Shown here in pieces: positions 1 through 64,000 of a stretch of DNA of 64,000 nt. A program made the position numbers and the translations under genes. The DNA lies in NCBI RefSeq assembly GCF_016924645.1, contig NZ_JAFFJV010000006.1, forward strand, positions 124,001-188,000, given 5' to 3'. The notes beneath the pieces are model-generated. The model ran no database searches. It worked only from the letters and a program-made list of their open reading frames with translations, and was not told where the DNA came from. This DNA is from Rufibacter psychrotolerans. Lineage in GTDB: Bacteria; Bacteroidota; Bacteroidia; Cytophagales; Hymenobacteraceae. Positions within the stretch are counted from its first letter, which is position 1. The number at the start of each line of letters is the position of its first letter.

Positions 1-3000
1 TTACCTGGTACTGACCACCTACGTAGTAAGGGCCGCTCACAATGGTGCTGCTGACCGCAATGTCGGCGGTGGCAGCGCCCTGGATGGAGGCAGTTTGGCT
101 GTTATTGCTGGCCACGTTGTCGTGTTGGTTGGTGGCCACTACAGAGGCGGTGGTGGTATAGGTGGCGGCACGCTGCGGTTTCACCCTGATGACCAGGATC
201 TGGGCATTTTCTGCGCCGGGTAGCACATCAGAGTCCAGGGTCCAGCGGCCGGTGGCCGGATTGTAAGCGCCCGAGGAGGCGGTGGCGCTCACAAAGGCTA
301 ACCCGGCGGGCAACTTGTCTTCAATGACCACTCCCGTGGCGGCATCTGGGCCGTTGTTCTGTACCCTTACCGTGAAGCTGGTTTCCTGCCCGTTGAAGAA
401 GGTAGCGGCGGCGGCCGTGTTGGTAACCGCCAGTTCTGCCACCGGCAACACGTTGAGGAGCGCCACGGCCTGGTTGTTTCCGGAGACAGGGTCAAATTGG
501 TCCTGGCCGGTGATGTTACCGCCCAGGTTAAGGCGGCCGGTGGTGTTAGGCACCCCTTTCAACTCCAGGGTTTTCGACTCGCCCACGGCCAGAGTGCCCA
601 CGTTCCAGATACCATTGTCAAAGTTGTAGCTGGTGCCCGAAGGAACCACCAGGCCAGACGGAATGAAGTTCAGAGTTCTGGTGCGGGTGTCAATGCCTTG
701 AAGGTTGGTAATGACGTCTGGGCCATTGTTGGTTACGGTCATCCGGAAGGTGGCCTCGGTGAGGTTATGGTAATAATTGCCGGCCGGATCATTGCTGGTC
801 ACGGTAAGGGCCAGGGAAGCATCGGCGGCTTTGCGCACTACAAGGGTGGTAGCCGCGGAGTTGTTGGTGCTTACATCGTCTACTTGCACCGGGGTGCCGG
901 TGCGGCTGGCGGAGAACGTGTAGTTCTTGTCGCCGGGTACCGAGGTGTCTGCGTGAGGCGTACCAGTCAAGAGCAACTCTGTGGAGGCACCAGCGGCCAG
1001 GTACGGAATCGTCCATAGGCCATTGCTGTAAGTACCAGTTGCAGGGCTGGTAGAGGTAAGGGAGAACCCGGCCGGCAGGGCCGCCGCGAGGGTTACGTTG
1101 GTAGCGGCGTCTGGTCCGTTATTGGTCACCACAACCTTGAAAGGCACGGCCTCCTTGGTGTAATAGGCGGGTTGTGGGGTAGAAACCGCCACGGCAATAT
1201 CTGCGGTGACAACGCCGGTGCCCGACCGGATGTTGTTAGAGGCGCTGTTATTACTGCTTACGTTGTCATACTCAGTATGCGTCTGGGTAGCGGTAGTGGT
1301 AATGACGGCACTTTGGTTGATAGTGGCGGTAAACGTCATAGTGGCGGTGGCACCACTGGCCAGCGTACCCACGGTCCAGGTAATGTCACCGGTGCTGGCG
1401 TTGTAGGTGCTGGTGCCGGTAGAAACTTTGTTGCTTGTATGGGCATAGGTCAGGGTACCAGGAAGCTTGTCTGTTACCACCACGTTGGTGGCGGCGCTTG
1501 GGCCGTTGTTGGTCACCCGTACGGTGTAGGTAACGGTTTCCCCGGTGGTGTAGGTAGTTCCTGTGGGAGCGCTCACCGTGTTGGTCACGGCCACATCGGC
1601 GGTGGACTTTACGGCAATGGTGCTGGAGGCTGAGTTGTTGCCGCTCTGGCTGTCAAACTCGGGGTGGGTTTGGGTAGAGGTGAGGGTGTAACTGCCCGTT
1701 GCAGCGGCCTTGGCGTACACGGTTAAGGTTTGGCTGCCGCCCGAGGCAATGGTTCCTACGGACCAAACGCCGGTAGAAGCATTGAAGGAGCCTAAACTGG
1801 CGCTGGTGCTGGTAACCACCATGCCCGCCGGTAGCTGGTTGGCGACAGAAACGTTAGTAGCGTTGTTGGGGCCGTTGTTGGCGGCTTTGATGGTGAACAT
1901 CACTTCTTCGTTCTGGCCTGGGTTGGCGGAAGAAACGGTGCTAGTGACAGCCACGTCGGCCGAAGGCGCAACGGTAATGGTGGTAGAGGCCGTGTTGTTG
2001 CTGCTGACTTCATCCACCTGAAACCCGCTGCGGCTGCCCAGGGTGGCGGTGGTAGTGATGGCCCCCAGGGCCGAAGTGCGGGCTACCAGGGTAAGCGTCT
2101 TGGTCTCATTCACGGCCAGGGAGCCTACTGTCCAGTTGCCGGTAGCCACGTCGTAGCCTGCCGGCGCAGTCCCTGCCAAGGTCAGGCCTGTAGGCAATTT
2201 GTCGGTTACTACTACACCAGTGGCGGGATTGGGGCCAAGGTTTTTGGCGGTAACGGTATAGGTCACCAGGTCGCCGTTGTTGTAGGTGGTCTTATCGCTT
2301 ACGTTCTTTACCTCAATGTCGGCGGCGGCTTGTACATTGATGAGGGCGGTGGCGCTGTTGTTGGCCTCCACCTTGTCTGGCTCTGTATGGGTTTGGGTGG
2401 CGGTGGTAAAGATGTCGCCCAGTACCTTAGGTGACGCCGTAATGGTGAGAATTTTGGAGGCACCTGTCAGCAGGGAACCCACCGTCCAGACGCCGGTGCT
2501 GGGAACGTAGTTGGCGGCATCGGAAGAGCTGATGAACTGCAGCTTGGCGGGGTCCAGCAGGTCGGTGACCCTTATGTTGCTGGCGGCAATAGGGCCGTTG
2601 TTGGTTACCGTTACGGTATAGGTGAACGGTTTGCCAATGGTGTACGGAGCGCTGGCGGCGGTATTGGTCACCGCTACGTCTGCGCTGCAGTCATAGGTGA
2701 AAAGGGAGGTCTGGGTGCTGGAGCCGGTATAGCCGTAGGTCCAGGTGTTCACGGTCTTGAGGTCACCGGCAATGGAAGAAGCAGAGCCCCATCGGTGAAC
2801 GCCACCCGTAGAAGCCACGCCAAACAGCTCCGTTTGCGGTGCCGGGAACGAGGAGGTGGGCAGGTTGGTGTCATCCCAGAAAAGAAGGCCATTGTAGTTA
2901 GAACCAGCCAAGGGGCGCACGTCTTCTACCCTGTAGCCATCGGCATTGGCCTCAGCGTCCCACACGGGGAAGTGCACCGGGGCGCTGTTGTTCCGGAAGA

Positions 3001-4267
3001 AATAGTTTAGGTTGGTATTGTTGGGAACTACCTGGCCTAAGCCGTTCAGGCCGTTCCACTCAACGGTGCGGTTTCCTTTCGCGCCGGTAGACTCCAGCAG
3101 CACGTCGGCGGTACCGGCCTGGTACCCGTCTACGCCATTCAGGTTGATCAAGACGATAAAGGTACTGGCCTCGCTGGTGTTGAGGCTGAACACAGACTTG
3201 CCACCGTTGGTAGAGGTGTTGCAACTGGAGTTGATCTTTACGGTAAACTCGGGCGCCTCGGCACTTGGCCAGATCTCAGGGTCTGGGTTGTTTACAAAGT
3301 TGGCATACTCTGGATAGTCGGTTTGGCTCAGTTGGCTTTTTCTCCGGTGGGTGTCAGAAGAACCGGCGGCAGCGGTGGAGCCTTTGCTGTTGGTCACAAA
3401 CCGGAAGAAGTTTTGCGGGGCAATTCCGGCCAGCTCTATTTTCTTAACGAAGTACTTGCCTGTCTGGTCTGCACTGGGAATAAGCGGGTACATGTTGAAG
3501 TCTTTGGAGAACACATTGCCGGTGCCCCCCGCAGAGAAAGACCACAACTTGCTGTGCAAACGGCCCGGCTTTTCTGTGCCGTTAGCGTCTACCACGGTGA
3601 AATCCCACAAGTCATACACTGAGAACCTCCGGCCGTCATCAGTCCAGCTAGGTTCGCCATCCTGCGTGAATTCCACCCAGTAGTCCTGGTCAGAACCAGT
3701 GCCGTTGATGAAGGTTAAGGGTGTATACCCCCCGGCGTTGCGGGTGCTGCCGTTAAGGGAGAACTCCGGCCCAATGGACACCTCCGTGGCGTTGGTGATC
3801 ACGCCTGCCTGACCCGTCTGCAGCAACATGGATCTGGTGGAGTACCGGTTCCGAAGGAGCGTGGTCTGCTGCACAATGGTACCCACCTGGTCACTGGGTG
3901 AAGCTGCCCGACGGATGGTAATGATCAAGTCTGATTGGCTGGCGGAGGTTTGGTCGTGCACCGCCCTGCGCACCCCGTACATAAGGCGCTCCCCATTCTT
4001 TACCCTTATATACAGGCGGTGGTCGGTGGAGTAGGTAGACCCGTTCCTGGTGAACCCATAGGGCTTCAGGAAACCCAGGGAGGTGATAGAAACCCCTGAG
4101 GCACTTGGGAAGTTGGCGTCATGTGCCAGGTACCCGGCCTTGTCATTCAGGGGGCTGGTGAGGGCAGACGTTGATCTGTTAGGGGTAAGCTGCTTTGAAC
4201 CTTCACCGTACATGGTGAAGGGGAGGAGTAAGAGGGCAAACAGCAGGACTCGTAACTTCTGGACCAT
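1..4267 (-). CDS. Giant DUF11-repeat surface/secreted protein (C-terminus off window)
   Basis: Reads leftward and leaves the window at its left edge, so the C-terminus is missing; about 1,420 residues are visible. ATG 4267 starts a signal peptide (MVQKLRVLLFALLLL...). Residues to about 520 form a domain I do not recognise. From about position 2690 leftward come seven complete repeats and one partial repeat of about 110-130 residues. Each opens with AD(V/I)AVT or a close variant and carries a TNNGP motif, the hallmark of the DUF11 conserved repeat (Ig-like). In Bacteroidota such proteins are usually exported and end in a T9SS sorting or gliding-motility C-terminal domain, which would lie outside this window. 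An adhesin or surface-matrix role is inference. No signature of another enzyme class is visible. Confidence 0.88.
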   Translation of the reverse strand, partial: MVQKLRVLLFALLLLPFTMYGEGSKQLTPNRSTSALTSPLNDKAGYLAHDANFPSASGVSITSLGFLKPYGFTRNGSTYSTDHRLYIRVKNGERLMYGVRRAVHDQTSASQSDLIITIRRAASPSDQVGTIVQQTTLLRNRYSTRSMLLQTGQAGVITNATEVSIGPEFSLNGSTRNAGGYTPLTFINGTGSDQDYWVEFTQDGEPSWTDDGRRFSVYDLWDFTVVDANGTEKPGRLHSKLWSFSAGGTGNVFSKDFNMYPLIPSADQTGKYFVKKIELAGIAPQNFFRFVTNSKGSTAAAGSSDTHRRKSQLSQTDYPEYANFVNNPDPEIWPSAEAPEFTVKINSSCNTSTNGGKSVFSLNTSEASTFIVLINLNGVDGYQAGTADVLLESTGAKGNRTVEWNGLNGLGQVVPNNTNLNYFFRNNSAPVHFPVWDAEANADGYRVEDVRPLAGSNYNGLLFWDDTNLPTSSFPAPQTELFGVASTGGVHRWGSASSIAGDLKTVNTWTYGYTGSSTQTSLFTYDCSADVAVTNTAASAPYTIGKPFTYTVTVTNNGPIAASNIRVTDLLDPAKLQFISSSDAANYVPSTGVWTVGSLLTGASKILTITASPKVLGDIFTTATQTHTEPDKVEANNSATALINVQAAADIEVKNVSDKTTYNNGDLVTYTVTAKNLGPNPATGVVVTDKLPTGLTLAGTAPAGYDVATGNWTVGSLAVNETKTLTLVARTSALGAITTTATLGSRSGFQVDEVSSNNTASTTITVAPSADVAVTSTVSSANPGQNEEVMFTIKAANNGPNNATNVSVANQLPAGMVVTSTSASLGSFNASTGVWSVGTIASGGSQTLTVYAKAAATGSYTLTSTQTHPEFDSQSGNNSASSTIAVKSTADVAVTNTVSAPTGTTYTTGETVTYTVRVTNNGPSAATNVVVTDKLPGTLTYAHTSNKVSTGTSTYNASTGDITWTVGTLASGATATMTFTATINQSAVITTTATQTHTEYDNVSSNNSASNNIRSGTGVVTADIAVAVSTPQPAYYTKEAVPFKVVVTNNGPDAATNVTLAAALPAGFSLTSTSPATGTYSNGLWTIPYLAAGASTELLLTGTPHADTSVPGDKNYTFSASRTGTPVQVDDVSTNNSAATTLVVRKAADASLALTVTSNDPAGNYYHNLTEATFRMTVTNNGPDVITNLQGIDTRTRTLNFIPSGLVVPSGTSYNFDNGIWNVGTLAVGESKTLELKGVPNTTGRLNLGGNITGQDQFDPVSGNNQAVALLNVLPVAELAVTNTAAAATFFNGQETSFTVRVQNNGPDAATGVVIEDKLPAGLAFVSATASSGAYNPATGRWTLDSDVLPGAENAQILVIRVKPQRAATYTTTASVVATNQHDNVASNNSQTASIQGAATADIAVSSTIVSGPYYVGGQYQV

Positions 4268-4674
4268 AAACTTTAATTAAATTATTTGTGCATCCAAGCA
4301 TTGCAGACCTCTAAGTTGAAAGCCTCCCTTTGCCTTGCCTCAAAACTGTGTTTAAGCAAGAGTGAGCCTCCTTCTATTGAAGTCTAACGCTGTAAAATTC
4401 AGGTATTTCTACCTTGTAAAATAAATATTTCGGCGGATGGGACTTATAAGCCGTTGAATAGAAATAATCGTCGGTGAATGGTTCTTTGTAAGCGGTAAAA
4501 CTGGTTGGTTAGCAGTTTGGTCTATTAAATACGGTGTGGTGAGTAGGTATTTGTACGGTATAATTGCTAGGAGATGAAGTGAAATAATTCTTGTCTGTAT
4601 TTATATAGTTATATTATTGGGTGAGATGCATCTGTTTGCCTCAGAGATGTGCGCTATTTGAATAAGGTGATTAT

Positions 4675-4696
4675 GGCCTGTTTTGGGTAAAACGCC
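4675..4696. repeat. Dispersed palindrome, partial copy
   Basis: Short form: GGCCTGTTTTGGG, then TAAAACGCC. It keeps the left inner arm and the AAAACGCC end of the family but lacks the middle. Confidence 0.5.
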
Positions 4697-4886
4697 TATA
4701 AATCATGGGCTTTCAAGTATTTATATTCAATGGCTTTCCCAAACGGGGTTGTTACAGGCCGAAATCTCTTCCAGCTCATGCGCAGTCTTTCCAATCCAAA
4801 GGTGCCGTCTGGTGGTCAGGGGCATGGGTAAAAGGGAAGGGCAGTGGGTCCACCCCAGATAAGGGTATACTGATAGGATAAGGATT

Positions 4887-4930
4887 GGCGTTCTTGGGGT
4901 ATATTTTTAAAAACAAGGCAAAAGCAGGCC
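4887..4930. repeat. Dispersed palindrome copy
   Basis: Left arm GGCGTTCTTGGGG, centre TTTTTAAAAA, right arm ACAAGGCAAAAGCAGGCC. Same architecture as the copy at 16331-16372. Confidence 0.6.
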
Positions 4931-5157
4931 AGGCCGGGCACTTGCTACAGCTTCCGGGCCGGCGCCCGGATATGGGTTCACTTAGAGGAACTGCTTGGCG
5001 TTTCTGGTGCGGCAAAGGCAGCATTCCAAGCGGCTGGCCTGGACCGCTCAATATTCGCTTGCCCTCCAGAAGGAATGGTTTTGGTGGGGTTTATGCCTGC
5101 AATGCCGCAGAGTGTGCCGGAGAATAGTTACCTTAGTCCTTAGAAACGAAAGAGTAG

Positions 5158-6150
5158 ATGCAAACAGAAGAACTCTCCTATCAGGAAAAGATACGTGAGC
5201 ACCAGCTCAAAATAAAGCAGGTGTTCAGAGAGATGGGCAAAGTGGTGGTGGGGCAGCAGTACATGGTGAACCGGCTGCTGATTGGCCTTTTCACGAACGG
5301 GCACATCCTGCTGGAGGGAGTTCCGGGTCTGGCCAAGACCCTGACCATCAATACCCTGGCCAAAGTGCTGCACCTGGATTTTCAGCGCATTCAGTTCACC
5401 CCCGACCTGCTGCCCTCAGACCTGGTAGGAACCATGATCTACAACCAGAGTTCCTCGGCGTTTGAAGTGAAAAAAGGACCCATTTTCGCCAACCTGGTAC
5501 TGGCCGATGAGGTGAACCGCTCCCCGGCCAAGGTGCAGTCTGCCCTGCTGGAGGCCATGCAGGAAAAACAGGTAACCATTGGCGAGAAGACCTACCGGCT
5601 GGATCTGCCTTTCCTGGTGCTGGCCACGCAAAACCCCGTGGAGCAGGAGGGAACGTACCCCTTGCCTGAGGCGCAGGTAGACCGCTTCATGATGAAGGTG
5701 TACGTAGACTACCTGTCCAAGACCGATGAGCTGGAAGTGATGCGCCGCATGTCTAACCTCTCGTACAGCAGCACCGTCAACACCATTCTCACCAAGCAAG
5801 ACATTTTTGATATCCGCAACGAGATCAACCAGGTGCAGATCTCCGAGACCCTGGAGCGCTACATCATAGAACTGGTGTTCGCCACCCGCCGTCCCGCCGA
5901 CTATGACCTCACCGACTTCGCCCAGTACCTGCAGTTCGGGGTGTCGCCCCGGGCCAGCATCGCCCTCAACCTGGCGGCCAAGGCCGTGGCCTTCTTTGAC
6001 GAGCGCGACTACGTACTGCCCGAAGACATCAAGGAAATAGCCTCAGACGTGCTCAGCCATCGGGTAATCCTGAACTACGAGGCCGAGGCCGATAACGTGC
6101 AAACCAAGGACTTCGTGGAGGCCATTCTGCGCAAAGTGCCCATCAGTTAA
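5158..6150 (+). CDS. MoxR-family AAA+ ATPase
   Basis: 330 residues, the usual size for MoxR ATPases. Walker A GVPGLAKT is at residues 54-61, Walker B LVLADE at 113-118, and a sensor-1 stretch LVLATQNPVEQEG follows; the C-terminal third is the AAA lid domain. MoxR proteins are cytoplasmic ATP-driven chaperones that usually act with DUF58 and von Willebrand A partners encoded next to them. Here the gene stands alone: a strong terminator follows directly and no DUF58 or VWA gene is in the window. ATG 5158 is supported by the N-terminal alignment; a TACCTTAG sequence at 5129-5136 is a one-mismatch candidate -7 box. Its client cannot be deduced from context. Confidence 0.93.
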   Translation: MQTEELSYQEKIREHQLKIKQVFREMGKVVVGQQYMVNRLLIGLFTNGHILLEGVPGLAKTLTINTLAKVLHLDFQRIQFTPDLLPSDLVGTMIYNQSSSAFEVKKGPIFANLVLADEVNRSPAKVQSALLEAMQEKQVTIGEKTYRLDLPFLVLATQNPVEQEGTYPLPEAQVDRFMMKVYVDYLSKTDELEVMRRMSNLSYSSTVNTILTKQDIFDIRNEINQVQISETLERYIIELVFATRRPADYDLTDFAQYLQFGVSPRASIALNLAAKAVAFFDERDYVLPEDIKEIASDVLSHRVILNYEAEADNVQTKDFVEAILRKVPIS

Positions 6151-6176
6151 AATAGCACTCAGCCCAAAGCAAAAAA

Positions 6177-6204
6177 GGCAACCTCAGAAGAGGTTGCCTT
6201 TTTT
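6177..6204 (+). terminator. Intrinsic terminator after moxR-like gene
   Basis: Perfect 9-bp stem GGCAACCTC / GAGGTTGCC (6177-6185, 6190-6198), loop AGAA, followed by a T-tract and preceded by six A, so it can work in both directions. Confidence 0.9.
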
Positions 6205-6240
6205 GTTTTGGGCCTATTTCTAAGCAAACAGGCCCAAAAC
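6205..6240. repeat. Dispersed palindrome copy
   Basis: Outer arms GTTTTGGGCCT and AGGCCCAAAAC pair almost perfectly. It directly abuts the terminator of the upstream gene. Confidence 0.85.
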
Positions 6241-6362
6241 ACCAAGATCAGAATTGCCTGCAGGGGACTTCATGCAATGACGCGTCAGAAGTTGCCGCGT
6301 GCAGAAATGTGTAGCGTGCCTTCATTAGATAATGTACTGCCAGGGAAGGCTGGGCAGTGCTG

Positions 6363-6403
6363 CGGGTTTTGGGGCCAGTTTCCTGAAATGGGCGCCAAAA
6401 AGC
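6363..6403. repeat. Dispersed palindrome copy
   Basis: Arms GGGTTTTGGGGCC and GGCGCCAAAAAGC around TTTCCTGAAA. Second copy in the same 560-bp gap (6151-6712). Confidence 0.75.
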
Positions 6404-6512
6404 ATGTGCTTGCACCAGAACTACTGGTCTGTATCTGGTCTACTGCCCCGGCCTGACATCAATGGGCACGAGGCAAATGCCTGAGCACCTGTAGGGAAGG
6501 AATTGGATTAAT

Positions 6513-6542
6513 GTATTCTTAATATTCACGCAGTATTCTTAA
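6513..6542 (+). promoter_or_regulatory. Direct repeat GTATTCTTAA x2, 20-bp period
   Basis: GTATTCTTAA occurs at 6513-6522 and again at 6533-6542, exactly 20 bp apart, so both copies face nearly the same side of the helix. AATTGG flanks the pair on both sides (6501-6506, 6544-6549). It ends 44 bp before the candidate -7 box. The layout suits a dimeric response-regulator operator; the regulator is unknown. Confidence 0.45.
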
Positions 6543-6586
6543 CAATTGGGTAAAGGGCGGTTAATTCTGAGATAAAGTGCCAGCTC

Positions 6587-6594
6587 TACTTTTG
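6587..6594 (+). promoter_or_regulatory. Candidate Bacteroidota -7 box
   Basis: TACTTTTG matches TAnnTTTG exactly, 118 bp before the lipoprotein ATG. No good TTTG -33 element is seen at 19-20 nt, which would suit an activator-dependent promoter using the upstream direct repeat. Confidence 0.45.
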
Positions 6595-6712
6595 TCACAA
6601 CAAAAAAACAGGAAGAGTTAGTTGGGGTTCATTACTCCTTGCTCTGAGCTGTGAGGCACAAATTAACAACGCACTTACAGGCTAATCGCACATCTACTTT
6701 TAACCCATAGTT

Positions 6713-8107
6713 ATGAAAAAGACAAGTAAATTTCTTTTCTCACTGTTGATGGCTGGTTCAGTGCTGGCATTTTCATCTTGTGATGATGATGACAGCCAAG
6801 TGGCAGAACCAGTAGTGCAAGGGGAGGAGATTGTGGTAGCAGGGACTGCCCAGGGAATTGGTAACGTAACATGGACCTCTAACAACACCTATATATTAGA
6901 TGGTTTGGTGTTTGTGAACGAAGGTCAGACCCTTACCATTGAGCCTGGTACCGTTATCAAAGGCAAGCCGGGTGAAGGCGAAGAAGCCAGTGCCCTTATT
7001 GTGGCCCGCGGAGGTAAAATCATGGCGCAAGGCACGCCTGAGAAGCCTATCATTTTCACCGCAGAGGAAGACGACCTGAATAGCACGACAGATATGCCCC
7101 TGGATGCCAACGGACGTTGGGGTGGGGTGATCATCCTTGGTAAAGCCTCTATCAACAGAACCGGTGGCGAAGCCTCCATTGAAGGTATCTCTACCTTGGA
7201 AAGAAGAGGTCTTTACGGTGGCTCTAATGACGCAGACAACTCCGGAGTGTTCAAGTATGTGTCTATCCGGCATGCCGGTACCCTTATTGGTGCCAACAAT
7301 GAAATCAACGGTCTTACCATGGGAGGCGTTGGTTCTGGTACTACCATTGAGTACGTAGAAGTATTCGCTAACCAAGACGATGGATTTGAGTGGTTTGGTG
7401 GTACTGTAAACACAAGATACCTGGTGTCTGCCTTCTGCGGCGATGACATGTTTGACTATGACCAAGGCTGGAGAGGAATGAACCAGTTCTGGTTTGGTAT
7501 CTACAACGAGAACGCTGGAGGAACCGGCGGAGAGTTTGACGGTGGTTCAAACCCAGATGATGTGGAGCCTTTCTCTATTCCTACCATCTACAACGCCACC
7601 ATTATTGGCAGCAGAACCAAGGCAGGACAAAACGCTGTGATGCTGGTAGATAATGCCGGCGGTAAAATCCATAACAGTGTGTTTGGAGACTTTACCGGAG
7701 GTATAGTAGTGGAAGACGTGGCCGATGCCGGTACCGGTGATAGCCGTCAGAGACTTGAGAGCGGTGATCTTGTTTTCGGTAACAACATCTTCTTCAATGT
7801 AAACAACAACACGTTTGCAGGCATCGCCGGTGTGGCTGCCAACCAGGATTACCTTCTGGCCCACCTGGAAGCAAATAACAACCGGGTATCTGCCACCAGT
7901 GTGCTTACTGGTATCAGCAGAACCAACAACAAAGGCCTGAATCCTTTGCTGCCAACCGGTAGCGCCGCTTTGACTGGGGCAGCAGCCCTGCCTGCTAACG
8001 CCAACAACTTCACCTGGACTCCTGCTACCTACGTGGGCGCTTTCAACGGCACCAACAACTGGATGAAAGGCTGGACTTACCTTGACAAATTAGGCTACCT
8101 GCAATAA
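6713..8107 (+). CDS. Exported lipoprotein, predicted right-handed beta-helix
   Basis: 464 residues. The signal peptide ends in a lipobox with Cys23 (LAFSSC) followed by DDDD. The body matches a Bacteroidota family often given generic lipoprotein or T9SS-target names. It opens with WTSNNTYILDGLVFVNEGQ and TLTIEPGTVIKG, and glycine/asparagine-rich strands suggest a parallel beta-helix. The family is commonly encoded next to a TonB-dependent receptor, as here (90 bp apart, same strand), so it probably acts as a surface or periplasmic partner of that receptor. The substrate is unknown. No catalytic motif is recognised. The acidic run after the lipid cysteine resembles the lipoprotein surface-export signals described in Bacteroidota; that it works here is inference. 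Confidence 0.85.
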   Translation: MKKTSKFLFSLLMAGSVLAFSSCDDDDSQVAEPVVQGEEIVVAGTAQGIGNVTWTSNNTYILDGLVFVNEGQTLTIEPGTVIKGKPGEGEEASALIVARGGKIMAQGTPEKPIIFTAEEDDLNSTTDMPLDANGRWGGVIILGKASINRTGGEASIEGISTLERRGLYGGSNDADNSGVFKYVSIRHAGTLIGANNEINGLTMGGVGSGTTIEYVEVFANQDDGFEWFGGTVNTRYLVSAFCGDDMFDYDQGWRGMNQFWFGIYNENAGGTGGEFDGGSNPDDVEPFSIPTIYNATIIGSRTKAGQNAVMLVDNAGGKIHNSVFGDFTGGIVVEDVADAGTGDSRQRLESGDLVFGNNIFFNVNNNTFAGIAGVAANQDYLLAHLEANNNRVSATSVLTGISRTNNKGLNPLLPTGSAALTGAAALPANANNFTWTPATYVGAFNGTNNWMKGWTYLDKLGYLQ

Positions 8108-8117
8108 CAACCCATCA

Positions 8118-8159
8118 TAAGCGAAGGTGGCAGAGTGACCTTCCTGCCACCTTCGCTTA
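8118..8159 (+). other. Perfect 16-bp hairpin between lipoprotein and TonB receptor
   Basis: Arms TAAGCGAAGGTGGCAG (8118-8133) and CTGCCACCTTCGCTTA (8144-8159) pair fully around a 10-nt loop. There is no proper T-tract after it, so it may be an mRNA stability element or partial attenuator within the operon rather than a full terminator. Confidence 0.75.
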
Positions 8160-8197
8160 ATCCTTAAGATTTTCTCACCAATCTTTTCTTACATACG

Positions 8198-11062
8198 ATG
8201 TTTAAAAATTTACTAAGCCTGGTAGGCTTACTGGTTCTCTCTATGGGGACCGCGTTCGCGCAGAACGGAACTATTAGAGGGCAGCTCAGAAGTAGCGAGA
8301 CTAGCGAGGTCCTTATTGGGGCTACCGTACAAATTAAAGGCACTTCCATTGCCGCTGCCACAGATTTAGATGGTAAATTCAATCTAACCAATGTTGCCCC
8401 GGGTACTTATGAGATAATAGCCTCTTATATCTCATTTGAGTCTAAAACGGTACCAAATGTGGTGGTAAAGAGCAATGAGGTAACCGTACTTAACATTGGG
8501 TTGGGTACCTCGTCCACCAAGCTGCAGGAAGTAGTAGTAGAAGGCCGGGCCATCAGAAACTCTGAGAATACGCTGCGCAACATCCAGCGGAAATCGGCCG
8601 CCGTGATGGACGGTATCTCTGCCGAACAGTTTTCCAGAAGCGGAGACAGTGATGCTGCCGCCGCTTTGTCCAGGGTAACCGGTTTATCGGTGGAAGGCAG
8701 CAAATACGTGTACGTGCGGGGCTTAGGCGACCGGTACGTGAAAACCTCCTTGAACGGCGCCGAAGTGCCCGGTCTGGATCCTAACCGCAACACGGTGCAG
8801 ATGGACCTTTTCCCTGCCAACCTCATTGACAATCTTACTGTTTCCAAAACCTTCACCCCAGACATGCCGGGCAGTTTCTCCGGAGGTTTTGTGAACATCA
8901 CCACCAAAGATTTCCCAGACAGATTCACCCTGCAATTCTCTACTTCCATTGGGGTGAATGACCAGACCACTTTCAACAACAACTTCTTAAGCAGCAACAA
9001 AGGGAAAACAGACTGGCTGGGGGTTGATGATGGCACCAGAGCCGTACCAGACGCGGTGAACTATGACATCCCGTTTGAGAGCTCGTCCAGTCCTTCCATT
9101 GCTGATCGCATAGACAGAGCTACCAAGGCGTTCAACAGAGAGATGGCCCCGGTAAGAAGAGCCGCTCCTGTTAACCATTCCCACTCCTTCTCGCTCGGGA
9201 ACCAGACAGAGCTGTTTGGCCGTCAGTTTGGCTATGTAATGGGCCTGTCTTACCAAAGATCTTTCTCTTACTACAATAACGGAACCTTTGGGTTATGGGA
9301 GCTTACCAGTGCCAATGCAGACCGGTTGCTGGAAGAAAGCCTCCTAGAGGATGAAAGAGGAGTGGAAGATGTAGCCCTTGGTTTCCTAGCCAACTTCTCT
9401 TACAAACTGAACAACAACAACAAAGTAGCGCTGAACCTCATCAGAAACCAGAGTGGACAGAACTCCAGCCGTTCCCTGAACGGTATCTTCCCAGAAACCT
9501 CTGGCTTATACGGCGAAGATTCCAGACGGAACATCTTTGAATCAAGAGCCATGCACTACACGCAACGTGCCTTGTCTAGCGCGCAGGTAAAAGGAGAACA
9601 CGTGCTGCCGGGTTTGCAGAAGAGTACCATTGACTGGCTTGCCTCCTTTACCCTTTCTCAGCAAGATGAGCCAGACCTGCGCTTCTTTGCCAATGACTAC
9701 TTCGTGACGGGCACTGACACCGCTTACCGAATCCAGCCCGCTGCGTATTCCCTGCCTTCCCGCTTCTTCCGTGACCTGGATGAGACCAACCTAGACGTGA
9801 AAGTGAACATCACCACACCGTTCACTGCGTGGAATGGCTTGGAGGCAAAAGTGAAGGTAGGCGCCGCCGCCTTGCGCAAAGACAGAACCTTCCGGGAAAA
9901 TATTTACCGGTATAGATTCTCCAACGGTTATGACTACAAAGGAAGCGTTGCAGACTTCTTCGCTCCCCAGAACCTGGGGGTAGTTTCCCGCCCGGGAGAC
10001 GCAGAGAACGATGGGCTTTACCGTTATGGCGTGTACTTGCAGGACGGTACCCAGCGCACCAACAACTATGACGGGGAAGAAACGGTGTATGCCGGGTACG
10101 GAATGATAGACCTGCCCCTTACCAAGAAACTGCGCGTAGTGGCGGGTGCCCGGGTAGAGGCCACCGATATGTTTGCGCAGAGCTTTAACCAAAACCTGGC
10201 TCCTGGTGAGCTAAAGCAGGTAGACGTGTTGCCGTCTGTCAACACCACCTACAGCCTAACAGAAAAAATGAACCTGCGCTTAGGATATTCCAGAACCCTG
10301 GCGCGGCCCAACTTCAGAGAGATCGCTCCTTACACTTCGTTTGACTTTGTGGGAGAGCCTGCTTTCACCGGAAACGCCAACCTGGAAAGAACCCAGATTG
10401 ACAACGTAGATGCCCGCTGGGAGTGGTATCCAGACCTGGGGGAATTCATTAGCGTGAGTGCCTTTTACAAGAACTTCAAGAACCCAATTGAGCGCAGCAT
10501 CAATACCCTGGCCTTGAACAATGAGATCATCATCCAGAACGTGGACAATGCCAAGGTGTACGGGGTAGAGTTTGAGGTGAACAAGCGCCTGGCCTTTATT
10601 ACCCCAGCGTTGAAGAACTTCCTGGCAGGCGCCAATCTTTCGCTCATCAAATCAACGGTTAGTATCTCAGCCAGAGAACTGGAGCAGATTAGAGGCGTAA
10701 GGCCAGATGCAGAATCTACCAGGCCGCTGTTTGGGCAGTCTCCGTTTGTGGCAAACGCCAGCTTGAGCTACCTCAATGATCCGCTTCGCCTGATTGCCAC
10801 TGCCAATTACAGCGTGTTTGGTGACAGAATCTCCGCCATTTCTGTAGGAGGAACCCCCAACATCTATGAGCGCTCCCGGCCAATGATGAGCCTGGTGGTG
10901 TCAAAAGGACTTGGGCAGAACTTCACCGCCAAAGTGGTGGCTGAGAATCTCTTTAATCCTGCATTCAAGCACAGCCATGAGTACAAAGGGCAAGAGTTTA
11001 TCTACAGCTCCTACAAAGTAGGCAGAACCTTCTCTTTAGGCGTAACCTACCTCATCAACTAA
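8198..11062 (+). CDS. TonB-dependent receptor with carboxypeptidase-regulatory-like N-terminal domain
   Basis: 954 residues. Signal peptide ends near AFAQ (residue 22). A CarboxypepD_reg-like domain spans about 23-108 (ATDLDGKFNLTNVAPGTYE), then a plug domain with the YVRGLGDRYVKTSLNG signature, then a 22-strand-type barrel ending FSLGVTYLIN with a terminal aromatic/aliphatic strand. It sits in the outer membrane and takes up a ligand using TonB/ExbBD energy. It is not a SusC: the SusC plug signature is absent and no SusD follows; its partner is the lipoprotein just upstream. The RGLGDRY subfamily is widespread in Bacteroidota and Proteobacteria with mostly unknown ligands. A strong terminator closes the unit. 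Confidence 0.93.
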   Translation: MFKNLLSLVGLLVLSMGTAFAQNGTIRGQLRSSETSEVLIGATVQIKGTSIAAATDLDGKFNLTNVAPGTYEIIASYISFESKTVPNVVVKSNEVTVLNIGLGTSSTKLQEVVVEGRAIRNSENTLRNIQRKSAAVMDGISAEQFSRSGDSDAAAALSRVTGLSVEGSKYVYVRGLGDRYVKTSLNGAEVPGLDPNRNTVQMDLFPANLIDNLTVSKTFTPDMPGSFSGGFVNITTKDFPDRFTLQFSTSIGVNDQTTFNNNFLSSNKGKTDWLGVDDGTRAVPDAVNYDIPFESSSSPSIADRIDRATKAFNREMAPVRRAAPVNHSHSFSLGNQTELFGRQFGYVMGLSYQRSFSYYNNGTFGLWELTSANADRLLEESLLEDERGVEDVALGFLANFSYKLNNNNKVALNLIRNQSGQNSSRSLNGIFPETSGLYGEDSRRNIFESRAMHYTQRALSSAQVKGEHVLPGLQKSTIDWLASFTLSQQDEPDLRFFANDYFVTGTDTAYRIQPAAYSLPSRFFRDLDETNLDVKVNITTPFTAWNGLEAKVKVGAAALRKDRTFRENIYRYRFSNGYDYKGSVADFFAPQNLGVVSRPGDAENDGLYRYGVYLQDGTQRTNNYDGEETVYAGYGMIDLPLTKKLRVVAGARVEATDMFAQSFNQNLAPGELKQVDVLPSVNTTYSLTEKMNLRLGYSRTLARPNFREIAPYTSFDFVGEPAFTGNANLERTQIDNVDARWEWYPDLGEFISVSAFYKNFKNPIERSINTLALNNEIIIQNVDNAKVYGVEFEVNKRLAFITPALKNFLAGANLSLIKSTVSISARELEQIRGVRPDAESTRPLFGQSPFVANASLSYLNDPLRLIATANYSVFGDRISAISVGGTPNIYERSRPMMSLVVSKGLGQNFTAKVVAENLFNPAFKHSHEYKGQEFIYSSYKVGRTFSLGVTYLIN

Positions 11063-11148
11063 CTAAAACTACATTGGCTATCAATATGGGTGAGATAATA
11101 TGATACGCCAATTACTTTGCCCATGACTTAGTCTCTCATGTGCAAGGG

Positions 11149-11176
11149 GCCCGCCAGATATGGCGGGCTTTCTTTG
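11149..11176 (+). terminator. Intrinsic terminator after TonB receptor
   Basis: Stem GCCCGCCA / TGGCGGGC (11149-11156, 11161-11168), loop GATA, then TTTCTTTG. Confidence 0.88.
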
Positions 11177-11180
11177 TTGT

Positions 11181-11225
11181 AGCTGTTTTACCCCTGATTT
11201 CCTGAAAGTAAGTCCAAAACAAACC
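11181..11225. repeat. Dispersed palindrome copy (diverged)
   Basis: AGCTGTTTTACCCC, then GATTTCCTGAAAG, then AAGTCCAAAACAAACC. Adjacent to the terminator, between TonB receptor and ccmB. Confidence 0.6.
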
Positions 11226-11277
11226 CCGGGGCTGGTGAATAATGATGGAAATCATCTCACCTCATGCATTTGTGTTG

Positions 11278-11285
11278 TACCTTTG
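11278..11285 (+). promoter_or_regulatory. Candidate -7 box of ccmB
   Basis: TACCTTTG is an exact TAnnTTTG match. It lies downstream of the ATG at 11264, which argues that translation starts later, at GTG 11303. A short inverted repeat ATGAT / ATCAT (11242-11246, 11251-11255) lies just upstream. Confidence 0.5.
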
Positions 11286-11302
11286 TGGAAAAGTTAGAAG
11301 AA

Positions 11303-11971
11303 GTGCTGCTGAAAGAGGTTTTTTACCTGATGCAAAAGGATTTTGTGCTGGAATGGCGGCAGAAGTATGCGTTTAATGGCATGCTGCTGTACGTGGGCAG
11401 TACGGTTTTCATTTGCTACCTCAGCTTTAGTCTGCGCTTCGGAGGGCTGGAGGTGCCGGTCTGGAACGCCTTGTACTGGATCATTCTGCTGTTCACGGCG
11501 GTGAACGCCATTGCCAAGGGATTTGCCCAGGAAAGCCGCGGCCGGCTGCTCTATTATTATAGTGTGGTGAGCCCGCAGGGTATCATTGTGGCGAAGATGG
11601 TGTACAACGCGGCGCTCATGCTGGTACTATCGCTGCTGTGTTTTGCGTTCTATGCAGTGGTGATAGGCAACCCGGTGCAGGATGTGGGCATGTTCCTGCT
11701 CACCATTGTGCTGGGAGCCGTCGGGTTTGCCACCTCGCTCACCATGATCTCGGGCATTGCGGCCAAGGCGGCCAATACGGGTACCTTAATGGCCGTGCTC
11801 AGTTTTCCGGTGATGGTGCCCATGCTGCTCATGCTCATGAAGATGTCTAAGAACGCCATTGACGGGCTAGACCCCTCGGTGAGCCTGGACGAGGCCCTGG
11901 TGCTGCTGGCCGTGAATATGATTGTGGTAACCGTGTCTTACATCCTGTTCCCGTATTTGTGGCGCAGTTAA
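11303..11971 (+). CDS. ccmB: Cytochrome c maturation ABC exporter permease CcmB
   Basis: 222 residues from GTG 11303 (VLLKEVFYLMQKDFVLEWRQ), matching the normal CcmB N-terminus; an upstream ATG at 11264 would add 13 residues that overlap a good promoter box. The protein has about six membrane segments and the family motif LEWRQKYAFNG. CcmB forms the inner-membrane part of the CcmABCD heme-handling ABC complex that releases heme-loaded CcmE. No ccmA ATPase gene is next to it, so ccmA must lie elsewhere. It heads a same-strand run ccmB-ccmC-ccmD-ccmE-ccmF. Confidence 0.88.
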   Translation: MLLKEVFYLMQKDFVLEWRQKYAFNGMLLYVGSTVFICYLSFSLRFGGLEVPVWNALYWIILLFTAVNAIAKGFAQESRGRLLYYYSVVSPQGIIVAKMVYNAALMLVLSLLCFAFYAVVIGNPVQDVGMFLLTIVLGAVGFATSLTMISGIAAKAANTGTLMAVLSFPVMVPMLLMLMKMSKNAIDGLDPSVSLDEALVLLAVNMIVVTVSYILFPYLWRS

Positions 11972-12004
11972 GACCGGTAGATTAAGAATAGTAAACAAAA
12001 ACGA

Positions 12005-12670
12005 ATGAAGCTTTCCTGGTGGAAATGGTTGACCATCCTGCTGCTGCTCTACACAGTGGTGGTAGGCATGTTGAGTGAGGTGCCTCGTTTGGCTATCCTG
12101 AACGAGACCATCCGCAATTTATACTTCCACGTGCCCATGTGGTTCGGGATGATCCTGATCCTGCTGGTATCGGTGGTGTACTCTGTGAAATACCTGCGCA
12201 ATCCGCTTTCCAGAAATGATATCATCGCCTATGAGTCGGCCAAGGTGGGTATTTTGTTTGGCGTGCTGGGTATTGTGACCGGCATGGAATGGGCCCGGTT
12301 TACGTGGGGCGAGTTCTGGAGCAACGATCCCAAGCAGAACGCCTCGGCCATTGGGTTGCTCATCTACTTTGCTTACCTCATCCTGCGCGGCTCGTTTCAG
12401 GACCACCAGCAGCGCGCCCGCATCAGTGCGGTGTACAATATCTTTGCGTTTGCGGCGCTTATCCCGCTGTTGTTCATTCTGCCGCGCCTCACAGACTCCC
12501 TGCACCCGGGCAACGGCGGAAACCCCGGTTTCAATTCCTATGACCTGGACAGCCGCCTGCGGGTGGTGTTCTACCCGGCCGTGATTGGCTGGACGCTCCT
12601 GGGAATCTGGGTGGTGCACCTGCGCACCCGTTTGGAAGTTTTAAAGCAACGATTCTATGAAAATGCATAA
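12005..12670 (+). CDS. ccmC: Heme-handling protein CcmC
   Basis: 221 residues, six predicted membrane helices. The tryptophan-rich heme-handling loop is seen as WGEFWSNDPK at residues 101-110, with candidate axial histidines at His42 (FHVPMW) and near residue 207 (WVVHLR). CcmC binds heme with CcmE at the outer face of the inner membrane and loads it covalently onto CcmE. It begins 33 bp after ccmB and overlaps the next gene by 14 bp, indicating translational coupling. Confidence 0.93.
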   Translation: MKLSWWKWLTILLLLYTVVVGMLSEVPRLAILNETIRNLYFHVPMWFGMILILLVSVVYSVKYLRNPLSRNDIIAYESAKVGILFGVLGIVTGMEWARFTWGEFWSNDPKQNASAIGLLIYFAYLILRGSFQDHQQRARISAVYNIFAFAALIPLLFILPRLTDSLHPGNGGNPGFNSYDLDSRLRVVFYPAVIGWTLLGIWVVHLRTRLEVLKQRFYENA

Positions 12671-12935
12671 ATGGCTCCTGATGCTGCTCCTGACCTGGGC
12701 AGCCGGATTTTCAGCGCCGGCTTACGCGCAATCTGCCCCAGAGCAGGGTTCTACCATTGAGTACACTTCCCCAGACAAAGCAGCTTCATCACCAGAAATG
12801 GCCGATGTCCTGCGCCGCGACGGCAAGATCTACATTGTGGTGGCGGTGCTGGTAAGCGTATTGCTGGGCGTTCTGTTGTACCTGATCAGTTTAGACAAGA
12901 AGATAGGCCGCCTGGAGCGCGAGCTTCGGCAGTAA
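12657..12935 (+). CDS. ccmD: CcmD-like small membrane protein
   Basis: 92 residues. A cleavable signal peptide-like N-terminus (to about AYAQ, residue 24) precedes a short linker, one membrane helix (VVAVLVSVLLGVLLYLI) and a charged C-terminal tail KKIGRLERELRQ. Its size and position between ccmC and ccmE fit CcmD, which tethers CcmE to the CcmAB/C complex. The long N-terminal extension goes beyond the classic proteobacterial CcmD; this is common in Bacteroidota. The start codon overlaps the end of ccmC. Confidence 0.75.
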   Translation: MKMHKWLLMLLLTWAAGFSAPAYAQSAPEQGSTIEYTSPDKAASSPEMADVLRRDGKIYIVVAVLVSVLLGVLLYLISLDKKIGRLERELRQ

Positions 12936-12936
12936 A

Positions 12937-12978
12937 CCTGATTTGGGCCTGTTTTGCTGAAAACGGGCCCAAATCAGG
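12937..12978. repeat. Dispersed palindrome copy, near-perfect, terminator-like
   Basis: CCTGATTTGGGCC / GGGCCCAAATCAGG around TGTTTTGCTGAAAAC. Starts 1 nt after the ccmD stop and is followed by a T-rich run (TTTGTTTTT), so it could end or attenuate transcription between ccmBCD and ccmEF. Confidence 0.88.
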
Positions 12979-13074
12979 CGTTTGTTTTTAAGCACATAAA
13001 AGCACCCCCAACGGATTTAATTTAAAAGAAGTGTTGTTAAGAGAGCGGAGTAGTCCGCACATGCTTGCATAACC

Positions 13075-13500
13075 ATGAAAAGAATACACATCATCGGGAT
13101 TTTAGTGATTGCAGTCGCCATCATGATTATCATGTCCACGGCCTCAGATGCCAGTGTGTACGTGCCGTTCAATGAAGCCAAAGCCAGAGCTCAGGAAGGC
13201 GATGACACCAAGGTACACGTGGTAGGCCGCCTGAAGAAAGACGCCAAGGGACACATTGTGGGCATGAAGTATGACCCCATGCTGGACCCTAACTACTTCT
13301 CGTTTGTGCTGGTAGACACCAACCGGGTAGAGCAGCAGGTAGTGTACTACAACCCTAAACCGCAGGACTTTGACCGGTCAGAGCAGGTAGTAATTACCGG
13401 CAGCATGCAGGGCAACACCTTCGTGGCCGACAAGATCTTGCTCAAGTGCCCTTCTAAATACACCGAAAACGAGGTGAAAGCCGAAACGGCAAGCCTTTAA
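13075..13500 (+). CDS. ccmE: Heme chaperone CcmE, CxxxY variant
   Basis: 141 residues: N-terminal membrane anchor (about 4-22) and a periplasmic OB-fold. CcmE carries heme from CcmC to CcmF. In classic CcmE, heme is bound covalently through the His of an HxxxY motif; here the site reads CPSKY, with Cys125 and Tyr129 and no histidine. The CxxxY form is known from archaea and some bacteria with a variant System I that lacks CcmH, and no ccmG, ccmH or ccmI is seen here. A small hairpin (GCGGA / TCCGC, 13045-13058) lies in the leader. ATG 13075 fits the anchor. Confidence 0.92.
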   Translation: MKRIHIIGILVIAVAIMIIMSTASDASVYVPFNEAKARAQEGDDTKVHVVGRLKKDAKGHIVGMKYDPMLDPNYFSFVLVDTNRVEQQVVYYNPKPQDFDRSEQVVITGSMQGNTFVADKILLKCPSKYTENEVKAETASL

Positions 13501-13509
13501 ATATAGTCC

Positions 13510-13535
13510 TGAGTTCTGAGTCTTGAGTTCTGAGT
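13510..13535. repeat. Heptamer array, left arm of inverted pair
   Basis: TGAGTTC, TGAGTCT, TGAGTTC, TGAGT: 3.7 units of a 7-nt repeat, 10 nt after the ccmE stop. Its reverse complement matches the array at 13617-13650 over 19 contiguous bases. Confidence 0.85.
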
Positions 13536-13616
13536 AAAAAAATCATTCAAGCCAAGCCTCTCTACTCATTAGTGTTATTTTTTATCAGAGTGAATCGTTC
13601 CGGTTTTAGGTATTTC

Positions 13617-13650
13617 AGACTCAAGACTCAGAACTCAAGACTCAAGACTC
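13617..13650. repeat. Heptamer array, right arm of inverted pair
   Basis: AGACTCA, AGACTCA, GAACTCA, AGACTCA, AGACTC: 4.9 units, ending 6 nt before the ccmF ATG. With the left arm it can fold into a long stem enclosing about 80 nt, placing the ccmF start at the foot of the hairpin. Confidence 0.85.
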
Positions 13651-13656
13651 TTTATA

Positions 13657-16263
13657 ATGGTTAATACTCTAATTGGTGATCTTGGTCACTACAGCGTTAT
13701 CATAGCGTTTGTAACGGCGCTGGTTTCTTCGTTCTCCTTTTCCTTTGCCGCTAACGCCAACCCCCTTGACGGAGAGCAGCTGGCCTGGAAGAAATTAGCC
13801 AGGGGCGCGTTCTTCCTGCACGTGCTGGCGGTTTTCAGCGTTATCTTCTGCCTTTTCAACATTATTTACGAGCACCGGTACGAGTACCACTATGCGTGGA
13901 GCCACTCCTCTAACCACCTGCCGGTGCATTACATGATTTCCTGCTTCTGGGAAGGCCAGGAGGGCTCATTCCTGCTCTGGATTTTCTGGCACGCGCTGCT
14001 GGGCTTGGTCTTGATCAAGTATGCCGGCAAGAAGTGGGAAAGCCCGGTAATGGCGGTGTTCTCGTTTGTGCAGCTGTTCCTCACCTCCATGATTCTGGGC
14101 GTGGTGATCGGGGACCTGAAGATTGGGTCTTCGCCGTTCATCCTCATGCGCGACTTCATGACCGATGCCCCGGTGTTCCAGATGGACCCTAACTTTGTGC
14201 CCAAAGATGGAACCGGCCTGAACCCGCTCCTGCAGAACTACTGGATGGTGATTCACCCGCCGGTGCTGTTCTTGGGCTTCGCAGCTACTTTGGTGCCGTT
14301 TGCCTTTGCCATTGCCGGTCTCTGGAGAAAAGACTATTCTTCCTGGACCAAGCCTGCCCTGCCTTGGGGCTTGTTTGCGGCCGTAGTGCTGGGCTTGGGC
14401 ATCATGATGGGTGCTTACTGGGCTTATGAAACCCTCAACTTCGGGGGGTACTGGAACTGGGACCCGGTAGAAAACGCGGTGTACATTCCGTGGTTGGTGC
14501 TGGTAGGGGCCATTCACACCTTGCTGGCGTACCGTAAGAGCAGAACCGCTCTGCGGGCCACGTTCATCCTGTTCATTACTTCGTTCCTGCTGGTGCTGTA
14601 CGCTACGTTCTTAACGCGTAGCGGTATCCTGGGGAACGCTTCGGTGCACTCCTTCACGGACCTTGGCTTGTCTGGCCAGCTGTTTACCTACCTGGCGGCT
14701 TTCTTTGTGCTGGCCATTGGCTTGCTGGTGGTGCGTTGGAAGAACATTCCGGCCACGGAAAAAGAAATTGCCACCTATTCTGGTGAGTTCTGGGTATTTG
14801 TGGGCGCAGCGGTGCTGTGTTTGGGTGCCTTCCAAGTGCTGGTGACTACCTCTATTCCAGTATACAACGCCTTTATGGGCTTCATTGGCGTGAAAACCAA
14901 CGTAGCCCTTCCGGCCGACCAGATTGCCCACTACACCAAGTTCCAGATGTGGATGGGGATTGCCATTGCCATCTTAAGCGGTACTGGTCAGTTGCTGTGG
15001 TGGCGCAAGCAGAACAGCGGCTCCAAATTGTCTGAGGTGTTCATGCTGCCGCTCATCTTCACTGCTTTATTCTCAGCCCTTATTCTGCTGGTAAGCAAAA
15101 TGGGCTACATTGAACGCATTGACAATCCTGTGTACATCCTGTTGCTGGTAACGTCTTTGTACGCGGTGTTCAGCAACCTGGCCATCATTCTGGGAGTGCT
15201 CCGCAAGAACGTATCCATTGCCGGGGGCGCGGTGGCCCACATTGGCGTGGCGCTCATGCTGATCGGGGTTCTGTTCTCCTCGGGTTATTCTAACATCATC
15301 TCCACCAACATGTCGGGCATGGTGTACGCCCGTGAGTTTGGCGATGAGATCAACCGCGACAACGTGCTGCTGTGGCGCAACGCCGCCACCGACATGGGCC
15401 CTTACAAGGTTACTTACAAAGGTCAGTTCCTGGAAGTAGACGGTCTGCCTGAGTATGTGAACAAGCAACGGCTGTTCCGCATTGAGGATGAATACAAAGC
15501 TATTGCCCGCTATCCGCTCAAAGACGGCGACAAAGTAGTGTACACTGCCGGTGATACCGTGGAGATTGCTCCTGAGAACACCTACTATGAGGTGGAGTTC
15601 AAGAACAGAGAAACCAACGAGGTGTTCACTCTGTATCCGCGGGCGCAGGTAAACCCCCAAATGGGATTGCTGGCCTCGCCAGACATCAAGATGTTCGGCA
15701 CCAAAGACCTGTACACGCACGTGTCTACCGTTCCTGACTTCAATGAGGAGAAGGAATGGGGTGAGTTGAAGGAGTATCGCGTAAAAATTGGTGACACCCT
15801 CTTCCTGAACGACTACGTAGCGGTGCTGCACGGCATTGAGCCGGCCAAAGACACGCTGCTCCTGAACCTGAAACCCGGTGACGTAGCTGTCCAGGCTAAC
15901 ATGCAGGTGCTGGGCGAGCGCAACAAATACCACGCACACCCTATCTACGCCATCAGAGACCGCATGGTGGGCCGCGTGCCCGAGGAAATTGAAGACCTTG
16001 GCCTGCGCATCATGCTCCTGGACATCTACCCAGACCAGGGCGAGTTCACCATCGGCATCAACACCACGCAGAAGGACTACATCATCCTGAAAGCCATGGA
16101 GAAACCTTTCATCAGCGTGCTCTGGATTGGGACCATTGTCATGTGTCTGGGCTTCGTGATGGCCATTGTGCGCCACACCAAAAATGGAAAGGGAGGTAAT
16201 TCCTCCCAACCCAAAGGCCCTGCCGGCAAGGTAACCGTGAAGCGCGAGAAACAACTGGCGTAA
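13657..16263 (+). CDS. ccmF: Cytochrome c heme lyase CcmF
   Basis: 868 residues, longer than the roughly 650 of proteobacterial CcmF but normal for Bacteroidota. Many membrane helices carry the heme-lyase motif GGYWNWDPVENA beginning at residue 263, followed by PWLVLVGAIHTLLAYRKS. A large periplasmic soluble region (about 560-830) precedes the last helix. CcmF attaches heme to CxxCH apocytochromes. It lies immediately after the inverted heptamer repeats, with its ATG 6 nt beyond the right arm. A strong terminator ends the ccm unit. Confidence 0.95.
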   Translation: MVNTLIGDLGHYSVIIAFVTALVSSFSFSFAANANPLDGEQLAWKKLARGAFFLHVLAVFSVIFCLFNIIYEHRYEYHYAWSHSSNHLPVHYMISCFWEGQEGSFLLWIFWHALLGLVLIKYAGKKWESPVMAVFSFVQLFLTSMILGVVIGDLKIGSSPFILMRDFMTDAPVFQMDPNFVPKDGTGLNPLLQNYWMVIHPPVLFLGFAATLVPFAFAIAGLWRKDYSSWTKPALPWGLFAAVVLGLGIMMGAYWAYETLNFGGYWNWDPVENAVYIPWLVLVGAIHTLLAYRKSRTALRATFILFITSFLLVLYATFLTRSGILGNASVHSFTDLGLSGQLFTYLAAFFVLAIGLLVVRWKNIPATEKEIATYSGEFWVFVGAAVLCLGAFQVLVTTSIPVYNAFMGFIGVKTNVALPADQIAHYTKFQMWMGIAIAILSGTGQLLWWRKQNSGSKLSEVFMLPLIFTALFSALILLVSKMGYIERIDNPVYILLLVTSLYAVFSNLAIILGVLRKNVSIAGGAVAHIGVALMLIGVLFSSGYSNIISTNMSGMVYAREFGDEINRDNVLLWRNAATDMGPYKVTYKGQFLEVDGLPEYVNKQRLFRIEDEYKAIARYPLKDGDKVVYTAGDTVEIAPENTYYEVEFKNRETNEVFTLYPRAQVNPQMGLLASPDIKMFGTKDLYTHVSTVPDFNEEKEWGELKEYRVKIGDTLFLNDYVAVLHGIEPAKDTLLLNLKPGDVAVQANMQVLGERNKYHAHPIYAIRDRMVGRVPEEIEDLGLRIMLLDIYPDQGEFTIGINTTQKDYIILKAMEKPFISVLWIGTIVMCLGFVMAIVRHTKNGKGGNSSQPKGPAGKVTVKREKQLA

Positions 16264-16281
16264 GCAAGTAAGATAATTATC

Positions 16282-16325
16282 AAAAAGGCCGTTTGTCTGA
16301 GCTACGCTGGCAAACGGCCTTTTTG
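16282..16325 (+). terminator. Intrinsic terminator after ccmF
   Basis: 14-bp perfect stem AAAAAGGCCGTTTG / CAAACGGCCTTTTT (16282-16295, 16311-16324) with a 15-nt loop and T-tract. Confidence 0.9.
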
Positions 16326-16330
16326 TTTGT

Positions 16331-16372
16331 CCTGTTTTGGGGCTCTTTTTCCAGAAACAAGCCAAAAACAGC
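16331..16372. repeat. Dispersed palindrome copy
   Basis: CCTGTTTTGGGGC, TCTTTTTCCAGAAAC, AAGCCAAAAACAGC. Directly after the ccmF terminator. Confidence 0.8.
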
Positions 16373-16454
16373 TAGGCCACTGGCTGGGTACAACCTTAAG
16401 CAAGGCAAACCGGAAGAAACCCTTTACTTTGCGGGCGGCACCAAACAGAAAAAT

Positions 16455-17270
16455 ATGAAAGTAGGCATGGTAGGGGCGGGGCACGTGGCCACGCACCTGG
16501 TGAAAGGGCTCGTAAGCCTAGGCATTGAGGTGCCGGTGGTCTGGAGCCGAACGCTGGCCTCGGCGCAAGCCCTGGCAGACCAGGCACCCGCCGCCGTGGC
16601 TACCCAGTCGCCCGACCTGCGGTACTTGCCCCACGCCGAGGTCTACCTGGTGGCAGTTCCAGATCTGGCGTTGGCCCACGTGGTGGAGCAGTTGCGCTTT
16701 CCCGCCGAAGCCGTGGTGGCGCATACCTCGGGCGCGCAGCCCCTGGAGGCCCTTGCTGCTCTGCCAGAGGGGCGGACCGGGGTATTTTATCCGCTGCAGA
16801 CCTTCAGCAAGGAAAAGGACCTGGACTGGAGGAAGATTCCCCTGTGCGTGGAGGGAAGCTCCCGGCAAGCCGAGGAAGTGCTGCTGAACCTGGGGAAGCT
16901 ACTGAGTGAACAGGTGGTACGCATGAACGGCCCGGCCAGGCGGCAACTGCACGTGTCGGCGGTGTTTGCCTGCAATTTCACCAACCACCTGTGGGGCGTG
17001 GCGCAGGACTTATTGCAGAAGGCGGGCCTGCCCGTCAACCTGGTAGAGCCCCTGGTGCAGGAGACGGTGCAGAAAGCGTTTCAGTTTCCGCCGTTCACGG
17101 TGCAAACCGGTCCGGCCCAGCGGGGAGACACCAACACCCTTCAGGCCCACCTGGAGCTGCTGGGCGCAACTCCGCAGTACCAGCACCTGTACCAGGTGCT
17201 CACCCAAAGCATACAGCAGGTGGCCCAAAAGGGGCTAGTTTCTGAAAAAGAGGCCCAAAACGGCCAGTAG
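16455..17270 (+). CDS. Rossmann-fold DUF2520 oxidoreductase-like protein
   Basis: 271 residues from ATG 16455; an open frame extends upstream, but that stretch contains the ccmF terminator and a palindrome copy, so it is not coding. N-terminal dinucleotide-binding fold with VGMVGAGHVATHL, resembling the NADP/F420-binding reductase fold, followed by the helical DUF2520 domain. The exact reaction is unknown. In Bacteroidota this gene is often near kdsC and a UbiA-type gene, as here. The last 16 residues (VAQKGLVSEKEAQNGQ) are encoded by a copy of the dispersed palindrome, suggesting that the repeat became part of the C-terminus. Confidence 0.86.
   Translation: MKVGMVGAGHVATHLVKGLVSLGIEVPVVWSRTLASAQALADQAPAAVATQSPDLRYLPHAEVYLVAVPDLALAHVVEQLRFPAEAVVAHTSGAQPLEALAALPEGRTGVFYPLQTFSKEKDLDWRKIPLCVEGSSRQAEEVLLNLGKLLSEQVVRMNGPARRQLHVSAVFACNFTNHLWGVAQDLLQKAGLPVNLVEPLVQETVQKAFQFPPFTVQTGPAQRGDTNTLQAHLELLGATPQYQHLYQVLTQSIQQVAQKGLVSEKEAQNGQ
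17222..17265. repeat. Dispersed palindrome copy inside the DUF2520 coding end
   Basis: GGCCCAAAAGGGGCTAGTTTC, read as GGCCCAAAAGGGGCT plus AGTTTC, then TGAAAAAGAGGCCC and AAAACGGCC. Fully in frame and ending just before the stop codon region. Confidence 0.75.
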
Positions 17271-17302
17271 CTTAGAAGGAACTGCCGCTAAACCCGCTGA
17301 GT

Positions 17303-17333
17303 TTTGATTAGGGCGGTTGTATGCCTACCTTTG
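17303..17333 (+). promoter_or_regulatory. Consensus Bacteroidota promoter of the ferredoxin gene
   Basis: TTTG at 17303-17306, 19-nt spacer, TACCTTTG at 17326-17333, 22 nt before the ATG. Exact match to the TTTG/TAnnTTTG consensus. Confidence 0.82.
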
Positions 17334-17354
17334 CACCTTTAAAAGAATCATCGC

Positions 17355-17684
17355 ATGAAAGTCGTAAATATTACATATAAGTTCGAGGACGGAAAGCCCG
17401 ACGAAACCCACCTGGGAGCCGAAGGCGAATCGGTGCTGGACGTAGCCTTGAACAATGGGATCCATCTGCAGCATAACTGCGGCGGGGTGTGCGGGTGCAG
17501 CACGTGCCACGTCTACGTAGAGAGCGGCATGGATGACCTGCCTGAGATCTCAGACAAAGAAGAAGATTACATTGACCGCGCCGTGAACCCCAGAATCAAC
17601 TCGCGGCTGGCGTGCCAGTGCGTGGTGCAAGGAGGGCAGGACCTGGTGGTGACCATTCCCAAGCAAGATTTCCTGGGGCACTAA
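17355..17684 (+). CDS. Adrenodoxin-type 2Fe-2S ferredoxin
   Basis: 109 residues. Cluster ligands fit Cys42, Cys48, Cys51 and Cys87 (C-x5-C-x2-C, then C), with NCGGVCGCSTCHVYVE and LACQC around them. This is the ISC-type (adrenodoxin-like) ferredoxin class, which donates electrons in Fe-S assembly and other pathways. Its neighbour iscX supports a link to Fe-S biogenesis, but iscS, iscU and iscA are not in the window. Two further cysteines (46 and 89) flank the ligands. It has its own consensus promoter. Confidence 0.92.
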   Translation: MKVVNITYKFEDGKPDETHLGAEGESVLDVALNNGIHLQHNCGGVCGCSTCHVYVESGMDDLPEISDKEEDYIDRAVNPRINSRLACQCVVQGGQDLVVTIPKQDFLGH

Positions 17685-17688
17685 CTTT

Positions 17689-17724
17689 CTTAGTTGTTAG
17701 TGATTGGTTAGTGGTTGTTAGAAG
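17689..17724. repeat. TTAG-rich short-repeat array, left arm
   Basis: Units TTAGTTG, TTAGTGA, TTGGTTAG, TGGTTGTTAG begin 4 nt after the ferredoxin stop. The opposite strand resembles the array at 17779-17826. Confidence 0.75.
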
Positions 17725-17778
17725 CTTAGCCTGCCCAGGATGCAATAACTGGAAACAATGCTTCGTGAACTACCAAAG

Positions 17779-17826
17779 ACTAAAAACCAACCTAACAACT
17801 AAACACTAAACACTAAAAACCAAAGA
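17779..17826. repeat. ACTAA-rich short-repeat array, right arm
   Basis: Units such as ACTAAAAACC, AACCTAACAACTA, AACACTA, AACACTA run up to 2 nt before the iscX ATG. Inverted relative to the 17689-17724 array, with about 55 nt between: the same layout as the 13510/13617 pair but with a different sequence. Confidence 0.75.
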
Positions 17827-17828
17827 AT

Positions 17829-18068
17829 ATGAGCAATCTATATGAGCCGCCCATGAAGTGGAGCGACCACGAAGACATAGCCATGGCGCTTTATGAGAAG
17901 TTTGGCGATGAGTTTGGCGAGAACAAGATCTACCGCATCCGGTTTACCGACCTGTTGGAGTGGGTGCTGAGCCTGCCCAATTTTGAAGGCAAGCGCGAAG
18001 AAGCCAATGAGGCCCACCTGGAGCAGATTCAGGCCAAATGGGTGTACGAGTGGCGCGATAACCAATAG
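17829..18068 (+). CDS. iscX: IscX (YfhJ) family Fe-S assembly accessory protein
   Basis: 79 residues with the IscX pattern: MKWSDHEDIAMALYEKFGD, then RIRFTDLLEWVLSLPNFEG and a C-terminal IQAKWVYEW. IscX is a small acidic protein that binds IscS and iron and tunes Fe-S assembly. The neighbouring ferredoxin fits this role, although the rest of the isc cluster is elsewhere. The start lies 2 nt after a repeat array, so little room is left for a ribosome-binding site. Confidence 0.87.
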   Translation: MSNLYEPPMKWSDHEDIAMALYEKFGDEFGENKIYRIRFTDLLEWVLSLPNFEGKREEANEAHLEQIQAKWVYEWRDNQ

Positions 18069-18120
18069 AACCCCGTATAACTGGTAGAACTCTTTTTCAG
18101 GTCATACATCAGACTCTTCC

Positions 18121-18615
18121 ATGCAAGCACTCCCTGATTTCAAGAATATCACCACGTTCATTTTTGATGTGGATGGCGTTTTGACAGACGGCACCCTGCT
18201 GTGCTTTTCTACCGGTGAACAGGCCAGGGCCTTCAACATCAAAGACGGCTACGCCATCAGGCACGCCCTCAAGAAAGGCTACCGCGTGGCCATCATCTCG
18301 GGGCGCAATGAGCCGGGGGTGCGCAAGCGCCTGGAGTCGCTGGACATCAAAGACATTTACCTGGGCGTGGAGAACAAGCTGGACACCTTCCAGAATTACG
18401 TCTATTATTATGGAATTGACCCCGAAACGGTGGTGTTCATGGGCGATGACATGCCTGACCTGGAGGTGATGCAGCACTGCGGCATCTCGGCCTGCCCGGC
18501 CGATGCGGCCATTGACATCTGTGACATTTCGCAGTACGTGGCAACCGCCGAGGGCGGAAAAGGCGCAGTGCGTGAGCTCATTGAGATGGTGCTCAAGCTG
18601 CAGAAGCGGTGGTGA
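18121..18615 (+). CDS. kdsC: KdsC-type HAD phosphatase (KDO 8-phosphate phosphatase)
   Basis: 164 residues, typical of the capless tetrameric KdsC class. HAD motifs: Asp16 and Asp18 (FDVDGVLTDG), Ser60 (IISGR), Lys86 and Asp109/Asp110 (MGDDMPDLE). KdsC converts KDO-8-phosphate to KDO for lipopolysaccharide inner core. Genes between the ferredoxin and this one are closely packed on the same strand. Sialate-type phosphatases share the fold, so substrate assignment rests on family resemblance. Confidence 0.9.
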   Translation: MQALPDFKNITTFIFDVDGVLTDGTLLCFSTGEQARAFNIKDGYAIRHALKKGYRVAIISGRNEPGVRKRLESLDIKDIYLGVENKLDTFQNYVYYYGIDPETVVFMGDDMPDLEVMQHCGISACPADAAIDICDISQYVATAEGGKGAVRELIEMVLKLQKRW

Positions 18616-18660
18616 GTATTTTTACGGTTTTCCTTGTTTTTAATTTTTTTATAAAGAAAG

Positions 18661-18691
18661 TTTGGATTTTGTATAATAATCCTATATTTAC
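18661..18691 (+). promoter_or_regulatory. Promoter of the cold-shock gene
   Basis: TTTG at 18661-18664, 19-nt spacer, TATATTTA at 18684-18691 (one mismatch to TAnnTTTG). The leader is AT-rich and about 30 nt long. Confidence 0.65.
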
Positions 18692-18724
18692 AGAATCATT
18701 CATTATTTCAATTTTTAAATTTTT

Positions 18725-18919
18725 ATGAAAACAGGAACTGTTAAATTCTTCAACGAGTCTAAAGGCTACGGCTTTATCACGGAAGAAGCCACCAATGAGG
18801 ATTTCTTTGTACACATCACAGGCCTCAACGGTATCCAGATCCAACAGCACGACAAAGTAGAGTTCGACACCAAAGAAGGTAAAAAAGGCATTAACGCGGT
18901 TAACGTGAAGAAAATCTAA
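18725..18919 (+). CDS. CspA-family cold-shock protein
   Basis: 64 residues forming a single cold-shock domain. RNP1 is KGYGFI (13-18) and RNP2 is DFFVHIT (26-32). Binds single-stranded RNA/DNA and melts RNA structure. Has its own promoter and terminator, so it is a monocistronic unit. Whether it is truly cold-induced cannot be told from sequence; the leader is short compared with the long cold-sensing leader of E. coli cspA. Confidence 0.95.
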   Translation: MKTGTVKFFNESKGYGFITEEATNEDFFVHITGLNGIQIQQHDKVEFDTKEGKKGINAVNVKKI

Positions 18920-18955
18920 CACTTCTACGCATCATACTCATTTTGTAAAAGCATC

Positions 18956-18983
18956 AAAAAGCCCCTGCTCCAGGGGCTTTTTT
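18956..18983 (+). terminator. Intrinsic terminator after csp gene
   Basis: AAAAAGCCCCTG / CAGGGGCTTTTT with a 3-nt loop CTC, followed by further T. Confidence 0.92.
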
Positions 18984-19029
18984 CATAGGTAAGAATTAAG
19001 CCGTACCTTAGGTTTTTCCTTTTGTACCT

Positions 19030-19875
19030 GTGAAGCAGTTCCTGGCCCTCATCCGGTTTCCCAACCTACTCATCATGGTCTTGACACAAGTGTTTGTGCG
19101 CAAGTTTCTGGTGTTTCCAGAGCGGCCGCTGCTGCAGACGCTTACCTGGCCCTTCGGGATCTTGCTCCTGGCCACCGTTTTTGTGGCCGCCGCCGGGTAC
19201 ATCATCAATGACTATTATGACATCAAGATTGACCGCATCAACAAGCCTGAGCGGGTAGTGGTGGGCAAGGCGCTTACCCGCCGCAAAGCCATGATCATTC
19301 ACCTGTACCTGACGGCCATGGGCGTGCTGCTGGGGGCCTTGCTGGGGGTGCGCATTGGGCTGGTGCTGCTGGGGGTGGCTCTGCTGTTGTGGGGGTACTC
19401 GGCGCAGTTTAAGAAGCAGCCGTTTGTGGGCAACTTCACCATTGCGCTCTTGTCGGCGGCCATGGTGCTGGTGGTGCCCCTGCAGGCGGGACAACCTTCT
19501 CTGTCCGCCTGGGCCTACGGGGTGTTCGCCTTCCTGATCTCCCTGGTGCGCGAAATCATCAAAGACATGGAAGACGTGCCGGGCGATGCCTCTTTCCGGT
19601 GCCGTACCCTGCCCATTATTCTGGGCGTTCCTAAAACCAAGTGGGTGCTGTACGGCATTATTGCCTTGTTTCTGCTGTTCACGGGCGTTGTCATGCTGAA
19701 CCGCCTGCACGAGCCCCTGTTCATTGGGTACCTGTTTGTGGGCGTGGTCTTGCCCACCCTGGTGTTGGTGCGCCAGATATTCTTCGCCGACCGCAAAAAG
19801 GAGTTCTCGCACCTGAGCTGGCTGTGCAAGGCCATTATGGTCACCGGCATCTGCTCCATGCTGGTGCTTCGCTAG
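19030..19875 (+). CDS. UbiA-type prenyltransferase (GGGP geranylgeranyltransferase-like)
   Basis: 281 residues from GTG 19030. Multi-helix membrane protein with the two Asp-rich motifs of UbiA enzymes: NDYYDIKID (residues 60-68) and DMEDVPGD (179-186). These bind Mg-pyrophosphate of the prenyl donor. In Bacteroidota this subfamily is usually named geranylgeranylglycerol-phosphate geranylgeranyltransferase; the real acceptor is not settled, and a menaquinone- or heme-type role cannot be excluded from sequence alone. Its position after kdsC matches a common Bacteroidota neighbourhood. Confidence 0.85.
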   Translation: MKQFLALIRFPNLLIMVLTQVFVRKFLVFPERPLLQTLTWPFGILLLATVFVAAAGYIINDYYDIKIDRINKPERVVVGKALTRRKAMIIHLYLTAMGVLLGALLGVRIGLVLLGVALLLWGYSAQFKKQPFVGNFTIALLSAAMVLVVPLQAGQPSLSAWAYGVFAFLISLVREIIKDMEDVPGDASFRCRTLPIILGVPKTKWVLYGIIALFLLFTGVVMLNRLHEPLFIGYLFVGVVLPTLVLVRQIFFADRKKEFSHLSWLCKAIMVTGICSMLVLR

Positions 19876-19913
19876 AAAGTCAAAAGCCTTGCGGGGCGGA
19901 AGGCTGTTTTTAC

Positions 19914-19943
19914 GCTGTTTTGGGCAAAACACACCCAAAACGG
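19914..19943. repeat. Dispersed palindrome copy, short form
   Basis: GCTGTTTTGGG, CAAAACACA, CCCAAAACGG. Lies between the prenyltransferase and the PorZ-like gene. A weak AGCCTT / AAGGCT hairpin with T-run (19885-19911) precedes it. Confidence 0.65.
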
Positions 19944-19955
19944 ACCTAATCTGTG

Positions 19956-19963
19956 TAACTTTG
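19956..19963 (+). promoter_or_regulatory. Candidate -7 box of the PorZ-like gene
   Basis: TAACTTTG matches TAnnTTTG and lies only 3 nt before ATG 19967, implying a near-leaderless transcript if it is used. Confidence 0.4.
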
Positions 19964-19966
19964 GAT

Positions 19967-22282
19967 ATGGCGTCTCTAAGAATCAGTAGGTGGGTAGTGG
20001 CCCTGGGGAGCTTCTTCTGGGCATTGCAAGCGTATGCCCAGACCAGCAGCCTGCCCCTGGGTACCTGGCAGTTGCACGTACCCAACCACCGGGCCAAAGC
20101 CCTGGCCGAAACCCCCACTTCTATTTACTGCGCCACTGAAGACGGTTTCTTCCGCTACCTCAAGGAAGAAAATACCCTGCAGACCCTTTCCCGCACAGAC
20201 GGGTTCAGTGACGTGAACCTGAGTACTTTGGCCTATGACTCAGTGGCCGGGGCGCTGGTGATTGCCTATGAAAACACCAACCTTGACCTGCTCATGGACG
20301 GCAAGGTGCACAACCTCACCGAGCTCCTGCGCAAGCCCATGGCCAGCGCCAAAACCATCCACCACGTGTATGCGCACAACAAGAAAGCCTACGTGGCCAC
20401 TTCTTTCGGGCTGGTGGTGGTAGACCTGGTGAAGCTGGAGATCAAAGACACATACAGCAACCTGGGGTCCCAGGGCGAGGCGGTGCAGGTGTACGCATCG
20501 GTAGTGCTCCATGACAGCCTGTACATTGCTTCTTCCGGCGGAATCATGGCCGCGCCCCTCAACCACCCCAACTTGCTTGATTTCAGAAGCTGGCGTAGGT
20601 TTACCACTGATCATGGTCTGCCCGCCGGGGTAGGCACTGATGCCATCAGGACCATTTCCGCCCTGCGGGGCGAAGTATACGTGGGGATCAACGGCCACGG
20701 GCTGTACCGGTTTAACGGTGCTTCCTGGGGCAAGGCCGCTTTCTCCGTAACGGGCGACCAGTTCAGGGCCATGGAAACCAACGGGCGCCGCCTGCTCATC
20801 TCCGGGGCCAATGAAGTGCTGGAGGTACACGCCACCGATCAGGTCTCCCGCCGCCAGGATCCTTTGCTGCAGAATGTGCGCATGGCCATCCCAGCCAGGG
20901 AAGGAGGCCTGTGGGCGGCGAGTTACGAGAAAGGCCTGGTACGGATAACCAACGCCGGAGGCTTAGCCTTCGTGCCCAGCGGCCCGGCTTCGGTGGATGT
21001 CTTCAGTGTGTACGCCGAGCCCAACCTTTTCACGGTGCTGGGCGGCGGCTACAGCCAGGGTTACCTGCAGCGGGGCTCAGACGCTGGGTTCTACCAATAC
21101 CAGAACGGGCAGTGGACCAGCTACAACTCGGCAAGTGGGGGAGAGTTTCCGGCGCACGCCCGTGACCTGGTCATGGCCCGCCGCAATCCGGTCAACAACA
21201 AACTCTATATCGCCAGTTACGGGGCCGGGCTCATTGAGTGGAACGGTCTGGATGACATTACCCTGTACAACAACACCAACAGCCCGCTGCTCAGTGCGGT
21301 GGGCCCCAGTGACCGTAATTTCATCAGGGTGACCGGCATAGCCGTGGATGCCGCCGGAAGCGTCTGGGTTGTGAACCGGAACCAGTTGGCCAACTCGCCC
21401 GGCTTGTTTGAACTGCAGTTAGACGGTACCTGGAAAGCCCATCCGTTTACGGGCTATAGCCTGGGCAGCGGGCTGGACAAAGTGGTGGTAGACGACAACG
21501 GCTACAAATGGGTCACCATCAGCACCAACGGCACCGACGCCGGCATCATTGTCTATGATGATGTGGCCGGCAAGTACACGTACCTGGGAGGGGAGGGGCA
21601 AGGCGGTCTGCCGGGCCGGCAGGTCTTTGCCCTGGCGGTAGATCTGCAGGGCGAGGTGTGGGCCGGTACCAACAACGGCGTGGCCGTGTTCACCAGTTCA
21701 CCCGATCTTTTTTCCGGTTCTTACCAGGGAGCGTATCTGCCCATCTATGAACGCCGCCCGCTGCTGCAGGGGCAGGTGATCAGGAGCATTGCCGTAGACG
21801 GCGGCAACCGCAAGTGGGTGGGCACAGACACCGGTATCTGGCTCTTCAATGAAACCGGCGAGGAGATGCTCCTCCATTTCACCACCCGGAACAGCCCCTT
21901 GCCCTCCAACAACATCAGGGACATCTCCATCAACCATGCCACCGGTGAGGTGCTGATAGGGACCGAAAGTGGGGTGGCGGTTTACCGCGGAACGGCCACC
22001 AAAACCGAGAAAGTAAACACCAACTGCCTGCAGGTATTCCCTAACCCGGTGCGGGCTGGGTTCACCGGTACCATTGGCATCTCCGGCGTGCCGGATAACG
22101 GCTGGGTGAAAATCACCGATGCCGCCGGGTTCCTGGTGTTTGAGGGCCGGGCGGCGGGAGGCACCTTCGCCTGGAACGGGCAGGACTACAACGGCCGCAA
22201 AGCCAGGACGGGGGTGTATCTGGTGCTGGCCACCTCGGCAGACGGGTCGCAGACCTGCACTTCCAAAATAGCCATTCAGTAG
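19967..22282 (+). CDS. porZ: PorZ-like two-propeller T9SS protein
   Basis: 771 residues from ATG 19967; the signal peptide ends at AYAQ (residue 25). Two beta-propeller halves are built from repeats of the two-component-regulator propeller type (for example TPTSIYCATEDGFFRYL, GEVWAGTNNGVAVF, GNRKWVGTDTGIWLF). A C-terminal T9SS sorting domain begins near VFPNPVRAG and ends GVYLVLATSADGSQTCTSKI. Length and layout match PorZ, the surface component of the T9SS attachment complex that supplies the sugar used to anchor cargo. It is followed by recO, which I recall as a frequent Bacteroidota arrangement. An unrelated propeller cargo protein is the alternative. Confidence 0.7.
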   Translation: MASLRISRWVVALGSFFWALQAYAQTSSLPLGTWQLHVPNHRAKALAETPTSIYCATEDGFFRYLKEENTLQTLSRTDGFSDVNLSTLAYDSVAGALVIAYENTNLDLLMDGKVHNLTELLRKPMASAKTIHHVYAHNKKAYVATSFGLVVVDLVKLEIKDTYSNLGSQGEAVQVYASVVLHDSLYIASSGGIMAAPLNHPNLLDFRSWRRFTTDHGLPAGVGTDAIRTISALRGEVYVGINGHGLYRFNGASWGKAAFSVTGDQFRAMETNGRRLLISGANEVLEVHATDQVSRRQDPLLQNVRMAIPAREGGLWAASYEKGLVRITNAGGLAFVPSGPASVDVFSVYAEPNLFTVLGGGYSQGYLQRGSDAGFYQYQNGQWTSYNSASGGEFPAHARDLVMARRNPVNNKLYIASYGAGLIEWNGLDDITLYNNTNSPLLSAVGPSDRNFIRVTGIAVDAAGSVWVVNRNQLANSPGLFELQLDGTWKAHPFTGYSLGSGLDKVVVDDNGYKWVTISTNGTDAGIIVYDDVAGKYTYLGGEGQGGLPGRQVFALAVDLQGEVWAGTNNGVAVFTSSPDLFSGSYQGAYLPIYERRPLLQGQVIRSIAVDGGNRKWVGTDTGIWLFNETGEEMLLHFTTRNSPLPSNNIRDISINHATGEVLIGTESGVAVYRGTATKTEKVNTNCLQVFPNPVRAGFTGTIGISGVPDNGWVKITDAAGFLVFEGRAAGGTFAWNGQDYNGRKARTGVYLVLATSADGSQTCTSKIAIQ

Positions 22283-22371
22283 AAAAGGGCGCGCCAATGC
22301 AAGAAGTCCTGCCCTGGGGAGATCGGGCGGAGGCGGGCTTCGTAAGGAAAATCTGAACGTACAACAACTCT

Positions 22372-23082
22372 ATGCTGGTAAAAACCCGTGGTATTGTCCT
22401 GAGCTTCATCAAATTCAAGGAGTCGTCTATCATTGTCCGCATCTACACCGAGGAGCTTGGGCTGCAGAGCTACATTGTGAACAGTGTCCGGAAGAAGGGC
22501 AGCGCCTCGCGCATTGCCTTGTTTCAGCCGTTTACCCTGCTAGACATGGTGGTGTACCCCTCCAGCAAAGGGGGCCTTACCCGCATCTCTGAGTACAAGT
22601 GCAGCCATCCGTTCGCCACGGTGCCGTATGACATCAGGAAGAGCAGCATCCTGCTGTTCTTGTCTGAGATTGTGGCCCGCACCGTGCGGGAAGAGGAGGA
22701 AAACCGACCCTTGTTTGAGTTTCTGCACCACTCCATCCTCCTGTTTGACCAGAAGCAGAGCGGGTTTGAAAACTTCCACCTGGTGTTTCTGCTGCAACTG
22801 GCCGCGTACTTGGGCTTCGGCGTTTCCTCCGCTGAGGAGGTGATTACCCAGGTAGCGTTTGAGGCCGGTGGGGCGGGTACGTCTGGCAATAACCTGATGC
22901 AGCTGCAACAACTGGAACCGTACTTAACCGAACTGCTCCAGCGCATGGATGATGCCCACCTGCCCAACGGCAGGGTAAGGCGGGAACTGCTGCACTTGCT
23001 GGTGCGCTATTTCCAGCTGCACGTAGACCAACTGGGCGAAATAAAATCACTGCCGGTATTGTCTGAGGTGCTAAGTGACTAA
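22372..23082 (+). CDS. recO: DNA repair protein RecO
   Basis: 236 residues. N-terminal OB-fold (MLVKTRGIVLSFIKFKESSIIVRIYTEE region) followed by a helical C-terminal domain. RecO works with RecR to load RecA on SSB-coated single-stranded DNA in the RecF pathway. The zinc-finger cysteines of some RecO proteins are absent, as in many Bacteroidota. It lies 89 bp downstream of the PorZ-like gene on the same strand. Confidence 0.92.
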   Translation: MLVKTRGIVLSFIKFKESSIIVRIYTEELGLQSYIVNSVRKKGSASRIALFQPFTLLDMVVYPSSKGGLTRISEYKCSHPFATVPYDIRKSSILLFLSEIVARTVREEEENRPLFEFLHHSILLFDQKQSGFENFHLVFLLQLAAYLGFGVSSAEEVITQVAFEAGGAGTSGNNLMQLQQLEPYLTELLQRMDDAHLPNGRVRRELLHLLVRYFQLHVDQLGEIKSLPVLSEVLSD

Positions 23083-23180
23083 AACCTGGTTCTTCGGTTC
23101 AGTAAGCCCTGTCTATTTCTTAGGGATTGCACCCACTGCGCCAGTCACCGGCCGTGCCGATTGTCAAAGAGATGCTTCCC

Positions 23181-23220
23181 GGTTTTTAGCCTGATTTTGC
23201 AAAAGTAGCCCTAAAACGGC
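23181..23220. repeat. Dispersed palindrome copy
   Basis: GGTTTTTAGCCTGATTTTG / CAAAAGTAGCCCTAAAAC. Centre TTTTGCAAAA is a perfect palindrome. Confidence 0.75.
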
Positions 23221-23344
23221 GGCACAAAGGAAGGCTAGCGCTTGGGATTCAACTGCCATTGCTTCACTTCAAGACTATTGAACAGCCCTACTCTTTAAAG
23301 GAGTGCTGCCCACGCTTGTTTTGTGCAACAGAGCACATTGTCTG

Positions 23345-23380
23345 TTTTTGGGCTGTTTTCCGGGAAACGGCTTAAAAAAG
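23345..23380. repeat. Dispersed palindrome copy
   Basis: TTTTTGGGCTGTTTTCC / GGGAAACGGCTTAAAAA, abutting the two-way terminator. Confidence 0.75.
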
Positions 23381-23415
23381 AAAAGGCCTCCTTGTGCAAG
23401 GAGGCCTTTTCTTTT
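23381..23415. terminator. Bidirectional terminator between recO and FKBP gene
   Basis: AAAAGGCCTCCTTG / CAAGGAGGCCTTTT, 14-bp perfect stem with T-runs on both strands; serves both converging genes. Confidence 0.92.
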
Positions 23416-23429
23416 TAGACTAACGGAGG

Positions 23430-23951
23430 TTAGAAGTTGATGAGGTGAATGTCAAACATGATGGGCGTGTTGCCTGGGATTCTGCCCGAGCCGATCAGGC
23501 CATACGCCAGGCGGGACGGAATCAGGAGCAGGGCTTTCTCGCCTTTCTGCATGAGGGCAACCCCTTCGTCCCAGCCGGCAATTACTCTTCGCTGGCCCAG
23601 CGGGAACTTGAAGGTTTGCGCGCGGTCATGGGAAGAATCAAACTTCTGTCCGCCCTGGATAAACTTGCCAATGTAGTGTACTTCCACCTCGGTACCCACC
23701 GTGGGCTTGTCGCCAGTGCCGGCCTCTTTCTTTACGTAGTAGAGGCCAGAGGCGGTACGCGTGAAGTCTGTGATGTTGTTTTTAGTAAGATAATCTTTAA
23801 TGATCTCCTCTTCTAATTCGGCCTGTTTGGCGTGGTCAAAGTTGGCGTACGGATCATACGGATCCTTGTCGTTGCAGGAGTTAAAGACAAAAAGTACAGA
23901 AAACGCCAGCATCAACTGCCATAAACCGCTTCTTTTCACTAGCTGTTGCAT
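23430..23951 (-). CDS. FKBP-type peptidyl-prolyl isomerase lipoprotein, GldI-like
   Basis: 173 residues. Signal peptide with lipobox Cys26 (FVFNSC), short spacer, then one FKBP domain (VEVHYIGKFIQGGQKFDSS, FPLGQRRVIAGWDEGV, IPSRLAYGLIGSGRIPGN). It catalyses cis-trans proline isomerisation in the periplasm. Size, lipoprotein nature and placement beside a DHH phosphoesterase and ndk resemble GldI of gliding Flavobacteria, which is needed for gliding and T9SS function; that identity is inference. Only 11 bp separate it from the next FKBP gene, so the two are co-transcribed. Confidence 0.87.
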   Translation of the reverse strand: MQQLVKRSGLWQLMLAFSVLFVFNSCNDKDPYDPYANFDHAKQAELEEEIIKDYLTKNNITDFTRTASGLYYVKKEAGTGDKPTVGTEVEVHYIGKFIQGGQKFDSSHDRAQTFKFPLGQRRVIAGWDEGVALMQKGEKALLLIPSRLAYGLIGSGRIPGNTPIMFDIHLINF

Positions 23952-23962
23952 CGTATTTTAAA

Positions 23963-24955
23963 TTATAAACCTGGGCCAGCAGGACCAGCCGGTGCTGCCG
24001 GAGCATCTTTAATGTCTACCAATTCCACATCAAACCGCAGAATAGAGTTAGCTGGTAAATCTGCGCCGCGGGCCATGGAGCCGTATCCTTGCGGAGAAGG
24101 AATCAACAGAATGCCTTTGCTGCCTTTGTTGAATTGCTTGATGCCTTCTTCCCATCCTTTGATTACCTGGTTCTGGCCCAGTGGGAATTCAATGGGGTTG
24201 CCGCCGTTAGACTTCTCAGAAGAGTCAAACTCTTTGCCGTTCAGCAAGGTGCCTTTGTATTTCACGCTCACCACTTTGCCGTCTGTGGCGTTGGCGCCGG
24301 AACCCTGCTGGGTAACGGTGTAGTAAACCCCAGATGGAGTCTTTTGCATGGTAAGGTTCTCTTTCTTGATGTACTCCTGGATGAGCTTGTCATCAATAGG
24401 GCCTTGCTTGGCGGCGCGGGCCTCCAGCTCTTTCTGCTGACGCTCCATCAGCTTAGGATAGTCGGCCATGGCTTCCTGCTCGGTCTGCAGGTTGGTGGCT
24501 TTCACGAAGAAGGTGAGGTAGCTGCCTTTCTCAATGAACGGAGGAAGCGGGCTTCTGAAGGTTTTGGCAAACAGGGTGTCGGCGTTGATCTTGAACACCG
24601 CGCTGTCGCCTTTGTCCAGCATCAGGAACGCTTCCTCAATGCTGCCTTTGTTGGGAGACTCCACCATTTTGATCTGGATGGGCATGGCGTTGTCTTTGGT
24701 GCTGAACAACAAAGAGTCTTTGGCGTTGCGGTACTCCATCTCAAAGCTCATTACTTTGTCAAGCTTGGCTTTGAGGGAGGTAGAATCGGTCTTGGCGTCT
24801 TTGATCTCGTATTTCCCGTCTTTGTTGAGGGCGTACAGCTTGTACTCCAGACCAGAAGGCGTTTTCATGAACTTATCCTCGCCTAAATTCTTGCAAGAAG
24901 AAGCTAACAGAGCTACTGCCAGCGCAGGCAGCAGGTAAAATGATTTTTTGAACAT
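23963..24955 (-). CDS. FKBP-type peptidyl-prolyl isomerase lipoprotein, two-domain
   Basis: 330 residues. Lipobox Cys21 (LLASSC). An N-terminal degenerate FKBP-like domain (about 30-165) lacks the usual substrate-pocket motifs, followed by a helical linker rich in charged residues and an intact FKBP domain (VVSVKYKGTLLNGKEFDSS, FPLGQNQVIKGWEEGI, IPSPQGYGSMARG). The C-terminus ends in an unusual Ala/Pro/Gly tail (APAAPAGPAGPGL). Acts on the periplasmic side as chaperone/isomerase, probably together with the downstream single-domain FKBP. Middle gene of a leftward three-gene operon headed by nrnA. Confidence 0.9.
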   Translation of the reverse strand: MFKKSFYLLPALAVALLASSCKNLGEDKFMKTPSGLEYKLYALNKDGKYEIKDAKTDSTSLKAKLDKVMSFEMEYRNAKDSLLFSTKDNAMPIQIKMVESPNKGSIEEAFLMLDKGDSAVFKINADTLFAKTFRSPLPPFIEKGSYLTFFVKATNLQTEQEAMADYPKLMERQQKELEARAAKQGPIDDKLIQEYIKKENLTMQKTPSGVYYTVTQQGSGANATDGKVVSVKYKGTLLNGKEFDSSEKSNGGNPIEFPLGQNQVIKGWEEGIKQFNKGSKGILLIPSPQGYGSMARGADLPANSILRFDVELVDIKDAPAAPAGPAGPGL

Positions 24956-24987
24956 TGGTTTTAGGTTAAATAAGCGTCTTTAAGGGT

Positions 24988-25998
24988 TTAGTTTACCAGT
25001 TGGTCCGCGTACTGCGGTAATAGATTCACAAATTTTTCAACTGTTTCGTTCAGAGGCAGATAAGAGATTCCGCCGGCCGCGTTCTTGTGGCCCCCGCCGT
25101 TGAAGTTCTGGCGGGCAAATTCGTTCACCGAGATGTCGCCCACGGACCGAAAGGAGATTTTCACGGCCTCAGAGCGGTCAATGAACAGGGCGGCGAAGCG
25201 TACCCCTTCAATGGAGAGGGCAAAGTTCACCAGGCCCTCGGTGTCGCCGGTCTGGGAGTTGTATTCCTTCAGTTCCTCGGCGGTCACGGCAATAAAGGCG
25301 GTGTTGAATTCGCGCAGCACCGTGAGCTTGTCTTTGAGGACGTACCCCAGGAACCTGAGGCGTGACTCTGAGTAGCTGTCATAGATGTTGCGGTGCACCT
25401 TGCAGATGTCTACCCCGTTGTGGATGAGGTCTGCAATGATCATGTGCACGTTGCGGGTGGTGCTGGCGTGCCGGAAGGAACCCGTATCAGTCATGATGCC
25501 GGCGTAGAGGCATTCGCCAATGGGCACGTCAATGAGCGACTCATCGCCCAGAGCCCTGATCACCTCAAACACCAGCTCGGCGGTGGCGGCGGCGTTGGTG
25601 TCTGAGAAGGTGATGTCGGTGAAATCCTCGGGCTGCAGGTGGTGGTCAATGAGCACCTTGGTGCCGGTGGCCTGCTGCACGTACGGGCCCAGCTCATTGA
25701 TCCGGCTGAGGGCGCTGAAGTCCAGGCAAAAGATGACCTCGGCTTCTTTGATGATGCGTTGGGCCTGAGCGTCGGTTTTGGGGCTATACACCAACACTTC
25801 CTCGTTCCCGCTCATCCAGTTCAGGAAGGATGGGTAATCAGAAGGGGTGATCACCTGTACCTGGTGCCCTTTTTTCTTAAGGTAGCCTGCCAGTCCTAGA
25901 GAAGATCCCAGAGCGTCTGCATCGGGTTTGTGATGCGTGGTGATCATGATCTTCTTAGGAGACTGCAGAAGCTCCTTTAGCTCGTTGATTTGCTGCAT
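24988..25998 (-). CDS. nrnA: DHH/DHHA1 phosphoesterase, NrnA type
   Basis: 336 residues. DHH-family motifs: THHKPDADALGSSLGL at residues 21-36, the DHH signature in VLIDHHLQP, and the DHHA1 glycine motif NGGGHKNAAGG near the C-terminus. NrnA proteins degrade short RNA oligonucleotides and often dephosphorylate pAp. They act in the cytoplasm and need Mn. First gene of the leftward operon with two FKBP lipoproteins. Its leader holds a small hairpin (26012-26034). Confidence 0.92.
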   Translation of the reverse strand: MQQINELKELLQSPKKIMITTHHKPDADALGSSLGLAGYLKKKGHQVQVITPSDYPSFLNWMSGNEEVLVYSPKTDAQAQRIIKEAEVIFCLDFSALSRINELGPYVQQATGTKVLIDHHLQPEDFTDITFSDTNAAATAELVFEVIRALGDESLIDVPIGECLYAGIMTDTGSFRHASTTRNVHMIIADLIHNGVDICKVHRNIYDSYSESRLRFLGYVLKDKLTVLREFNTAFIAVTAEELKEYNSQTGDTEGLVNFALSIEGVRFAALFIDRSEAVKISFRSVGDISVNEFARQNFNGGGHKNAAGGISYLPLNETVEKFVNLLPQYADQLVN

Positions 25999-26011
25999 TG
26001 TAAACTCAAAG

Positions 26012-26034
26012 ATCTGCTTGAAAAAAAAGCAGAT
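26012..26034 (-). other. Leader hairpin of the nrnA operon
   Basis: ATCTGCTT / AAGCAGAT, 8-bp perfect arms separated by 7 nt, ending 13 nt before the nrnA start. Could hide or set off the start region; function unknown. Confidence 0.45.
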
Positions 26035-26143
26035 ACAAGATGCAAAATTCTAAAGAATTCGGGTACAAACCAAATAAAATCAAGTAGGTGCGGCCACAGG
26101 CGGTATTTTTGCCGTATAAGATGGGTTTTGCCCCAAACTGTGC

Positions 26144-26151
26144 TAATTTTG
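26144..26151 (+). promoter_or_regulatory. Candidate -7 box of ndk
   Basis: TAATTTTG matches TAnnTTTG, 39 nt before the ndk ATG. A TTTG lies at 26127-26130, but the 13-nt spacing is shorter than usual. Confidence 0.5.
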
Positions 26152-26190
26152 CGGGCTCAACTTCTACTTAAACCGTAAAAAATAAGAAAA

Positions 26191-26610
26191 ATGGCTGGAA
26201 ACAGAACGTTCACCATGATCAAACCAGATGCCGTGCAGGACAACCACATTGGCGGCATCACTAAAATGATAGAAGAGGCTGGCTTTAGAATTGTGGCCCT
26301 CAAAAAAACACGCCTCACAGAGGAGCGTGCCGGTAAATTCTACGAGGTGCACAAGGAGCGTCCTTTCTACGGTGACCTGGTGAGATACATGAGCTCTGGC
26401 CCCATTGTAGCCATGATCCTGGAGAAAGACAACGCCGTGCTGGATTTCCGTACGCTTATTGGCGCCACCAACCCCGCCCAGGCCGAGGAAGGAACCATCC
26501 GGAAGATCTACGCCAAGTCTGTGGAGGCCAACGCCGTGCACGGCTCTGACTCTGACGAGAACGCCCAGATTGAAGGCGACTTCTTCTTCTCTGCCGACGA
26601 GCGTTTCTAA
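26191..26610 (+). CDS. ndk: Nucleoside diphosphate kinase
   Basis: 139 residues, full length. Family motifs: TMIKPDAV with Lys11 and the active-site NAVHGSDS with phosphohistidine His117. Transfers the gamma-phosphate of ATP to nucleoside diphosphates via His117. Divergent from the nrnA operon, sharing a 190-bp promoter region. Confidence 0.98.
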
Positions 26611-26641
26611 GCGCTTTCGCAGAAAACATACCAAAAACGCC
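26611..26641. repeat. Dispersed palindrome copy overlapping ndk terminator
   Basis: GCGCTTTCGCAGAAAACA, TACCAAAAACGCC; starts directly after the ndk stop and supplies the left stem of the terminator. Confidence 0.6.
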
Positions 26642-26668
26642 TGGCTCTGCAGCCGGGCGTTTTTTTTG
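26633..26668 (+). terminator. Intrinsic terminator after ndk
   Basis: AAAAACGCCTGGCT / AGCCGGGCGTTTTT with one G-U pair, loop CTGC, eight T. Formed partly from repeat sequence. Confidence 0.88.
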
Positions 26669-26671
26669 CCC

Positions 26672-26713
26672 CGGGTTTTCGCCCTGTTTTTGCGAAAACG
26701 CGCTAAAAACCGG
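26672..26713. repeat. Dispersed palindrome copy
   Basis: CGGGTTTTCGCCCTGTTTT / GCGAAAACGCGCTAAAAACC; lies just beyond the 3' end of the DUF4199 gene. Confidence 0.75.
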
Positions 26714-26718
26714 TTCCC

Positions 26719-27225
26719 TTAGTGCGGGTTATTGGTGAGGTGCCGGGTGGTAGTGGTGGGCCTGGCGCGGCTGCCCCCAGAGTTGTCGAAGGCCATCATG
26801 AGAATGTAGCCCGTCATGGCGCCCACGGCCGTTCCCAGAATCACCACCGAGCCCAGCACCATCATAAGCGGCAACCGGATGCCAAAGTAATCCTGGTTTT
26901 GCAGGACACCGGCGTAGCCCGGGTTAAGGAAAATAGCGTGGAAGAGAATGAAGGCTGCGTACAGCCCCGAGCCCAGCAGGCCCACCAAAAAGCCAATGGC
27001 CAGCCCCGGCAGGTACGGGGGAAGCCTTTGCATGGCCTCGTAACTTTTCTTGAGGGTGTTGATCGCCAGTACCACGGCTATCAGGATGAAGATATTGCTG
27101 CCAAAACGAACCAGCTCACTGTCCTGTAAGTCAAGGAGGTTGATAACCAAGAAGTAGACGATCATTGCAACAGCGGAGAGGATGCCGTACCTAACTCCAA
27201 TGCGTTGGGTTGAAGTGGTTGCCAT
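26719..27225 (-). CDS. DUF4199 family membrane protein
   Basis: 168 residues with four predicted membrane helices (about 13-33, 43-60, 73-97, 118-146) and a polar tail rich in Ser, Arg and Thr (SRARPTTTTRHLTNN). The pattern RIGVRYGILSAVAMIVYFL at the start and the glycine-rich third helix fit DUF4199, a Bacteroidota-specific family of unknown function. Convergent with ndk; nothing in context suggests a role. Confidence 0.78.
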   Translation of the reverse strand: MATTSTQRIGVRYGILSAVAMIVYFLVINLLDLQDSELVRFGSNIFILIAVVLAINTLKKSYEAMQRLPPYLPGLAIGFLVGLLGSGLYAAFILFHAIFLNPGYAGVLQNQDYFGIRLPLMMVLGSVVILGTAVGAMTGYILMMAFDNSGGSRARPTTTTRHLTNNPH

Positions 27226-27440
27226 AGGTTCTGATAGTTTGGTTTTGTTGGTGCCGCGTTATCTCATATGCGTGTATCCTGTATACATGTAACCTTACGT
27301 TCGAAGAGCCTGGAGGGTGAAACAGTGAAATGATTACTGATTCATACGTAAAGATTTAGGTTCCGTCTAACGTATTTGCGTACTTGATGGGAGCAGCCCT
27401 GATGCCGGAAAGCACTTTGGCAGTACGGCATCTCCAGGGA

Positions 27441-27496
27441 GGCGCTTTTGCTGGGGTGCTCGCCTTATTGCTCCAGAAACAAAGCCAGAAGAGCGC
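27441..27496. repeat. Possible long, diverged palindrome copy
   Basis: Outer arms GGCGCTTTTGCTGG and CCAGAAGAGCGCC with inner TTGCTCCAGAAACAAAG. Family-like centre, poor arms. Confidence 0.35.
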
Positions 27497-27619
27497 CTAC
27501 GCGGTGCCTGCCAGAGGAGCCCAAAAAGCAGCGCAGACCAGAAACGGAAAAGTCTGGCGCTAGCTCTGGCAAGAACGCTCACCCAAAAGGCACTTTTTCT
27601 CCTTCTCAACGAACGGGAA

Positions 27620-27660
27620 TTTCCAGGCTTATTTCAGGGAAATATGCCCAAAACGCCCGC
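27620..27660. repeat. Dispersed palindrome copy
   Basis: TTTCCAGGCTTATTTCAGG, GAAATATGCCC, AAAACGCCCG. Confidence 0.65.
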
Positions 27661-27923
27661 CCTCTCATTGAAGCGTTTTCAATACACATTTTTGTGATCA
27701 AGAGCCTCTTGGCAAACCCTGAAAGGCCTGGATATCAGGGGCGCCTCGCCATGGCCAGACAGTTGGACTCCTGCATAAAACAAAGCTCTTCCCAGGATGT
27801 ACTGGATGCAAATGGTGGTAAAAGCGGTGCGCTTTTGTAGTAAAGTCTCTTCTAAGTAAAAGAATAATGCTATATTTAAAGACCTTACAAATGGCTGTAT
27901 TGTAGATTTAATTCTTGATTGGT

Positions 27924-28955
27924 ATGTTGACAAAGTTCTGCTGGCTAGTTCTGTTTAGTTCCATTTCCATCAGCTGGTGCCATGGGCAGACCGCCAGTAT
28001 TATTTCCGGAGAGCTACATGACCCAGTGATCCATGCCCCGGCAGGGGTTAAAGTAGTGCGGAAACTTGCCCATATAGGAAGGGCAGCAAACCCTAAGAAT
28101 TTCTATCTGGAACAGGAGGTCCTCTACAACCAGCAAGGGAACGTAACGGCTATCTTAACCTATCAGCATACTGCCTCCATCTTCGGGAAGGCTTCAACCA
28201 TTCATAGAGAGGATTTTACCTACTACGCTGGATCCCGCCAGGTGCAGTCCTCCAAGAAAACAGACATCCATGAAATTGAAGGCAAACGCTATGAACAAGC
28301 AAAGGGAGTGGTGTATGACAAAGAAGGCAACGCAACCCACCTGGTGTATTTCCGTGCGGGGGGTGCCGTAGATTCCATCCGTGTGCAGGAAGCTGCCAAC
28401 GCGCGGGCCCAGCAGTCAAACGGTTTCCCAAACTTCCATCAGCAATACACAGACCACTTCAATGGAAATGAGCCGTTGGCCAACAACCAGAATGCCGATT
28501 GGGACTATATGCCACAACGTATGAAACTGGAGAACCTGAACCGGTATGCAGCCCCAAAACGCATCGTCACATCAGGTAAGCCCAGTCAGATAAGAGGGCC
28601 TTTGTCCACATCAGACGCAAACCTGGTAAGGGAGGAACTGGCAGATGGCTACGCGATAAAGGAACTTAATGAAGAAGGCAAGGTGCTTTCTGAGCACCGC
28701 GTTACGCTGAACAAACAAGCACAACCGGTGCGGGTGGTGGTCTGGAACGGGCTTGACCATGTCAGGATCACTACCTACCAATATGATGCGGCGGGCAATG
28801 AAATAGAGGCGAAGCAGGTAGACAAGAAAGGGGCTATACTTGCCGGGTACAACCACACCTACACGAGCGACGGACTCCTGACAAGGAGTGTCAAAAAAGG
28901 AAACCGGGGCAAGACGGTAAAGACCATGAAATACGAGTACGAGTACTACCGCTAG
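27924..28955 (+). CDS. Secreted protein of unknown function, tandem paralog A
   Basis: 343 residues from ATG 27924; signal peptide MLTKFCWLVLFSSISIS... cleaved near CHGQ. No lipobox, membrane segment or named domain recognised. The last 100 residues carry YD-like beta strands (TYQYDAAGNEIEAKQ, YNHTYTSDGLLTRSV, KYEYEYYR) of the kind seen in Bacteroidota proteins that resemble single RHS/YD repeats. It aligns along its whole length with the next gene (REELADGYAIKEL versus REPLANGYILKEV; TASIFG versus TTSVFG), so the two are an old tandem duplication. A periplasmic or extracellular structural role is possible but not shown. Confidence 0.82.
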   Translation: MLTKFCWLVLFSSISISWCHGQTASIISGELHDPVIHAPAGVKVVRKLAHIGRAANPKNFYLEQEVLYNQQGNVTAILTYQHTASIFGKASTIHREDFTYYAGSRQVQSSKKTDIHEIEGKRYEQAKGVVYDKEGNATHLVYFRAGGAVDSIRVQEAANARAQQSNGFPNFHQQYTDHFNGNEPLANNQNADWDYMPQRMKLENLNRYAAPKRIVTSGKPSQIRGPLSTSDANLVREELADGYAIKELNEEGKVLSEHRVTLNKQAQPVRVVVWNGLDHVRITTYQYDAAGNEIEAKQVDKKGAILAGYNHTYTSDGLLTRSVKKGNRGKTVKTMKYEYEYYR

Positions 28956-29116
28956 TTGAATTCTAGGCAGTGCCCAGCGCCCAGAAATAGTAAAAATGCC
29001 CCAAGCCCTATAATTATGGGGCAAGGCTTGAAACAAGGAAGTCTGATGTTGGAACTTTAAGGTGATAGACATGCGCCAAGGCATGGTTTACCACCTGTGT
29101 ATACCAAATTTGTTGT

Positions 29117-30124
29117 ATGATGCCCCCTAAGTTCCTGACCGCCCTGCTGGTTGCCGTTTTCCTCTATAACCCTTGCCTGGCCCAGGCCGGAGATGCTGCC
29201 TTACAGGAGCAGGAGATTGCACCCACTCCCAAGGCCAGGAAGGTGAAGGTGGCAAGAACCTATGAGCGGGAGGCGGGTAAAGCCAAAGGGAAGCCTTACC
29301 GCTTGGTGAGAGAGTTGCATTTTGACAGCCTGGCCCGTATCTATCTGGAGAAAACCTTTACCTACACCACGTCTGTGTTCGGGATTGACAGCGCCTTGGT
29401 CATGCAGGAGTACACCTTCAGAGATAACACCAACCAGCCAGTGTTTCTCAAGAAGACGTACCTCTCCATTGTTGGCAAGGAGCGGCTTAAAAACGAAGTG
29501 GGTTATGCCTATAACCAGACGGGCGAGGTGACCGGCATGTTTGTGTATCAGCCAGACGGCACACCGGTCTCATCCCGTCAGGCAGAAGAGGCTGGCCCGT
29601 CTGCCCGAGGAAGTCTTCAAGAGAGAGCCGGTGCGGGCAATGTGTCATCACCCAATGCGCCCTCCATCCCCACCTACCAAGGGATGAGTAGCAGAGGAGA
29701 CTGGATCATGCCAACCAGAGCGCCCCAAAGGCCCCCGTCCACTATTCCGCAAGGGAACGGACAGCAGGAGCAGACCTCAACGGTTCGGGAACCCCTTGCC
29801 AACGGGTACATTCTCAAGGAGGTGACCAGCACGGGCAGAGTGGTGTCTGAGCAAAAGGTGCTCCTGAACGCCAGGCACCAAGTTTCCCATGTCATCACCA
29901 GCCATGAAGGGCAGAAGGGCAAACCCAAGGTAGTGTCGGTGACCAACTATGTACATGATACCGCCGGACGGGAAGTAGAGCGAACCACCTTAAACCAAGC
30001 CGGCAAAGTGGTGCTCCGGTACGCCCACACCTATACCCCGCAGGGGCAACTGGCCACAACAGTCATCAGCGAGAAAGGAAAGAAAAAGAGGGAGATGAAG
30101 TATGCCTACGAGTTTTACGATTAG
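29117..30124 (+). CDS. Secreted protein of unknown function, tandem paralog B
   Basis: 335 residues; signal peptide to about CLAQ (residue 23). Same architecture as the gene 161 bp upstream: N-terminal basic segment (KARKVKVARTYERE), strand-rich middle, a Pro/Ser/Gln-rich linker (about 165-220) and a C-terminal YD-like block (NYVHDTAGREVERTT, YAHTYTPQGQLATTV, KYAYEFYD). The linker is the main difference between paralogs. No function is recognised. Two ATG codons lie back to back at 29117 and 29120; either may be used. Ends at a 25-bp palindromic terminator shared with the convergent gene. Confidence 0.82.
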   Translation: MMPPKFLTALLVAVFLYNPCLAQAGDAALQEQEIAPTPKARKVKVARTYEREAGKAKGKPYRLVRELHFDSLARIYLEKTFTYTTSVFGIDSALVMQEYTFRDNTNQPVFLKKTYLSIVGKERLKNEVGYAYNQTGEVTGMFVYQPDGTPVSSRQAEEAGPSARGSLQERAGAGNVSSPNAPSIPTYQGMSSRGDWIMPTRAPQRPPSTIPQGNGQQEQTSTVREPLANGYILKEVTSTGRVVSEQKVLLNARHQVSHVITSHEGQKGKPKVVSVTNYVHDTAGREVERTTLNQAGKVVLRYAHTYTPQGQLATTVISEKGKKKREMKYAYEFYD

Positions 30125-30143
30125 GCAGTACCCCTCTGTTTCT

Positions 30144-30176
30144 GCCCTGTTTTCCAGAAAAAGCCCCCAAAACGCC
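30144..30176. repeat. Dispersed palindrome copy
   Basis: GCCCTGTTTTCCAG, AAAAAGCCCCC, AAAACGCC; 19 nt after the stop of paralog B. Confidence 0.75.
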
Positions 30177-30196
30177 TTTCGGAGGATAGGATAGCC

Positions 30197-30255
30197 CCAA
30201 GCAGCAGCGCCCGGTTGAAAGCTCTATAAACTTTCAACCGGGCGCTGCTGCTTGG
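30197..30255. terminator. Perfect 25-bp stem, bidirectional terminator
   Basis: Left arm 30197-30221 (CCAAGCAGCAGCGCCC, then GGTTGAAAG) pairs without mismatch to 30231-30255 around a 9-nt loop. No long T-run, but it lies exactly between two converging genes. Confidence 0.8.
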
Positions 30256-30273
30256 TTAAGTTTTGCTCAGGTG

Positions 30274-31329
30274 TTATTCGTCTTCCTGCGGATGCTCGCC
30301 AAAGACGCGGAGCACCCAGCGCGGCAGGAAGAAAGACCCCAGCACCAGGTACAGGTAATACGTGACAATGCGGTAGAGCAGCACAATCACGGTGGTGAAG
30401 CGGCCCAGGAACTGCCCGAAGAACGTAGGGAAGGCCACCTCGGCAATGCCCGCCCCACCCGGGGTAACCGCCACCAGCAGCACAATCTTGTACACCATGT
30501 TGCGCGAGAAAATGAGCACGTGGTCATGGAAGCTGATGTCTGTGAAGGCGGCAATAAGGCAGTTGATCACAAAGTAGCGCGCCGTCCAGACAAAGGAGGT
30601 GCTCAGGAAGGCGTTCACCCAGTAGCCAAACGTGCTGCCCTTGAGGTGCTGCGAGGCCCACACCAGTTCGTTGCCGTGCTTGTAAGCACCGGGCCTCCAG
30701 CGGCGGGTCAGCTTAAAGGAGGTAGCGCGCAGGAAGATCCGTTTTACGGCCTTGGGGTTAATGAGCAGGCCGTACGCCATCAGGAAGGCATACAGCGCAA
30801 TGAGCAGGTAACTAATGCCGAAGGCAATCTCCAGGCTTTGCGTCACGGAGAACTCCATGGCCGAAACCTCGGGGAAGATATCGCCGGCGGTGATCAGGAA
30901 GACCAGGGGCACGGCAATGATGAAGTAGAGGTTGTCCAGCATGGCGGTTACCATCACGTAGGCCAGGGACTTGCCCAGGCTCAGGCCCTCTTTGTTCAGG
31001 ATAAAGGCCGCCACCGTGGAGCCCCCCACCACCGAGGGCATCACGCAGGAGGCAAACTCCCAGAGCATGATCACGTCTACACTCTTGCGCCAGCTCAGGT
31101 ACTTCTCGGTCACGTACCGGATGCGGTAAATGTACCCGAAGTCGCGCACCACCAGCACCAGAAAGGTCATGAACAGCCAGAACGGCTTGGCGTTGTAGAG
31201 CGGGGAGAAGTCCATCTCGGCGCTGTCTCGGTAGAACATGTACCCGATCACGCCCAACCCAATTACCACCGGAATGAGAATACGCTGGGGGGTAAAGTAG
31301 GAGAGCAGTTTTTTACGATTCAGATCCAT
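30274..31329 (-). CDS. LPG-synthase-TM / UPF0104 flippase-like membrane protein
   Basis: 351 residues with about eight membrane helices. The motif VTPGGAGIAEVAF near residue 300 is diagnostic of the family holding the membrane part of lysylphosphatidylglycerol synthase and many uncharacterised flippase-like proteins. The soluble aminoacyl-transfer domain of MprF is absent, so lipid or polyprenyl translocation is more likely than lysinylation. The start overlaps the end of scpA by 17 bp, so the two are co-transcribed. Confidence 0.85.
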   Translation of the reverse strand: MDLNRKKLLSYFTPQRILIPVVIGLGVIGYMFYRDSAEMDFSPLYNAKPFWLFMTFLVLVVRDFGYIYRIRYVTEKYLSWRKSVDVIMLWEFASCVMPSVVGGSTVAAFILNKEGLSLGKSLAYVMVTAMLDNLYFIIAVPLVFLITAGDIFPEVSAMEFSVTQSLEIAFGISYLLIALYAFLMAYGLLINPKAVKRIFLRATSFKLTRRWRPGAYKHGNELVWASQHLKGSTFGYWVNAFLSTSFVWTARYFVINCLIAAFTDISFHDHVLIFSRNMVYKIVLLVAVTPGGAGIAEVAFPTFFGQFLGRFTTVIVLLYRIVTYYLYLVLGSFFLPRWVLRVFGEHPQEDE

Positions 31330-32089
31330 GGTCAGAGAGGGTCAGATGCTGGTTGTCAGAATAGGGCACAATGCGGAAGTTATTAAACCCGTCTTCAATC
31401 TCCAAGCCAATCTCGTTGAGCTGAAGCAAGTCTAAGATGGCCAGGAAGTTAAAGATTAATCCAATTTTGTCGGGGAAGGCGGCTACAATGTCCGTGAAAT
31501 TGACGGCGCCGTGGGCCCGTACCCGGTTTTTGATGTAGGTGCGCTGCTGGTCAATGGTGTAGGGGTAGGTGACCACCGTGTGCTTGGGCCGGTTCTGCTC
31601 CTCGTCGTAGCGCTGCATGGCCTTGTGGAAGGCGTGCATGAGGCTGTAGAGGTTCAGGTCCTTGAGCTCGTACTCCAGTTGGTGCTTGGCGGCTATCTTG
31701 CCCAGTTCCTCGTCAATGTTGCCGCGGTTTTCCTGCTGCAGGCGCACGTCTTCCAGCAGGCTCAGGTCGCCGAGCACCTCTTTGTAGCGCTTGTACTCCA
31801 GCAGGTGCTGCACCAGCTCCTGGCGCGGGTCAATCTCGTTGCCTTCCTCGTCTTTCTCAAAACGGGGCAGCAGCATCTTGGCCTTGATGCGCATGAGCGT
31901 GGCCGCGATGAGGATAAACTCACTGGCCACCTCCATGTTCAGGGTCTCCAGTTCCCGCACGTACCCCACAAAGTCGTTGGTGATCCGGAAGATGGGAATG
32001 TCATGGATGTCCAGCTCGTCGCGCTCAATGAAGAAAAGCAACAGGTCAAACGGACCCTCAAAGAGTGGCAGCTTAATTTCGAAACTCAC
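31313..32089 (-). CDS. scpA: Segregation and condensation protein A
   Basis: 258 residues, a kleisin. The N-terminal signature LPLFEGPFDLLLFFIERDELD and the MEVASEFILIAATLMRIKAKMLLP segment are typical; the C-terminal winged helix is present (GLIFNFLAILDLLQLNEIGL region). ScpA bridges the heads of the Smc dimer with ScpB for chromosome compaction. scpB is not in the window. First gene of a leftward two-gene unit with the flippase-like protein. Confidence 0.95.
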   Translation of the reverse strand: MSFEIKLPLFEGPFDLLLFFIERDELDIHDIPIFRITNDFVGYVRELETLNMEVASEFILIAATLMRIKAKMLLPRFEKDEEGNEIDPRQELVQHLLEYKRYKEVLGDLSLLEDVRLQQENRGNIDEELGKIAAKHQLEYELKDLNLYSLMHAFHKAMQRYDEEQNRPKHTVVTYPYTIDQQRTYIKNRVRAHGAVNFTDIVAAFPDKIGLIFNFLAILDLLQLNEIGLEIEDGFNNFRIVPYSDNQHLTLSDHGSES

Positions 32090-32479
32090 AGGTGGACGCT
32101 ACGGCAATGGTTGAACCCCAAAATTACGCATTTCGCAACACCATCCACTACTGTTTGCTTTGGAAGAACCTGTTTTTGAGGGGTTTTCCAGAAAAATTGA
32201 CAAATCTGGAGGTTTGGCCAAAGGTTTGCACCCGGCAGAAAGGCAGAATAGCTAAAGATTACCCTTAAATAAGTCAATTTTGCTGCTTAGATAGATAATT
32301 GCTGTTTTTCCTGTATTTTTAAGAAAAGAAGCCAGAATTGGACCCAGCCCAGCCTTGACAAAAAGAGTACCTCTCAGAAAAAATCTGTAATTTTGCCTTT
32401 TGTCTGGCTGCGGCTACGTATATGGCTAAACTTTCTGTTCCTTACGTTGTTGCATCTATGTCCATCCAAACGCATCCCT
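32090..32479. other. Divergent promoter region between scpA and dxs
   Basis: 390 bp, AT-rich. Holds a TAATTTTG box for dxs (32388-32395) and a weak palindrome-like stretch near 32171-32205 (GTTTTTGAGGGGTTTTCC, then AGAAAAATTGACAAAT). An in-frame upstream ATG would extend dxs into this region, but the promoter box excludes it. Confidence 0.55.
32388..32395 (+). promoter_or_regulatory. Candidate -7 box of dxs
   Basis: TAATTTTG, exact TAnnTTTG, 85 bp before the chosen dxs start. Confidence 0.5.
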
Positions 32480-34396
32480 ATGATAATTGAACCCGGAGAA
32501 CTGCTGGCCAAAATAGACTCGCCAGCTGATTTGCGCCAACTGTCTGAAGACCAGTTGCTGCAGGTATGCCAGGAATTGCGGCAATTCATCATTGACAACG
32601 TGTCTATCTACGGGGGGCATTTCGGGGCAAGTCTGGGAGTGGTGGAGATGACCGTGGCGCTGCACTACGTGTTCAACACGCCCTATGACCAACTGGTGTG
32701 GGACGTGGGCCACCAGGCCTACGGGCACAAGATTTTGACCGGCCGTCGCGATCAGTTCCACACCAACCGCAAACTCAACGGCATCTCGGGCTTCCCTAAG
32801 CGCAAAGAAAGCGAGTACGACGCCTTTGGCGTGGGACACTCCAGCACGTCTATCTCGGCGGCGTTGGGCATGGCCGTGGCTTCGCAATACAAAAAGGAAC
32901 TGGACCGGCACCACATTGCCGTGATTGGCGACGGCTCCATGACAGCGGGCATGGCCTTTGAGGCCCTCAACCACGCCGGCGCCACCGATGCCGACCTGCT
33001 GGTGGTCCTCAACGATAACTGCATGAGCATTGACCCCAACGTGGGCGCGCTCAAAGAATACTTAACCGATATTACCACCTCGCGGGTCTACAACAAAGTG
33101 CGTGATGAAGTCTGGAACATTCTGGGCAAGATCAGCAAGTTTGGGCCCAACGCGCAGCAGATTGCCTCCAAGGTGGAAAGCGTGATCAAGGCGTCTATGC
33201 TCAAGCAGAGCAACCTGTTTGAGAGCCTCAAATTCCGCTACTTCGGCCCCATTGACGGCCATGACGTGAACCACCTGGCCTCGGTGCTCAAGGACCTCAA
33301 ACAGATTCCGGGCCCCAAGATCCTGCACTGCGTGACCGTGAAAGGCAAAGGCTTTGCCTTAGCCGAGAAAGAGCAGACCAAGTGGCACGCGCCCGGCCTG
33401 TTTGACAAAGTCACCGGCGAGATCTACAAGGTGCACCACACCACGCCGCAGCCCCCCAAGTACCAGGATGTGTTTGGGCACACGCTGCTGGAGATGGCCC
33501 AGCAGAACCCCAAAATTTTTGGCGTTACCCCGGCCATGCCCAGCGGTTCCAGCATGAACATCATGATGGCCGCCATGCCAGACCGCGCGCTGGACGTGGG
33601 CATTGCCGAGCAGCACGCCGTCACCTTCTCGGCCGGCCTAGCCACGCAAGGCCTGGTGCCGTTCTGCAACATCTACTCCAGCTTTATGCAGCGGGCTTAC
33701 GACCAGGTGGTGCATGACGTGTGCCTGCAGAACCTGCACGTGGTCTTCTGCCTGGACCGGGCCGGTTTCGCCGGGGCCGACGGCCAGACCCACCACGGCA
33801 ACTATGACATTGCCTACATGCGCTGCATCCCAAACATGGTGGTGGCTTCGCCGATGAACGAGCAGGAGCTTAGAAACCTCATGTACACCGCCAGCCAGGA
33901 CGGCATGGGGCCCTTCACCATCCGGTACCCGCGCGGCGAAGGCGTGATGCCCGAGTGGCGCACCCCGCTGGAAGTAATAGAGGTAGGCAAGGGCCGCGTG
34001 ATTCAGGAAGGCGAGGAAGTAGCCATCCTGACCATCGGGCACATTGGCAATTACGCCGTGGACGTGTGCAAGAACCTGAAACTGGACGGACTGCGCCCGG
34101 GCCACTATGACATGCGCTTCGCCAAACCGCTGGACGAGAAACTGCTGCACCACATCTTCCGGAAGTACGACAAGGTAGTAACCATAGAAGACGGCTGCCT
34201 GCAGGGCGGCTTTGGCAGCGCCGTGCTGGAGTTCATGGTAGACCATGGCTACCAGGCACAGGTAAAACGCCTCGGCATTCCAGACACCATTGTGGAGCAC
34301 GGCTCCCAGTTGGAACTGCACCGCCTCTGCGGCTTTGATCCAGAAGGTATTGAACGCACCGTGCGCGAACTCATGGGCGTGACCGTGCGCGTGTAA
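32480..34396 (+). CDS. dxs: 1-deoxy-D-xylulose-5-phosphate synthase
   Basis: 638 residues from ATG 32480 (MIIEPGELLAKIDSP), the normal DXS start and length. Thiamine-diphosphate motif runs from GDGSMTAG (150-157) to NDN (178-180); the catalytic His47 lies in GGHFGASLG, and the transketolase-like second half has FCLDRAGFAGADGQTHHG. Joins pyruvate and glyceraldehyde-3-phosphate in the first step of the non-mevalonate isoprenoid pathway. This supplies prenyl donors such as the one used by the UbiA-type enzyme at 19030. Confidence 0.97.
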   Translation: MIIEPGELLAKIDSPADLRQLSEDQLLQVCQELRQFIIDNVSIYGGHFGASLGVVEMTVALHYVFNTPYDQLVWDVGHQAYGHKILTGRRDQFHTNRKLNGISGFPKRKESEYDAFGVGHSSTSISAALGMAVASQYKKELDRHHIAVIGDGSMTAGMAFEALNHAGATDADLLVVLNDNCMSIDPNVGALKEYLTDITTSRVYNKVRDEVWNILGKISKFGPNAQQIASKVESVIKASMLKQSNLFESLKFRYFGPIDGHDVNHLASVLKDLKQIPGPKILHCVTVKGKGFALAEKEQTKWHAPGLFDKVTGEIYKVHHTTPQPPKYQDVFGHTLLEMAQQNPKIFGVTPAMPSGSSMNIMMAAMPDRALDVGIAEQHAVTFSAGLATQGLVPFCNIYSSFMQRAYDQVVHDVCLQNLHVVFCLDRAGFAGADGQTHHGNYDIAYMRCIPNMVVASPMNEQELRNLMYTASQDGMGPFTIRYPRGEGVMPEWRTPLEVIEVGKGRVIQEGEEVAILTIGHIGNYAVDVCKNLKLDGLRPGHYDMRFAKPLDEKLLHHIFRKYDKVVTIEDGCLQGGFGSAVLEFMVDHGYQAQVKRLGIPDTIVEHGSQLELHRLCGFDPEGIERTVRELMGVTVRV

Positions 34397-34415
34397 AGCT
34401 CCCTTAGATAAGACC

Positions 34416-34455
34416 AGCCCTCACCGGTTTCCATAACCGGTGAGGGCTTTTTGTT
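34416..34455 (+). terminator. Intrinsic terminator after dxs
   Basis: Perfect 14-bp stem AGCCCTCACCGGTT / AACCGGTGAGGGCT (34416-34429, 34435-34448), loop TCCAT, T-tract. Confidence 0.93.
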
Positions 34456-34491
34456 TTAGGCCCGCTTTGCTGAAAAGAGGGCCAGAACAGG
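34453..34491. repeat. Dispersed palindrome copy
   Basis: GTTTTAGGCCCGCTTTGC, TGAAAAGAGGGCC, AGAACAGG, directly abutting the dxs terminator. Confidence 0.75.
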
Positions 34492-34562
34492 AGCTCTGCG
34501 GCTCTCAGCCCTCAGATAAGGAACAAAATGCGTACCTTCAGGAAAACAAACGGGGAGCTTTC

Positions 34563-34823
34563 ATGTCTGCACCAACCATTCCGCTGAAAGAGAAACTGAC
34601 GATTTACCTGGGCGCTTTTCTGCTCACGCTGACCATTTACCTGGTGATAGACCTGTACGTGCCCATCAAACACCTGGTGGCAGGCCAGCGCATGTCTCTG
34701 CCCGAAGTCATGACGCACCTGCAGTTCTACAAAAAAGCGCCGTTCATTCTCCTGATCACGTTTCTCATGGGCCGAAGCACCATCCGGAAGAGAACCCTGA
34801 AGCGTGCCGCCGGCACCACGTAA
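34563..34823 (+). CDS. Small two-helix membrane protein, unknown
   Basis: 86 residues from ATG 34563, preceded by GGGGAGC, one of the few purine-rich ribosome-binding sites here. Two membrane segments (about 12-34 and 61-78) with basic ends (GRSTIRKRTLKRAA). No family recognised. A TACCTTCA box at 34533-34540 may be its -7 element. An upstream in-frame start would run through a palindrome copy and is not supported. Confidence 0.6.
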   Translation: MSAPTIPLKEKLTIYLGAFLLTLTIYLVIDLYVPIKHLVAGQRMSLPEVMTHLQFYKKAPFILLITFLMGRSTIRKRTLKRAAGTT

Positions 34824-34871
34824 AGCCGCCCGTGCACTCCTGGTCTGTTTCTTTCACCAGATTTCACCCGG

Positions 34872-34908
34872 CTTCGGGCTTAGTTTCGTAAAAACAGGCT
34901 TAAAACAC
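34872..34908. repeat. Dispersed palindrome copy
   Basis: CTTCGGGCTTAGTTTCG, TAAAAACAGGCTTAAAACAC; ends 11 nt before the hydrolase ATG, one of the few copies in a 5' leader. Confidence 0.6.
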
Positions 34909-34919
34909 TTTTTCTACTC

Positions 34920-35708
34920 ATGACGCACGCTACCCTTGCCCACACCGTGTCCGGGGTGGGGCCTACCCTGGTCTTCCTGCACGGCTTCTGCGAGAGCCAG
35001 GACCTTTGGACCGATTTCGTGAAACCCCTCACCGACCAGTTTCGGGTCGTCACCCTGGATTTGCCCGGCCACGGTCAGAGCTCCGTGCCGGAAAGCTTCT
35101 CCATGGCAAGCCAGGCCCAACGGGTGCACGAAACCCTGCAGGCCCTCAACGTGAACAAGTGCCTGCTGGTGGGGCACTCCATGGGCGGGTACGTTGCCCT
35201 GGCCTTCGCCGAGAAATACCCCGAGAAGCTGCGCGGCCTTTGCCTGTTCCACTCCAGTGCCCTGCCCGATTCTGAGGAGAAAAAGGAAAACCGCAACAAA
35301 ACCATGGAGTTTGTGCAGAAGCACGGCCTGGAGAAGTTCATGGACTCGTTCGTGGCCCCGCTCTTTGCGGCCGCTAACCGCGACAAGTGCCAGAAGGCCA
35401 TTGAGAAAATGCAGGCCATCGGCAAAGCCACCCCGGTAGAAACGGTTCTGGGCTGCCTGCAGGCCATGCGCGACCGGCAAGACCGCACCTTGGTGCTCAA
35501 AGAAGCCTCTTTTCCGGTGTTGTTCATGGTGGGCAAGGAAGACCCGGCGGTGCCGCTGGAGGCTGCCTTGCAGCAGTGCCACCTGCCCGCGCAGAGCATG
35601 GCTTATTTCATGGGGCAGGTAGGGCACATGGGCATGCTGGAGAAAACCGGAGCCACCCGGCAGTCGCTGCTGAAGTTCGCCGAGACCATCTCCCCGGTGG
35701 GCATGTAA
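34920..35708 (+). CDS. Alpha/beta hydrolase
   Basis: 262 residues. Oxyanion region LVFLHGFCES, nucleophile elbow GHSMGGY (Ser near residue 86), acid residue likely in VGKEDPAVP and catalytic His in GQVGHMGML. Cytoplasmic (no signal peptide). Esterase, lipase-like or MenH-like activity is possible; the substrate is not deducible. No operon partner; the next gene is separated by a palindromic terminator. Confidence 0.88.
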   Translation: MTHATLAHTVSGVGPTLVFLHGFCESQDLWTDFVKPLTDQFRVVTLDLPGHGQSSVPESFSMASQAQRVHETLQALNVNKCLLVGHSMGGYVALAFAEKYPEKLRGLCLFHSSALPDSEEKKENRNKTMEFVQKHGLEKFMDSFVAPLFAAANRDKCQKAIEKMQAIGKATPVETVLGCLQAMRDRQDRTLVLKEASFPVLFMVGKEDPAVPLEAALQQCHLPAQSMAYFMGQVGHMGMLEKTGATRQSLLKFAETISPVGM

Positions 35709-35731
35709 TACCAACTTCTAACCTGCCTGTG

Positions 35732-35780
35732 AAGCCGTTTTGGGGCCACTTTTGCCAGAGTGGCCCCAAAACGGCTTTTT
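35732..35780. repeat. Dispersed palindrome copy, perfect 19-bp stem, acts as terminator
   Basis: AAGCCGTTTTGGGGCCACT (35732-35750) pairs fully with AGTGGCCCCAAAACGGCTT (35759-35777), followed by TTT. Best-formed member of the family and a credible rho-independent terminator of the hydrolase gene. Confidence 0.92.
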
Positions 35781-35945
35781 GCTTTATGAGGGCGCCAAGA
35801 GCAGGGGCGCGTGAGAGAAAGTCAACGGGAATACTTTCCGGGGGAGCCCTTTCAAGACTGCCGGATTTCCGCTATTTTCAGGGCAGGGCTGCAACCGTAC
35901 GCCCACAGACCTAACCCAAACTAACGCCCCTTCCTGGTGCATGCT

Positions 35946-38882
35946 ATGATTCGCAAACCTTTATATCCGCTGGTGCTGGCGGGGCTGCTGAGCCTTCCGG
36001 CCGTGGCCCAGAAAAACAAAGAGAAACAGCCGGCTTTCACGCCCGCCAAGGCCCGCCTGGAAGGCTGCCAGCAACGGCTCCAGTTGCAGAAAAATTCGCT
36101 GGTGGGCAACGTGCCGTTCCGGAACGTGGGCCCCACGGTGATGAGCGGCCGCGTGGTGGACCTGGACGTGAACCCCGCCGACCCTACCCATTTCTACGTG
36201 GCCTACGCCTCCGGCGGATTGTGGCGCACTACCAACAACGGTATTTCCTTTGAGCCGCTGTTTGACCGCGAGACCGTGATCACCATTGGTGACATTGCCG
36301 TGGACTGGAAGAGCAACACCATTTGGGTAGGCACCGGTGAGGCCAACTCCAGCCGTTCGTCTTACTCGGGGGTAGGGGTGTACAAAAGCACCGACGGGGG
36401 CAAGACCTGGCAGTACAAGGGCCTGCCCGAGTCGCACCACATTGGCCGCATCATCCTGAACCCCACCGACCCCAATACCGTCTGGGTGGCCGTGCTGGGG
36501 CACCTGTACTCGCCCAACCCAGAGCGCGGCGTGTACAAAACCACCGATGGCGGCACCACCTGGAAGCACGTCCTGAAGGGCGGCAACGACAATACCGGCG
36601 CCGTTGACCTGGTGGTGGACCCGTCCAATTCCAATACCCTGTACGCCAGCCTCTGGCACCGCGAGCGGCGGGCCTGGAACTTTGTGGAAGGGGGCAGCAC
36701 CTCGGGCATTTTCAAGAGCACCAACGGGGGCGAGACCTGGCAGCGCATCACGGGCGGCACCAGCGGCTTTCCGGCCAGCGAGGGCATCGGGCGGATTGGC
36801 CTGAGCATTTTCCCCCAGAACCCCAACATTATTTACGCCAGCGTAGACAACCAGGACCTGCGCCAAGACGTGAAGCCGGCGGTGGCCACCGGCAACCGGC
36901 TGCGCAAAGAGCAGTTCAAAGACTTCACCAAGGAAGACTTCCTGAAGCTGGACGATGCCGTCATCAACACCTTTTTGGAGGAGAACAACTTCCCGCGCCA
37001 GTACACGGCCAGAACGGTGAAGGAGATGGTGAGTTCAGAGAAAATACGCCCGGTGGCACTCTCAGACTTCCTGGTAGACGCCAACTCGCTCATGATTGAG
37101 ACGCCCGTGACCGGCGCCCAGGTGTACCGCTCAGACGATGCCGGCAAGACCTGGAAAAAGACCCACGCAGGCTACCTTGACGACCTCTATTACACCTACG
37201 GTTACTACTTCGGGGTAATCAGGGTGTCGCCCCTGAACCCAGACCACGTGTACGTGCTGGGCGTGCCCCTGCTCAAGTCTGAGGATGGCGGCAAAACCTG
37301 GCGCGAGCTTGGCGGCGACAACGTGCACTCAGACCACCAGGACCTGTGGGTGAGCCCCACGCGCCCGGGTCACCTGGTAAGCGGGAACGACGGTGGGGTC
37401 AACGTGACCTTTGACGACGGAAAATCCTGGTTCAAGGCCAACTCGCCGGCGGTGGGGCAGTTCTACTCGGTTACCGTAGACATGGCGCAGCCGTACCACG
37501 TGTACGGTGGCCTGCAGGACAACGGCGTGTGGGGAGGCCCCAGCACCTACCAGGCAAGCTCGGCCTGGACCGATAACGGACGCTACCCCTATCAGCGCCT
37601 GGGCGGCGGCGACGGCATGATGGTGCAGGTAGACTACCGCGACAACAACACCGTGTACACCGGCTCGCAGTACGGGGCGTACTACCGCCTCAACAAAGCC
37701 ACCGGCCAGCGGCTTTCCATTCAGCCCAAGCACCAACTAGGGGAGCGGCCGCTGCGCTTCAATTGGGAGAGCCCCATCCTGCTCTCGCGGCACAACCAGG
37801 ACGTGCTGTACTTCGGGTCCAACAAATTCCACCGCTCGCTCAACAAAGGCGAGAACATGGAGGCGCTCTCCGGTGATTTGACCAAAGGCGGCCGCAAAGG
37901 CGATGTGGGTTACGGCACCCTCACCACCATTGAGGAATCGCCCAAGCGGTTCGGGTTGCTGTACACGGGTTCAGACGACGGCTTGATCCACGTAAGCCGT
38001 GACGGCGGCTATACCTGGGCCAAAGTCTCAGACAAGCTTCCGCAGGACCTATGGGTCAGCGGGTTGGCGGCCTCGGCGGAGAACGAGGGCACCGTGTACG
38101 CCACGCTCAACGGCTACCGCTGGGATGACTTCACGCCCTACCTGTACGTGTCGCAGGACTACGGGAAAACCTGGAAGCGTTTAGGCCAGGATTTGCCAAA
38201 AGAGCCCCTAAACGTGGTGCGCGAAGACCCTAAGAACCCTAATATTCTGTACGTGGGCTCAGACAATGGCCTGTACGTGTCTCTGGACAAAGGACAGACG
38301 TTCCAGGCCCTGGGTGGCGATGTGTTGCCCTCGGTGGCGGTGCATGACCTGGCTGTGCAGCCGCGCGAGAATGACCTGGTAGTGGGTACCCACGGGCGCT
38401 CCATTTACATTGGCAACGTGGCCCATCTGCAGCAGCTCACGCCCGAGGTGCAGAAAAAAGCGGTGCACGCCTTCGCCATCAACGTGCCGCAATACTCAGA
38501 GCGCTGGGGGCAGCGGTTTGGCACCTGGAACGAGCCGTTCACCCCAACCCTAACGGTGCCGTACTACGTGAGCGCCGCCGGCACCACCACCGTGCGCGTG
38601 AAAACCGACAAGGGCCAGGTGCTGCAGGAAATGACCGACCAAAGCGAGCGCGGCCTTAACTACCTGGCCTACGACCTCACCCTGGACGCTGCCCAAGCCG
38701 GAGCCTATGAGCAGGCCCTGAACGAAGGCCGCAAAACCGGCGATCCGGTGAAAGTAACGCCAGCGGCCAACCAACAACTCTACCTGCGCCCGGGCAAGTA
38801 CGTGCTGGAGTTGGAGGCCAACGGAAACAAAACCGTTCAGGAATTCACCTTGAAGGCCCCTGAGCGCCGCAGCCGCGAATAG
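35946..38882 (+). CDS. Secreted VPS10/sortilin-like Asp-box propeller protein
   Basis: 978 residues from ATG 35946; signal peptide ends AVAQ (residue 22). I count nine Asp-box (BNR) motifs of S-x-D-x-G-x-T-W type, for example STDGGKTWQ, TTDGGTTWK, STNGGETWQ, SEDGGKTWR and SQDYGKTWK, forming one or two large beta-propellers as in sortilin/VPS10 proteins and xyloglucanases. No glycosidase active-site residues could be assigned. A C-terminal beta domain follows (about 835-978) without a recognisable T9SS sorting domain. The role is probably binding or hydrolysis of an extracellular polymer. A palindrome-family copy lies in frame near codon 745-757. Confidence 0.87.
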   Translation: MIRKPLYPLVLAGLLSLPAVAQKNKEKQPAFTPAKARLEGCQQRLQLQKNSLVGNVPFRNVGPTVMSGRVVDLDVNPADPTHFYVAYASGGLWRTTNNGISFEPLFDRETVITIGDIAVDWKSNTIWVGTGEANSSRSSYSGVGVYKSTDGGKTWQYKGLPESHHIGRIILNPTDPNTVWVAVLGHLYSPNPERGVYKTTDGGTTWKHVLKGGNDNTGAVDLVVDPSNSNTLYASLWHRERRAWNFVEGGSTSGIFKSTNGGETWQRITGGTSGFPASEGIGRIGLSIFPQNPNIIYASVDNQDLRQDVKPAVATGNRLRKEQFKDFTKEDFLKLDDAVINTFLEENNFPRQYTARTVKEMVSSEKIRPVALSDFLVDANSLMIETPVTGAQVYRSDDAGKTWKKTHAGYLDDLYYTYGYYFGVIRVSPLNPDHVYVLGVPLLKSEDGGKTWRELGGDNVHSDHQDLWVSPTRPGHLVSGNDGGVNVTFDDGKSWFKANSPAVGQFYSVTVDMAQPYHVYGGLQDNGVWGGPSTYQASSAWTDNGRYPYQRLGGGDGMMVQVDYRDNNTVYTGSQYGAYYRLNKATGQRLSIQPKHQLGERPLRFNWESPILLSRHNQDVLYFGSNKFHRSLNKGENMEALSGDLTKGGRKGDVGYGTLTTIEESPKRFGLLYTGSDDGLIHVSRDGGYTWAKVSDKLPQDLWVSGLAASAENEGTVYATLNGYRWDDFTPYLYVSQDYGKTWKRLGQDLPKEPLNVVREDPKNPNILYVGSDNGLYVSLDKGQTFQALGGDVLPSVAVHDLAVQPRENDLVVGTHGRSIYIGNVAHLQQLTPEVQKKAVHAFAINVPQYSERWGQRFGTWNEPFTPTLTVPYYVSAAGTTTVRVKTDKGQVLQEMTDQSERGLNYLAYDLTLDAAQAGAYEQALNEGRKTGDPVKVTPAANQQLYLRPGKYVLELEANGNKTVQEFTLKAPERRSRE
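38178..38214. repeat. Palindrome-family copy inside coding sequence
   Basis: CGTTTAGGCCAGGATTTG / CCAAAAGAGCCCCTAAACG, in frame, encoding RLGQDLPKEPLNV. Arms and centre match the intergenic family. Confidence 0.6.
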
Positions 38883-38901
38883 TCTCTGCCCTAGTAAGTA
38901 A

Positions 38902-38957
38902 AATCCCCGGTTTCGGGCCCGTTTTCTTGAAACAGGCCTGAAACCGGGGATTCTCTT
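38902..38957. repeat. Dispersed palindrome copy with terminator character
   Basis: AATCCCCGGTTTCGGGCC / GGCCTGAAACCGGGGATT around CGTTTTCTTGAAACA, then CTCTTTTT. 19 nt after the propeller gene stop. Confidence 0.88.
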
Positions 38958-39210
38958 TTTGAGCGAATGATGCTGGCTGCGGCTTTCTTTCTTTTTGAGG
39001 CTTCCGGCGCAAGCGGCTGCGGGTGCCAATGCTAACAGCGGGTTCCTTAACCTTTTTCGGCCGGTTTTCGCCAAAATAGCCCTTAAACGGGCAGGCCGGC
39101 AATTTGCTTTCGCTGCAGAGCGGACTGCTGGGGCATCGCCCTGCAACCCGCAACGGGAACCGGGGCTATGCTGCCAAGAGGTTGGTGTGCTGCCCCTGCT
39201 TAAGCCAGGG
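38958..39210. other. Intergenic region between propeller gene and response regulator
   Basis: Part of a 328-bp gap between convergent genes. Contains one palindrome copy (39053-39092); nothing else recognisable. Confidence 0.5.
39053..39092. repeat. Dispersed palindrome copy
   Basis: TTTTTCGGCCGGTTTTCG / CCAAAATAGCCCTTAAACGG. Confidence 0.7.
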
Positions 39211-39657
39211 TCAGGAAGCGCCGGGAAGATCGGTAGTTTCGTTCTGGGTGCCGGGCCCGAAGTGCTCTTTGATCAGGTGCAGGGCATCGGCTTGGGTAAG
39301 CGGCTTGGAAAGGTGCCCTGCCACGTCTGGGAAATCCTTGAGCCGGTGCAGGTCATAGAAACTGGCCGAGGAGGAAAGCGCGAACACCTTGTGGGCCTTG
39401 CGGGCGGCGGGCAGGTGCTGGTACCGCTCCAGAAAGTCAAAGCCATCCATGCCCGACATCTTGATGTCCACCAGGATCAGGTCCAGCGGCAGGTCAGACT
39501 GCAGGTGCTCCGGGCTGCTCAGGTACGTAAGGGCGGCCTGGCCATCGGTCACCACGTCAATCTGCTGCGCAATCTCCGCCTTGTTGAGAACGCGTTTGTT
39601 CATGTAGTTGGTGATCTCGTCGTCGTCTATTAACAGTACACGGTTAATTCTTTCCAT
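39211..39657 (-). CDS. Single-domain (CheY-like) response regulator
   Basis: 148 residues, receiver domain only. Acidic pocket Asp11/Asp12 (LLIDDDE), phosphoacceptor Asp64 (LVDIKMSGMDGFDF), switch Ser near 95-96 (ALSSSAS) and Lys118 (SKPL). No output domain, so it must act by protein contact or phosphorelay. No histidine kinase gene is adjacent. A TAACTTTA sequence on this strand at 39680-39687 is a one-mismatch -7 candidate. Confidence 0.92.
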   Translation of the reverse strand: MERINRVLLIDDDEITNYMNKRVLNKAEIAQQIDVVTDGQAALTYLSSPEHLQSDLPLDLILVDIKMSGMDGFDFLERYQHLPAARKAHKVFALSSSASFYDLHRLKDFPDVAGHLSKPLTQADALHLIKEHFGPGTQNETTDLPGAS

Positions 39658-39959
39658 GGGTGGGGCGCTAAGTTTCCTGTAAAGTTACAGTATACGTAAG
39701 AACATACGTTCGTAACCATCTGCCAAGGGCAACAATTCTGCGTTACCCGAAGGTTTGGTTCCTCTGGAAAGCCCTGAAAAAGAAGATGTACCTGAATTGG
39801 TGTACCCGGGGGGGCTCTGCCGCGTGTTCCCTGGCCGGGATTTTGCCATTAAGTGGGTTTTCCTATGGCAAAGCCTGTTAAAAAGAGTATCTTCCTGACG
39901 AAAAGGTGGGAAACCGCCCATTTGATGACTCCACTTACCAGTCCATGATCTTGAATGTA
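39658..39959. other. 302-bp divergent promoter region
   Basis: Between the response regulator and the lipoprotein at 39960. Contains ATACGT twice (39692-39697, 39705-39710) close to the regulator start; no other feature recognised. Confidence 0.4.
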
Positions 39960-41018
39960 ATGAAACAAGGCGCCGCTCCCTTGCGGTTGCTGTCAATTTT
40001 AGGAATTGCCTTGCTGAGTGCCTGCGGTTCTGACGGCGGGCGCAAAGAAAGCAACGGAGCCCAGGCCGCGCCGGCCGCTGCCAAGGCACCGGTAGCAGAT
40101 TCTGCCCAGACTTCCGCCGATTCCACCAAGCTCCTGGGGGCAGCCAACCAGCAGGACACCACCGCCCTCGCCGACTCTGCGGCCAAAGCGCCCGCTGAGT
40201 TTGTGGTGAAAGATGAAGCCGCCAGCAAGCCCGGTGCTATTCTGCCCCATAAACGCATTGTGGCCTATTACGGCAACCCGCTCTCTAAGCGCATGGGCAT
40301 TCTGGGCGAGCTTGCCCCCGAGAAAATGCTAGCCCGGTTAGATGAAGAGGTGAAAGCCTGGGAAGCCGCCGACCCTACCACGCCCGTACAGCCCGCCCTG
40401 CATCTGATCTTTGTGACGGCGCAAGGCAAACCCGGCAAAGGCGGCATGTACCGTCTGCGCATGAGCGACCATCTAGCCGACACGGTGATTGCCTGGGCGG
40501 CCAAAAGAAACGCCATTGTGTTCCTGGACATCCAGATAGGGCAGAGCACCGTGGAGCAGGAAATTCCCCGGTTGGAAAAGTACCTCAAGCTGCCGCAGGT
40601 GCACCTGGGCATTGACCCCGAGTTCGCCATGAAGAACGGCGCAGTGCCCGGCCGGAAGATAGGCACCCTGGACGCCAGGGAGATCAACTACGCCACGCAG
40701 TTCCTGAACGACATTGCCGTGAAGTATAACCTGCCGCCCAAGATCCTGGTGGTGCATCGCTTCACGCAGCGCATGGTCACCAACTACAAAGACATTAAGC
40801 TAAGGCCCAACGTGCAGTTTGTGATGCACATGGACGGCTGGGGCGACCGGGTCCTGAAGAAAAGCACGTATAACGCCTACATCAAGCGCGAGCCCGTGCA
40901 GTACACCGGTTTCAAGATCTTCTACTACAACGATACCAAGAAGAAAGGCTCCAAATTGTACACCCCAGAAGGCGTATTGGCGCTTTCTCCCAAGCCCATG
41001 TACATCCAGTACCAATAA
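39960..41018 (+). CDS. Lipoprotein with TIM-barrel-like conserved domain, unknown
   Basis: 352 residues from ATG 39960; lipobox Cys22 (ALLSAC). A low-complexity Ala/Ser/Lys linker (about 25-90) precedes a compact domain starting HKRIVAYYGNPLSKRMGILGE. Alternating strands and helices with conserved-looking acidic and aromatic positions (IVFLDIQIG, HLGIDPEFAM, ILVVHRFTQRMV, QFVMHMDGWG) suggest a TIM barrel, perhaps a glycosidase-like fold. No named family is recognised with confidence. Transcribed alone, ended by a strong hairpin. Confidence 0.8.
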   Translation: MKQGAAPLRLLSILGIALLSACGSDGGRKESNGAQAAPAAAKAPVADSAQTSADSTKLLGAANQQDTTALADSAAKAPAEFVVKDEAASKPGAILPHKRIVAYYGNPLSKRMGILGELAPEKMLARLDEEVKAWEAADPTTPVQPALHLIFVTAQGKPGKGGMYRLRMSDHLADTVIAWAAKRNAIVFLDIQIGQSTVEQEIPRLEKYLKLPQVHLGIDPEFAMKNGAVPGRKIGTLDAREINYATQFLNDIAVKYNLPPKILVVHRFTQRMVTNYKDIKLRPNVQFVMHMDGWGDRVLKKSTYNAYIKREPVQYTGFKIFYYNDTKKKGSKLYTPEGVLALSPKPMYIQYQ

Positions 41019-41053
41019 GGCAGGTAGGCCTGCATAAAACCTCTCTTTTATTG

Positions 41054-41107
41054 AAAAGCCCCGGGGTGGCCCAAGCGTTAAAATTGCTTGCCGCCCCGGG
41101 GCTTTTT
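41054..41107 (+). terminator. Intrinsic terminator after lipoprotein gene
   Basis: AAAAGCCCCGGGG(T)GG / CCGCCCCGGGGCTTTTT, GC-rich stem with T-tract. Confidence 0.92.
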
Positions 41108-41452
41108 GCATGAACCAGAAACCGCCCAATGCCCTGAACCTACGTTGCCGTACTCTGTGAGCCGTTATGGGTCTGCCTGGGGAGCTAAGGATTTGTGTCT
41201 CTGAGGGATAATGGTTTTGGTAACTTTTTAAATTAATTAAGTTTTTGTTGGTGTATTATGAAATAAAAATTATTTTACATCATCAGTTCTTGCCATCATA
41301 GGAAGAGAGAGACGCAAGCGAGCAGATGCTGCCCTGACATAAGGAAGATGAGCTGGTTAGTTACAAGAAGTTAATACTTACATAAATGCCTGTTGATGGA
41401 CAGGTCATACACGAGTTTCAACTTTACCCCCTATAACTTAACCTAATCGTCC
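41108..41452. other. AT-rich region upstream of the 1,831-residue protein
   Basis: About 345 bp. The stretch 41220-41285 is very AT-rich and probably carries the promoter, but no clean TTTG/TAnnTTTG pair was found. No coding sequence. Confidence 0.5.
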
Positions 41453-44400
41453 ATGAAGAAACATGTACTTTCCCCGAAAGTTCAGGTGGTGCTTCTGGCG
41501 TGGCTGCTCCTGTGGGTACAGCCACTCTTTGCGCAATACACCTGGACCCAGCCCGCCCACCTCAACGCCGGGCTGCCCCCTTCCATCAAAGTCTTCTATT
41601 CTGAGACCCCTGCCGCCCCGGGCGTAACGCCGCTCAAGATGTACTACGCCCTGGTAGACCTGAATGACCCCAACATGGAGTTCAAGGCGGTTTACGGCGG
41701 CGGCACCGGCGTGAGTTCCGGCAAAACCCCCGATGCCTGGGCTGCCCTGGAGAAAGACCCGGTGTATGCTGTGATCAACGGCGGTTTCTTTAACACCACT
41801 ACCTATGAGGCTCTGGGTGCCGCTGTGCAGGATGGCAAGATTCTGGCCATCAATGCCAAGTCCTCGGGCGCCAATTATCCCACCCGCAGTGCTTTTGGCG
41901 TGCTGCCCGGCAACATCGCCGACATTGCCTGGATTTACCACGTGGGCGCGGCCAACACCATGTACCAATACCCCAACCCCAACCCGGTAAACCAACTAAC
42001 CCGGCAGCCCACCGCTACCTACCCCGAGGGAGCGGCCCTGTGGCCGGCTTCTACCGCCATTGGCGCGGGGCCAGTGCTGGTGCACAACGGCGTAAAACGG
42101 ATGACCAAAGACGAGGAGCTCATGTGGGCCAGCGGTGATAACCGCGAACCCCGCTCTGCCATTGGCCGCACCGCTGACAACAAAGTAATCCTGATGGTGG
42201 TGGAAGGCCGCAACGACGGGATCAGTGCCGGACTTACCCTGCCTCAAATGGCCGATGTGCTGGTAAGTATTGGTGCCCAGGAAGCCATGAACCTGGACGG
42301 CGGCGGTTCCTCGGCTCTTACCATTCAAGGGAAGAACACCATCCGCCCGTCCGATGCCGGTTTGCAGCGGGCCGTACCCACGGCTCTGATCCTGAAACGC
42401 CGCACGCACGTCTATGACACCGATAACACGACTCTTTACACGGAGCGCGGTGCCTGGTCTGAGTCTTCCAATACGGGTTTCTACGGCACCTCTAAAGCCA
42501 GAGTCCTGGCCACTGGAGACGGTTCCAGTTACGCCTCTTACAAATTGAAAGGCATATCGGCGGGCCGGTATGAGTTGAGTGCCTGGTGGGTAGCCGCCAG
42601 CAATAGAAGCACCAATACGCCTTACATCATTTACCGCACTGGCGGAGCCGCTCCAGACACCGTACGTGTGAACCAGACCGTGAACGGCAGCAAATTCAAC
42701 GTGCTGGGTACGTTTGACCTGGGGCCTAACGACTCGGTGGTGATCAGCAACCAGGCCTCAGGACAGTTTGTTTCCGCCGATGCCCTTTCTCTGGTGAAAG
42801 TAGGGGAGAGCATGCCCGCTATAGCCTTCTCTAACGGAACCGAGCTGGAGGAAGTAGTGCAGGACCGCACCAGTTCTTTTGACCTACTGCTCACCAGCCC
42901 TAACTCCGGGTTTACGGTGCAGAAACTGCGTATTTTCAAGAAAGTAGGCGATAATCCCGAGCAACAGGTGGGCGGTGACATTCCGCTGAACGGCAGTTAC
43001 AGCCATACCTATAACTTCAGCTACGCAGCCTCTGACCCGCTGGGGCCGGTGTATTTCCGGTTTGAGCTGGAAGACAGCTTCGGGCGCACCGTGTCTAAGA
43101 GCTTTGAGTACCGGGTGGTGTCGCTCACGCAGGTGGTGTTCAAAGGCGGCAAAGAATCTGGTCGGCACGCTTACGGGCAGCCACTAAACCTGGATCTTAG
43201 CCTGGAGACCCGCGTGCAGGACATCAACCTGAAAGAGCTGAAGGTGTTTAAATCGGTGGATGGTGGTTCTGAGCAGCAGTTGGGTAGCACCATCGCCCTG
43301 AACGCCCAGCCGCAGCAGGACTATACCTTCACCCACAAATTGGAAGACGCAGTCAACAGCAAAGTGAACTTCCGGTTTGAGGTGACCGATGTGCGCAACA
43401 CCAGCGCCAGCCGTACTTACCAGGTGAAAGTGATGCCTGCCCGCGGTGATTTCCGATTGGCCGTAATCAGTGACCTGAACTCAGGTTTTGGATCGGTGAC
43501 CTATGAGTGGCAGGTAGACAGCATCATGCAACGGATTCCGCGCCTGTGGCAACCCGACATGGTAGTAGCCGGCGGAGACATGATTGCCGGACAATCGGCC
43601 TCTTTGAACGCCACGCAGGTGGCCAACATGTGGAACGGTTTCGATAACAAAGTGGCCAAACCATTAAGGGAAGCCGGTATTCCGTTCGCGTTTACCATGG
43701 GCAACCATGACGCGGCGGCCGGTATGCCCGTTGACCGCCAGGAGGCCCTCAACTACTGGAGAAAGCCCGGTAATTTCCCTAACTGGCACCCGGTAGACAC
43801 TACTAATTACCCCTTCTACTTCTCCTACAAACCCACCGCTAACTCAGACATTTTCTTTGTGTCCTGGGAGGCCAGCAGCGCCAACATCAGCAATGAGCAA
43901 CTGGCGTGGGTGCGGGCGCAGTTCACTAGTCCCGAAGCCAAAGCCGCTAAGTTCCGCTTCCTGGTGGGCCACTTGCCGCTGTACGGCGTGGCACAGGAGT
44001 ACAACTCTGCCGGCAACATTCTGAATAACGCGGCCGCCCTGCAGGCCATGATGGAAGAACTGGATGTGCACACCTACATCAGCGGGCACCACCACGCGTA
44101 TTACCCGGGCAAGCACGGTGGCGTGGAGTTCATGAACGCCGGAGCTGCCGGTTCGGGTCCGCGCAAGTACCTGGGGTATGATGCCGTGGCACCTAATACG
44201 GTCACGTTGATGGACGTTTTCCTGGAGCAGGACACCATCATCTACACCACCTTTGAGATCAAACACCCCGATGCCGATGCCATGCCGGTGTTCAATGAGA
44301 AGAGCCTGCCCGAGGTAATAGTAGGCGCCAACGGCCACCTGATCCGGCGCGATGTGCCCATCAGCGGAGCCGCCGTAGGAGCGCTTTCTTCTTACAACAA

Positions 44401-46948
44401 GCGCAAGACCACGGTAGGGCAAGCCACCGGTACGGTAGAAGCCGTGGAAGTGGGCAACGATATCCGATTTGTGGGCTCGTTCAGCGGCTTGAAAGGAGCC
44501 ATTTTACCCGAGAAAACCGCTGTTGCCTTGTACCAGGGGCTTTACCCGGAAGAAGGTACCCTGAAGCTCGCCATGAAGGTAGAATCTACCGATGGCCGCA
44601 CCGGCACCTTTACCGGCAGCCTGCCCGCAGATTTTGCCGTGAAAGAACTCATGAGCATGGGTGCCTTCTACGTCCTCATCAAAACCGATTCCCTGCCCGA
44701 AGGCGAGGTGCGTACCCAACTCTACAAACCTGCTAACGCCGCTCCGGCAACGGCTGTGATTACCTCACATGATGCCAACACCGTGTATCCGGTACGGAAT
44801 ATCAAAGGCTTCTTCTCTGTGAAATGGAACGCTGAGGCAGATGCCGAACGGAACACCGTGACCTACACCTACCAATTGGCCAAAGATGCTCAGTTCAACC
44901 AACTGCTGCTGCACAAGCCGGTTGGCCTCAACGCTGAGTACAGCGTGCCGCAGGAAGAATGGTTTGCCTTGTTAGGCTATGCCCCGGCAAACCAAGCCGT
45001 GACGTTCTACCACCGCGTGATTGCCTCAGACGGGAAAAACGTGAGTATAAGTGCTCCCGTGGCGCTGCAACTGACCAAGAGCGATGCGCCAATCACCGGT
45101 CCAGTGGAGATTCCGGCTGCCGGCTTTGTGTATGACTGCCGCGTGAAAGACCCTGACGGGAACTGTATTGCGGCATTTGCTCCGGCCCCAACCACCAACG
45201 GTCACGGCGTGACGGTAGACCGCAAAGGCAAGGTGTGGTCTGTGGGCTATAGCCGGGGTGTGCGGGTGAACAACCCAGACGGTACGCCGTGGGAGTTCAC
45301 CAGTGACAAACTGGAGTTTTACCAGGGCAACAAATCGTACCTGCACTTCATCAATTTCAAAGGCTTGCGGGAAGAAGTGAGACTGGTAACCGGTATTGGC
45401 CTGGCCCATGACGGCAACATTCTGGTGGCCTTCAACACCATTTTGTACAAACTGGACGTGAACACCGGAGAGCCCCTGGCCCGCGTGGATACCGATATCT
45501 CCCTCACCAACCCTACCTCCGATGACAAAGGCAACATCTTCGTGACTTCGGTGACTGGGAACAAGAGCTACATTTTCAGGCAGAGCGCTACAGACCCCAC
45601 TGCGTTTGAAACCGTGGTAACCCTGGCAAACGCCACCGCGTTGCCGGCCCGCACGTCTGGCTCGGTGGCCCGCGCCTCGGCTATTTCGCCGGAGGGGAAC
45701 ACTATCTACGTGCCATATATCTCGGGCAACAAGATAGACAAGTACACCAGCCAGGACGGCCTCACCTGGACCCTGGACGAAACCATTAAAATAGTCTCAA
45801 ACTCCAAGTCCATCTTCGCGGCCAGCAACAACCGCATGTACGCCGTGGTAGACGCCAGCGGAGACCAGCCGGCCAAACTTATCTTCCGCGATGACAGCAA
45901 TCCGGCCCAGAAACTTTCCTGGACCCTGCCGCTGCCTGAAATCCACGGCACCGATCTGCGCGGCCTTACCCTGAGCCCCGGCCTGGATACGGCGTATATT
46001 GTTTCTTCAGCCGTTGGAACAGTGTACCGCTACGTGCTGCCCAGCGACGGGAACACCGGCGAAGAACCTCGGGAGCTGCGTGAGTACACCATTGCCCAGG
46101 CCAGAGAAACCGATGCCACCGGCAAGGAGATTCACGTGGGCGAGTACGTGCTGCTGCGCGGCGTAGTAGCCAGCCCCAACCTGTCAAGGGCCCATCTGGA
46201 TCTGTCGTTGATGAGCGGCGGCAAGGCGGTACAGCTTTACCGCGCCACGAAGGGGGCAAGAACCTTCGCACCGCAACTGAAAGACAGTGTGGCCGCCATT
46301 GGCGTGCTGCGGAACTACAACGGCTTGCTGCGCGTGGAGGTAGATTCCCTGTTCCTGCTCAAAGCCAACAGCGTACTGCCTGCGCAAGCCACGGTGACCG
46401 CCATTGGCGAGGAACTGGAATCTGTGCCGGTGACCATTCACCAGGCCTTCCCCGTGGATAAGAGCCAGTGGACCACCGGTCTGGGCTACCATGGTTTCGA
46501 GGTGACGTTGGAGTCTACCGCCGGGCCCATCAACCTCCTGGTACCGCCTACTTCGGTGCTTTACAACCAACCTGCCCCCAGTGGCATGCTGAAACTGGAA
46601 GGCGTGGTGCGCCAGTACAAAGACACGCCGCCGTATACCACCGGTTACTACCTGGTTCCTTTGCGGTTCAAATCTGAAATCGGGCCCAGAAACGACAAAG
46701 ACGCACTATCGGTGAAAGTATATCCGGTGCCCACTACAACCGGCACGGTGTACGTGGAGCTGCCGCAGTCGGTGCTGAAAGGTGCTTCTATTCAGGTGGT
46801 AGACCTGTTTGGCCGCGTGCTGCTGGAGAAGGGCGATTTTACCCAAAACAAAGTGGCGCTTGACCTTTCCAAACAGCAGCCCGGCACCTATCTGGTGGTA
46901 GTGAACACCGTGGATGGCAGAACCGTGCACCGCGTCATGAAAGAGTAG
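41453..46948 (+). CDS. Multidomain T9SS cargo: phosphodiester glycosidase, metallophosphoesterase, CHRD and others
   Basis: 1,831 residues. Signal peptide to about LFAQ (28). Domains in order: NAGPA-type phosphodiester glycosidase (about 60-320; VINGGFF at 107, NLDGGGSS at 280-287); golvesin/xanthan-lyase CBD-like domain (about 325-448); two Ig-like regions (about 455-665); metallophosphoesterase (about 668-950; Asp674, GNHD 750-753, His840, SGHHH 877-881); CHRD domain (about 955-1095); fibronectin-like domain; a propeller-like region (about 1225-1540); a DUF5689-like OB domain (about 1545-1750); and a C-terminal T9SS sorting domain (VKVYPVPTTTGTVYVEL to the end). It is exported and probably surface-bound. 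The pairing suggests removal of phosphate-linked sugars from polymers, but the substrate is inference. It is monocistronic. Confidence 0.88.
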   Translation: MKKHVLSPKVQVVLLAWLLLWVQPLFAQYTWTQPAHLNAGLPPSIKVFYSETPAAPGVTPLKMYYALVDLNDPNMEFKAVYGGGTGVSSGKTPDAWAALEKDPVYAVINGGFFNTTTYEALGAAVQDGKILAINAKSSGANYPTRSAFGVLPGNIADIAWIYHVGAANTMYQYPNPNPVNQLTRQPTATYPEGAALWPASTAIGAGPVLVHNGVKRMTKDEELMWASGDNREPRSAIGRTADNKVILMVVEGRNDGISAGLTLPQMADVLVSIGAQEAMNLDGGGSSALTIQGKNTIRPSDAGLQRAVPTALILKRRTHVYDTDNTTLYTERGAWSESSNTGFYGTSKARVLATGDGSSYASYKLKGISAGRYELSAWWVAASNRSTNTPYIIYRTGGAAPDTVRVNQTVNGSKFNVLGTFDLGPNDSVVISNQASGQFVSADALSLVKVGESMPAIAFSNGTELEEVVQDRTSSFDLLLTSPNSGFTVQKLRIFKKVGDNPEQQVGGDIPLNGSYSHTYNFSYAASDPLGPVYFRFELEDSFGRTVSKSFEYRVVSLTQVVFKGGKESGRHAYGQPLNLDLSLETRVQDINLKELKVFKSVDGGSEQQLGSTIALNAQPQQDYTFTHKLEDAVNSKVNFRFEVTDVRNTSASRTYQVKVMPARGDFRLAVISDLNSGFGSVTYEWQVDSIMQRIPRLWQPDMVVAGGDMIAGQSASLNATQVANMWNGFDNKVAKPLREAGIPFAFTMGNHDAAAGMPVDRQEALNYWRKPGNFPNWHPVDTTNYPFYFSYKPTANSDIFFVSWEASSANISNEQLAWVRAQFTSPEAKAAKFRFLVGHLPLYGVAQEYNSAGNILNNAAALQAMMEELDVHTYISGHHHAYYPGKHGGVEFMNAGAAGSGPRKYLGYDAVAPNTVTLMDVFLEQDTIIYTTFEIKHPDADAMPVFNEKSLPEVIVGANGHLIRRDVPISGAAVGALSSYNKRKTTVGQATGTVEAVEVGNDIRFVGSFSGLKGAILPEKTAVALYQGLYPEEGTLKLAMKVESTDGRTGTFTGSLPADFAVKELMSMGAFYVLIKTDSLPEGEVRTQLYKPANAAPATAVITSHDANTVYPVRNIKGFFSVKWNAEADAERNTVTYTYQLAKDAQFNQLLLHKPVGLNAEYSVPQEEWFALLGYAPANQAVTFYHRVIASDGKNVSISAPVALQLTKSDAPITGPVEIPAAGFVYDCRVKDPDGNCIAAFAPAPTTNGHGVTVDRKGKVWSVGYSRGVRVNNPDGTPWEFTSDKLEFYQGNKSYLHFINFKGLREEVRLVTGIGLAHDGNILVAFNTILYKLDVNTGEPLARVDTDISLTNPTSDDKGNIFVTSVTGNKSYIFRQSATDPTAFETVVTLANATALPARTSGSVARASAISPEGNTIYVPYISGNKIDKYTSQDGLTWTLDETIKIVSNSKSIFAASNNRMYAVVDASGDQPAKLIFRDDSNPAQKLSWTLPLPEIHGTDLRGLTLSPGLDTAYIVSSAVGTVYRYVLPSDGNTGEEPRELREYTIAQARETDATGKEIHVGEYVLLRGVVASPNLSRAHLDLSLMSGGKAVQLYRATKGARTFAPQLKDSVAAIGVLRNYNGLLRVEVDSLFLLKANSVLPAQATVTAIGEELESVPVTIHQAFPVDKSQWTTGLGYHGFEVTLESTAGPINLLVPPTSVLYNQPAPSGMLKLEGVVRQYKDTPPYTTGYYLVPLRFKSEIGPRNDKDALSVKVYPVPTTTGTVYVELPQSVLKGASIQVVDLFGRVLLEKGDFTQNKVALDLSKQQPGTYLVVVNTVDGRTVHRVMKE

Positions 46949-46966
46949 CGCTGGTTTAGGTTAAAC

Positions 46967-47005
46967 GGCGTTTTTGGGCTGTTTTGCTCAAAGTGCCTTT
47001 GAAAT
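46967..47005. repeat. Dispersed palindrome copy
   Basis: GGCGTTTTTGGGCTGTTTTG, CTCAAAGTGCCTTTGAAAT; 18 nt after the stop codon. Confidence 0.65.
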
Positions 47006-47012
47006 ACCCACA

Positions 47013-47047
47013 CAAAAGAGGCTCCCCGTGGGAGTCTCTTTTGTTTT
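47013..47047 (+). terminator. Intrinsic terminator after the 1,831-residue protein gene
   Basis: CAAAAGAG(G)CTCCC / GGGAG(T)CTCTTTTG, 3-nt loop, followed by TTTT. Confidence 0.85.
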
Positions 47048-47212
47048 AAGCAATCCTCAAAAATTTCAGGAACAGGAGGCAACCGCATCGGGTCTTCGTA
47101 TGGGAATGCAAATTGGCCAGGATAGATTTCCCTCTGAGAAAAAAGCTGGGGCACCAAGCAGCCTTTTGGCCCATTTAGGCATCTTCTGATTAAAGCCCCC
47201 CATTGACACGCT

Positions 47213-47560
47213 ATGAAAACTCTGTACACCTTCTGTCTGCTCTGCCTTGTGGCGCTTACTTCCTGTGAAGAAGAACCGGAGGAGCGGACCTGCCTGGTGG
47301 CGAACCCGGTGCAGAACATGGGGTGGCTGCGCACGCGTGTACAGGGCTTGCAGCAGTCTGAGTACTGCCAGTTTGTAAAGGTGGGCACCCTGCAGGGCAG
47401 CACCGTTTATGTGCTGGGCAACTGCGCCGCCGGCATCAACTCCATAGACTCGGTGTTTGACTGTGACGGCAACCTGCTTTGTTACGGCGGCGATGAAACC
47501 TGCCCCAATTTCTCAAAAGAGGTCAAAAACCTGAAAACCATCTGGACGAACGGCAAGTGA
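47213..47560 (+). CDS. Small cysteine-rich lipoprotein, unknown
   Basis: 115 residues. Lipobox Cys18 (ALTSC) then an acidic EEEPEE run. Six further cysteines (RTCLV, YCQF, GNCAAG, FDCDG, LLCYG, ETCPN) probably form disulfides in a small beta-rich domain. No enzyme motif. Bacteroidota genomes hold many such small lipoproteins, and I do not recognise a named family. Convergent with asd, sharing a two-way terminator. Confidence 0.78.
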   Translation: MKTLYTFCLLCLVALTSCEEEPEERTCLVANPVQNMGWLRTRVQGLQQSEYCQFVKVGTLQGSTVYVLGNCAAGINSIDSVFDCDGNLLCYGGDETCPNFSKEVKNLKTIWTNGK

Positions 47561-47599
47561 CTCCGAGCTTCACCCGAAGCCATTTTTATATAGAAGTAA

Positions 47600-47630
47600 A
47601 AAGGCCACCCGCAGGGGTGGCCTTTCTGTT
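47600..47630. terminator. Bidirectional terminator between lipoprotein gene and asd
   Basis: AAAGGCCACCC / GGGTGGCCTTT (47600-47610, 47615-47625), loop GCAG, A and T runs on both sides. Confidence 0.9.
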
Positions 47631-47656
47631 TATGGGCTGAATTGGCTAAAACTAAA

Positions 47657-48646
47657 CTAAACCAGTTTGTTTTCTACCAGGTATTCGGCGATCTGAACGG
47701 CATTGGTGGCGGCGCCTTTGCGCAGGTTATCGGCCACAATCCACATATTGAGGGTTTTGTCCTGGGTTTCGTCCATCCGGATGCGGCCTACCAGTACCTC
47801 GTCTTTGCCGTGGGCGTCCTTCGGCATGGGGTATTGCAGGTTGGCTACGTCGTCAACCACCACTACGCCGGGAGTTTCGTGCAGCAGGCGGTACACTTCG
47901 TCTAAGGTGAAGTCTTTCTCAAACTCCACGTTCACAGATTCTGAGTGCCCGCCAATTACCGGAATACGCACGGTGGTAGCCGTTACTCTGATAGAGTCGT
48001 CGCCCATGATTTTCTTGGTCTCGTTCACCATCTTCATTTCCTCCTTGGTGTATCCGTTCTCGGTGAACACATCAATGTGCGGAATCACGTTCAGGTCAAT
48101 GGGGTAGGCGTACGCCTTCTCGCCGTCCACGCCCGCGCGCTCGTTCATGAGCTGGTCCACGGCTTTCTTGCCGGTGCCGGTCACCGACTGGTACGTGCTC
48201 ACCACAATGCGCTTGATCTTGAGGGCCTGGTGCAGTTTGTTCAGGGCCACCACCATCTGGATGGTAGAGCAGTTGGGGTTGGCAATGATCTTATCTTCAG
48301 GGGTCAGTTCAGCGGCGTTGATCTCGGGCACCACCAGTTTCTTGGTGGGGTCCATGCGCCAGGCCGAAGAGTTGTCTACCACGGTGGTGCCGGCTTCGGC
48401 AAACTTGGGAGCCATCTCCTTGCTTACGCTGCCGCCCGCCGAGAAAATGGCGATCTGCGGTTTCTGGGCAATGGCGTCTTCCATGCCAATGACGGTGTAT
48501 TCCTTGCCCTGGAACTCCATCTTCTGGCCCACCGATCTTTCAGAGGCCACTAACAACAATTCGTCTACCGGGAAGTTACGCTCCGCCAGGACCTTCAGCA
48601 TTTCGCCACCCACTAGGCCGGTGGCGCCTACTACAGCTACTTTCAT
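47657..48646 (-). CDS. asd: Aspartate-semialdehyde dehydrogenase
   Basis: 329 residues from the ATG at 48646 (MKVAVVGATGLVGGEML); a longer in-frame start would include a palindrome copy and is rejected. NADP-binding GATGLVGG at 7-14, catalytic Cys126 in NPNCSTIQ, and the GGHSESVN motif carrying the active-site His. Reduces aspartyl phosphate to aspartate semialdehyde for lysine/diaminopimelate, threonine and methionine synthesis. Monocistronic. Confidence 0.96.
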   Translation of the reverse strand: MKVAVVGATGLVGGEMLKVLAERNFPVDELLLVASERSVGQKMEFQGKEYTVIGMEDAIAQKPQIAIFSAGGSVSKEMAPKFAEAGTTVVDNSSAWRMDPTKKLVVPEINAAELTPEDKIIANPNCSTIQMVVALNKLHQALKIKRIVVSTYQSVTGTGKKAVDQLMNERAGVDGEKAYAYPIDLNVIPHIDVFTENGYTKEEMKMVNETKKIMGDDSIRVTATTVRIPVIGGHSESVNVEFEKDFTLDEVYRLLHETPGVVVVDDVANLQYPMPKDAHGKDEVLVGRIRMDETQDKTLNMWIVADNLRKGAATNAVQIAEYLVENKLV

Positions 48647-48723
48647 GTAAAGGTTAATAAATGAGTTATGTATACATCCGGGGAAGAACGAGTGGGGTAG
48701 CTTTCTCCGGAAAAACCGGGCCC

Positions 48724-48768
48724 GGCTGTTTTTTGCTTCTTTTCTGAGAATCAGGCAGAAAACAGAGC
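48724..48768. repeat. Dispersed palindrome copy
   Basis: GGCTGTTTTTTGC, TTCTTTTCTGAGAATCAG, GCAGAAAACAGAGC; between divergent asd and the lamin-tail gene, a 5' location for both. Confidence 0.75.
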
Positions 48769-48822
48769 GGGCCGGTTGCAAAGTAAGCCAACTTTTTACG
48801 ATAATTAAAGTACAGGCTACTC

Positions 48823-51390
48823 ATGAGGCAACTCTTTCTTGCTTTTCTTCTATGGTTTGTCAATTTAACTGCCCTACAGGCCCAGGTGCAGGAAACATTC
48901 TCAGACGGAGACTTCTCGCAAGCGCCTGTGTGGCAAGGTGATGCCGCCCAATTTCAGGTGAACGCTGCCGGCCAGCTGCAGAGCCGAGGCCCGGCGGTGA
49001 GCGGTACCACGCTGCACCTGGCCACCCCCAACCAGCTGGCCGCAGGGGCCGAGTGGGAGTTCTACGTGCAGCTCGGCTTCGCCACCTCCTCCAGCAATTA
49101 CGCCGAGGTGCACTTAATCGCAGACCAGCCAGACCTGAAAGGAACGGGCCGCGGATATTTCGTGCGCCTGGGCGGGACCGAGGACGAGGTAAGCCTGTAC
49201 CGGAAAGACGGCGTCAGTGCGGCGAAGATCATCAACGGACCCGACCAAACCCTTGCCGGCGCTGACCACAAGCTGTGGGTGCGGGTGAGGCGCTCCCCCA
49301 CCCACCACTGGACCCTGGAGGTAGACGCCTCGGGTACCCGCAGCGGGTATGCGGTGCAGGGCACCGTACAGGATGGGCGCTACACCAGTTCAGCCTTCGT
49401 GGGCGTGTTGTTCCGGTATTCGCAGGCCAATGCCCACCGCTTTTACTTTGATGATTTTACGGTGAAGGACGTGGCGGCTCCGGCCTTGCTTACCACCAAA
49501 GCCCTGCACGCCCGGGCCGTGGAGCTCACTTTCTCCGAGCCCTTGGCGCAGGCCGAGGCCCTGCAGCCCAACAACTACCGCCTCAATGGAACGCTGCTGC
49601 CCAGCCAGGTGGAGTGGCAGGCATCCGCCCCGCACGTGGTAAGGCTCCAGTTTGCCCAGGAGTTTACCGCCGGCGAAAACCGGTTGGAAGTCCTGCGGCT
49701 CTCTGATCAGGACGGAAACGTGGCCCCGCCCCAGACCAGCACTTTCCAGTATGCCCCGTTGGCCCAGCGGGGCGACGTGAAGATCACCGAGATCTACGCC
49801 GATGTAAACCCCTTGCAGGACCTGCCGCCGGCCGAGTTCTTTGAGCTGTATAACGCAAGCGACAAAGCCTTGAACCTGCAGGGCTGGACGTATTCAGACG
49901 CCACCGCCGCCTCGGGCACCTTCCCGGCCTACGTGCTCAGGCCCGGCGCGTACCTGATTGTGTGTGCCGCCGCAGACACCGCGCGCTACCGGCTATATGG
50001 TCCGGTGGTGGGGCTCTCAGCCTTCCCCTCCCTCAACGACAGCGGCGATGAGGTAGAACTGTTCAACGCCGAAGGGCAATTGATAGACGCGGTGGCCTAC
50101 AGCAACACCTGGTACCAGGACAACGCCAAACGCGAAGGCGGCTGGAGCCTGGAACTGACCAACGTAACCAGCCGGTGCGCGGGTGCCTCGCAGTGGAAAG
50201 CCTCGGGGCATCCGCGGGGCGGCACTCCCGGGCAACCCAACTCGGTGCAGGAGACGGACTGGGAGGCGCCCGTCTTGCGGCAGGTAACGGCGCTTTCGGC
50301 CACCCGGCTGGTGCTGCAGTTCAGTGAGCCCCTGGACAGCGCCGAAGCCCGGCAGCCGCACCTTTACTCGGTTTCGGGCGGTGGGGCGGTGCAGCAGGTA
50401 CGCGTGGCGGCGGGGCTCACCGAAGTGGAGCTGTTACTGGCCACGCCCCTGCAGGAGAATCAGCGCTACACGGTTTCGGTACAGAACGTGGTGGACTGTG
50501 CCGGCAATGTGGCCCCGGCGCAAGAGCAGCCGGTGATACTGCCGGCCGCCCCGCAGAAGGGCGATGTGGTCATCAATGAAATTCTGTTTAACCCGCGGCC
50601 CGGCGGGGTAGACTTTGTGGAGGTGGTGAACCGGTCTTCCAAGTACCTGAACCTGCAGGGCTGGAAACTGGCCAACCGGTTGGCTGCGGGAGTGGCCAAC
50701 CGGCGCGAGATTACCCGTCAGCCGCTGCTCCTGGCGCCGGGGGAGTACCTGGTGTTCACCCCAGACGCGGCGGTGCTGCACCAGGAGTACCCCTTGGGCC
50801 GTGCCGAAAGGTTTGTGGAAGTGTCGGCTTTGCCGTCTTACCCAGACGAGGCAGGGGCGGTGCTGGTGCTGCTGCCCAATGACTCCCTCATGGACGAGGT
50901 GCGGTACCAAAGCAGCCAGCACTTCAGGCTAATTTCTGAGGCGGAGGGAATCTCGCTGGAGCGGATGGTGCTGGGGGGCCCTTCCACGGCGGAGAATTTC
51001 CATTCGGCCGCTACCCAGGTCAGCGCCACGCCCGGGTATGAAAATTCGCAGGCGCAGCAGGTGGGCGTGGCCTCCCGCACCCTTACCCTGCAGCCCAGGA
51101 TTATCACCCCAGACGGCGACGGAAAAGATGATGCCCTGCTGCTGCAGTTCAACCTGCCCCAGCCGGGGTTTGTGGCCACCGTCACCATCTTTGACGCCAA
51201 CGGGCGCCACATCCGTAAAGTCTCGGCCAACACCCTCTTAGGCGCAGACAGCGTCTTGCAGTGGGACGGCCTAACCGATGCCGGGGCCAAGGCGGCTGTT
51301 GGCTACTATGTGGTGCTGGTAGACCTGTTTAACCTGCAGGGCAAACGCGAGGTGCTCAAGGAAACCGTGGTGGTGGGCGGCCGTTTTTAG
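48823..51390 (+). CDS. Secreted lamin-tail-domain protein with FlgD-like C-terminal domain
   Basis: 855 residues. Signal peptide to about ALQAQ (21). A lectin-like N-terminal domain (about 25-215) is followed by a Big_5/Ig-like segment (about 220-310), lamin tail domain 1 (about 317-440, GDVKITEIYADVNP), a second Ig-like segment (about 470-575), lamin tail domain 2 (about 580-690, GDVVINEILFNPRPGGVDF) and a terminal FlgD-like domain (about 758-855, ITPDGDGKDD ... VGYYVVLVDL). Lamin tail domains in bacteria occur in secreted nucleases and surface proteins; no catalytic domain is seen here. Its closing domain resembles gliding-motility/T9SS type C-termini. The last codons overlap a palindrome copy. 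Confidence 0.88.
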   Translation: MRQLFLAFLLWFVNLTALQAQVQETFSDGDFSQAPVWQGDAAQFQVNAAGQLQSRGPAVSGTTLHLATPNQLAAGAEWEFYVQLGFATSSSNYAEVHLIADQPDLKGTGRGYFVRLGGTEDEVSLYRKDGVSAAKIINGPDQTLAGADHKLWVRVRRSPTHHWTLEVDASGTRSGYAVQGTVQDGRYTSSAFVGVLFRYSQANAHRFYFDDFTVKDVAAPALLTTKALHARAVELTFSEPLAQAEALQPNNYRLNGTLLPSQVEWQASAPHVVRLQFAQEFTAGENRLEVLRLSDQDGNVAPPQTSTFQYAPLAQRGDVKITEIYADVNPLQDLPPAEFFELYNASDKALNLQGWTYSDATAASGTFPAYVLRPGAYLIVCAAADTARYRLYGPVVGLSAFPSLNDSGDEVELFNAEGQLIDAVAYSNTWYQDNAKREGGWSLELTNVTSRCAGASQWKASGHPRGGTPGQPNSVQETDWEAPVLRQVTALSATRLVLQFSEPLDSAEARQPHLYSVSGGGAVQQVRVAAGLTEVELLLATPLQENQRYTVSVQNVVDCAGNVAPAQEQPVILPAAPQKGDVVINEILFNPRPGGVDFVEVVNRSSKYLNLQGWKLANRLAAGVANRREITRQPLLLAPGEYLVFTPDAAVLHQEYPLGRAERFVEVSALPSYPDEAGAVLVLLPNDSLMDEVRYQSSQHFRLISEAEGISLERMVLGGPSTAENFHSAATQVSATPGYENSQAQQVGVASRTLTLQPRIITPDGDGKDDALLLQFNLPQPGFVATVTIFDANGRHIRKVSANTLLGADSVLQWDGLTDAGAKAAVGYYVVLVDLFNLQGKREVLKETVVVGGRF

Positions 51391-51419
51391 CCTGTTTTTG
51401 GGAAAGTAGGCCAAAATGG
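51381..51419. repeat. Dispersed palindrome copy overlapping a stop codon
   Basis: CCGTTTTTAGCCTGTTTTTG, GGAAAGTAGGCCAAAATGG. The TAG stop of the lamin-tail gene lies inside the repeat. Confidence 0.75.
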
Positions 51420-51439
51420 ATTTTCTTTAGGCCAGGGGT

Positions 51440-51471
51440 TTTGGTAAGCCCGCGCATTTTCAGAATCTTTG
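51440..51471 (+). promoter_or_regulatory. Promoter of the TauE/SafE gene
   Basis: TTTG at 51440-51443, 20-nt spacer, AATCTTTG at 51464-51471 (one mismatch). It places transcription start near 51478 and rules out a start codon at 51469. Confidence 0.65.
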
Positions 51472-51510
51472 CGGTTTCAAAAGCCGCGGAGCCGGTGTAA
51501 TTCTGAGACG

Positions 51511-52266
51511 TTGGAGATTGTATTTCTGTGCCTGTTTGCATTTCTGGCAGGCTTGATTGATTCAGTGGTAGGCGGTGGGGGACTCATCCAACTGCCGGCT
51601 TTGTTTGTTTTTCTGCCGCAGATGCCCATTCCGGCTATTTTTGGGACCGGTAAACTGTCAAGCATTGCGGGTACTTCGGTGTCTATGTGGCGCTACGCCC
51701 GCAACGTGGAAATCAATTGGCGGGCCCTGTTGCCCGCGGCCCTGGCGGCCTTTGTGTTCTCGTTCCTGGGCGCCCGCGCGGTAAGCCATTTCAATACAGA
51801 GCTGCTGCGCCCCCTTATCCTGGTGCTCCTCATTGCGGTGGCGGTGTACACCTTCTTCCGGAAAGATTTTGGATCTATCCATGCGCCACGCCTGGCGCAC
51901 ACCAAGGAAGTGTGGTACGGCGTGGCCGTGGGGCTGGTCATTGGGTTCTATGACGGGTTCTTCGGGCCCGGTACCGGCTCGTTCCTTATGTTCATCTTTG
52001 TGGGGGTGTTTGGGTTTAACTTTCTCACGGCCTCGGCCTCCGCGAAGGTGGTGAACGTGGCCACCAACCTTTCGGCCTTGCTGTACTTTGGGTACAAGGG
52101 CTACATTCTCTACCACATTGGCATTCCCATGGCCATCAGCAGCGTGCTGGGCTCTGTGGTGGGCACGCGCATTGCCCTGGTGAAGGGCTCGGGCTTTGTC
52201 CGGAAGCTGTTTCTGGTGGTAGTGACCGGCATCATCCTTAAGTTCGCCTACGATACGTTCCGGTAA
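51511..52266 (+). CDS. TauE/SafE-family anion exporter
   Basis: 251 residues from TTG 51511 (LEIVFLCLFAFLAGLID), chosen because the promoter lies just upstream and no ATG or GTG fits. Seven to eight membrane helices with the two family half-repeats: GLIDSVVGGGGLIQLPAL in the first and GFYDGFFGPGTGSFLMF in the second. The family exports sulfite, sulfoacetate or related organic anions; the substrate here is unknown. No sulfur-metabolism gene is nearby. A palindrome copy starts 3 nt after its stop. Confidence 0.88.
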   Translation: MEIVFLCLFAFLAGLIDSVVGGGGLIQLPALFVFLPQMPIPAIFGTGKLSSIAGTSVSMWRYARNVEINWRALLPAALAAFVFSFLGARAVSHFNTELLRPLILVLLIAVAVYTFFRKDFGSIHAPRLAHTKEVWYGVAVGLVIGFYDGFFGPGTGSFLMFIFVGVFGFNFLTASASAKVVNVATNLSALLYFGYKGYILYHIGIPMAISSVLGSVVGTRIALVKGSGFVRKLFLVVVTGIILKFAYDTFR

Positions 52267-52269
52267 TCG

Positions 52270-52309
52270 CGTTTTGGGGCAGTTTTCTGAGAATCAGGCC
52301 CAAAACCCC
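52270..52309. repeat. Dispersed palindrome copy
   Basis: CGTTTTGGGGCAGTTTTC / TGAGAATCAGGCCCAAAACC, right after the exporter stop codon. Confidence 0.85.
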
Positions 52310-52416
52310 TACTTATATTTAGGTATAATGGCTTTGTCCTATTTGAAAGTTGCCGTGAAATAAGGATGTTCGTCTATTGAATTATTCAGGACAAACAACA
52401 ATAAAATAAGTGTAAA

Positions 52417-53553
52417 ATGAACAGATGTCTACGTAAAGTTACAATGTGGGCCGTGCCGGTGGTGGGATTGCTGCTGTCGGCGGGCCAGGTCCAGGCCCAG
52501 GATGAGGTGGGGGAGTTTATAAGGGCCGGCAAGGAAGACGCCGGTAAACTGGTACGGGCGTATGCCGAGCCGGCCAGCAAAGCGTTTGGGCACGGCCTGA
52601 ACGGCGGTTGGTTCAACTCGGGCAAGGCCATGAAGCTGGGCCGGTTTGACGTGCGCGTGTTTGCCACGGCCACCTTCTCGCCGGAAGAGGACAGAACGTT
52701 TGACCTGTCTAAGCTGGGCCTGACCATGGTGCGCGACGAGAACGGCAGAGTGTTTGACCCCAACACCCCGGTGCTTTCCCCCACCATCTTCGGGAAAGAC
52801 GAGGAAGGCCCGGAACTGACGCTGTATGCCAAGGCCAGAAGAACCGTGGCAGGGCAGTCGGTGGAAGTGGAAGAGCGAGTAGGGTCTATCAATGCCCCCC
52901 AGGGCGCGGGCTACACCTTTCTGCCGGTGCCAATGGCCCAGGTGAGCCTTGGGTTGATCAAAGACACTGAGGTGGCCGTCAGGTACTCGCCTAAGGTGAA
53001 GTACGATGACTTTGAGGGAGAACTTTGGGGCGTGGGCCTCAAGCACGGCATCAAGCAGTGGATTCCGGTGATCAGCATGATTCCGGGGTTTGACATTACG
53101 GTGTTTGGCGGCTACACCCACCTGAAGAGTGCCTACCGGGGCCTGGACGTGCCCTTGCGGGATGAAGACCGTCCGTATGCCACGGCCCAACAGCAAGACC
53201 CGCAATACTACGCCGGGCAAGCCGTGACCCTTTCCACCAAAGCCTGGACTGGCAGCCTGGTGGTGTCCAAGACCCTGAGCGTGCTTACCGCCTATGCCGG
53301 GGTGCGGTACAGTAATGTGGAGACAGACCTGAACGTGGAAGGGGCCTACCCCGTTACGGCCTACCGTACCACTGCTCCTTATAACAGATATGTAGAAGAT
53401 ATCACTGACCCGTTACTCCTTAATATGAAGGACTCCCAGTGGGGGGCCACGGGCGGTCTGCGGCTGAAACTGCTGGTCTTCTCGCTGTACGGCGAGTACA
53501 CCCTGGCTAAATACCCCACCGCCACCGCCGGTATTGGGCTTGGCTTTAACTAA
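52417..53553 (+). CDS. DUF6588-like outer-membrane beta-barrel protein
   Basis: 378 residues. Signal peptide to about VQAQ (28). The remainder reads as amphipathic strands ending in YTLAKYPTATAGIGLGFN, with a barrel-type terminal strand. N-terminal GEFIRAGKEDAGKLVRAYAEPASKAFGHGLNGGWFNSGKA and the KLGRFDVRVFATATFS stretch match a Bacteroidota family I associate with DUF6588 (about 350-380 residues, outer membrane). Function unknown. Own terminator; not obviously linked to neighbours. Confidence 0.75.
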   Translation: MNRCLRKVTMWAVPVVGLLLSAGQVQAQDEVGEFIRAGKEDAGKLVRAYAEPASKAFGHGLNGGWFNSGKAMKLGRFDVRVFATATFSPEEDRTFDLSKLGLTMVRDENGRVFDPNTPVLSPTIFGKDEEGPELTLYAKARRTVAGQSVEVEERVGSINAPQGAGYTFLPVPMAQVSLGLIKDTEVAVRYSPKVKYDDFEGELWGVGLKHGIKQWIPVISMIPGFDITVFGGYTHLKSAYRGLDVPLRDEDRPYATAQQQDPQYYAGQAVTLSTKAWTGSLVVSKTLSVLTAYAGVRYSNVETDLNVEGAYPVTAYRTTAPYNRYVEDITDPLLLNMKDSQWGATGGLRLKLLVFSLYGEYTLAKYPTATAGIGLGFN

Positions 53554-53570
53554 GACTTACCCAATTATTG

Positions 53571-53612
53571 AAAAAGCCTTTCTCAACTTCTGAGGAAGGC
53601 TTTTTTGTTTTA
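53571..53612 (+). terminator. Intrinsic terminator after the DUF6588-like gene
   Basis: AAAAAGCCTT(T)CTCA / TGAG(G)AAGGCTTTTTT with loop ACTTC and T-tract. Confidence 0.92.
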
Positions 53613-53653
53613 CAGGTTTCTTGGATTTTCCGGGGCGGGCTGAAAAACCTTCT

Positions 53654-53683
53654 GGTTTGAAGCCTGTTTTTGGTGAACAACCA
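53654..53683. repeat. Dispersed palindrome, half copy
   Basis: GGTTTGAAGCCTGTTTTTGG, TGAACAACC. Last recognisable copy; none is seen in the following 10 kb. Confidence 0.45.
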
Positions 53684-53973
53684 GTTAGCAATTATGATAA
53701 GTACAGTTTAGGGGTGATTCTTAAAAAAGGGATAGGAAATAGCATAATAAGCTATGCTTTTAACAAGTGAGGAAAGATAAGTTAGGATTTAGGACGCTGT
53801 TGTAAGTCCCTGAGATTGCATTAGGTGCGTTGCTAAAACTGATTCTATACGATTATTTAAAATTTGTGTTAGGGAGTTTGTGATAAAAGTTGAGAGGTAG
53901 AGTTGTTAATGCCACTTTTTCTTCTAAATTTGATTAACGAACAATAATATTTTACTAACAAACCAACAAACAC
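53684..53973. other. AT-rich promoter region of susCD operon 1
   Basis: About 290 bp, AT-rich, with the promoter at 53902-53932 and a Shine-Dalgarno-less leader of ACAAAC-type repeats (AACAAACCAACAAACAC) before the ATG. Confidence 0.6.
53902..53932 (+). promoter_or_regulatory. Promoter of susCD operon 1
   Basis: GTTG at 53902-53905, 19-nt spacer, TAAATTTG at 53925-53932 (exact TAnnTTTG). The -33 side reads TTGTTAATGC, a 10-mer also found at the -33 of operon 2. Confidence 0.75.
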
Positions 53974-56900
53974 ATGAAGAAAACTTTACTATTCAGCTTC
54001 GTGTTGCTGCTGGCGCTTGTGGGGCAAGCGTGGGCACAAACACGGACTGTAACAGGACGAGTGACTGACGCCAGGACAGGAGAGGGAATGCCTGGCGTGA
54101 CAGTTCAGCTCAAAGGAACTACCACGGCTGCGCCAACAGATGCAAATGGCGGGTACTCTATCAGTTTGCCTACCGGTAATGGAACATTGGTGTTCTCCTT
54201 TGTGGGCTATACCAACCAGGAAATTAACGTAGGCTCAAACTCGGTGGTGAATGTGAGACTGGCGCAAGACGCTGAAACCATTAATGAAGTGGTGGTTGTG
54301 GGGTACGGCACCAAAACCCGGGAAGATCTGGCTGCTTCGGTAGCTGTGATTGGAGCGAAGGAGATTGAATCTAAGCCGGTTCCTTCCGTTGACCAGTTGC
54401 TGCAAGGCAGAGCGGCCGGGGTTCAGGTAACCGCGGCTAACGGTAAGCCTGGGGCCAACGCCTACATCAGAATCAGGGGTACAGGGTCTATCAACGCTGG
54501 TAACCAACCGTTGCTGGTGGTGAACAACGTGCAGATTCCAGACAACATGAGAGATCAGTTCTTCAACTCTATCAATGCCAATGACATTGAAAGTATCTCT
54601 GTGCTGAAAGATGCGGCCGCTGCTTCTATCTACGGGGCAAGAGGTTCTAACGGGGTAGTGGTTATCACTACCAAAAGCGGAGCCAAGTCTCAGGGAACCC
54701 TGACCTACCGGTTCCAGTCTGGTATCAACGAGAAAGTTCCAGACAATTTTGACATGATGAACTCTGCGCAGAAGCTGCAGTATGAGTATGAACTGGGGTA
54801 CACCAACCCGTACGTAAGTACTTACTTTGCTAATAACCGCGGTACTTTCCCTGTTGGGACCACCATCACCAGCATTACGCCAGAGCAGCGCCAGACCGTT
54901 TGGAATGCCATTGCCGCTAACGACCATGATTGGCAGGATGCCATCCTTCGTAATGGCAAGATCCAGCAGCACGAGCTTTCTTTTGGCGGTAGCACCGGCA
55001 AAACCAATTACTACTTCTCTGTGCAGAAATTTGACCAACAGGGTATCGTGATTGGGTCTGACTTTGACAGATACTCCAGCACCTTGAACATCAGCACGGA
55101 TATCAAGCCTTGGCTGAGCGTGGGTAACTCCTTGAACATTGGCCATACTACCAGCAAAGAGTTGCGTGATAGAAACAACGTGCAGAACCCTTTCAGAGCC
55201 ATGTACGTGTACAACCCTTATGAGCCGGTACGTAACCCAAATGGCACATTTAACCCTACGCACCAGGGTGTAAACATTGTGCAGTATGTGGAAACGGAGC
55301 CTGAGGAGATGAGAAACCTGACAGGGTTGAACGCCTTCAACGTTGACATTCACCCCATTCAAGGGCTTAACATCACCTCAAGAGTTGGTTTGACCCTGAG
55401 AGATTACACCCGTGAGTCTTTCTCTGAGCCAGGTGGTGCACTTGACCCAATTGTAGGTGACCCGGCTGCGCCAGGTAGCAAAACTGATAACGGTTCAAGA
55501 GAATTCTACTACAGCTGGACAAACCAGGCCAGATATGAGTTTGCCGTAGGCCAAGACCATAACTTCAGTGTGCTTGGTATCCAGGAATTCCAGAAGAGCC
55601 AGTTCAGCAGCTACTCTTTGTCTAAAAAAGGATTTGCCAGCGCAGACCTGACCACCCAGGACAACGGTGCCGCTAATACTGGAAATAACTCTACCTCTAA
55701 ATCTGTGTGGACTTTATTTTCTTTGGCGGGTAGCGCTGAGTACAACTTCCAGAGAAGGTACTTCCTGACCGGGAGCATCCGTAGAGATGGTTCCTCAAGA
55801 TTTGGTGCCAACAACAAATACGGTACTTTCTGGTCAACCAGCGCTTCCTGGCTTCTTTCAGAAGAGTCATTCATGCAGGACTTTGATTGGCTGACCCTAT
55901 TAAAAGTAAGAGCGTCTATTGGTACTGTTGGTAACTTCAGCGGCCTGTCAAACTACCAAGCTTTAGGTTTGTACAATTTCGGCCGTTACGGTGGTGCATT
56001 GACCAGCTTCCCTGGCCAGATTGCTAACCCTGATCTGACCTGGGAGTCTAAACTGAAGCGCAACGTAGGGGTAGACGTAGAGTTATTCCAGTCAAGAGTT
56101 GCCCTTAGCTTAGACTATTACAATGAGTACACCGATGACCTGCTTTTGGATCAGCCTGTGTCAAGAACTACTGGCTTCACGTCTGTAACCAGAAACATTG
56201 GCGCCATGTCTAACAAAGGGGTGGAAGCTGGTTTGAACGTAGACATCATCAGAAATGAAAACCTTACCTGGTCTTTCAATGGTAACATTACCTTTAACAA
56301 GAACCGCGTAGAGGAGCTCAATGAAGGTCAGGAGGAGATTGTGGATGCAGTTACCGGTATCAACGTTTACAGACCAGGCCACGCGTACAGTACTTACAAA
56401 ATGGTGCGTTGGGCAGGCGTAGACCCACAAACCGGTGAAGCCCAGTTCTATAACAAGAACGGGGAGATCACAAAAACTTACTTAGCTTCAGACGCAGTGG
56501 TGCTGGAAGGCAAAAGCAGTAACCCAGATTATTATGGTGGCTTTGGAACCAGTTTGGCTTACAAAGGCTTCGATCTGTCTGCGCAGGTGAACTACACAGT
56601 AGGAGGGTATACTTACAATGGTATTATGGCCACGCTGGTTTCCTGGGGGCCTTCCCGTACGCAGAACCTGAGCACCGATGCCTTTGACTACTGGAGAAAA
56701 CCAGGTGATGTGACTTTCCTGCCCAAAGCCTCTGCCAGCAACACTACTAGAACCACAGATCAATACCTGCAGGATGCGTCTTTCCTGAGATTGAGAAACG
56801 TGACACTGGGGTACACAGTGCCTAAGAGCTTGACTAACAAGATTAAAGTGCAGAATCTGAGAGTATACGTTCAGGGGCAGAACCTGTTGACGTACATTCC

Positions 56901-57030
56901 TAACTACTTCGGTGACCCTGAAGTTGGAACCGGTAGTGCAGAGTCAAACTTGTTCATTCCGGGCCAGTACAGCCTGTATAGCTATCCAACTACCCGTCAG
57001 CTGACCTTTGGTTTGGATATCAGTTTCTAA
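53974..57030 (+). CDS. SusC/RagA-type TonB-linked outer membrane protein 1
   Basis: 1,018 residues. Signal peptide to AWAQ (22), CarboxypepD_reg-like domain (about 23-106), TonB-box-like TINEVVVVGYGT, plug with the SusC signature (DAAAASIYGARGSNGVVVITT), then the barrel ending LTFGLDISF. SusC proteins form the outer-membrane channel closed by a SusD lipoprotein lid and import oligosaccharides or peptides. The SusD partner starts 24 bp downstream. The first 176 bp are nearly identical to those of the second susC gene at 59032, while the remainder is diverged. No glycan-degrading enzyme is nearby. Confidence 0.96.
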   Translation: MKKTLLFSFVLLLALVGQAWAQTRTVTGRVTDARTGEGMPGVTVQLKGTTTAAPTDANGGYSISLPTGNGTLVFSFVGYTNQEINVGSNSVVNVRLAQDAETINEVVVVGYGTKTREDLAASVAVIGAKEIESKPVPSVDQLLQGRAAGVQVTAANGKPGANAYIRIRGTGSINAGNQPLLVVNNVQIPDNMRDQFFNSINANDIESISVLKDAAAASIYGARGSNGVVVITTKSGAKSQGTLTYRFQSGINEKVPDNFDMMNSAQKLQYEYELGYTNPYVSTYFANNRGTFPVGTTITSITPEQRQTVWNAIAANDHDWQDAILRNGKIQQHELSFGGSTGKTNYYFSVQKFDQQGIVIGSDFDRYSSTLNISTDIKPWLSVGNSLNIGHTTSKELRDRNNVQNPFRAMYVYNPYEPVRNPNGTFNPTHQGVNIVQYVETEPEEMRNLTGLNAFNVDIHPIQGLNITSRVGLTLRDYTRESFSEPGGALDPIVGDPAAPGSKTDNGSREFYYSWTNQARYEFAVGQDHNFSVLGIQEFQKSQFSSYSLSKKGFASADLTTQDNGAANTGNNSTSKSVWTLFSLAGSAEYNFQRRYFLTGSIRRDGSSRFGANNKYGTFWSTSASWLLSEESFMQDFDWLTLLKVRASIGTVGNFSGLSNYQALGLYNFGRYGGALTSFPGQIANPDLTWESKLKRNVGVDVELFQSRVALSLDYYNEYTDDLLLDQPVSRTTGFTSVTRNIGAMSNKGVEAGLNVDIIRNENLTWSFNGNITFNKNRVEELNEGQEEIVDAVTGINVYRPGHAYSTYKMVRWAGVDPQTGEAQFYNKNGEITKTYLASDAVVLEGKSSNPDYYGGFGTSLAYKGFDLSAQVNYTVGGYTYNGIMATLVSWGPSRTQNLSTDAFDYWRKPGDVTFLPKASASNTTRTTDQYLQDASFLRLRNVTLGYTVPKSLTNKIKVQNLRVYVQGQNLLTYIPNYFGDPEVGTGSAESNLFIPGQYSLYSYPTTRQLTFGLDISF

Positions 57031-57054
57031 GTAACAGTAAAACCTAGATTTAAA

Positions 57055-58518
57055 ATGAAGAGAAAGTATATATATATGCTGGCAATAGGACTAATGTCTT
57101 TTGCTGGCTGTGACAGTGAACTAGACCAGGAGCCCTTTAATGCGTTGAGTACCGGGCAGGCGTTTAGAACGCCGGCAGATTTTCAGAATGCCCTTAGAGG
57201 TGCTTACGCCGGACTAAGAGGAGCCTCTTATTATGGGGGGCAGGATGCGGGCTCTATGATTATTACGCCAGACATTCTTTCAGACAACCTGATTATCAAC
57301 TCGCAGGGAAGGTTCTCGCAACAGACCCTTTACCAGCTGAACTACACGGCTAACAATACCTGGAACATCTGGAACAACGCCTATACTACTATCCTGAGAA
57401 CAAACTACATTCTGGAAAACATCAACAATTTGCCAGAAGGTGCTGAGAGGGAGAACGTGAAGGCGGAAGCATTGGGCTTAAGAGCCCTTGCCCACTTTGA
57501 TTTGCTCCGGTTATATGCAAAGCGCTACATTGGAGCAACAGATGCAGACTTGGGAGTGCCGTATGTGACCTCAACAGATCCAACCCAGAAACCAAGCAGA
57601 ACCCCTCTGAAGCAAGCATATGACCTGGTTGTCGCTGACTTTCTTGCCGCCGAGGCTGGTATCAACGCTACTAACGGGGTGGGCCGTCTAAGCAAGGCTG
57701 CCGTACAGGGCTTGCTTGGCAGGGTGTATCTCTACATGGGGCAATGGCAGAATGCCGTTGATAAGTCAACGGCTGCTATCAACAATGCTCCTGCCGCAAA
57801 CGCGCTGGCTTCAAGAACTGAGTTCCCAAGCATCTGGACCGATGCTACTGAGAAAGACGTTCTCTTTAAAGTAAGGATCTTAGATACAGACGCTACACCT
57901 GTGGTGACCGTTGGGGTAGGGTATCAACAAACCGTGAACGGCTTGGTGCGGGCTGAGTTTAGCCCAACCTGCGAGCTGGTAAGATTGTACGCCCCAGAAG
58001 ACGTGCGAACTACCACTTACATTGGAGAGTCAACCTACGGTGGGTTAACCTCAAAGTATGTTAAGAAGCACGTGGGTAGAGGAACTGGTGCGTTGAATGT
58101 GGTAGACGTAAAAGTGCTCAGGCTTTCTGAAGTGTACCTAAACCGGGCCGAGGCGCTTTACAACCTGGGTGCTGGCCAGCACGCGGCTGCCCTGGCAGAC
58201 TTGAACGAGATCAGGAGCAGACGTTACTCTAATTTTGATCCAGCAACAGCAGTGGAGACAGGGACCGACTTATACAACGCTATTCTGGAAGAAAGAAGAC
58301 TGGAGCTTGCCTTTGAAGGTCACCGGTTCTTTGATCTCAAGCGCCTGGGCTTGCCAATTGAGCGTTCTGCAACAGAAGGGGATGCGTCTGACTGTTCTGG
58401 GGTAGCCGCTCCGGCCAATGCCAGAACTCTTCCAGCGGACAACTTCAGGTTCCAGTTGCCTATTCCACAGGCAGAGATTGATGCTAACAAGAACATCATT
58501 CAGAACAAGGATTATTAA
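57055..58518 (+). CDS. SusD/RagB-type nutrient-binding lipoprotein 1
   Basis: 487 residues. Lipobox Cys19 (MSFAGC) followed by DSELDQEP. SusD-like N-terminal domain and RagB/SusD helical (TPR-like) domain with the common C-terminal block ILEERRLELAFEGHRFFDLKRLG. It forms the lid of the SusC channel and first binds the nutrient. The junction to susC carries GATTTAAAATGA around the start codon, also present in the second pair. Ligand unknown. Confidence 0.96.
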   Translation: MKRKYIYMLAIGLMSFAGCDSELDQEPFNALSTGQAFRTPADFQNALRGAYAGLRGASYYGGQDAGSMIITPDILSDNLIINSQGRFSQQTLYQLNYTANNTWNIWNNAYTTILRTNYILENINNLPEGAERENVKAEALGLRALAHFDLLRLYAKRYIGATDADLGVPYVTSTDPTQKPSRTPLKQAYDLVVADFLAAEAGINATNGVGRLSKAAVQGLLGRVYLYMGQWQNAVDKSTAAINNAPAANALASRTEFPSIWTDATEKDVLFKVRILDTDATPVVTVGVGYQQTVNGLVRAEFSPTCELVRLYAPEDVRTTTYIGESTYGGLTSKYVKKHVGRGTGALNVVDVKVLRLSEVYLNRAEALYNLGAGQHAAALADLNEIRSRRYSNFDPATAVETGTDLYNAILEERRLELAFEGHRFFDLKRLGLPIERSATEGDASDCSGVAAPANARTLPADNFRFQLPIPQAEIDANKNIIQNKDY

Positions 58519-58530
58519 CAGATCCCTGAA

Positions 58531-58585
58531 GTCTATAAGAAAAAAAGAGGAGCAGAAATTCTGCTCCTCTTTTTTTCTTATAGAC
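58531..58585 (+). terminator. 55-bp perfect palindromic terminator of susCD operon 1
   Basis: GTCTATAAGAAAAAAAGAGG plus AGCAGAA (58531-58557) pairs without mismatch with 58559-58585; seven-T tract sits within the right arm. Confidence 0.92.
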
Positions 58586-59031
58586 GCTCTGTCTTTCTGA
58601 TTCATGCAGAGATTTGATTGTAGAGTTGTGTAGCAAGGCATTTCTTTAATTGTCAGCGGTGATAGAAGTGCTTAAAGAAAACCTTCCTAACGGGTGCTTG
58701 TTTGTTTTAGTGCTATAACAGGTGCTGAAATTTTAACTGTTGCGGTTGATGGCTAAGCCCGAGAAAGAAAAGTCAAAATAATTTTCTCAAAGGATTCCGA
58801 AGCGCAAATTGATATAATACTAACAAACAAGATATATAAGTACATATATATTAAAGTTGTTATTAGTGTCATTCATATTTTGCAAAACTTAAAAATTACG
58901 GATTTCAAGAAGCCATCTTCTGCTTTCAAATCCCCTTTGGGTTAGTATGTTAAGGATTTGTTAATGCTGATACTATGCCTAAATTGGGCTAACAAATACA
59001 AAACTGTTTAACTAACAACCAACAAACACAC
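58586..59031. other. Promoter region of susCD operon 2
   Basis: 446 bp, AT-rich. Promoter at 58957-58987, then a leader ending AACAACCAACAAACACAC before the ATG, very like that of operon 1. No coding sequence or palindrome copy. Confidence 0.6.
58957..58987 (+). promoter_or_regulatory. Promoter of susCD operon 2
   Basis: TTTG at 58957-58960, 19-nt spacer, TAAATTGG at 58980-58987 (one mismatch). TTGTTAATGC begins at 58958, shared with operon 1. Confidence 0.72.
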
Positions 59032-62000
59032 ATGAAGAAAACTTTACTATTCAGCTTCGTGTTGCTGCTGGCGCTTGTGGGGCAAGCGTGGGCGCAAACA
59101 CGGACTGTAACAGGGCGAGTGACTGACGCATCAACAGGAGAGGGAATGCCTGGCGTGACAGTTCAGCTCAAAGGGACGACCACGGCTGCGCCAACAGATG
59201 CAAATGGGTCTTATTCAATAAGCGTACCTACTGCGGGCGGTACCTTGATTTTCTCCTTTATTGGGTACACAAACCAGGAAGTTGCCATCGGCAGCCAATC
59301 TACCCTAAATGTCAGGCTGGCACTTGATGCCAAACAGTTGGCAGAGATTGTAGTGCAGGTGCCTTATGGTACAGCAGACCCTGCTACTTTTACGGGTTCC
59401 ACTGCCACCATTAGTTCCGAGAAATTAGGGCAGCGGCCGGTAACCAACATCACCAATGCTATTGCCGGGCAGGCTCCGGGGGTAGTGGTAGCTTCCGGAA
59501 CAGGTCAGCCTGGTGGCGGTCCGGATATCCAGATCAGAGGATTTAGCTCCATCAACTACTCTAACTCTCCTCTTTACGTGGTAGATGGCGTTCCTTACAC
59601 CGCAGGTTTGTCTAACCTGAACATGGAGGATGTTGAAAACATCACTATCCTAAAGGACGCTGCGTCTACGGCTCTTTATGGTTCGCGCGCTACCAACGGG
59701 GTAGTGATGATCACAACCAAAAAAGGCCGTAAAGATAGAACAAGGGTTAACCTTAGAGCGCTTCAGGGGGTTACTTCCAGAGCGGTTCCTGAGTATGAGC
59801 GCGTAAATGCACAGGAGTACTATCCTTTAATGTGGGAAGGTTACCGGAACACCTTGATCAATGCCACCACTACCAGAGAACAAGCTAATAAGCTGGCAAG
59901 TGCTGGTATCAAGAACATTCTGGGGTACAACCCATTCAATGTTCCTAACAACCAGATTGTTTCAGAAGATGGAACATTGAATCCTGATGCACAACTGTTG
60001 TGGGGAGATGACCTGGATTGGGAGAAGAACTTAACTCGCAGCAGCTCAAGATCAGACTACACGCTGAGCTTTAGCGGCGGAAGCGACAAAACAGATTATT
60101 ATGTGTCACTTGGCTATCTGAACGATAGAGGCTATTTGATCAGATCTGATTTTGAGCGTTACTCAGCCAGATTGAACGTAAACAGCAAGGTGACTAACTG
60201 GTTTAAGGCAGGCCTTAACTTAACGGGTACCCTTTCAAACTCAAACCAGGCTAGTACAGGTTCTGCCACTGGCTATGTGAACCCTTTCTATTTCAGCCGC
60301 AACATTGGACCTATCTACCCAGTGCACCAGCATGATCCGGTAACGGGTGCCTATATCCTTGACGAGAATGGCGAAAAGCAGTATGACATTGGAACTACTG
60401 CGGGTATGACTCGCCCAGGAGGCGGTAGCCCAGGCAGACATATTGTTGCGGAGACAGAATGGAATAAGTTTTTGTACAGACGTAACGTGGCTGGTGCAAG
60501 AACCTATGGTGAAATCACTTTCCTGAAAGATTTCAAGTTCACCACCAACCTTACGGTTGACATCACCAACTATGAGGAGCAAGGATACGAGAACACAATT
60601 GTAGGCGATGGTGCACCGGCAGGAAGAGCCAACCGTACGCTTTACAACTTAACCAGCTACACCGTTAACCAGTTGCTTGGTTACAACAAGACCTTTGATG
60701 TTCATACCATCGATTTCCTGGTGGGCCATGAGAACTACAGCAGAACCCGTGACTATCTGTACGGGATGAAGCAAGGCGAGGTAGTGGCCAACAACACAGA
60801 GTTGATCAACTTTGGAACTATCAATGACCTGTACACCTACAAGCAAGAACATAAGATAGAGTCGTTCTTTGCAAGAGCAAACTATACCTTTGGTGATAGA
60901 TACACATTGTCTGGTTCCTTCAGAAGAGATGGATCCTCCAGATTCTTTGAGGATGTACGCTGGGGTAACTTCTGGTCTGTGGGAGCATCCTGGAGACTAG
61001 ACAGAGAGACGTTCTTCACCATGCCTAACTGGGTGGACATGATCAAAGTAAGATCATCTTATGGCCAGGTAGGAAATGAAGATGTGGATAACTACTATGC
61101 CTGGCAGGCACTGTATGCCCTGGGGTATGAAAACGCCACTGAGGGTGGATTCTTGCAGTCAAGCCTTGGAAACAGAGCGCTTCACTGGGAAAAGAACAAC
61201 TCCTTTGATGTGGGCGTGGAGTTCGGCCTTTTCGGCAACAGATTGACCGGATCGGCGGAGTATTTCTTCCGTGAGTCTGAAGATCTTCTATTTGCCGTGA
61301 AGCAGCCGTTGTCAAGTGGTGTTGATGAGGTTATCCAGAACATTGGTGCCATGAACAACAGAGGGGTAGAGCTGCGCCTGGCAGGTGATATCCTTAGAAC
61401 CAACGGCTTTACCTGGAATCTTGATGTAAACTGGACTTCTTACAAGAATGAAATCACCCAGATGCCTCCTCTGCAGAAAGAATTGGTAAGTGGGACTAAA
61501 AAGTTGAAAGAAGGAGAGTCAATCAACTCATTCTGGTTGCGTGAGTACTATGGGGTAGACCCTGAAAATGGAAACGCCTTGTATAGAGCCAATGTGTACA
61601 ATGAGACCAACAGCAAAATTATTGGCAGCGATACCGTTACCTGGGTAGCCAACAACGCAAGATTCCATTATGCCGGTACCTCCATCCCTGACTTCTCTGG
61701 TGGTATCACCAATACGTTCTCTTTCAAAGGGTTCACACTTTCTGCCTTGCTTACTTACCAGGTAGGTGGTAAAATCTATGACAGTGAGTATGCAGGTTTA
61801 ATGAACGCATCTTATGGTGCGGCCTTGCACAGAGACATCATGAACCGCTGGCAAAAGCCCGGTGACATTACTGACGTGCCAAGACTGCACCCTGGAAACA
61901 CCGACCTAAATGCTGCCTCAGACCGTTGGTTGGTTGATGCCTCTTACCTGAACTTCAGAAATGTGACCTTGAGCTACAATGTTCCAACCGGGTTTACAAA

Positions 62001-62163
62001 AAGGCTGAAACTGCAGAATGTCAATATTTTCGCATCTGGCGAGAACCTTGGGTTGATCTCAAAGAGAAAAGGAATGAACGTTGGGCAAAACTTTATTGGT
62101 ACCACTTCAGCGGTTTACACCCCTGCTCGTGTGCTTTCATTAGGGTTGAATCTTTCTTTGTAA
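59032..62163 (+). CDS. SusC/RagA-type TonB-linked outer membrane protein 2
   Basis: 1,043 residues. Signal peptide and CarboxypepD_reg-like domain as in the first SusC, then LAEIVVQVPYGT, plug with DAASTALYGSRATNGVVMITT and a barrel ending VLSLGLNLSL. The plug and barrel are clearly different from SusC 1 (for example SINYSNSPLYVVDGVPYTAG), so it should import another ligand. The first 176 bp are about 95% identical in DNA to those of SusC 1, including silent positions. SusD partner begins 13 bp downstream. Confidence 0.96.
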   Translation: MKKTLLFSFVLLLALVGQAWAQTRTVTGRVTDASTGEGMPGVTVQLKGTTTAAPTDANGSYSISVPTAGGTLIFSFIGYTNQEVAIGSQSTLNVRLALDAKQLAEIVVQVPYGTADPATFTGSTATISSEKLGQRPVTNITNAIAGQAPGVVVASGTGQPGGGPDIQIRGFSSINYSNSPLYVVDGVPYTAGLSNLNMEDVENITILKDAASTALYGSRATNGVVMITTKKGRKDRTRVNLRALQGVTSRAVPEYERVNAQEYYPLMWEGYRNTLINATTTREQANKLASAGIKNILGYNPFNVPNNQIVSEDGTLNPDAQLLWGDDLDWEKNLTRSSSRSDYTLSFSGGSDKTDYYVSLGYLNDRGYLIRSDFERYSARLNVNSKVTNWFKAGLNLTGTLSNSNQASTGSATGYVNPFYFSRNIGPIYPVHQHDPVTGAYILDENGEKQYDIGTTAGMTRPGGGSPGRHIVAETEWNKFLYRRNVAGARTYGEITFLKDFKFTTNLTVDITNYEEQGYENTIVGDGAPAGRANRTLYNLTSYTVNQLLGYNKTFDVHTIDFLVGHENYSRTRDYLYGMKQGEVVANNTELINFGTINDLYTYKQEHKIESFFARANYTFGDRYTLSGSFRRDGSSRFFEDVRWGNFWSVGASWRLDRETFFTMPNWVDMIKVRSSYGQVGNEDVDNYYAWQALYALGYENATEGGFLQSSLGNRALHWEKNNSFDVGVEFGLFGNRLTGSAEYFFRESEDLLFAVKQPLSSGVDEVIQNIGAMNNRGVELRLAGDILRTNGFTWNLDVNWTSYKNEITQMPPLQKELVSGTKKLKEGESINSFWLREYYGVDPENGNALYRANVYNETNSKIIGSDTVTWVANNARFHYAGTSIPDFSGGITNTFSFKGFTLSALLTYQVGGKIYDSEYAGLMNASYGAALHRDIMNRWQKPGDITDVPRLHPGNTDLNAASDRWLVDASYLNFRNVTLSYNVPTGFTKRLKLQNVNIFASGENLGLISKRKGMNVGQNFIGTTSAVYTPARVLSLGLNLSL

Positions 62164-62176
62164 AACTTGATTTAAA

Positions 62177-63667
62177 ATGAAAAAAATAATTTATAGCGTT
62201 TTCCTGATAGCTGGGCTACTTGCTTCTTCCTGTAGTGATGATTATCTGGATACAGTGCCCACCAGTGATGTGACAGAAGCAGATGTGTTGTCCAGCACTG
62301 AAAATGCTTATTCGGCCTTGAATGGAATTCACCGGATGATGTATACCCAGCACAATGGTAGACAGAACCAAGGCGGGGAGGGCAGCAACAAAATTTTTAT
62401 GGATGCTTTGGGCGAAGACTGGGTGCAAACTGCCCAGGGAAACGGTTGGTTCAACGGAGAACACAACTGGACCTCCCACAGAAACGCCACTTCTACCACC
62501 ACCTATAACCATGCATGGTATTACTTCTATTACAGAATTATAGCCAATGCCAATATGTTGATCAACGGCCTGGACAATGCCACCGGGCCTGAGGCTGAAA
62601 AGAAAATGATCATCGGGCAGGCCCTTGTATACAGAGCCTGGTCACATTTTCAGCTGGTGCAAGCCTTTGGTGAGCGCTATGACGCCTCTAAAAACAACGC
62701 GCAGCTAGGTGTTCCCATCATGGTGACCAACACAACCGAAGGACAGCCCCGGGCTACTGTGGAAGAGGTGTATACACAGATTAACCAGGACTTGGATGCC
62801 GCCATCGAGAATCTATCTGGAGCTGCCGCCCGCGTGGAGAAGTCACACTTTAACGTTTGGGTAGCCAGAGGTATCAAAGCAAGAGTTGCCCTTACTATGC
62901 AGAACTGGGCTTTGGCGTCTAGCCTCGCAAAAGAAGTGATTGCCGGAAGCGGCGCCTCTTTGATGACCCAGCAAGAGTACCTGCAAGGGTTTAACAGTGT
63001 AAGCAACAGAGAGTGGTTATGGGGGAGCAAAATGATCCCAGACCAAACCTCTTATTTCTACTCTTTCTTTGCGTACATGTCTTCCAATTACAATTCTTCA
63101 TACATAAGAACCAATCCTAGAAAGATCAACAACTTATTGTATGATAAAATTGCTGACACTGATGTTCGGAAAAAGCTTTGGGATCCAACCGGGGAGAGCA
63201 TTCCGGCACCTCCCGGGGGAGTTAAGCCAGCGTATGCCCAAAATAAGTTTAGGGTAGCAAATACGGGTTCGAGCATTGGGGATGTTCCTCATATGCGTTT
63301 GGCAGAGATGTACCTCATAGCAGCCGAAGCTGATGCCAGAAGAGGCGAGGACGGCTTAGCCCTGGAGAGCCTCAATGCGCTGTTGACGTCACGGGGCGCG
63401 CCTGCGTCAACCAATACCGGCCAAGACCTGATTGATGAAATCTTGATTCAGCGCCGGATAGAGTTGTGGGGAGAAGGGTTCCGCTTCTTAGACCTGAAAC
63501 GTACCAACAGTGCCTTGGACAGAACCGGTGCCAATCATCCTGCAGCCTACGCCTGGGCTATCAGAACCAGCAACTTTACGGTGCCAGCAGGAGCAAAAGA
63601 ATGGCAGTTCCTGTTCCCGCAGAGAGAGATTGACACCAACAAGCAGATTGTGCAGAATCCACTCTAA
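62177..63667 (+). CDS. SusD/RagB-type nutrient-binding lipoprotein 2
   Basis: 496 residues. Lipobox Cys19 (LLASSC), then SDDYLDTVPTSDVTEAD, the usual SusD start. C-terminal IDEILIQRRIELWGEGFRFLDLKRTN matches the family. Lid partner of SusC 2. Weakly similar to SusD 1, as expected for a different ligand. Followed by a terminator and then an S9-type peptidase gene, a context that fits peptide rather than glycan uptake (inference). Confidence 0.95.
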   Translation: MKKIIYSVFLIAGLLASSCSDDYLDTVPTSDVTEADVLSSTENAYSALNGIHRMMYTQHNGRQNQGGEGSNKIFMDALGEDWVQTAQGNGWFNGEHNWTSHRNATSTTTYNHAWYYFYYRIIANANMLINGLDNATGPEAEKKMIIGQALVYRAWSHFQLVQAFGERYDASKNNAQLGVPIMVTNTTEGQPRATVEEVYTQINQDLDAAIENLSGAAARVEKSHFNVWVARGIKARVALTMQNWALASSLAKEVIAGSGASLMTQQEYLQGFNSVSNREWLWGSKMIPDQTSYFYSFFAYMSSNYNSSYIRTNPRKINNLLYDKIADTDVRKKLWDPTGESIPAPPGGVKPAYAQNKFRVANTGSSIGDVPHMRLAEMYLIAAEADARRGEDGLALESLNALLTSRGAPASTNTGQDLIDEILIQRRIELWGEGFRFLDLKRTNSALDRTGANHPAAYAWAIRTSNFTVPAGAKEWQFLFPQREIDTNKQIVQNPL

Positions 63668-63676
63668 TTCTAAAGT

Positions 63677-63715
63677 AAAAAGAAGGGTCGCCAAAAAGGC
63701 GGCCCTTCTTTTTTT
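63677..63715 (+). terminator. Intrinsic terminator of susCD operon 2
   Basis: AAAAAGAAGGG(T)CGCC / GGCG(G)CCCTTCTTTTTTT with loop AAAAA. Confidence 0.9.
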
Positions 63716-63846
63716 ATGGGAACTGGGCAAGGGTTATTTTTACATGCTGAGATATCTTTAACTTGGTCTTTCGCTAGCTGTAATTAGCTACTCTCACATT
63801 AATCCTGAATTGTCTTACCCCACCGCTTTAAGGTGGTTTCCATCCC

Positions 63847-64000
63847 ATGGCTATGATTAACTTGAAATCCTGTATTGCCTTTACCAAAAGTTGCTTTTTG
63901 GTTACAACGGCATATCTGTTTACGGGCAATACCGCTTACGCCCAAACCAAGCCTACGCTTACCGTAGAAAAAATCATGCAGGACCCTGCCCAGTGGGTAG
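63847..64000 (+). CDS. S9-family (prolyl oligopeptidase/DPP IV-type) peptidase, N-terminal fragment
   Basis: Cut by the right edge; 51 codons visible from ATG 63847 (an in-frame ATG at 63853 is an alternative). Signal peptide ends near AYAQ (residue 33), followed by TKPTLTVEKIMQDPAQWV, the characteristic start of exported S9 peptidases in Bacteroidota, where the motif TVEKIMxDPxW precedes the propeller. The catalytic Ser/Asp/His lie outside the window. Assignment rests on this short stretch. Confidence 0.65.
   Translation, partial: MAMINLKSCIAFTKSCFLVTTAYLFTGNTAYAQTKPTLTVEKIMQDPAQWV

Follow-up and report, generated by a model that had tools for sequence, protein, structure and literature searches.

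Facing heptamer arrays between ferredoxin and iscX in Rufibacter psychrotolerans: members of a dispersed family of predicted hairpins whose words differ at the same intergenic sites

Heptamer repeats have long been noted in bacteria, without an agreed origin. Two described systems come closest to the sequences reported here. The accessible part of one report presents the heptanucleotide STRRs of cyanobacteria as degenerate 7-nt repeats that base-pair into a hairpin and fall into two word classes (PMC3488679). The other system comprises direct repeats of TAACTGA from Beggiatoaceae, cyanobacteria and Bacteroidetes. These are described, in the sections available, as intergenic arrays near start codons in one orientation, with one set lying after a stop codon in reverse; they are treated as direct repeats, the 170 sets of the main genome including one inverted case (MacGregor 2015, PMC4679880).

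The window analysed here is the whole stretch of 64,000 nucleotides taken from the R. psychrotolerans contig NZ_JAFFJV010000006.1 (positions 124,001 to 188,000). Its fdx-iscX gap (17685-17828) holds two facing arrays of a 7-letter word, which are predicted to be able to fold into a hairpin, and its ccmE-ccmF gap has the same layout with a different word:

17355-17684, plus strand: 2Fe-2S ferredoxin gene (fdx), an ORF with its stop TAA at 17682-17684
17690-17721: left arm of the fdx-iscX pair, a T/G-rich TTAGTTG/TTAGTGG array (TTAGTTGTTAGTGATTGGTTAGTGGTTGTTAG)
17722-17771: loop of the fdx-iscX pair, single copy in the genome
17772-17823: right arm of the fdx-iscX pair, the inverse A/C-rich ACTAAAC/ACTAAAA array
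17829-18068, plus strand: iscX, an ORF with its ATG at 17829, named from the first-pass annotation and its position
13505-13535: left arm of the ccmE-ccmF pair, with the word AGTCCTGAGTTCTGAGT
13536-13616: loop of the ccmE-ccmF pair, single copy in the genome DNA examined
13617-13650: right arm of the ccmE-ccmF pair, with the inverse ACTCAAG/ACTCAGA word

The left fdx-iscX array begins 5 nt past the ferredoxin stop and the right one stops 5 nt short of the iscX ATG. Positions 17690-17721 pair with 17792-17823 over 32 nt at 75% complementarity, including an 11-nt perfect core; the RNA fold has an energy of -33.3 kcal/mol (z -3.1), and 1 of 200 shuffles was equally good. The ccmE-ccmF arms are 96% complementary over 24 nt (fold z -5.3), and 0 of 200 shuffles did as well. 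The first-pass annotation had proposed that TTAG-type and CTAA-type arrays face each other near a stop codon and an ATG, that an unrelated word repeats this architecture at 13510-13650 (the ccmE-ccmF gap), and that neither pair is a chance product; each of these points is borne out by the coordinates, the 5-nt distances and the shuffles. The unit is 7 nt in the right arm; the left fdx-iscX arm is irregular (Tandem Repeats Finder period 11). No other heptad pair turned up when 30 gaps of the window were scored; the remaining strong stems are of other kinds. The top z-score of the window scan belongs to a co-directional gap at 30125-30270, with a 22-nt near-perfect inverted repeat, CCAAGCAGCAGCGCCCGGTTGA. 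An intrinsic terminator was rejected at both pairs: on reading the sequence, no U tract lies 3' of either stem, and the right arms run into the start region (AGAAT ATG; TTTATA ATG). Rfam returned no family at its gathering score.

The arrays belong to a dispersed set of degenerate 7-nt tandem units (period 8 in some relatives) which occupy, at many loci, the space from one gene's stop codon to the start region of its neighbour; the further examples that the annotation had called for are numerous, both in this genome and in orthologous gaps of relatives. A scan of the 5.18-Mb genome for three units with at most two mismatches gave 62 matches to word A (ACTAAVV) and 209 to word B (ACTCARR). Weak word-A matches are unreliable, because a backward control also yields 38; the reversed-pattern control for word B is uninformative, the pattern being identical when read backwards. 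Word B fits NNTGAGT, which we take to be class 2 of the cyanobacterial heptanucleotides. In the genome DNA examined, words A and B form 89 merged arrays, mostly in facing pairs. The arms of both window gaps match many unlinked places and their loops are single copy, the ccmE-ccmF loop having been searched for within the examined part of the genome. Array sites include convergent and divergent gaps, so that the suggested tie to co-directional genes sets the limits too tightly. An inverted-repeat scan of one contig (C13, 195 gaps) found mostly other stems and few heptad gaps. An exception to the facing-pair layout is L060 (C24:122184-122286), where three word-B-like arrays follow one another on one strand, with ACTCGGT variants.

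Each word has one polarity, and the gene-side end of its arrays breaks at one point in the word. Counting both arms of a pair, and with genes taken from greedy ORF calls, the T/G strand points outward from the gene in 46 of the 50 arrays within 20 bp of a gene end and in all 32 that follow stop codons; 14 of 18 start-side arrays within 20 bp share one orientation. The break at the gene-side end falls directly after ACT or ACTC in 50 of 57 arrays of word B, and a random break should do so, by our own estimate, about 2 times in 7; the modal called length is 33 (32 of 61). The '-+' polarity of word B rests on the 20 pairs of neighbouring arrays within 700 bp in the own genome (18 '-+', 1 '+-', 1 '++'); a further, hand-picked subset of word-B rows was set aside for this purpose. 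In relatives, word C is '-+' in 13 of 13 cases, one row (G041) being omitted, and word H is '+-' in 13 of 13 among the matches listed for 5 of the 20 genomes with matches. A universal rule that the T/G arm comes first was therefore rejected: it holds for words A, B and C, and word H is opposite.

Different words occupy the same gaps of different species. An inverted repeat with period 7 or 8 was present in 27 of 30 ccmE-ccmF gaps of relatives, in 12 of 30 orthologous fdx-iscX gaps and in 12 of 22 orthologous ccoNO-ccoQ gaps. With the same gene calls, 40 of 64 target gaps passed, compared with 6 of 135 further gaps from the same sequences; the target gaps were chosen since the source genome has arrays there, and the source genome is included in the counts. 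A looser test, which accepts any inverted repeat beating shuffles (smallest possible p 1/61) and takes in some non-heptad stems, gave 27 of 30, 22 of 30 and 19 of 22, respectively. The word varies between genera and sometimes between sister species. At ccmE-ccmF it is ACTCARR in most congeners, AACTCTT/AACTTTT in G005, G006 and several other genera, the 8-nt AACTTTCT in G026, G030 and G034, AATTATT in G016 and G032, and AATTCAG in G019 and G028; arms are absent in G008 and G036. At ccoNO-ccoQ, congeners carry AACTGAC/ACTAAC, GACACAAG or TAGATGT words, or none, and the A-rich start region beside the ATG is retained while the words change; no heptad pair was seen in G002, G011, G003, G005, G019 and G024. 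The fdx-iscX gap, whose fdx was matched in 50 of the 59 genomes searched, is just 11 bp long in one congener, G004. Outside the family, the ccoNO-ccoQ gap measures 2-4 bp in G039, G050, G045 and G042 (L249, L251, L252, L253), and the longer gaps of the family accordingly look like insertions. In a FastTree tree of 27 genomes built from the flanking genes, G005 falls inside the word-B clade despite its different word. In G010 the arms and loop at ccmE-ccmF (L157) resemble those of G000 and G004, and the flanking genes group G010 with G002; recombination of this gap is possible. Upstream of hemE (L197-L218), a TATCTTTG-like box directly before the ATG is kept in most relatives while the array changes, and in G007 six ACTCAAG units stand immediately 3' of the preceding stop. 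The same gap keeps a hairpin in related bacteria while its spelling differs, and no simple known process explains this fully.

The words themselves follow lineage. Word B was detected in all 16 genomes of the genus. Elsewhere in the family, it occurs in 4 of 5 genomes of one genus (g3; 1-8 matches) and gave no match in the 16 genomes that represent four more genera; words C, F and H occur in other lineages, and word sets are lineage-specific. In a collection of genomes, the exact four-unit word-B pattern was found in at least 118 stretches and, among the matches listed, in Rufibacter, other Bacteroidota, many cyanobacteria, Acidobacteria, Nitrospira and others. An inverse partner lies within 400 bp of 10 of the 80 word-B loci in the matches listed, and 9 of these pairs have the polarity seen here. 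A plasmid search returned short word-level matches only, the best two being Nostoc plasmids.

We tentatively propose, at somewhat under an even chance, that the arrays form polar hairpin cassettes, similar to foldback elements, which are dispersed in the genome and turn over at fixed sites between genes. Each cassette would carry two copies of a 20-35-nt array in opposite orientation, built from a word of 7 nt (sometimes 8 nt), on either side of a loop peculiar to its locus. Its arms may spread by copying between loci, through ectopic conversion or insertion of preformed arms; the cassette would be replaced or lost whole at tolerant sites, and retained where an intercistronic hairpin is harmless or useful. 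This reading is favoured by the recurrence of a single word at many unlinked places whose loops are single copy, by the one polarity of each word, the phase-locked gene-side ends, the turnover of words at fixed sites and the lineage-specific word sets, as well as by the tight gaps elsewhere and the signs of whole-cassette change: 48 of 105 loop pairs match in the forward direction overall, and the loops of the word-C species, G005 and G006, match no other loop in that direction. Fast loop decay could mimic such replacement. Against the cassettes, no target-site duplication was found (mean shared flank word 3.2 vs 3.2 when swapped). The single-copy loops and the lack of this duplication led us to reject the idea that the arms are the termini of a single transposed cassette whose interior is common to all copies.

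The annotation had suggested a process acting in place, by slippage plus inversion or template switching. In its developed form, slippage expands a 7-nt unit, and template switching at the hairpin uses one arm as the template for the other, so that the arms remain complementary as the word drifts. We regard this as doubtful. In its favour, own arms pair better than those of other species, at fdx-iscX (23.5 vs 17.3 within the genus and 13.3 between genera; 29 gaps, omitting the 11-bp gap of G004) and at ccmE-ccmF (38.5 vs 31.8 and 16.5; 30 gaps), a level that none of 5000 permutations reached at either locus, including when they were confined to genera. The words found at one locus resemble each other (AACTCAG, AACTCTT, AATTCTT), and template switching is known, from the accessible text of two reports, to create and repair hairpins and to keep their arms uniform (PMC8794818, PMC8604942). 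Within the own genome, arms of the same locus match each other slightly better than they match arms from elsewhere (41.4 vs 39.1, a value reached in 61 of 5000 permutations), so that some local templating is conceivable. However, the in-place process is weakened by the fixed polarity, by the phase-locked ends and by words common to many unlinked loci around single-copy loops; loop homology is lost where the word changes. Spacer inversion was rejected as rare, reversed loops accounting for 2 of 105 and 3 of 91 pairs. Nor is there base-pair covariation among the 12 of 16 congeners aligned with the same word, which leave out G005 and G006 (other word), G008 (no arms) and G007 (long loop): 87.5% of cells are paired vs 88.0% when shuffled. 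Since the arms are conserved as words, complementarity within the genus follows from a single word in both arms. In-place slippage with template switching is possible, but has less support than dispersed cassettes.

The same lack of covariation removes one proof of a selected RNA stem. On that account, a stem or a lineage-specific word-reading protein affects translation or mRNA ends, and the hairpin is kept whatever its spelling. We think it unlikely, although sites are retained across genera and the arms are conserved (0.91 and 0.90) above the loop (0.70) and the fourfold sites of ccmF (0.74, 19 sites); a binding protein was also proposed for start-proximal TAACTGA arrays in the available text of MacGregor (PMC4679880). 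Speaking against it are the arrays in convergent gaps and upstream of the promoter-like box of hemE, the missing U tract behind the stem, the absence of the cassette from some relatives, and the neighbours of 12 array loci, among which no function in common was seen.

About seven dispersed repeats of 450-500 bp carry word-B arrays and have interiors and inverted ends in common: L042-L044 (C13:457600-458140), L082 (C34:47890-48420), L018/L031 (C5:2720-3240), L086, L096 and L094. Their order is an outer hairpin CTCGTAG...CTACGAG, the word-B array and then CCCCTCCCAGGAGGGG. That the short pairs are remnants of these repeats, that is, ends of a classical MITE, seems to us quite improbable: a shared interior is seen in the long repeats only, the window gaps match neither their outer hairpin nor their interior, target-site duplications are lacking, and the other words are left unexplained. 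Chance low-complexity sequence, for which the simplicity of the words might speak, has next to no probability given the folds that beat shuffles, the biased array orientation, the best pairing of own arms and the excess in target gaps.

Foldback (FB) transposons have inverted termini of short tandem repeats around a variable middle. The dispersed cassettes favoured here recall them, but are much shorter and show no target-site duplication. A wider extension, in which they form a cross-phylum class of miniature prokaryotic foldback elements with polar inverted heptad arms, each lineage rewriting the same sites, we hold to be improbable at present. Template-switch quasipalindromes likewise have inverted arms that stay alike, but, as far as the accessible text describes them, are not built from arrays in which a genome-wide word keeps one polarity (PMC8794818, PMC8604942). 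The available text on TAACTGA sets shares with our data oriented heptamer arrays near start codons, and no paired arrays, per-word polarity or orthologous word swapping were found described in it (PMC4679880); the words here are ACTAAVV and ACTCARR rather than TAACTGA itself, though ACTGACA variants occur. Dispersed degenerate 7-nt tandem units are common to the heptanucleotide STRRs and the present arrays, whose hairpin is predicted; the former are described, in the part available, at one locus in an RNA gene, whereas the latter recur at many loci, separate protein genes and differ in word from species to species (PMC3488679). Paired inverted heptamer arrays that swap words were not found in the literature searched, most subscription journals lying outside it; nor did that literature describe pairing, a fixed polarity or the exchange of words at orthologous sites. 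Orthologous gaps with the same hairpin in different words offer a natural experiment that can separate copying, in-place templating and selection. Among described systems, the family is closest to the cyanobacterial heptanucleotide repeats and the TAACTGA arrays.

Follow-up and report, generated by a model that had tools for sequence, protein, structure and literature searches.

In a tandem susCD array of Rufibacter, the plug, barrel and SusD partner are probably swapped by homologous recombination while the promoter, signal peptide and N-terminal extension (NTE) ahead of them stay constant, with episodic conversion of the susC starts; we give this reading a probability of about 0.75. The array lies in a 64,000-nucleotide stretch of the Rufibacter psychrotolerans genome (the window), in which two neighbouring susC genes begin with nearly the same DNA. 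The initial annotation had proposed gene conversion or module swapping at this start, and a comparison of 16 genomes supports the proposal: the starts converge within a genome, the bodies are orthologous across genomes, and the upstream DNA tends to follow position.

Both encoded proteins, SusC1 and SusC2, are SusC/RagA TonB-linked transporters, with TIGR04056 scores of 808.9 and 770.5 bits (cut-off 368), TIGR04057 signature scores of 63 and 60 bits (cut-off 46), and matches to the RagA structure 6sli at E values of 2e-113 and 4e-107. A SusD gene, identified by Pfam, lies directly 3' of each susC, and each cassette holds a SusC/SusD pair. The gene next after susD2, beyond the window, encodes an S9-type peptidase. 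The array of the window consists of the following features:

52417..53553, + strand: DUF6588 gene that anchors the susCD array on its left side (Pfam PF20230, E=1.6e-92)
53824..53973, + strand: susC1 upstream region with a predicted, consensus-based Bacteroidota-type promoter-like sequence and an A/C-rich leader (upstream alignment)
53974..54149, + strand: shared block copy 1, encoding the SusC1 signal peptide and the beginning of its NTE (8/176 mismatches to copy 2)
54150..54297, + strand: remainder of the susC1 NTE, zone in which the start-body link breaks (CarbopepD_reg_2, residues 26-108; codon identity profile)
54298..57030, + strand: susC1 body with TonB box, plug and barrel (TIGR04056)
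57055..58518, + strand: susD1 (PF07980, PF14322)
58531..58585, no strand: terminator-like inverted repeat, perfect over 27 bp, where cassette 1 ends (repeat analysis)
59032..59207, + strand: shared block copy 2 (8/176 mismatches to copy 1)
59208..59355, + strand: remainder of the susC2 NTE (CarbopepD_reg_2, residues 26-108; codon identity profile)
59356..62163, + strand: susC2 body (body comparison with orthologues)
62177..63667, + strand: susD2, final gene of the array (Pfam SusD matches)

In protein terms, the shared block covers the signal peptide and the beginning of the NTE (Pfam CarbopepD_reg_2, residues 26-108). As first counted, there are 8 mismatches over 176 bases between its two copies (53974-54149 and 59032-59207), with the single residue change R34S up to Gly59, and the copies are direct rather than inverted, each with its own promoter-like upstream region. 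The ungapped pair found by the repeat search stretches to 265 nt at 86%, and the sole similarity found by gapped blastn between cassettes 1 and 2 covers -49 to +252 around the ATG at 84.6%. The sequences had been said to diverge at once past Gly59. This holds for silent sites, as the same codon is used for the same amino acid at a rate of 0.8-1.0 up to codon 59 and of 0.14 at codons 61-70, but not for the proteins, which stay 60-80% similar to about codon 100. Past that point, near the end of CarbopepD_reg_2 at residue 108, their similarity falls to 38-44%, and the bodies of SusC1 and SusC2 are about 32% identical, that is, family-similar only, as had been claimed. This low identity past the block refutes a plain duplication, the outcome that the initial annotation had named as fatal to its proposal. 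A genome-wide search for further block copies returned only two, at 73-74%, and no other pair with such a block was present among about 30 susC starts of the window genome that were compared. An assembly artefact is unlikely as the source of the block, since a single-contig genome, G005, has the same pattern at 98.9%. Upstream of most tandem susC genes, at about -85 to -25, we also observed the motif GTTAAGRATTTGTTAA followed by TAnnTTTGG, which resembles a Bacteroidota promoter.

The 16 genomes of the genus that carry the block, one per species, all have the same locus, with 1-4 tandem susCD cassettes behind the DUF6588 gene. This gene anchors the array on the left in 15 genomes, and a contig end stands there in the remaining one. 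In the genomes read, the gene order is asd, LTD protein, TauE, DUF6588, 1-4 susCD cassettes and, in most cases, peptidase genes and metK; some cassettes have one more lipoprotein besides SusD in their variable part. Six genomes have an additional, reverse-facing cassette across asd, on its far side. Hereafter, G000 denotes the window genome, a, b and c denote tandem cassettes, and the suffix r denotes a reverse-site cassette. The search with the array-adjoining DUF6588 matched Rufibacter species and Sabulibacter ruber, and the protein itself (window 52417-53553) is only 52-82% conserved within the genus. A hand count from the body tree and the identities gives about 12 families among the 35 array cassettes at about 60% body identity. 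The susC1 body has its sole close orthologue among the 16 genomes in G005 (position 2 of the same array, 87%), and the susC2 body has close orthologues only in G009 (position 1, 90%) and G015 (position 3, 74%), again in the same array. Close forms of susC1 and susC2 thus occur in 2 and 3 of the 16 genomes, respectively, always in this array and at differing positions. In the window, a gene for an 1831-aa secreted protein with phosphodiester glycosidase, metallophosphoesterase and Por secretion tail (41453-46948) apparently sits where relatives carry the reverse-facing susCD cassette.

The comparison across species demonstrates that starts and bodies have different histories. In three species (the window species, G005 and G015), neighbouring susC starts are 88-99% alike while their bodies are 31-36% identical. 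Specifically, block and body identities are 94.9% and 32% for G000a/b, 98.9% and 32% for G005b/c, and 92.7% and 31% for G015a/b; the three neighbouring starts of G005 are 93-99% alike (bodies 32-35%), and those of G015 are 88-93% alike. Conversely, orthologous bodies can have less similar starts, as in G000a/G005b (body 87%, block 82%) and G008a/G015b (body 94%, block 81%), and across species the starts of orthologous bodies are no more alike than those of unrelated cassettes. The trees show the same decoupling: G000a+b, G005a+b+c and G015a+b+c appear as starred clades in the block tree, whereas the body tree interleaves the species (30 label changes against a shuffled mean of 28.3), groups families across species and never places the cassettes of one genome together. 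Cassette G005a combines the body of the reverse-site cassettes G009r/G010r (88%) with the start of its own neighbours (93-94%). Along the gene, orthologous and non-orthologous pairs are about equally alike over codons 1-80; the orthology signal climbs where the NTE meets the plug (codons 90 to 110) and is clear only after about codon 100.

These data also bear on the idea that the cassettes arose by tandem duplication and that the bodies then diverged fast, with a start that was merely slow. The tandem arrangement and the common family would agree with it, but most bodies have orthologues of 65-94% in other species and only about 32% identity to their neighbour, so the bodies are older than the species, and the starts are species-specific in three genomes. 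The orthologue comparison refutes this origin, and we regard it as extremely improbable.

The identity of starts within a genome was never reached by label shuffles (0/3000), with the own genome in or out. When G000, G005 and G015 were removed, no excess over the shuffles was left (699/3000), which indicates that homogenisation is episodic. Since label shuffles ignore relatedness among genomes, the weight rests on the orthologue comparison. In the same three genomes the paralogous segments are more alike than the orthologous ones, as in concerted evolution, and the remaining genomes show no excess. That homogenised starts are clear in only three of the ten genomes with two or more tandem cassettes counts against the recombination model.

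The upstream DNA tends to follow chromosomal position, and the body follows the cassette family. Among the best 20 upstream pairs, 17 are at the same array position, and 13 of these have bodies less than 45% identical; G008a/G015b, with bodies 94% identical, have just 46-49 upstream bases in common. Clear junctions are seen where the body is replaced between kept flanks. Cassettes G008r/G010r match at 80% identity over -1999 to +298 and regain similarity at +4820/+4979; their interior, the susC body and susD, is replaced (28% identity). Likewise, G003a/G014a share -149 to +270 and the flanks around a cassette that differs. G002r/G003r are 80% identical from -1999 to +326, with bodies at 27%. 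Cases of the G008r/G010r type, together with G005a, indicate that resident DNA gives way to replaced DNA within the susC start, and the start-body link breaks there near the end of the NTE, at codons ~60-100. No common sequence was found across cassettes at their right-hand end. The reverse-site cassettes have an upstream region unlike that of the GTTAAGRATTTGTTAA-bearing tandem cassettes.

Based on these comparisons, the locus is probably a genus-wide site for susCD cassettes, with a constant start (local promoter, signal peptide and NTE) and a variable remainder (TonB box, plug, barrel, the paired SusD and sometimes one more lipoprotein). The left crossover of an incoming cassette, foreign or moved, would be resolved in the last homology, the susC start, since homology between different cassettes ends there, and the new body would thereby be joined to the resident promoter and start. 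Because the right-hand ends have no sequence in common, the right crossover would have to use farther flanking homology or end joining. Occasionally one start would convert its neighbour, giving near-identical starts within a genome, and the 176-bp block of the window is probably such a recently homogenised pair. Crossing over between the direct repeats could delete or add cassettes, which fits the variable cassette number. We infer that the process is RecA-type recombination with incoming DNA plus gene conversion, and its timing, as well as its benefit, the exchange of substrate, phage or immune specificity, is proposed on the same footing. The lack of a common right-hand cassette end weighs against this model, as does the fact that fast intergenic divergence alone could give orthologous cassettes apparent breakpoints at their start and stop codons. 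A further point against it is that it rests on one genome per species, with events read from comparisons between species.

The codon usage of the starts hints at an additional force. Relative to the expectation for the same amino acids at orthologue divergence, genomes with unrelated bodies show a codon excess of +0.25 at codons 1-9, +0.24 at 23-30 and +0.21 at 31-40, with a dip to +0.04 at codons 10-22. Rare codons are kept genus-wide within codons 23-48: CGA (1% of arginines in bodies) stands at codon 29 in 26/29 tandem copies, and CTC (3% of leucines in bodies) at codon 46 in 27/29. This pattern, high at codons 1-9 and 23-40 with a dip between, does not look like a plain recombination tract and counts against recombination as the only explanation. 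It would be expected if nucleotide-level selection on a DNA or RNA element (a recombination hot spot, or a regulatory or translation element) kept the start constant, with the similarity within genomes as a consequence. A codon constraint on susC genes throughout the genome was rejected, as susC genes beyond the array for the most part use other codons, even where the amino acids agree, which again favours a local element. One such gene (L003) encodes nearly the same peptide and has a codon match of 0.20 against 0.33 expected; another susC copy (L004, contig C27) is intermediate at 0.55. A general effect of 5' ends was rejected as well, because five core genes, over their first 58 codons, exceed the expectation by only -0.07 to +0.13.

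An overlapping reading frame was rejected, as the other frames of the block are broken in the sequences shown, and conserved RNA structure is weak, with z values of -1.7 (block) and -0.3 (codons 24-50); the folding z of -3.4 with 63 nt downstream added depends on one long-range helix. Moreover, selection on the start alone leaves the species-specific silent changes and the clades of G000, G005 and G015 unaccounted for, and also the position-linked upstream DNA. Exchange across species would likewise conserve codons, but hardly with the dip in the middle, which a selected element would produce. Taken together, we consider nucleotide selection unlikely as the sole cause of the constant start, and the more specific proposal, a selected element that guides cassette exchange or controls expression, serving as an acceptor site without its own recombinase, equally unlikely. 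Beside recombination, nucleotide-level selection may be an additional factor at codons 1-9 and 23-40.

Site-specific inversion offers another way to use a shared susC start. In Bacteroides fragilis Region EE, inverted repeats overlap the starts of alternative susC genes behind an invertible promoter, and the invertase Tsr0667 shuffles them (PMC5729914, PMC11852207). A recombinase acting on the susC start could in the same way switch the expressed susC in Rufibacter, and two observations are in line with this: six genomes have reverse-facing copies, and the one recombinase gene recognised nearby, which is XerC-like, lies about 6 kb downstream (G000:C25:194005-194883; L067:10005-10883). But the copies in the window genome are direct, each with its own promoter-like upstream region, the reverse copies elsewhere reach at most 83% identity to tandem copies in their own genome, and none of the genomes read showed an inverted core, so that inverted near-identical repeats at susC starts were not found. 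The invertase that the initial annotation had suggested looking for was not recognised among the locus genes read in the window and its relatives. The XerC-like protein scores best to XerC (327.8 bits, just below the cut-off of 335), and it is probably a housekeeping enzyme, since its gene is similarly placed downstream in G010 and G015. A shufflon is therefore a very unlikely explanation.

Among known systems, the locus resembles the rag locus of Porphyromonas gingivalis in anatomy, without a recognised enzyme like that of the B. fragilis shufflon. All four rag alleles have nearly the same first ~450 bases of ragA but differ in the remainder of that gene and in ragB, and the types of ragA and ragB go together (PMC11817032). 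Rufibacter susC genes, like ragAB alleles 1-4, have a near-constant start and a differing remainder and SusD partner. However, the rag locus holds one allele per genome, varying between strains, whereas Rufibacter has 1-4 different cassettes in tandem per genome, with start and body decoupled across the genus and neighbouring starts homogenising each other. The shufflons of B. fragilis Region EE and the nutrient-receptor shufflons of B. thetaiotaomicron also contain alternative susCD pairs with common sequence around the susC start codon (PMC5729914, PMC11852207, PMC12548429); they differ in having inverted repeats, a site-specific recombinase, an invertible promoter and action within a culture, while the Rufibacter repeats are direct (window genome), the cassettes have separate upstream regions, and a dedicated recombinase was not recognised.

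A literature search found no publication about the susC genes of Rufibacter. Surface-protein families such as the Helicobacter pylori outer-membrane proteins are known to undergo concerted evolution by gene conversion. As there, segments of paralogues within a Rufibacter genome can be closer than orthologues, but Rufibacter homogenises the start only, and the remainder is a swappable two-gene cassette. What appears to be new is a tandem array that keeps a constant start and could be traced through a whole genus, together with the homogenisation of neighbouring starts. The proposed recombination at the susC start suggests how environmental Bacteroidota can exchange complete nutrient receptors at a single site of expression with no invertase involved, such that promoter, signal peptide and NTE are kept and the transporter and its lid are replaced. 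An NTE that stays constant while the barrels behind it change could act as a common adaptor. Since P. gingivalis rag and Rufibacter have this architecture in common, exchange at susC starts may be widespread, and near-identical starts could serve as simple markers of recent exchange in strain collections.

Additionally, several susD genes are followed by unusually long perfect hairpins, with stems of 24-36 bp and loops of 0-6 nt, for example at 58531-58585 of the window and in G010a, G005a, G009a and others. These terminator hairpins were considered as a common right cassette end and rejected, because they differ per cassette and are found at other gene ends too. Their sequences differ even between orthologous cassettes, as if the perfect pairing were re-established while the sequences turn over rapidly.
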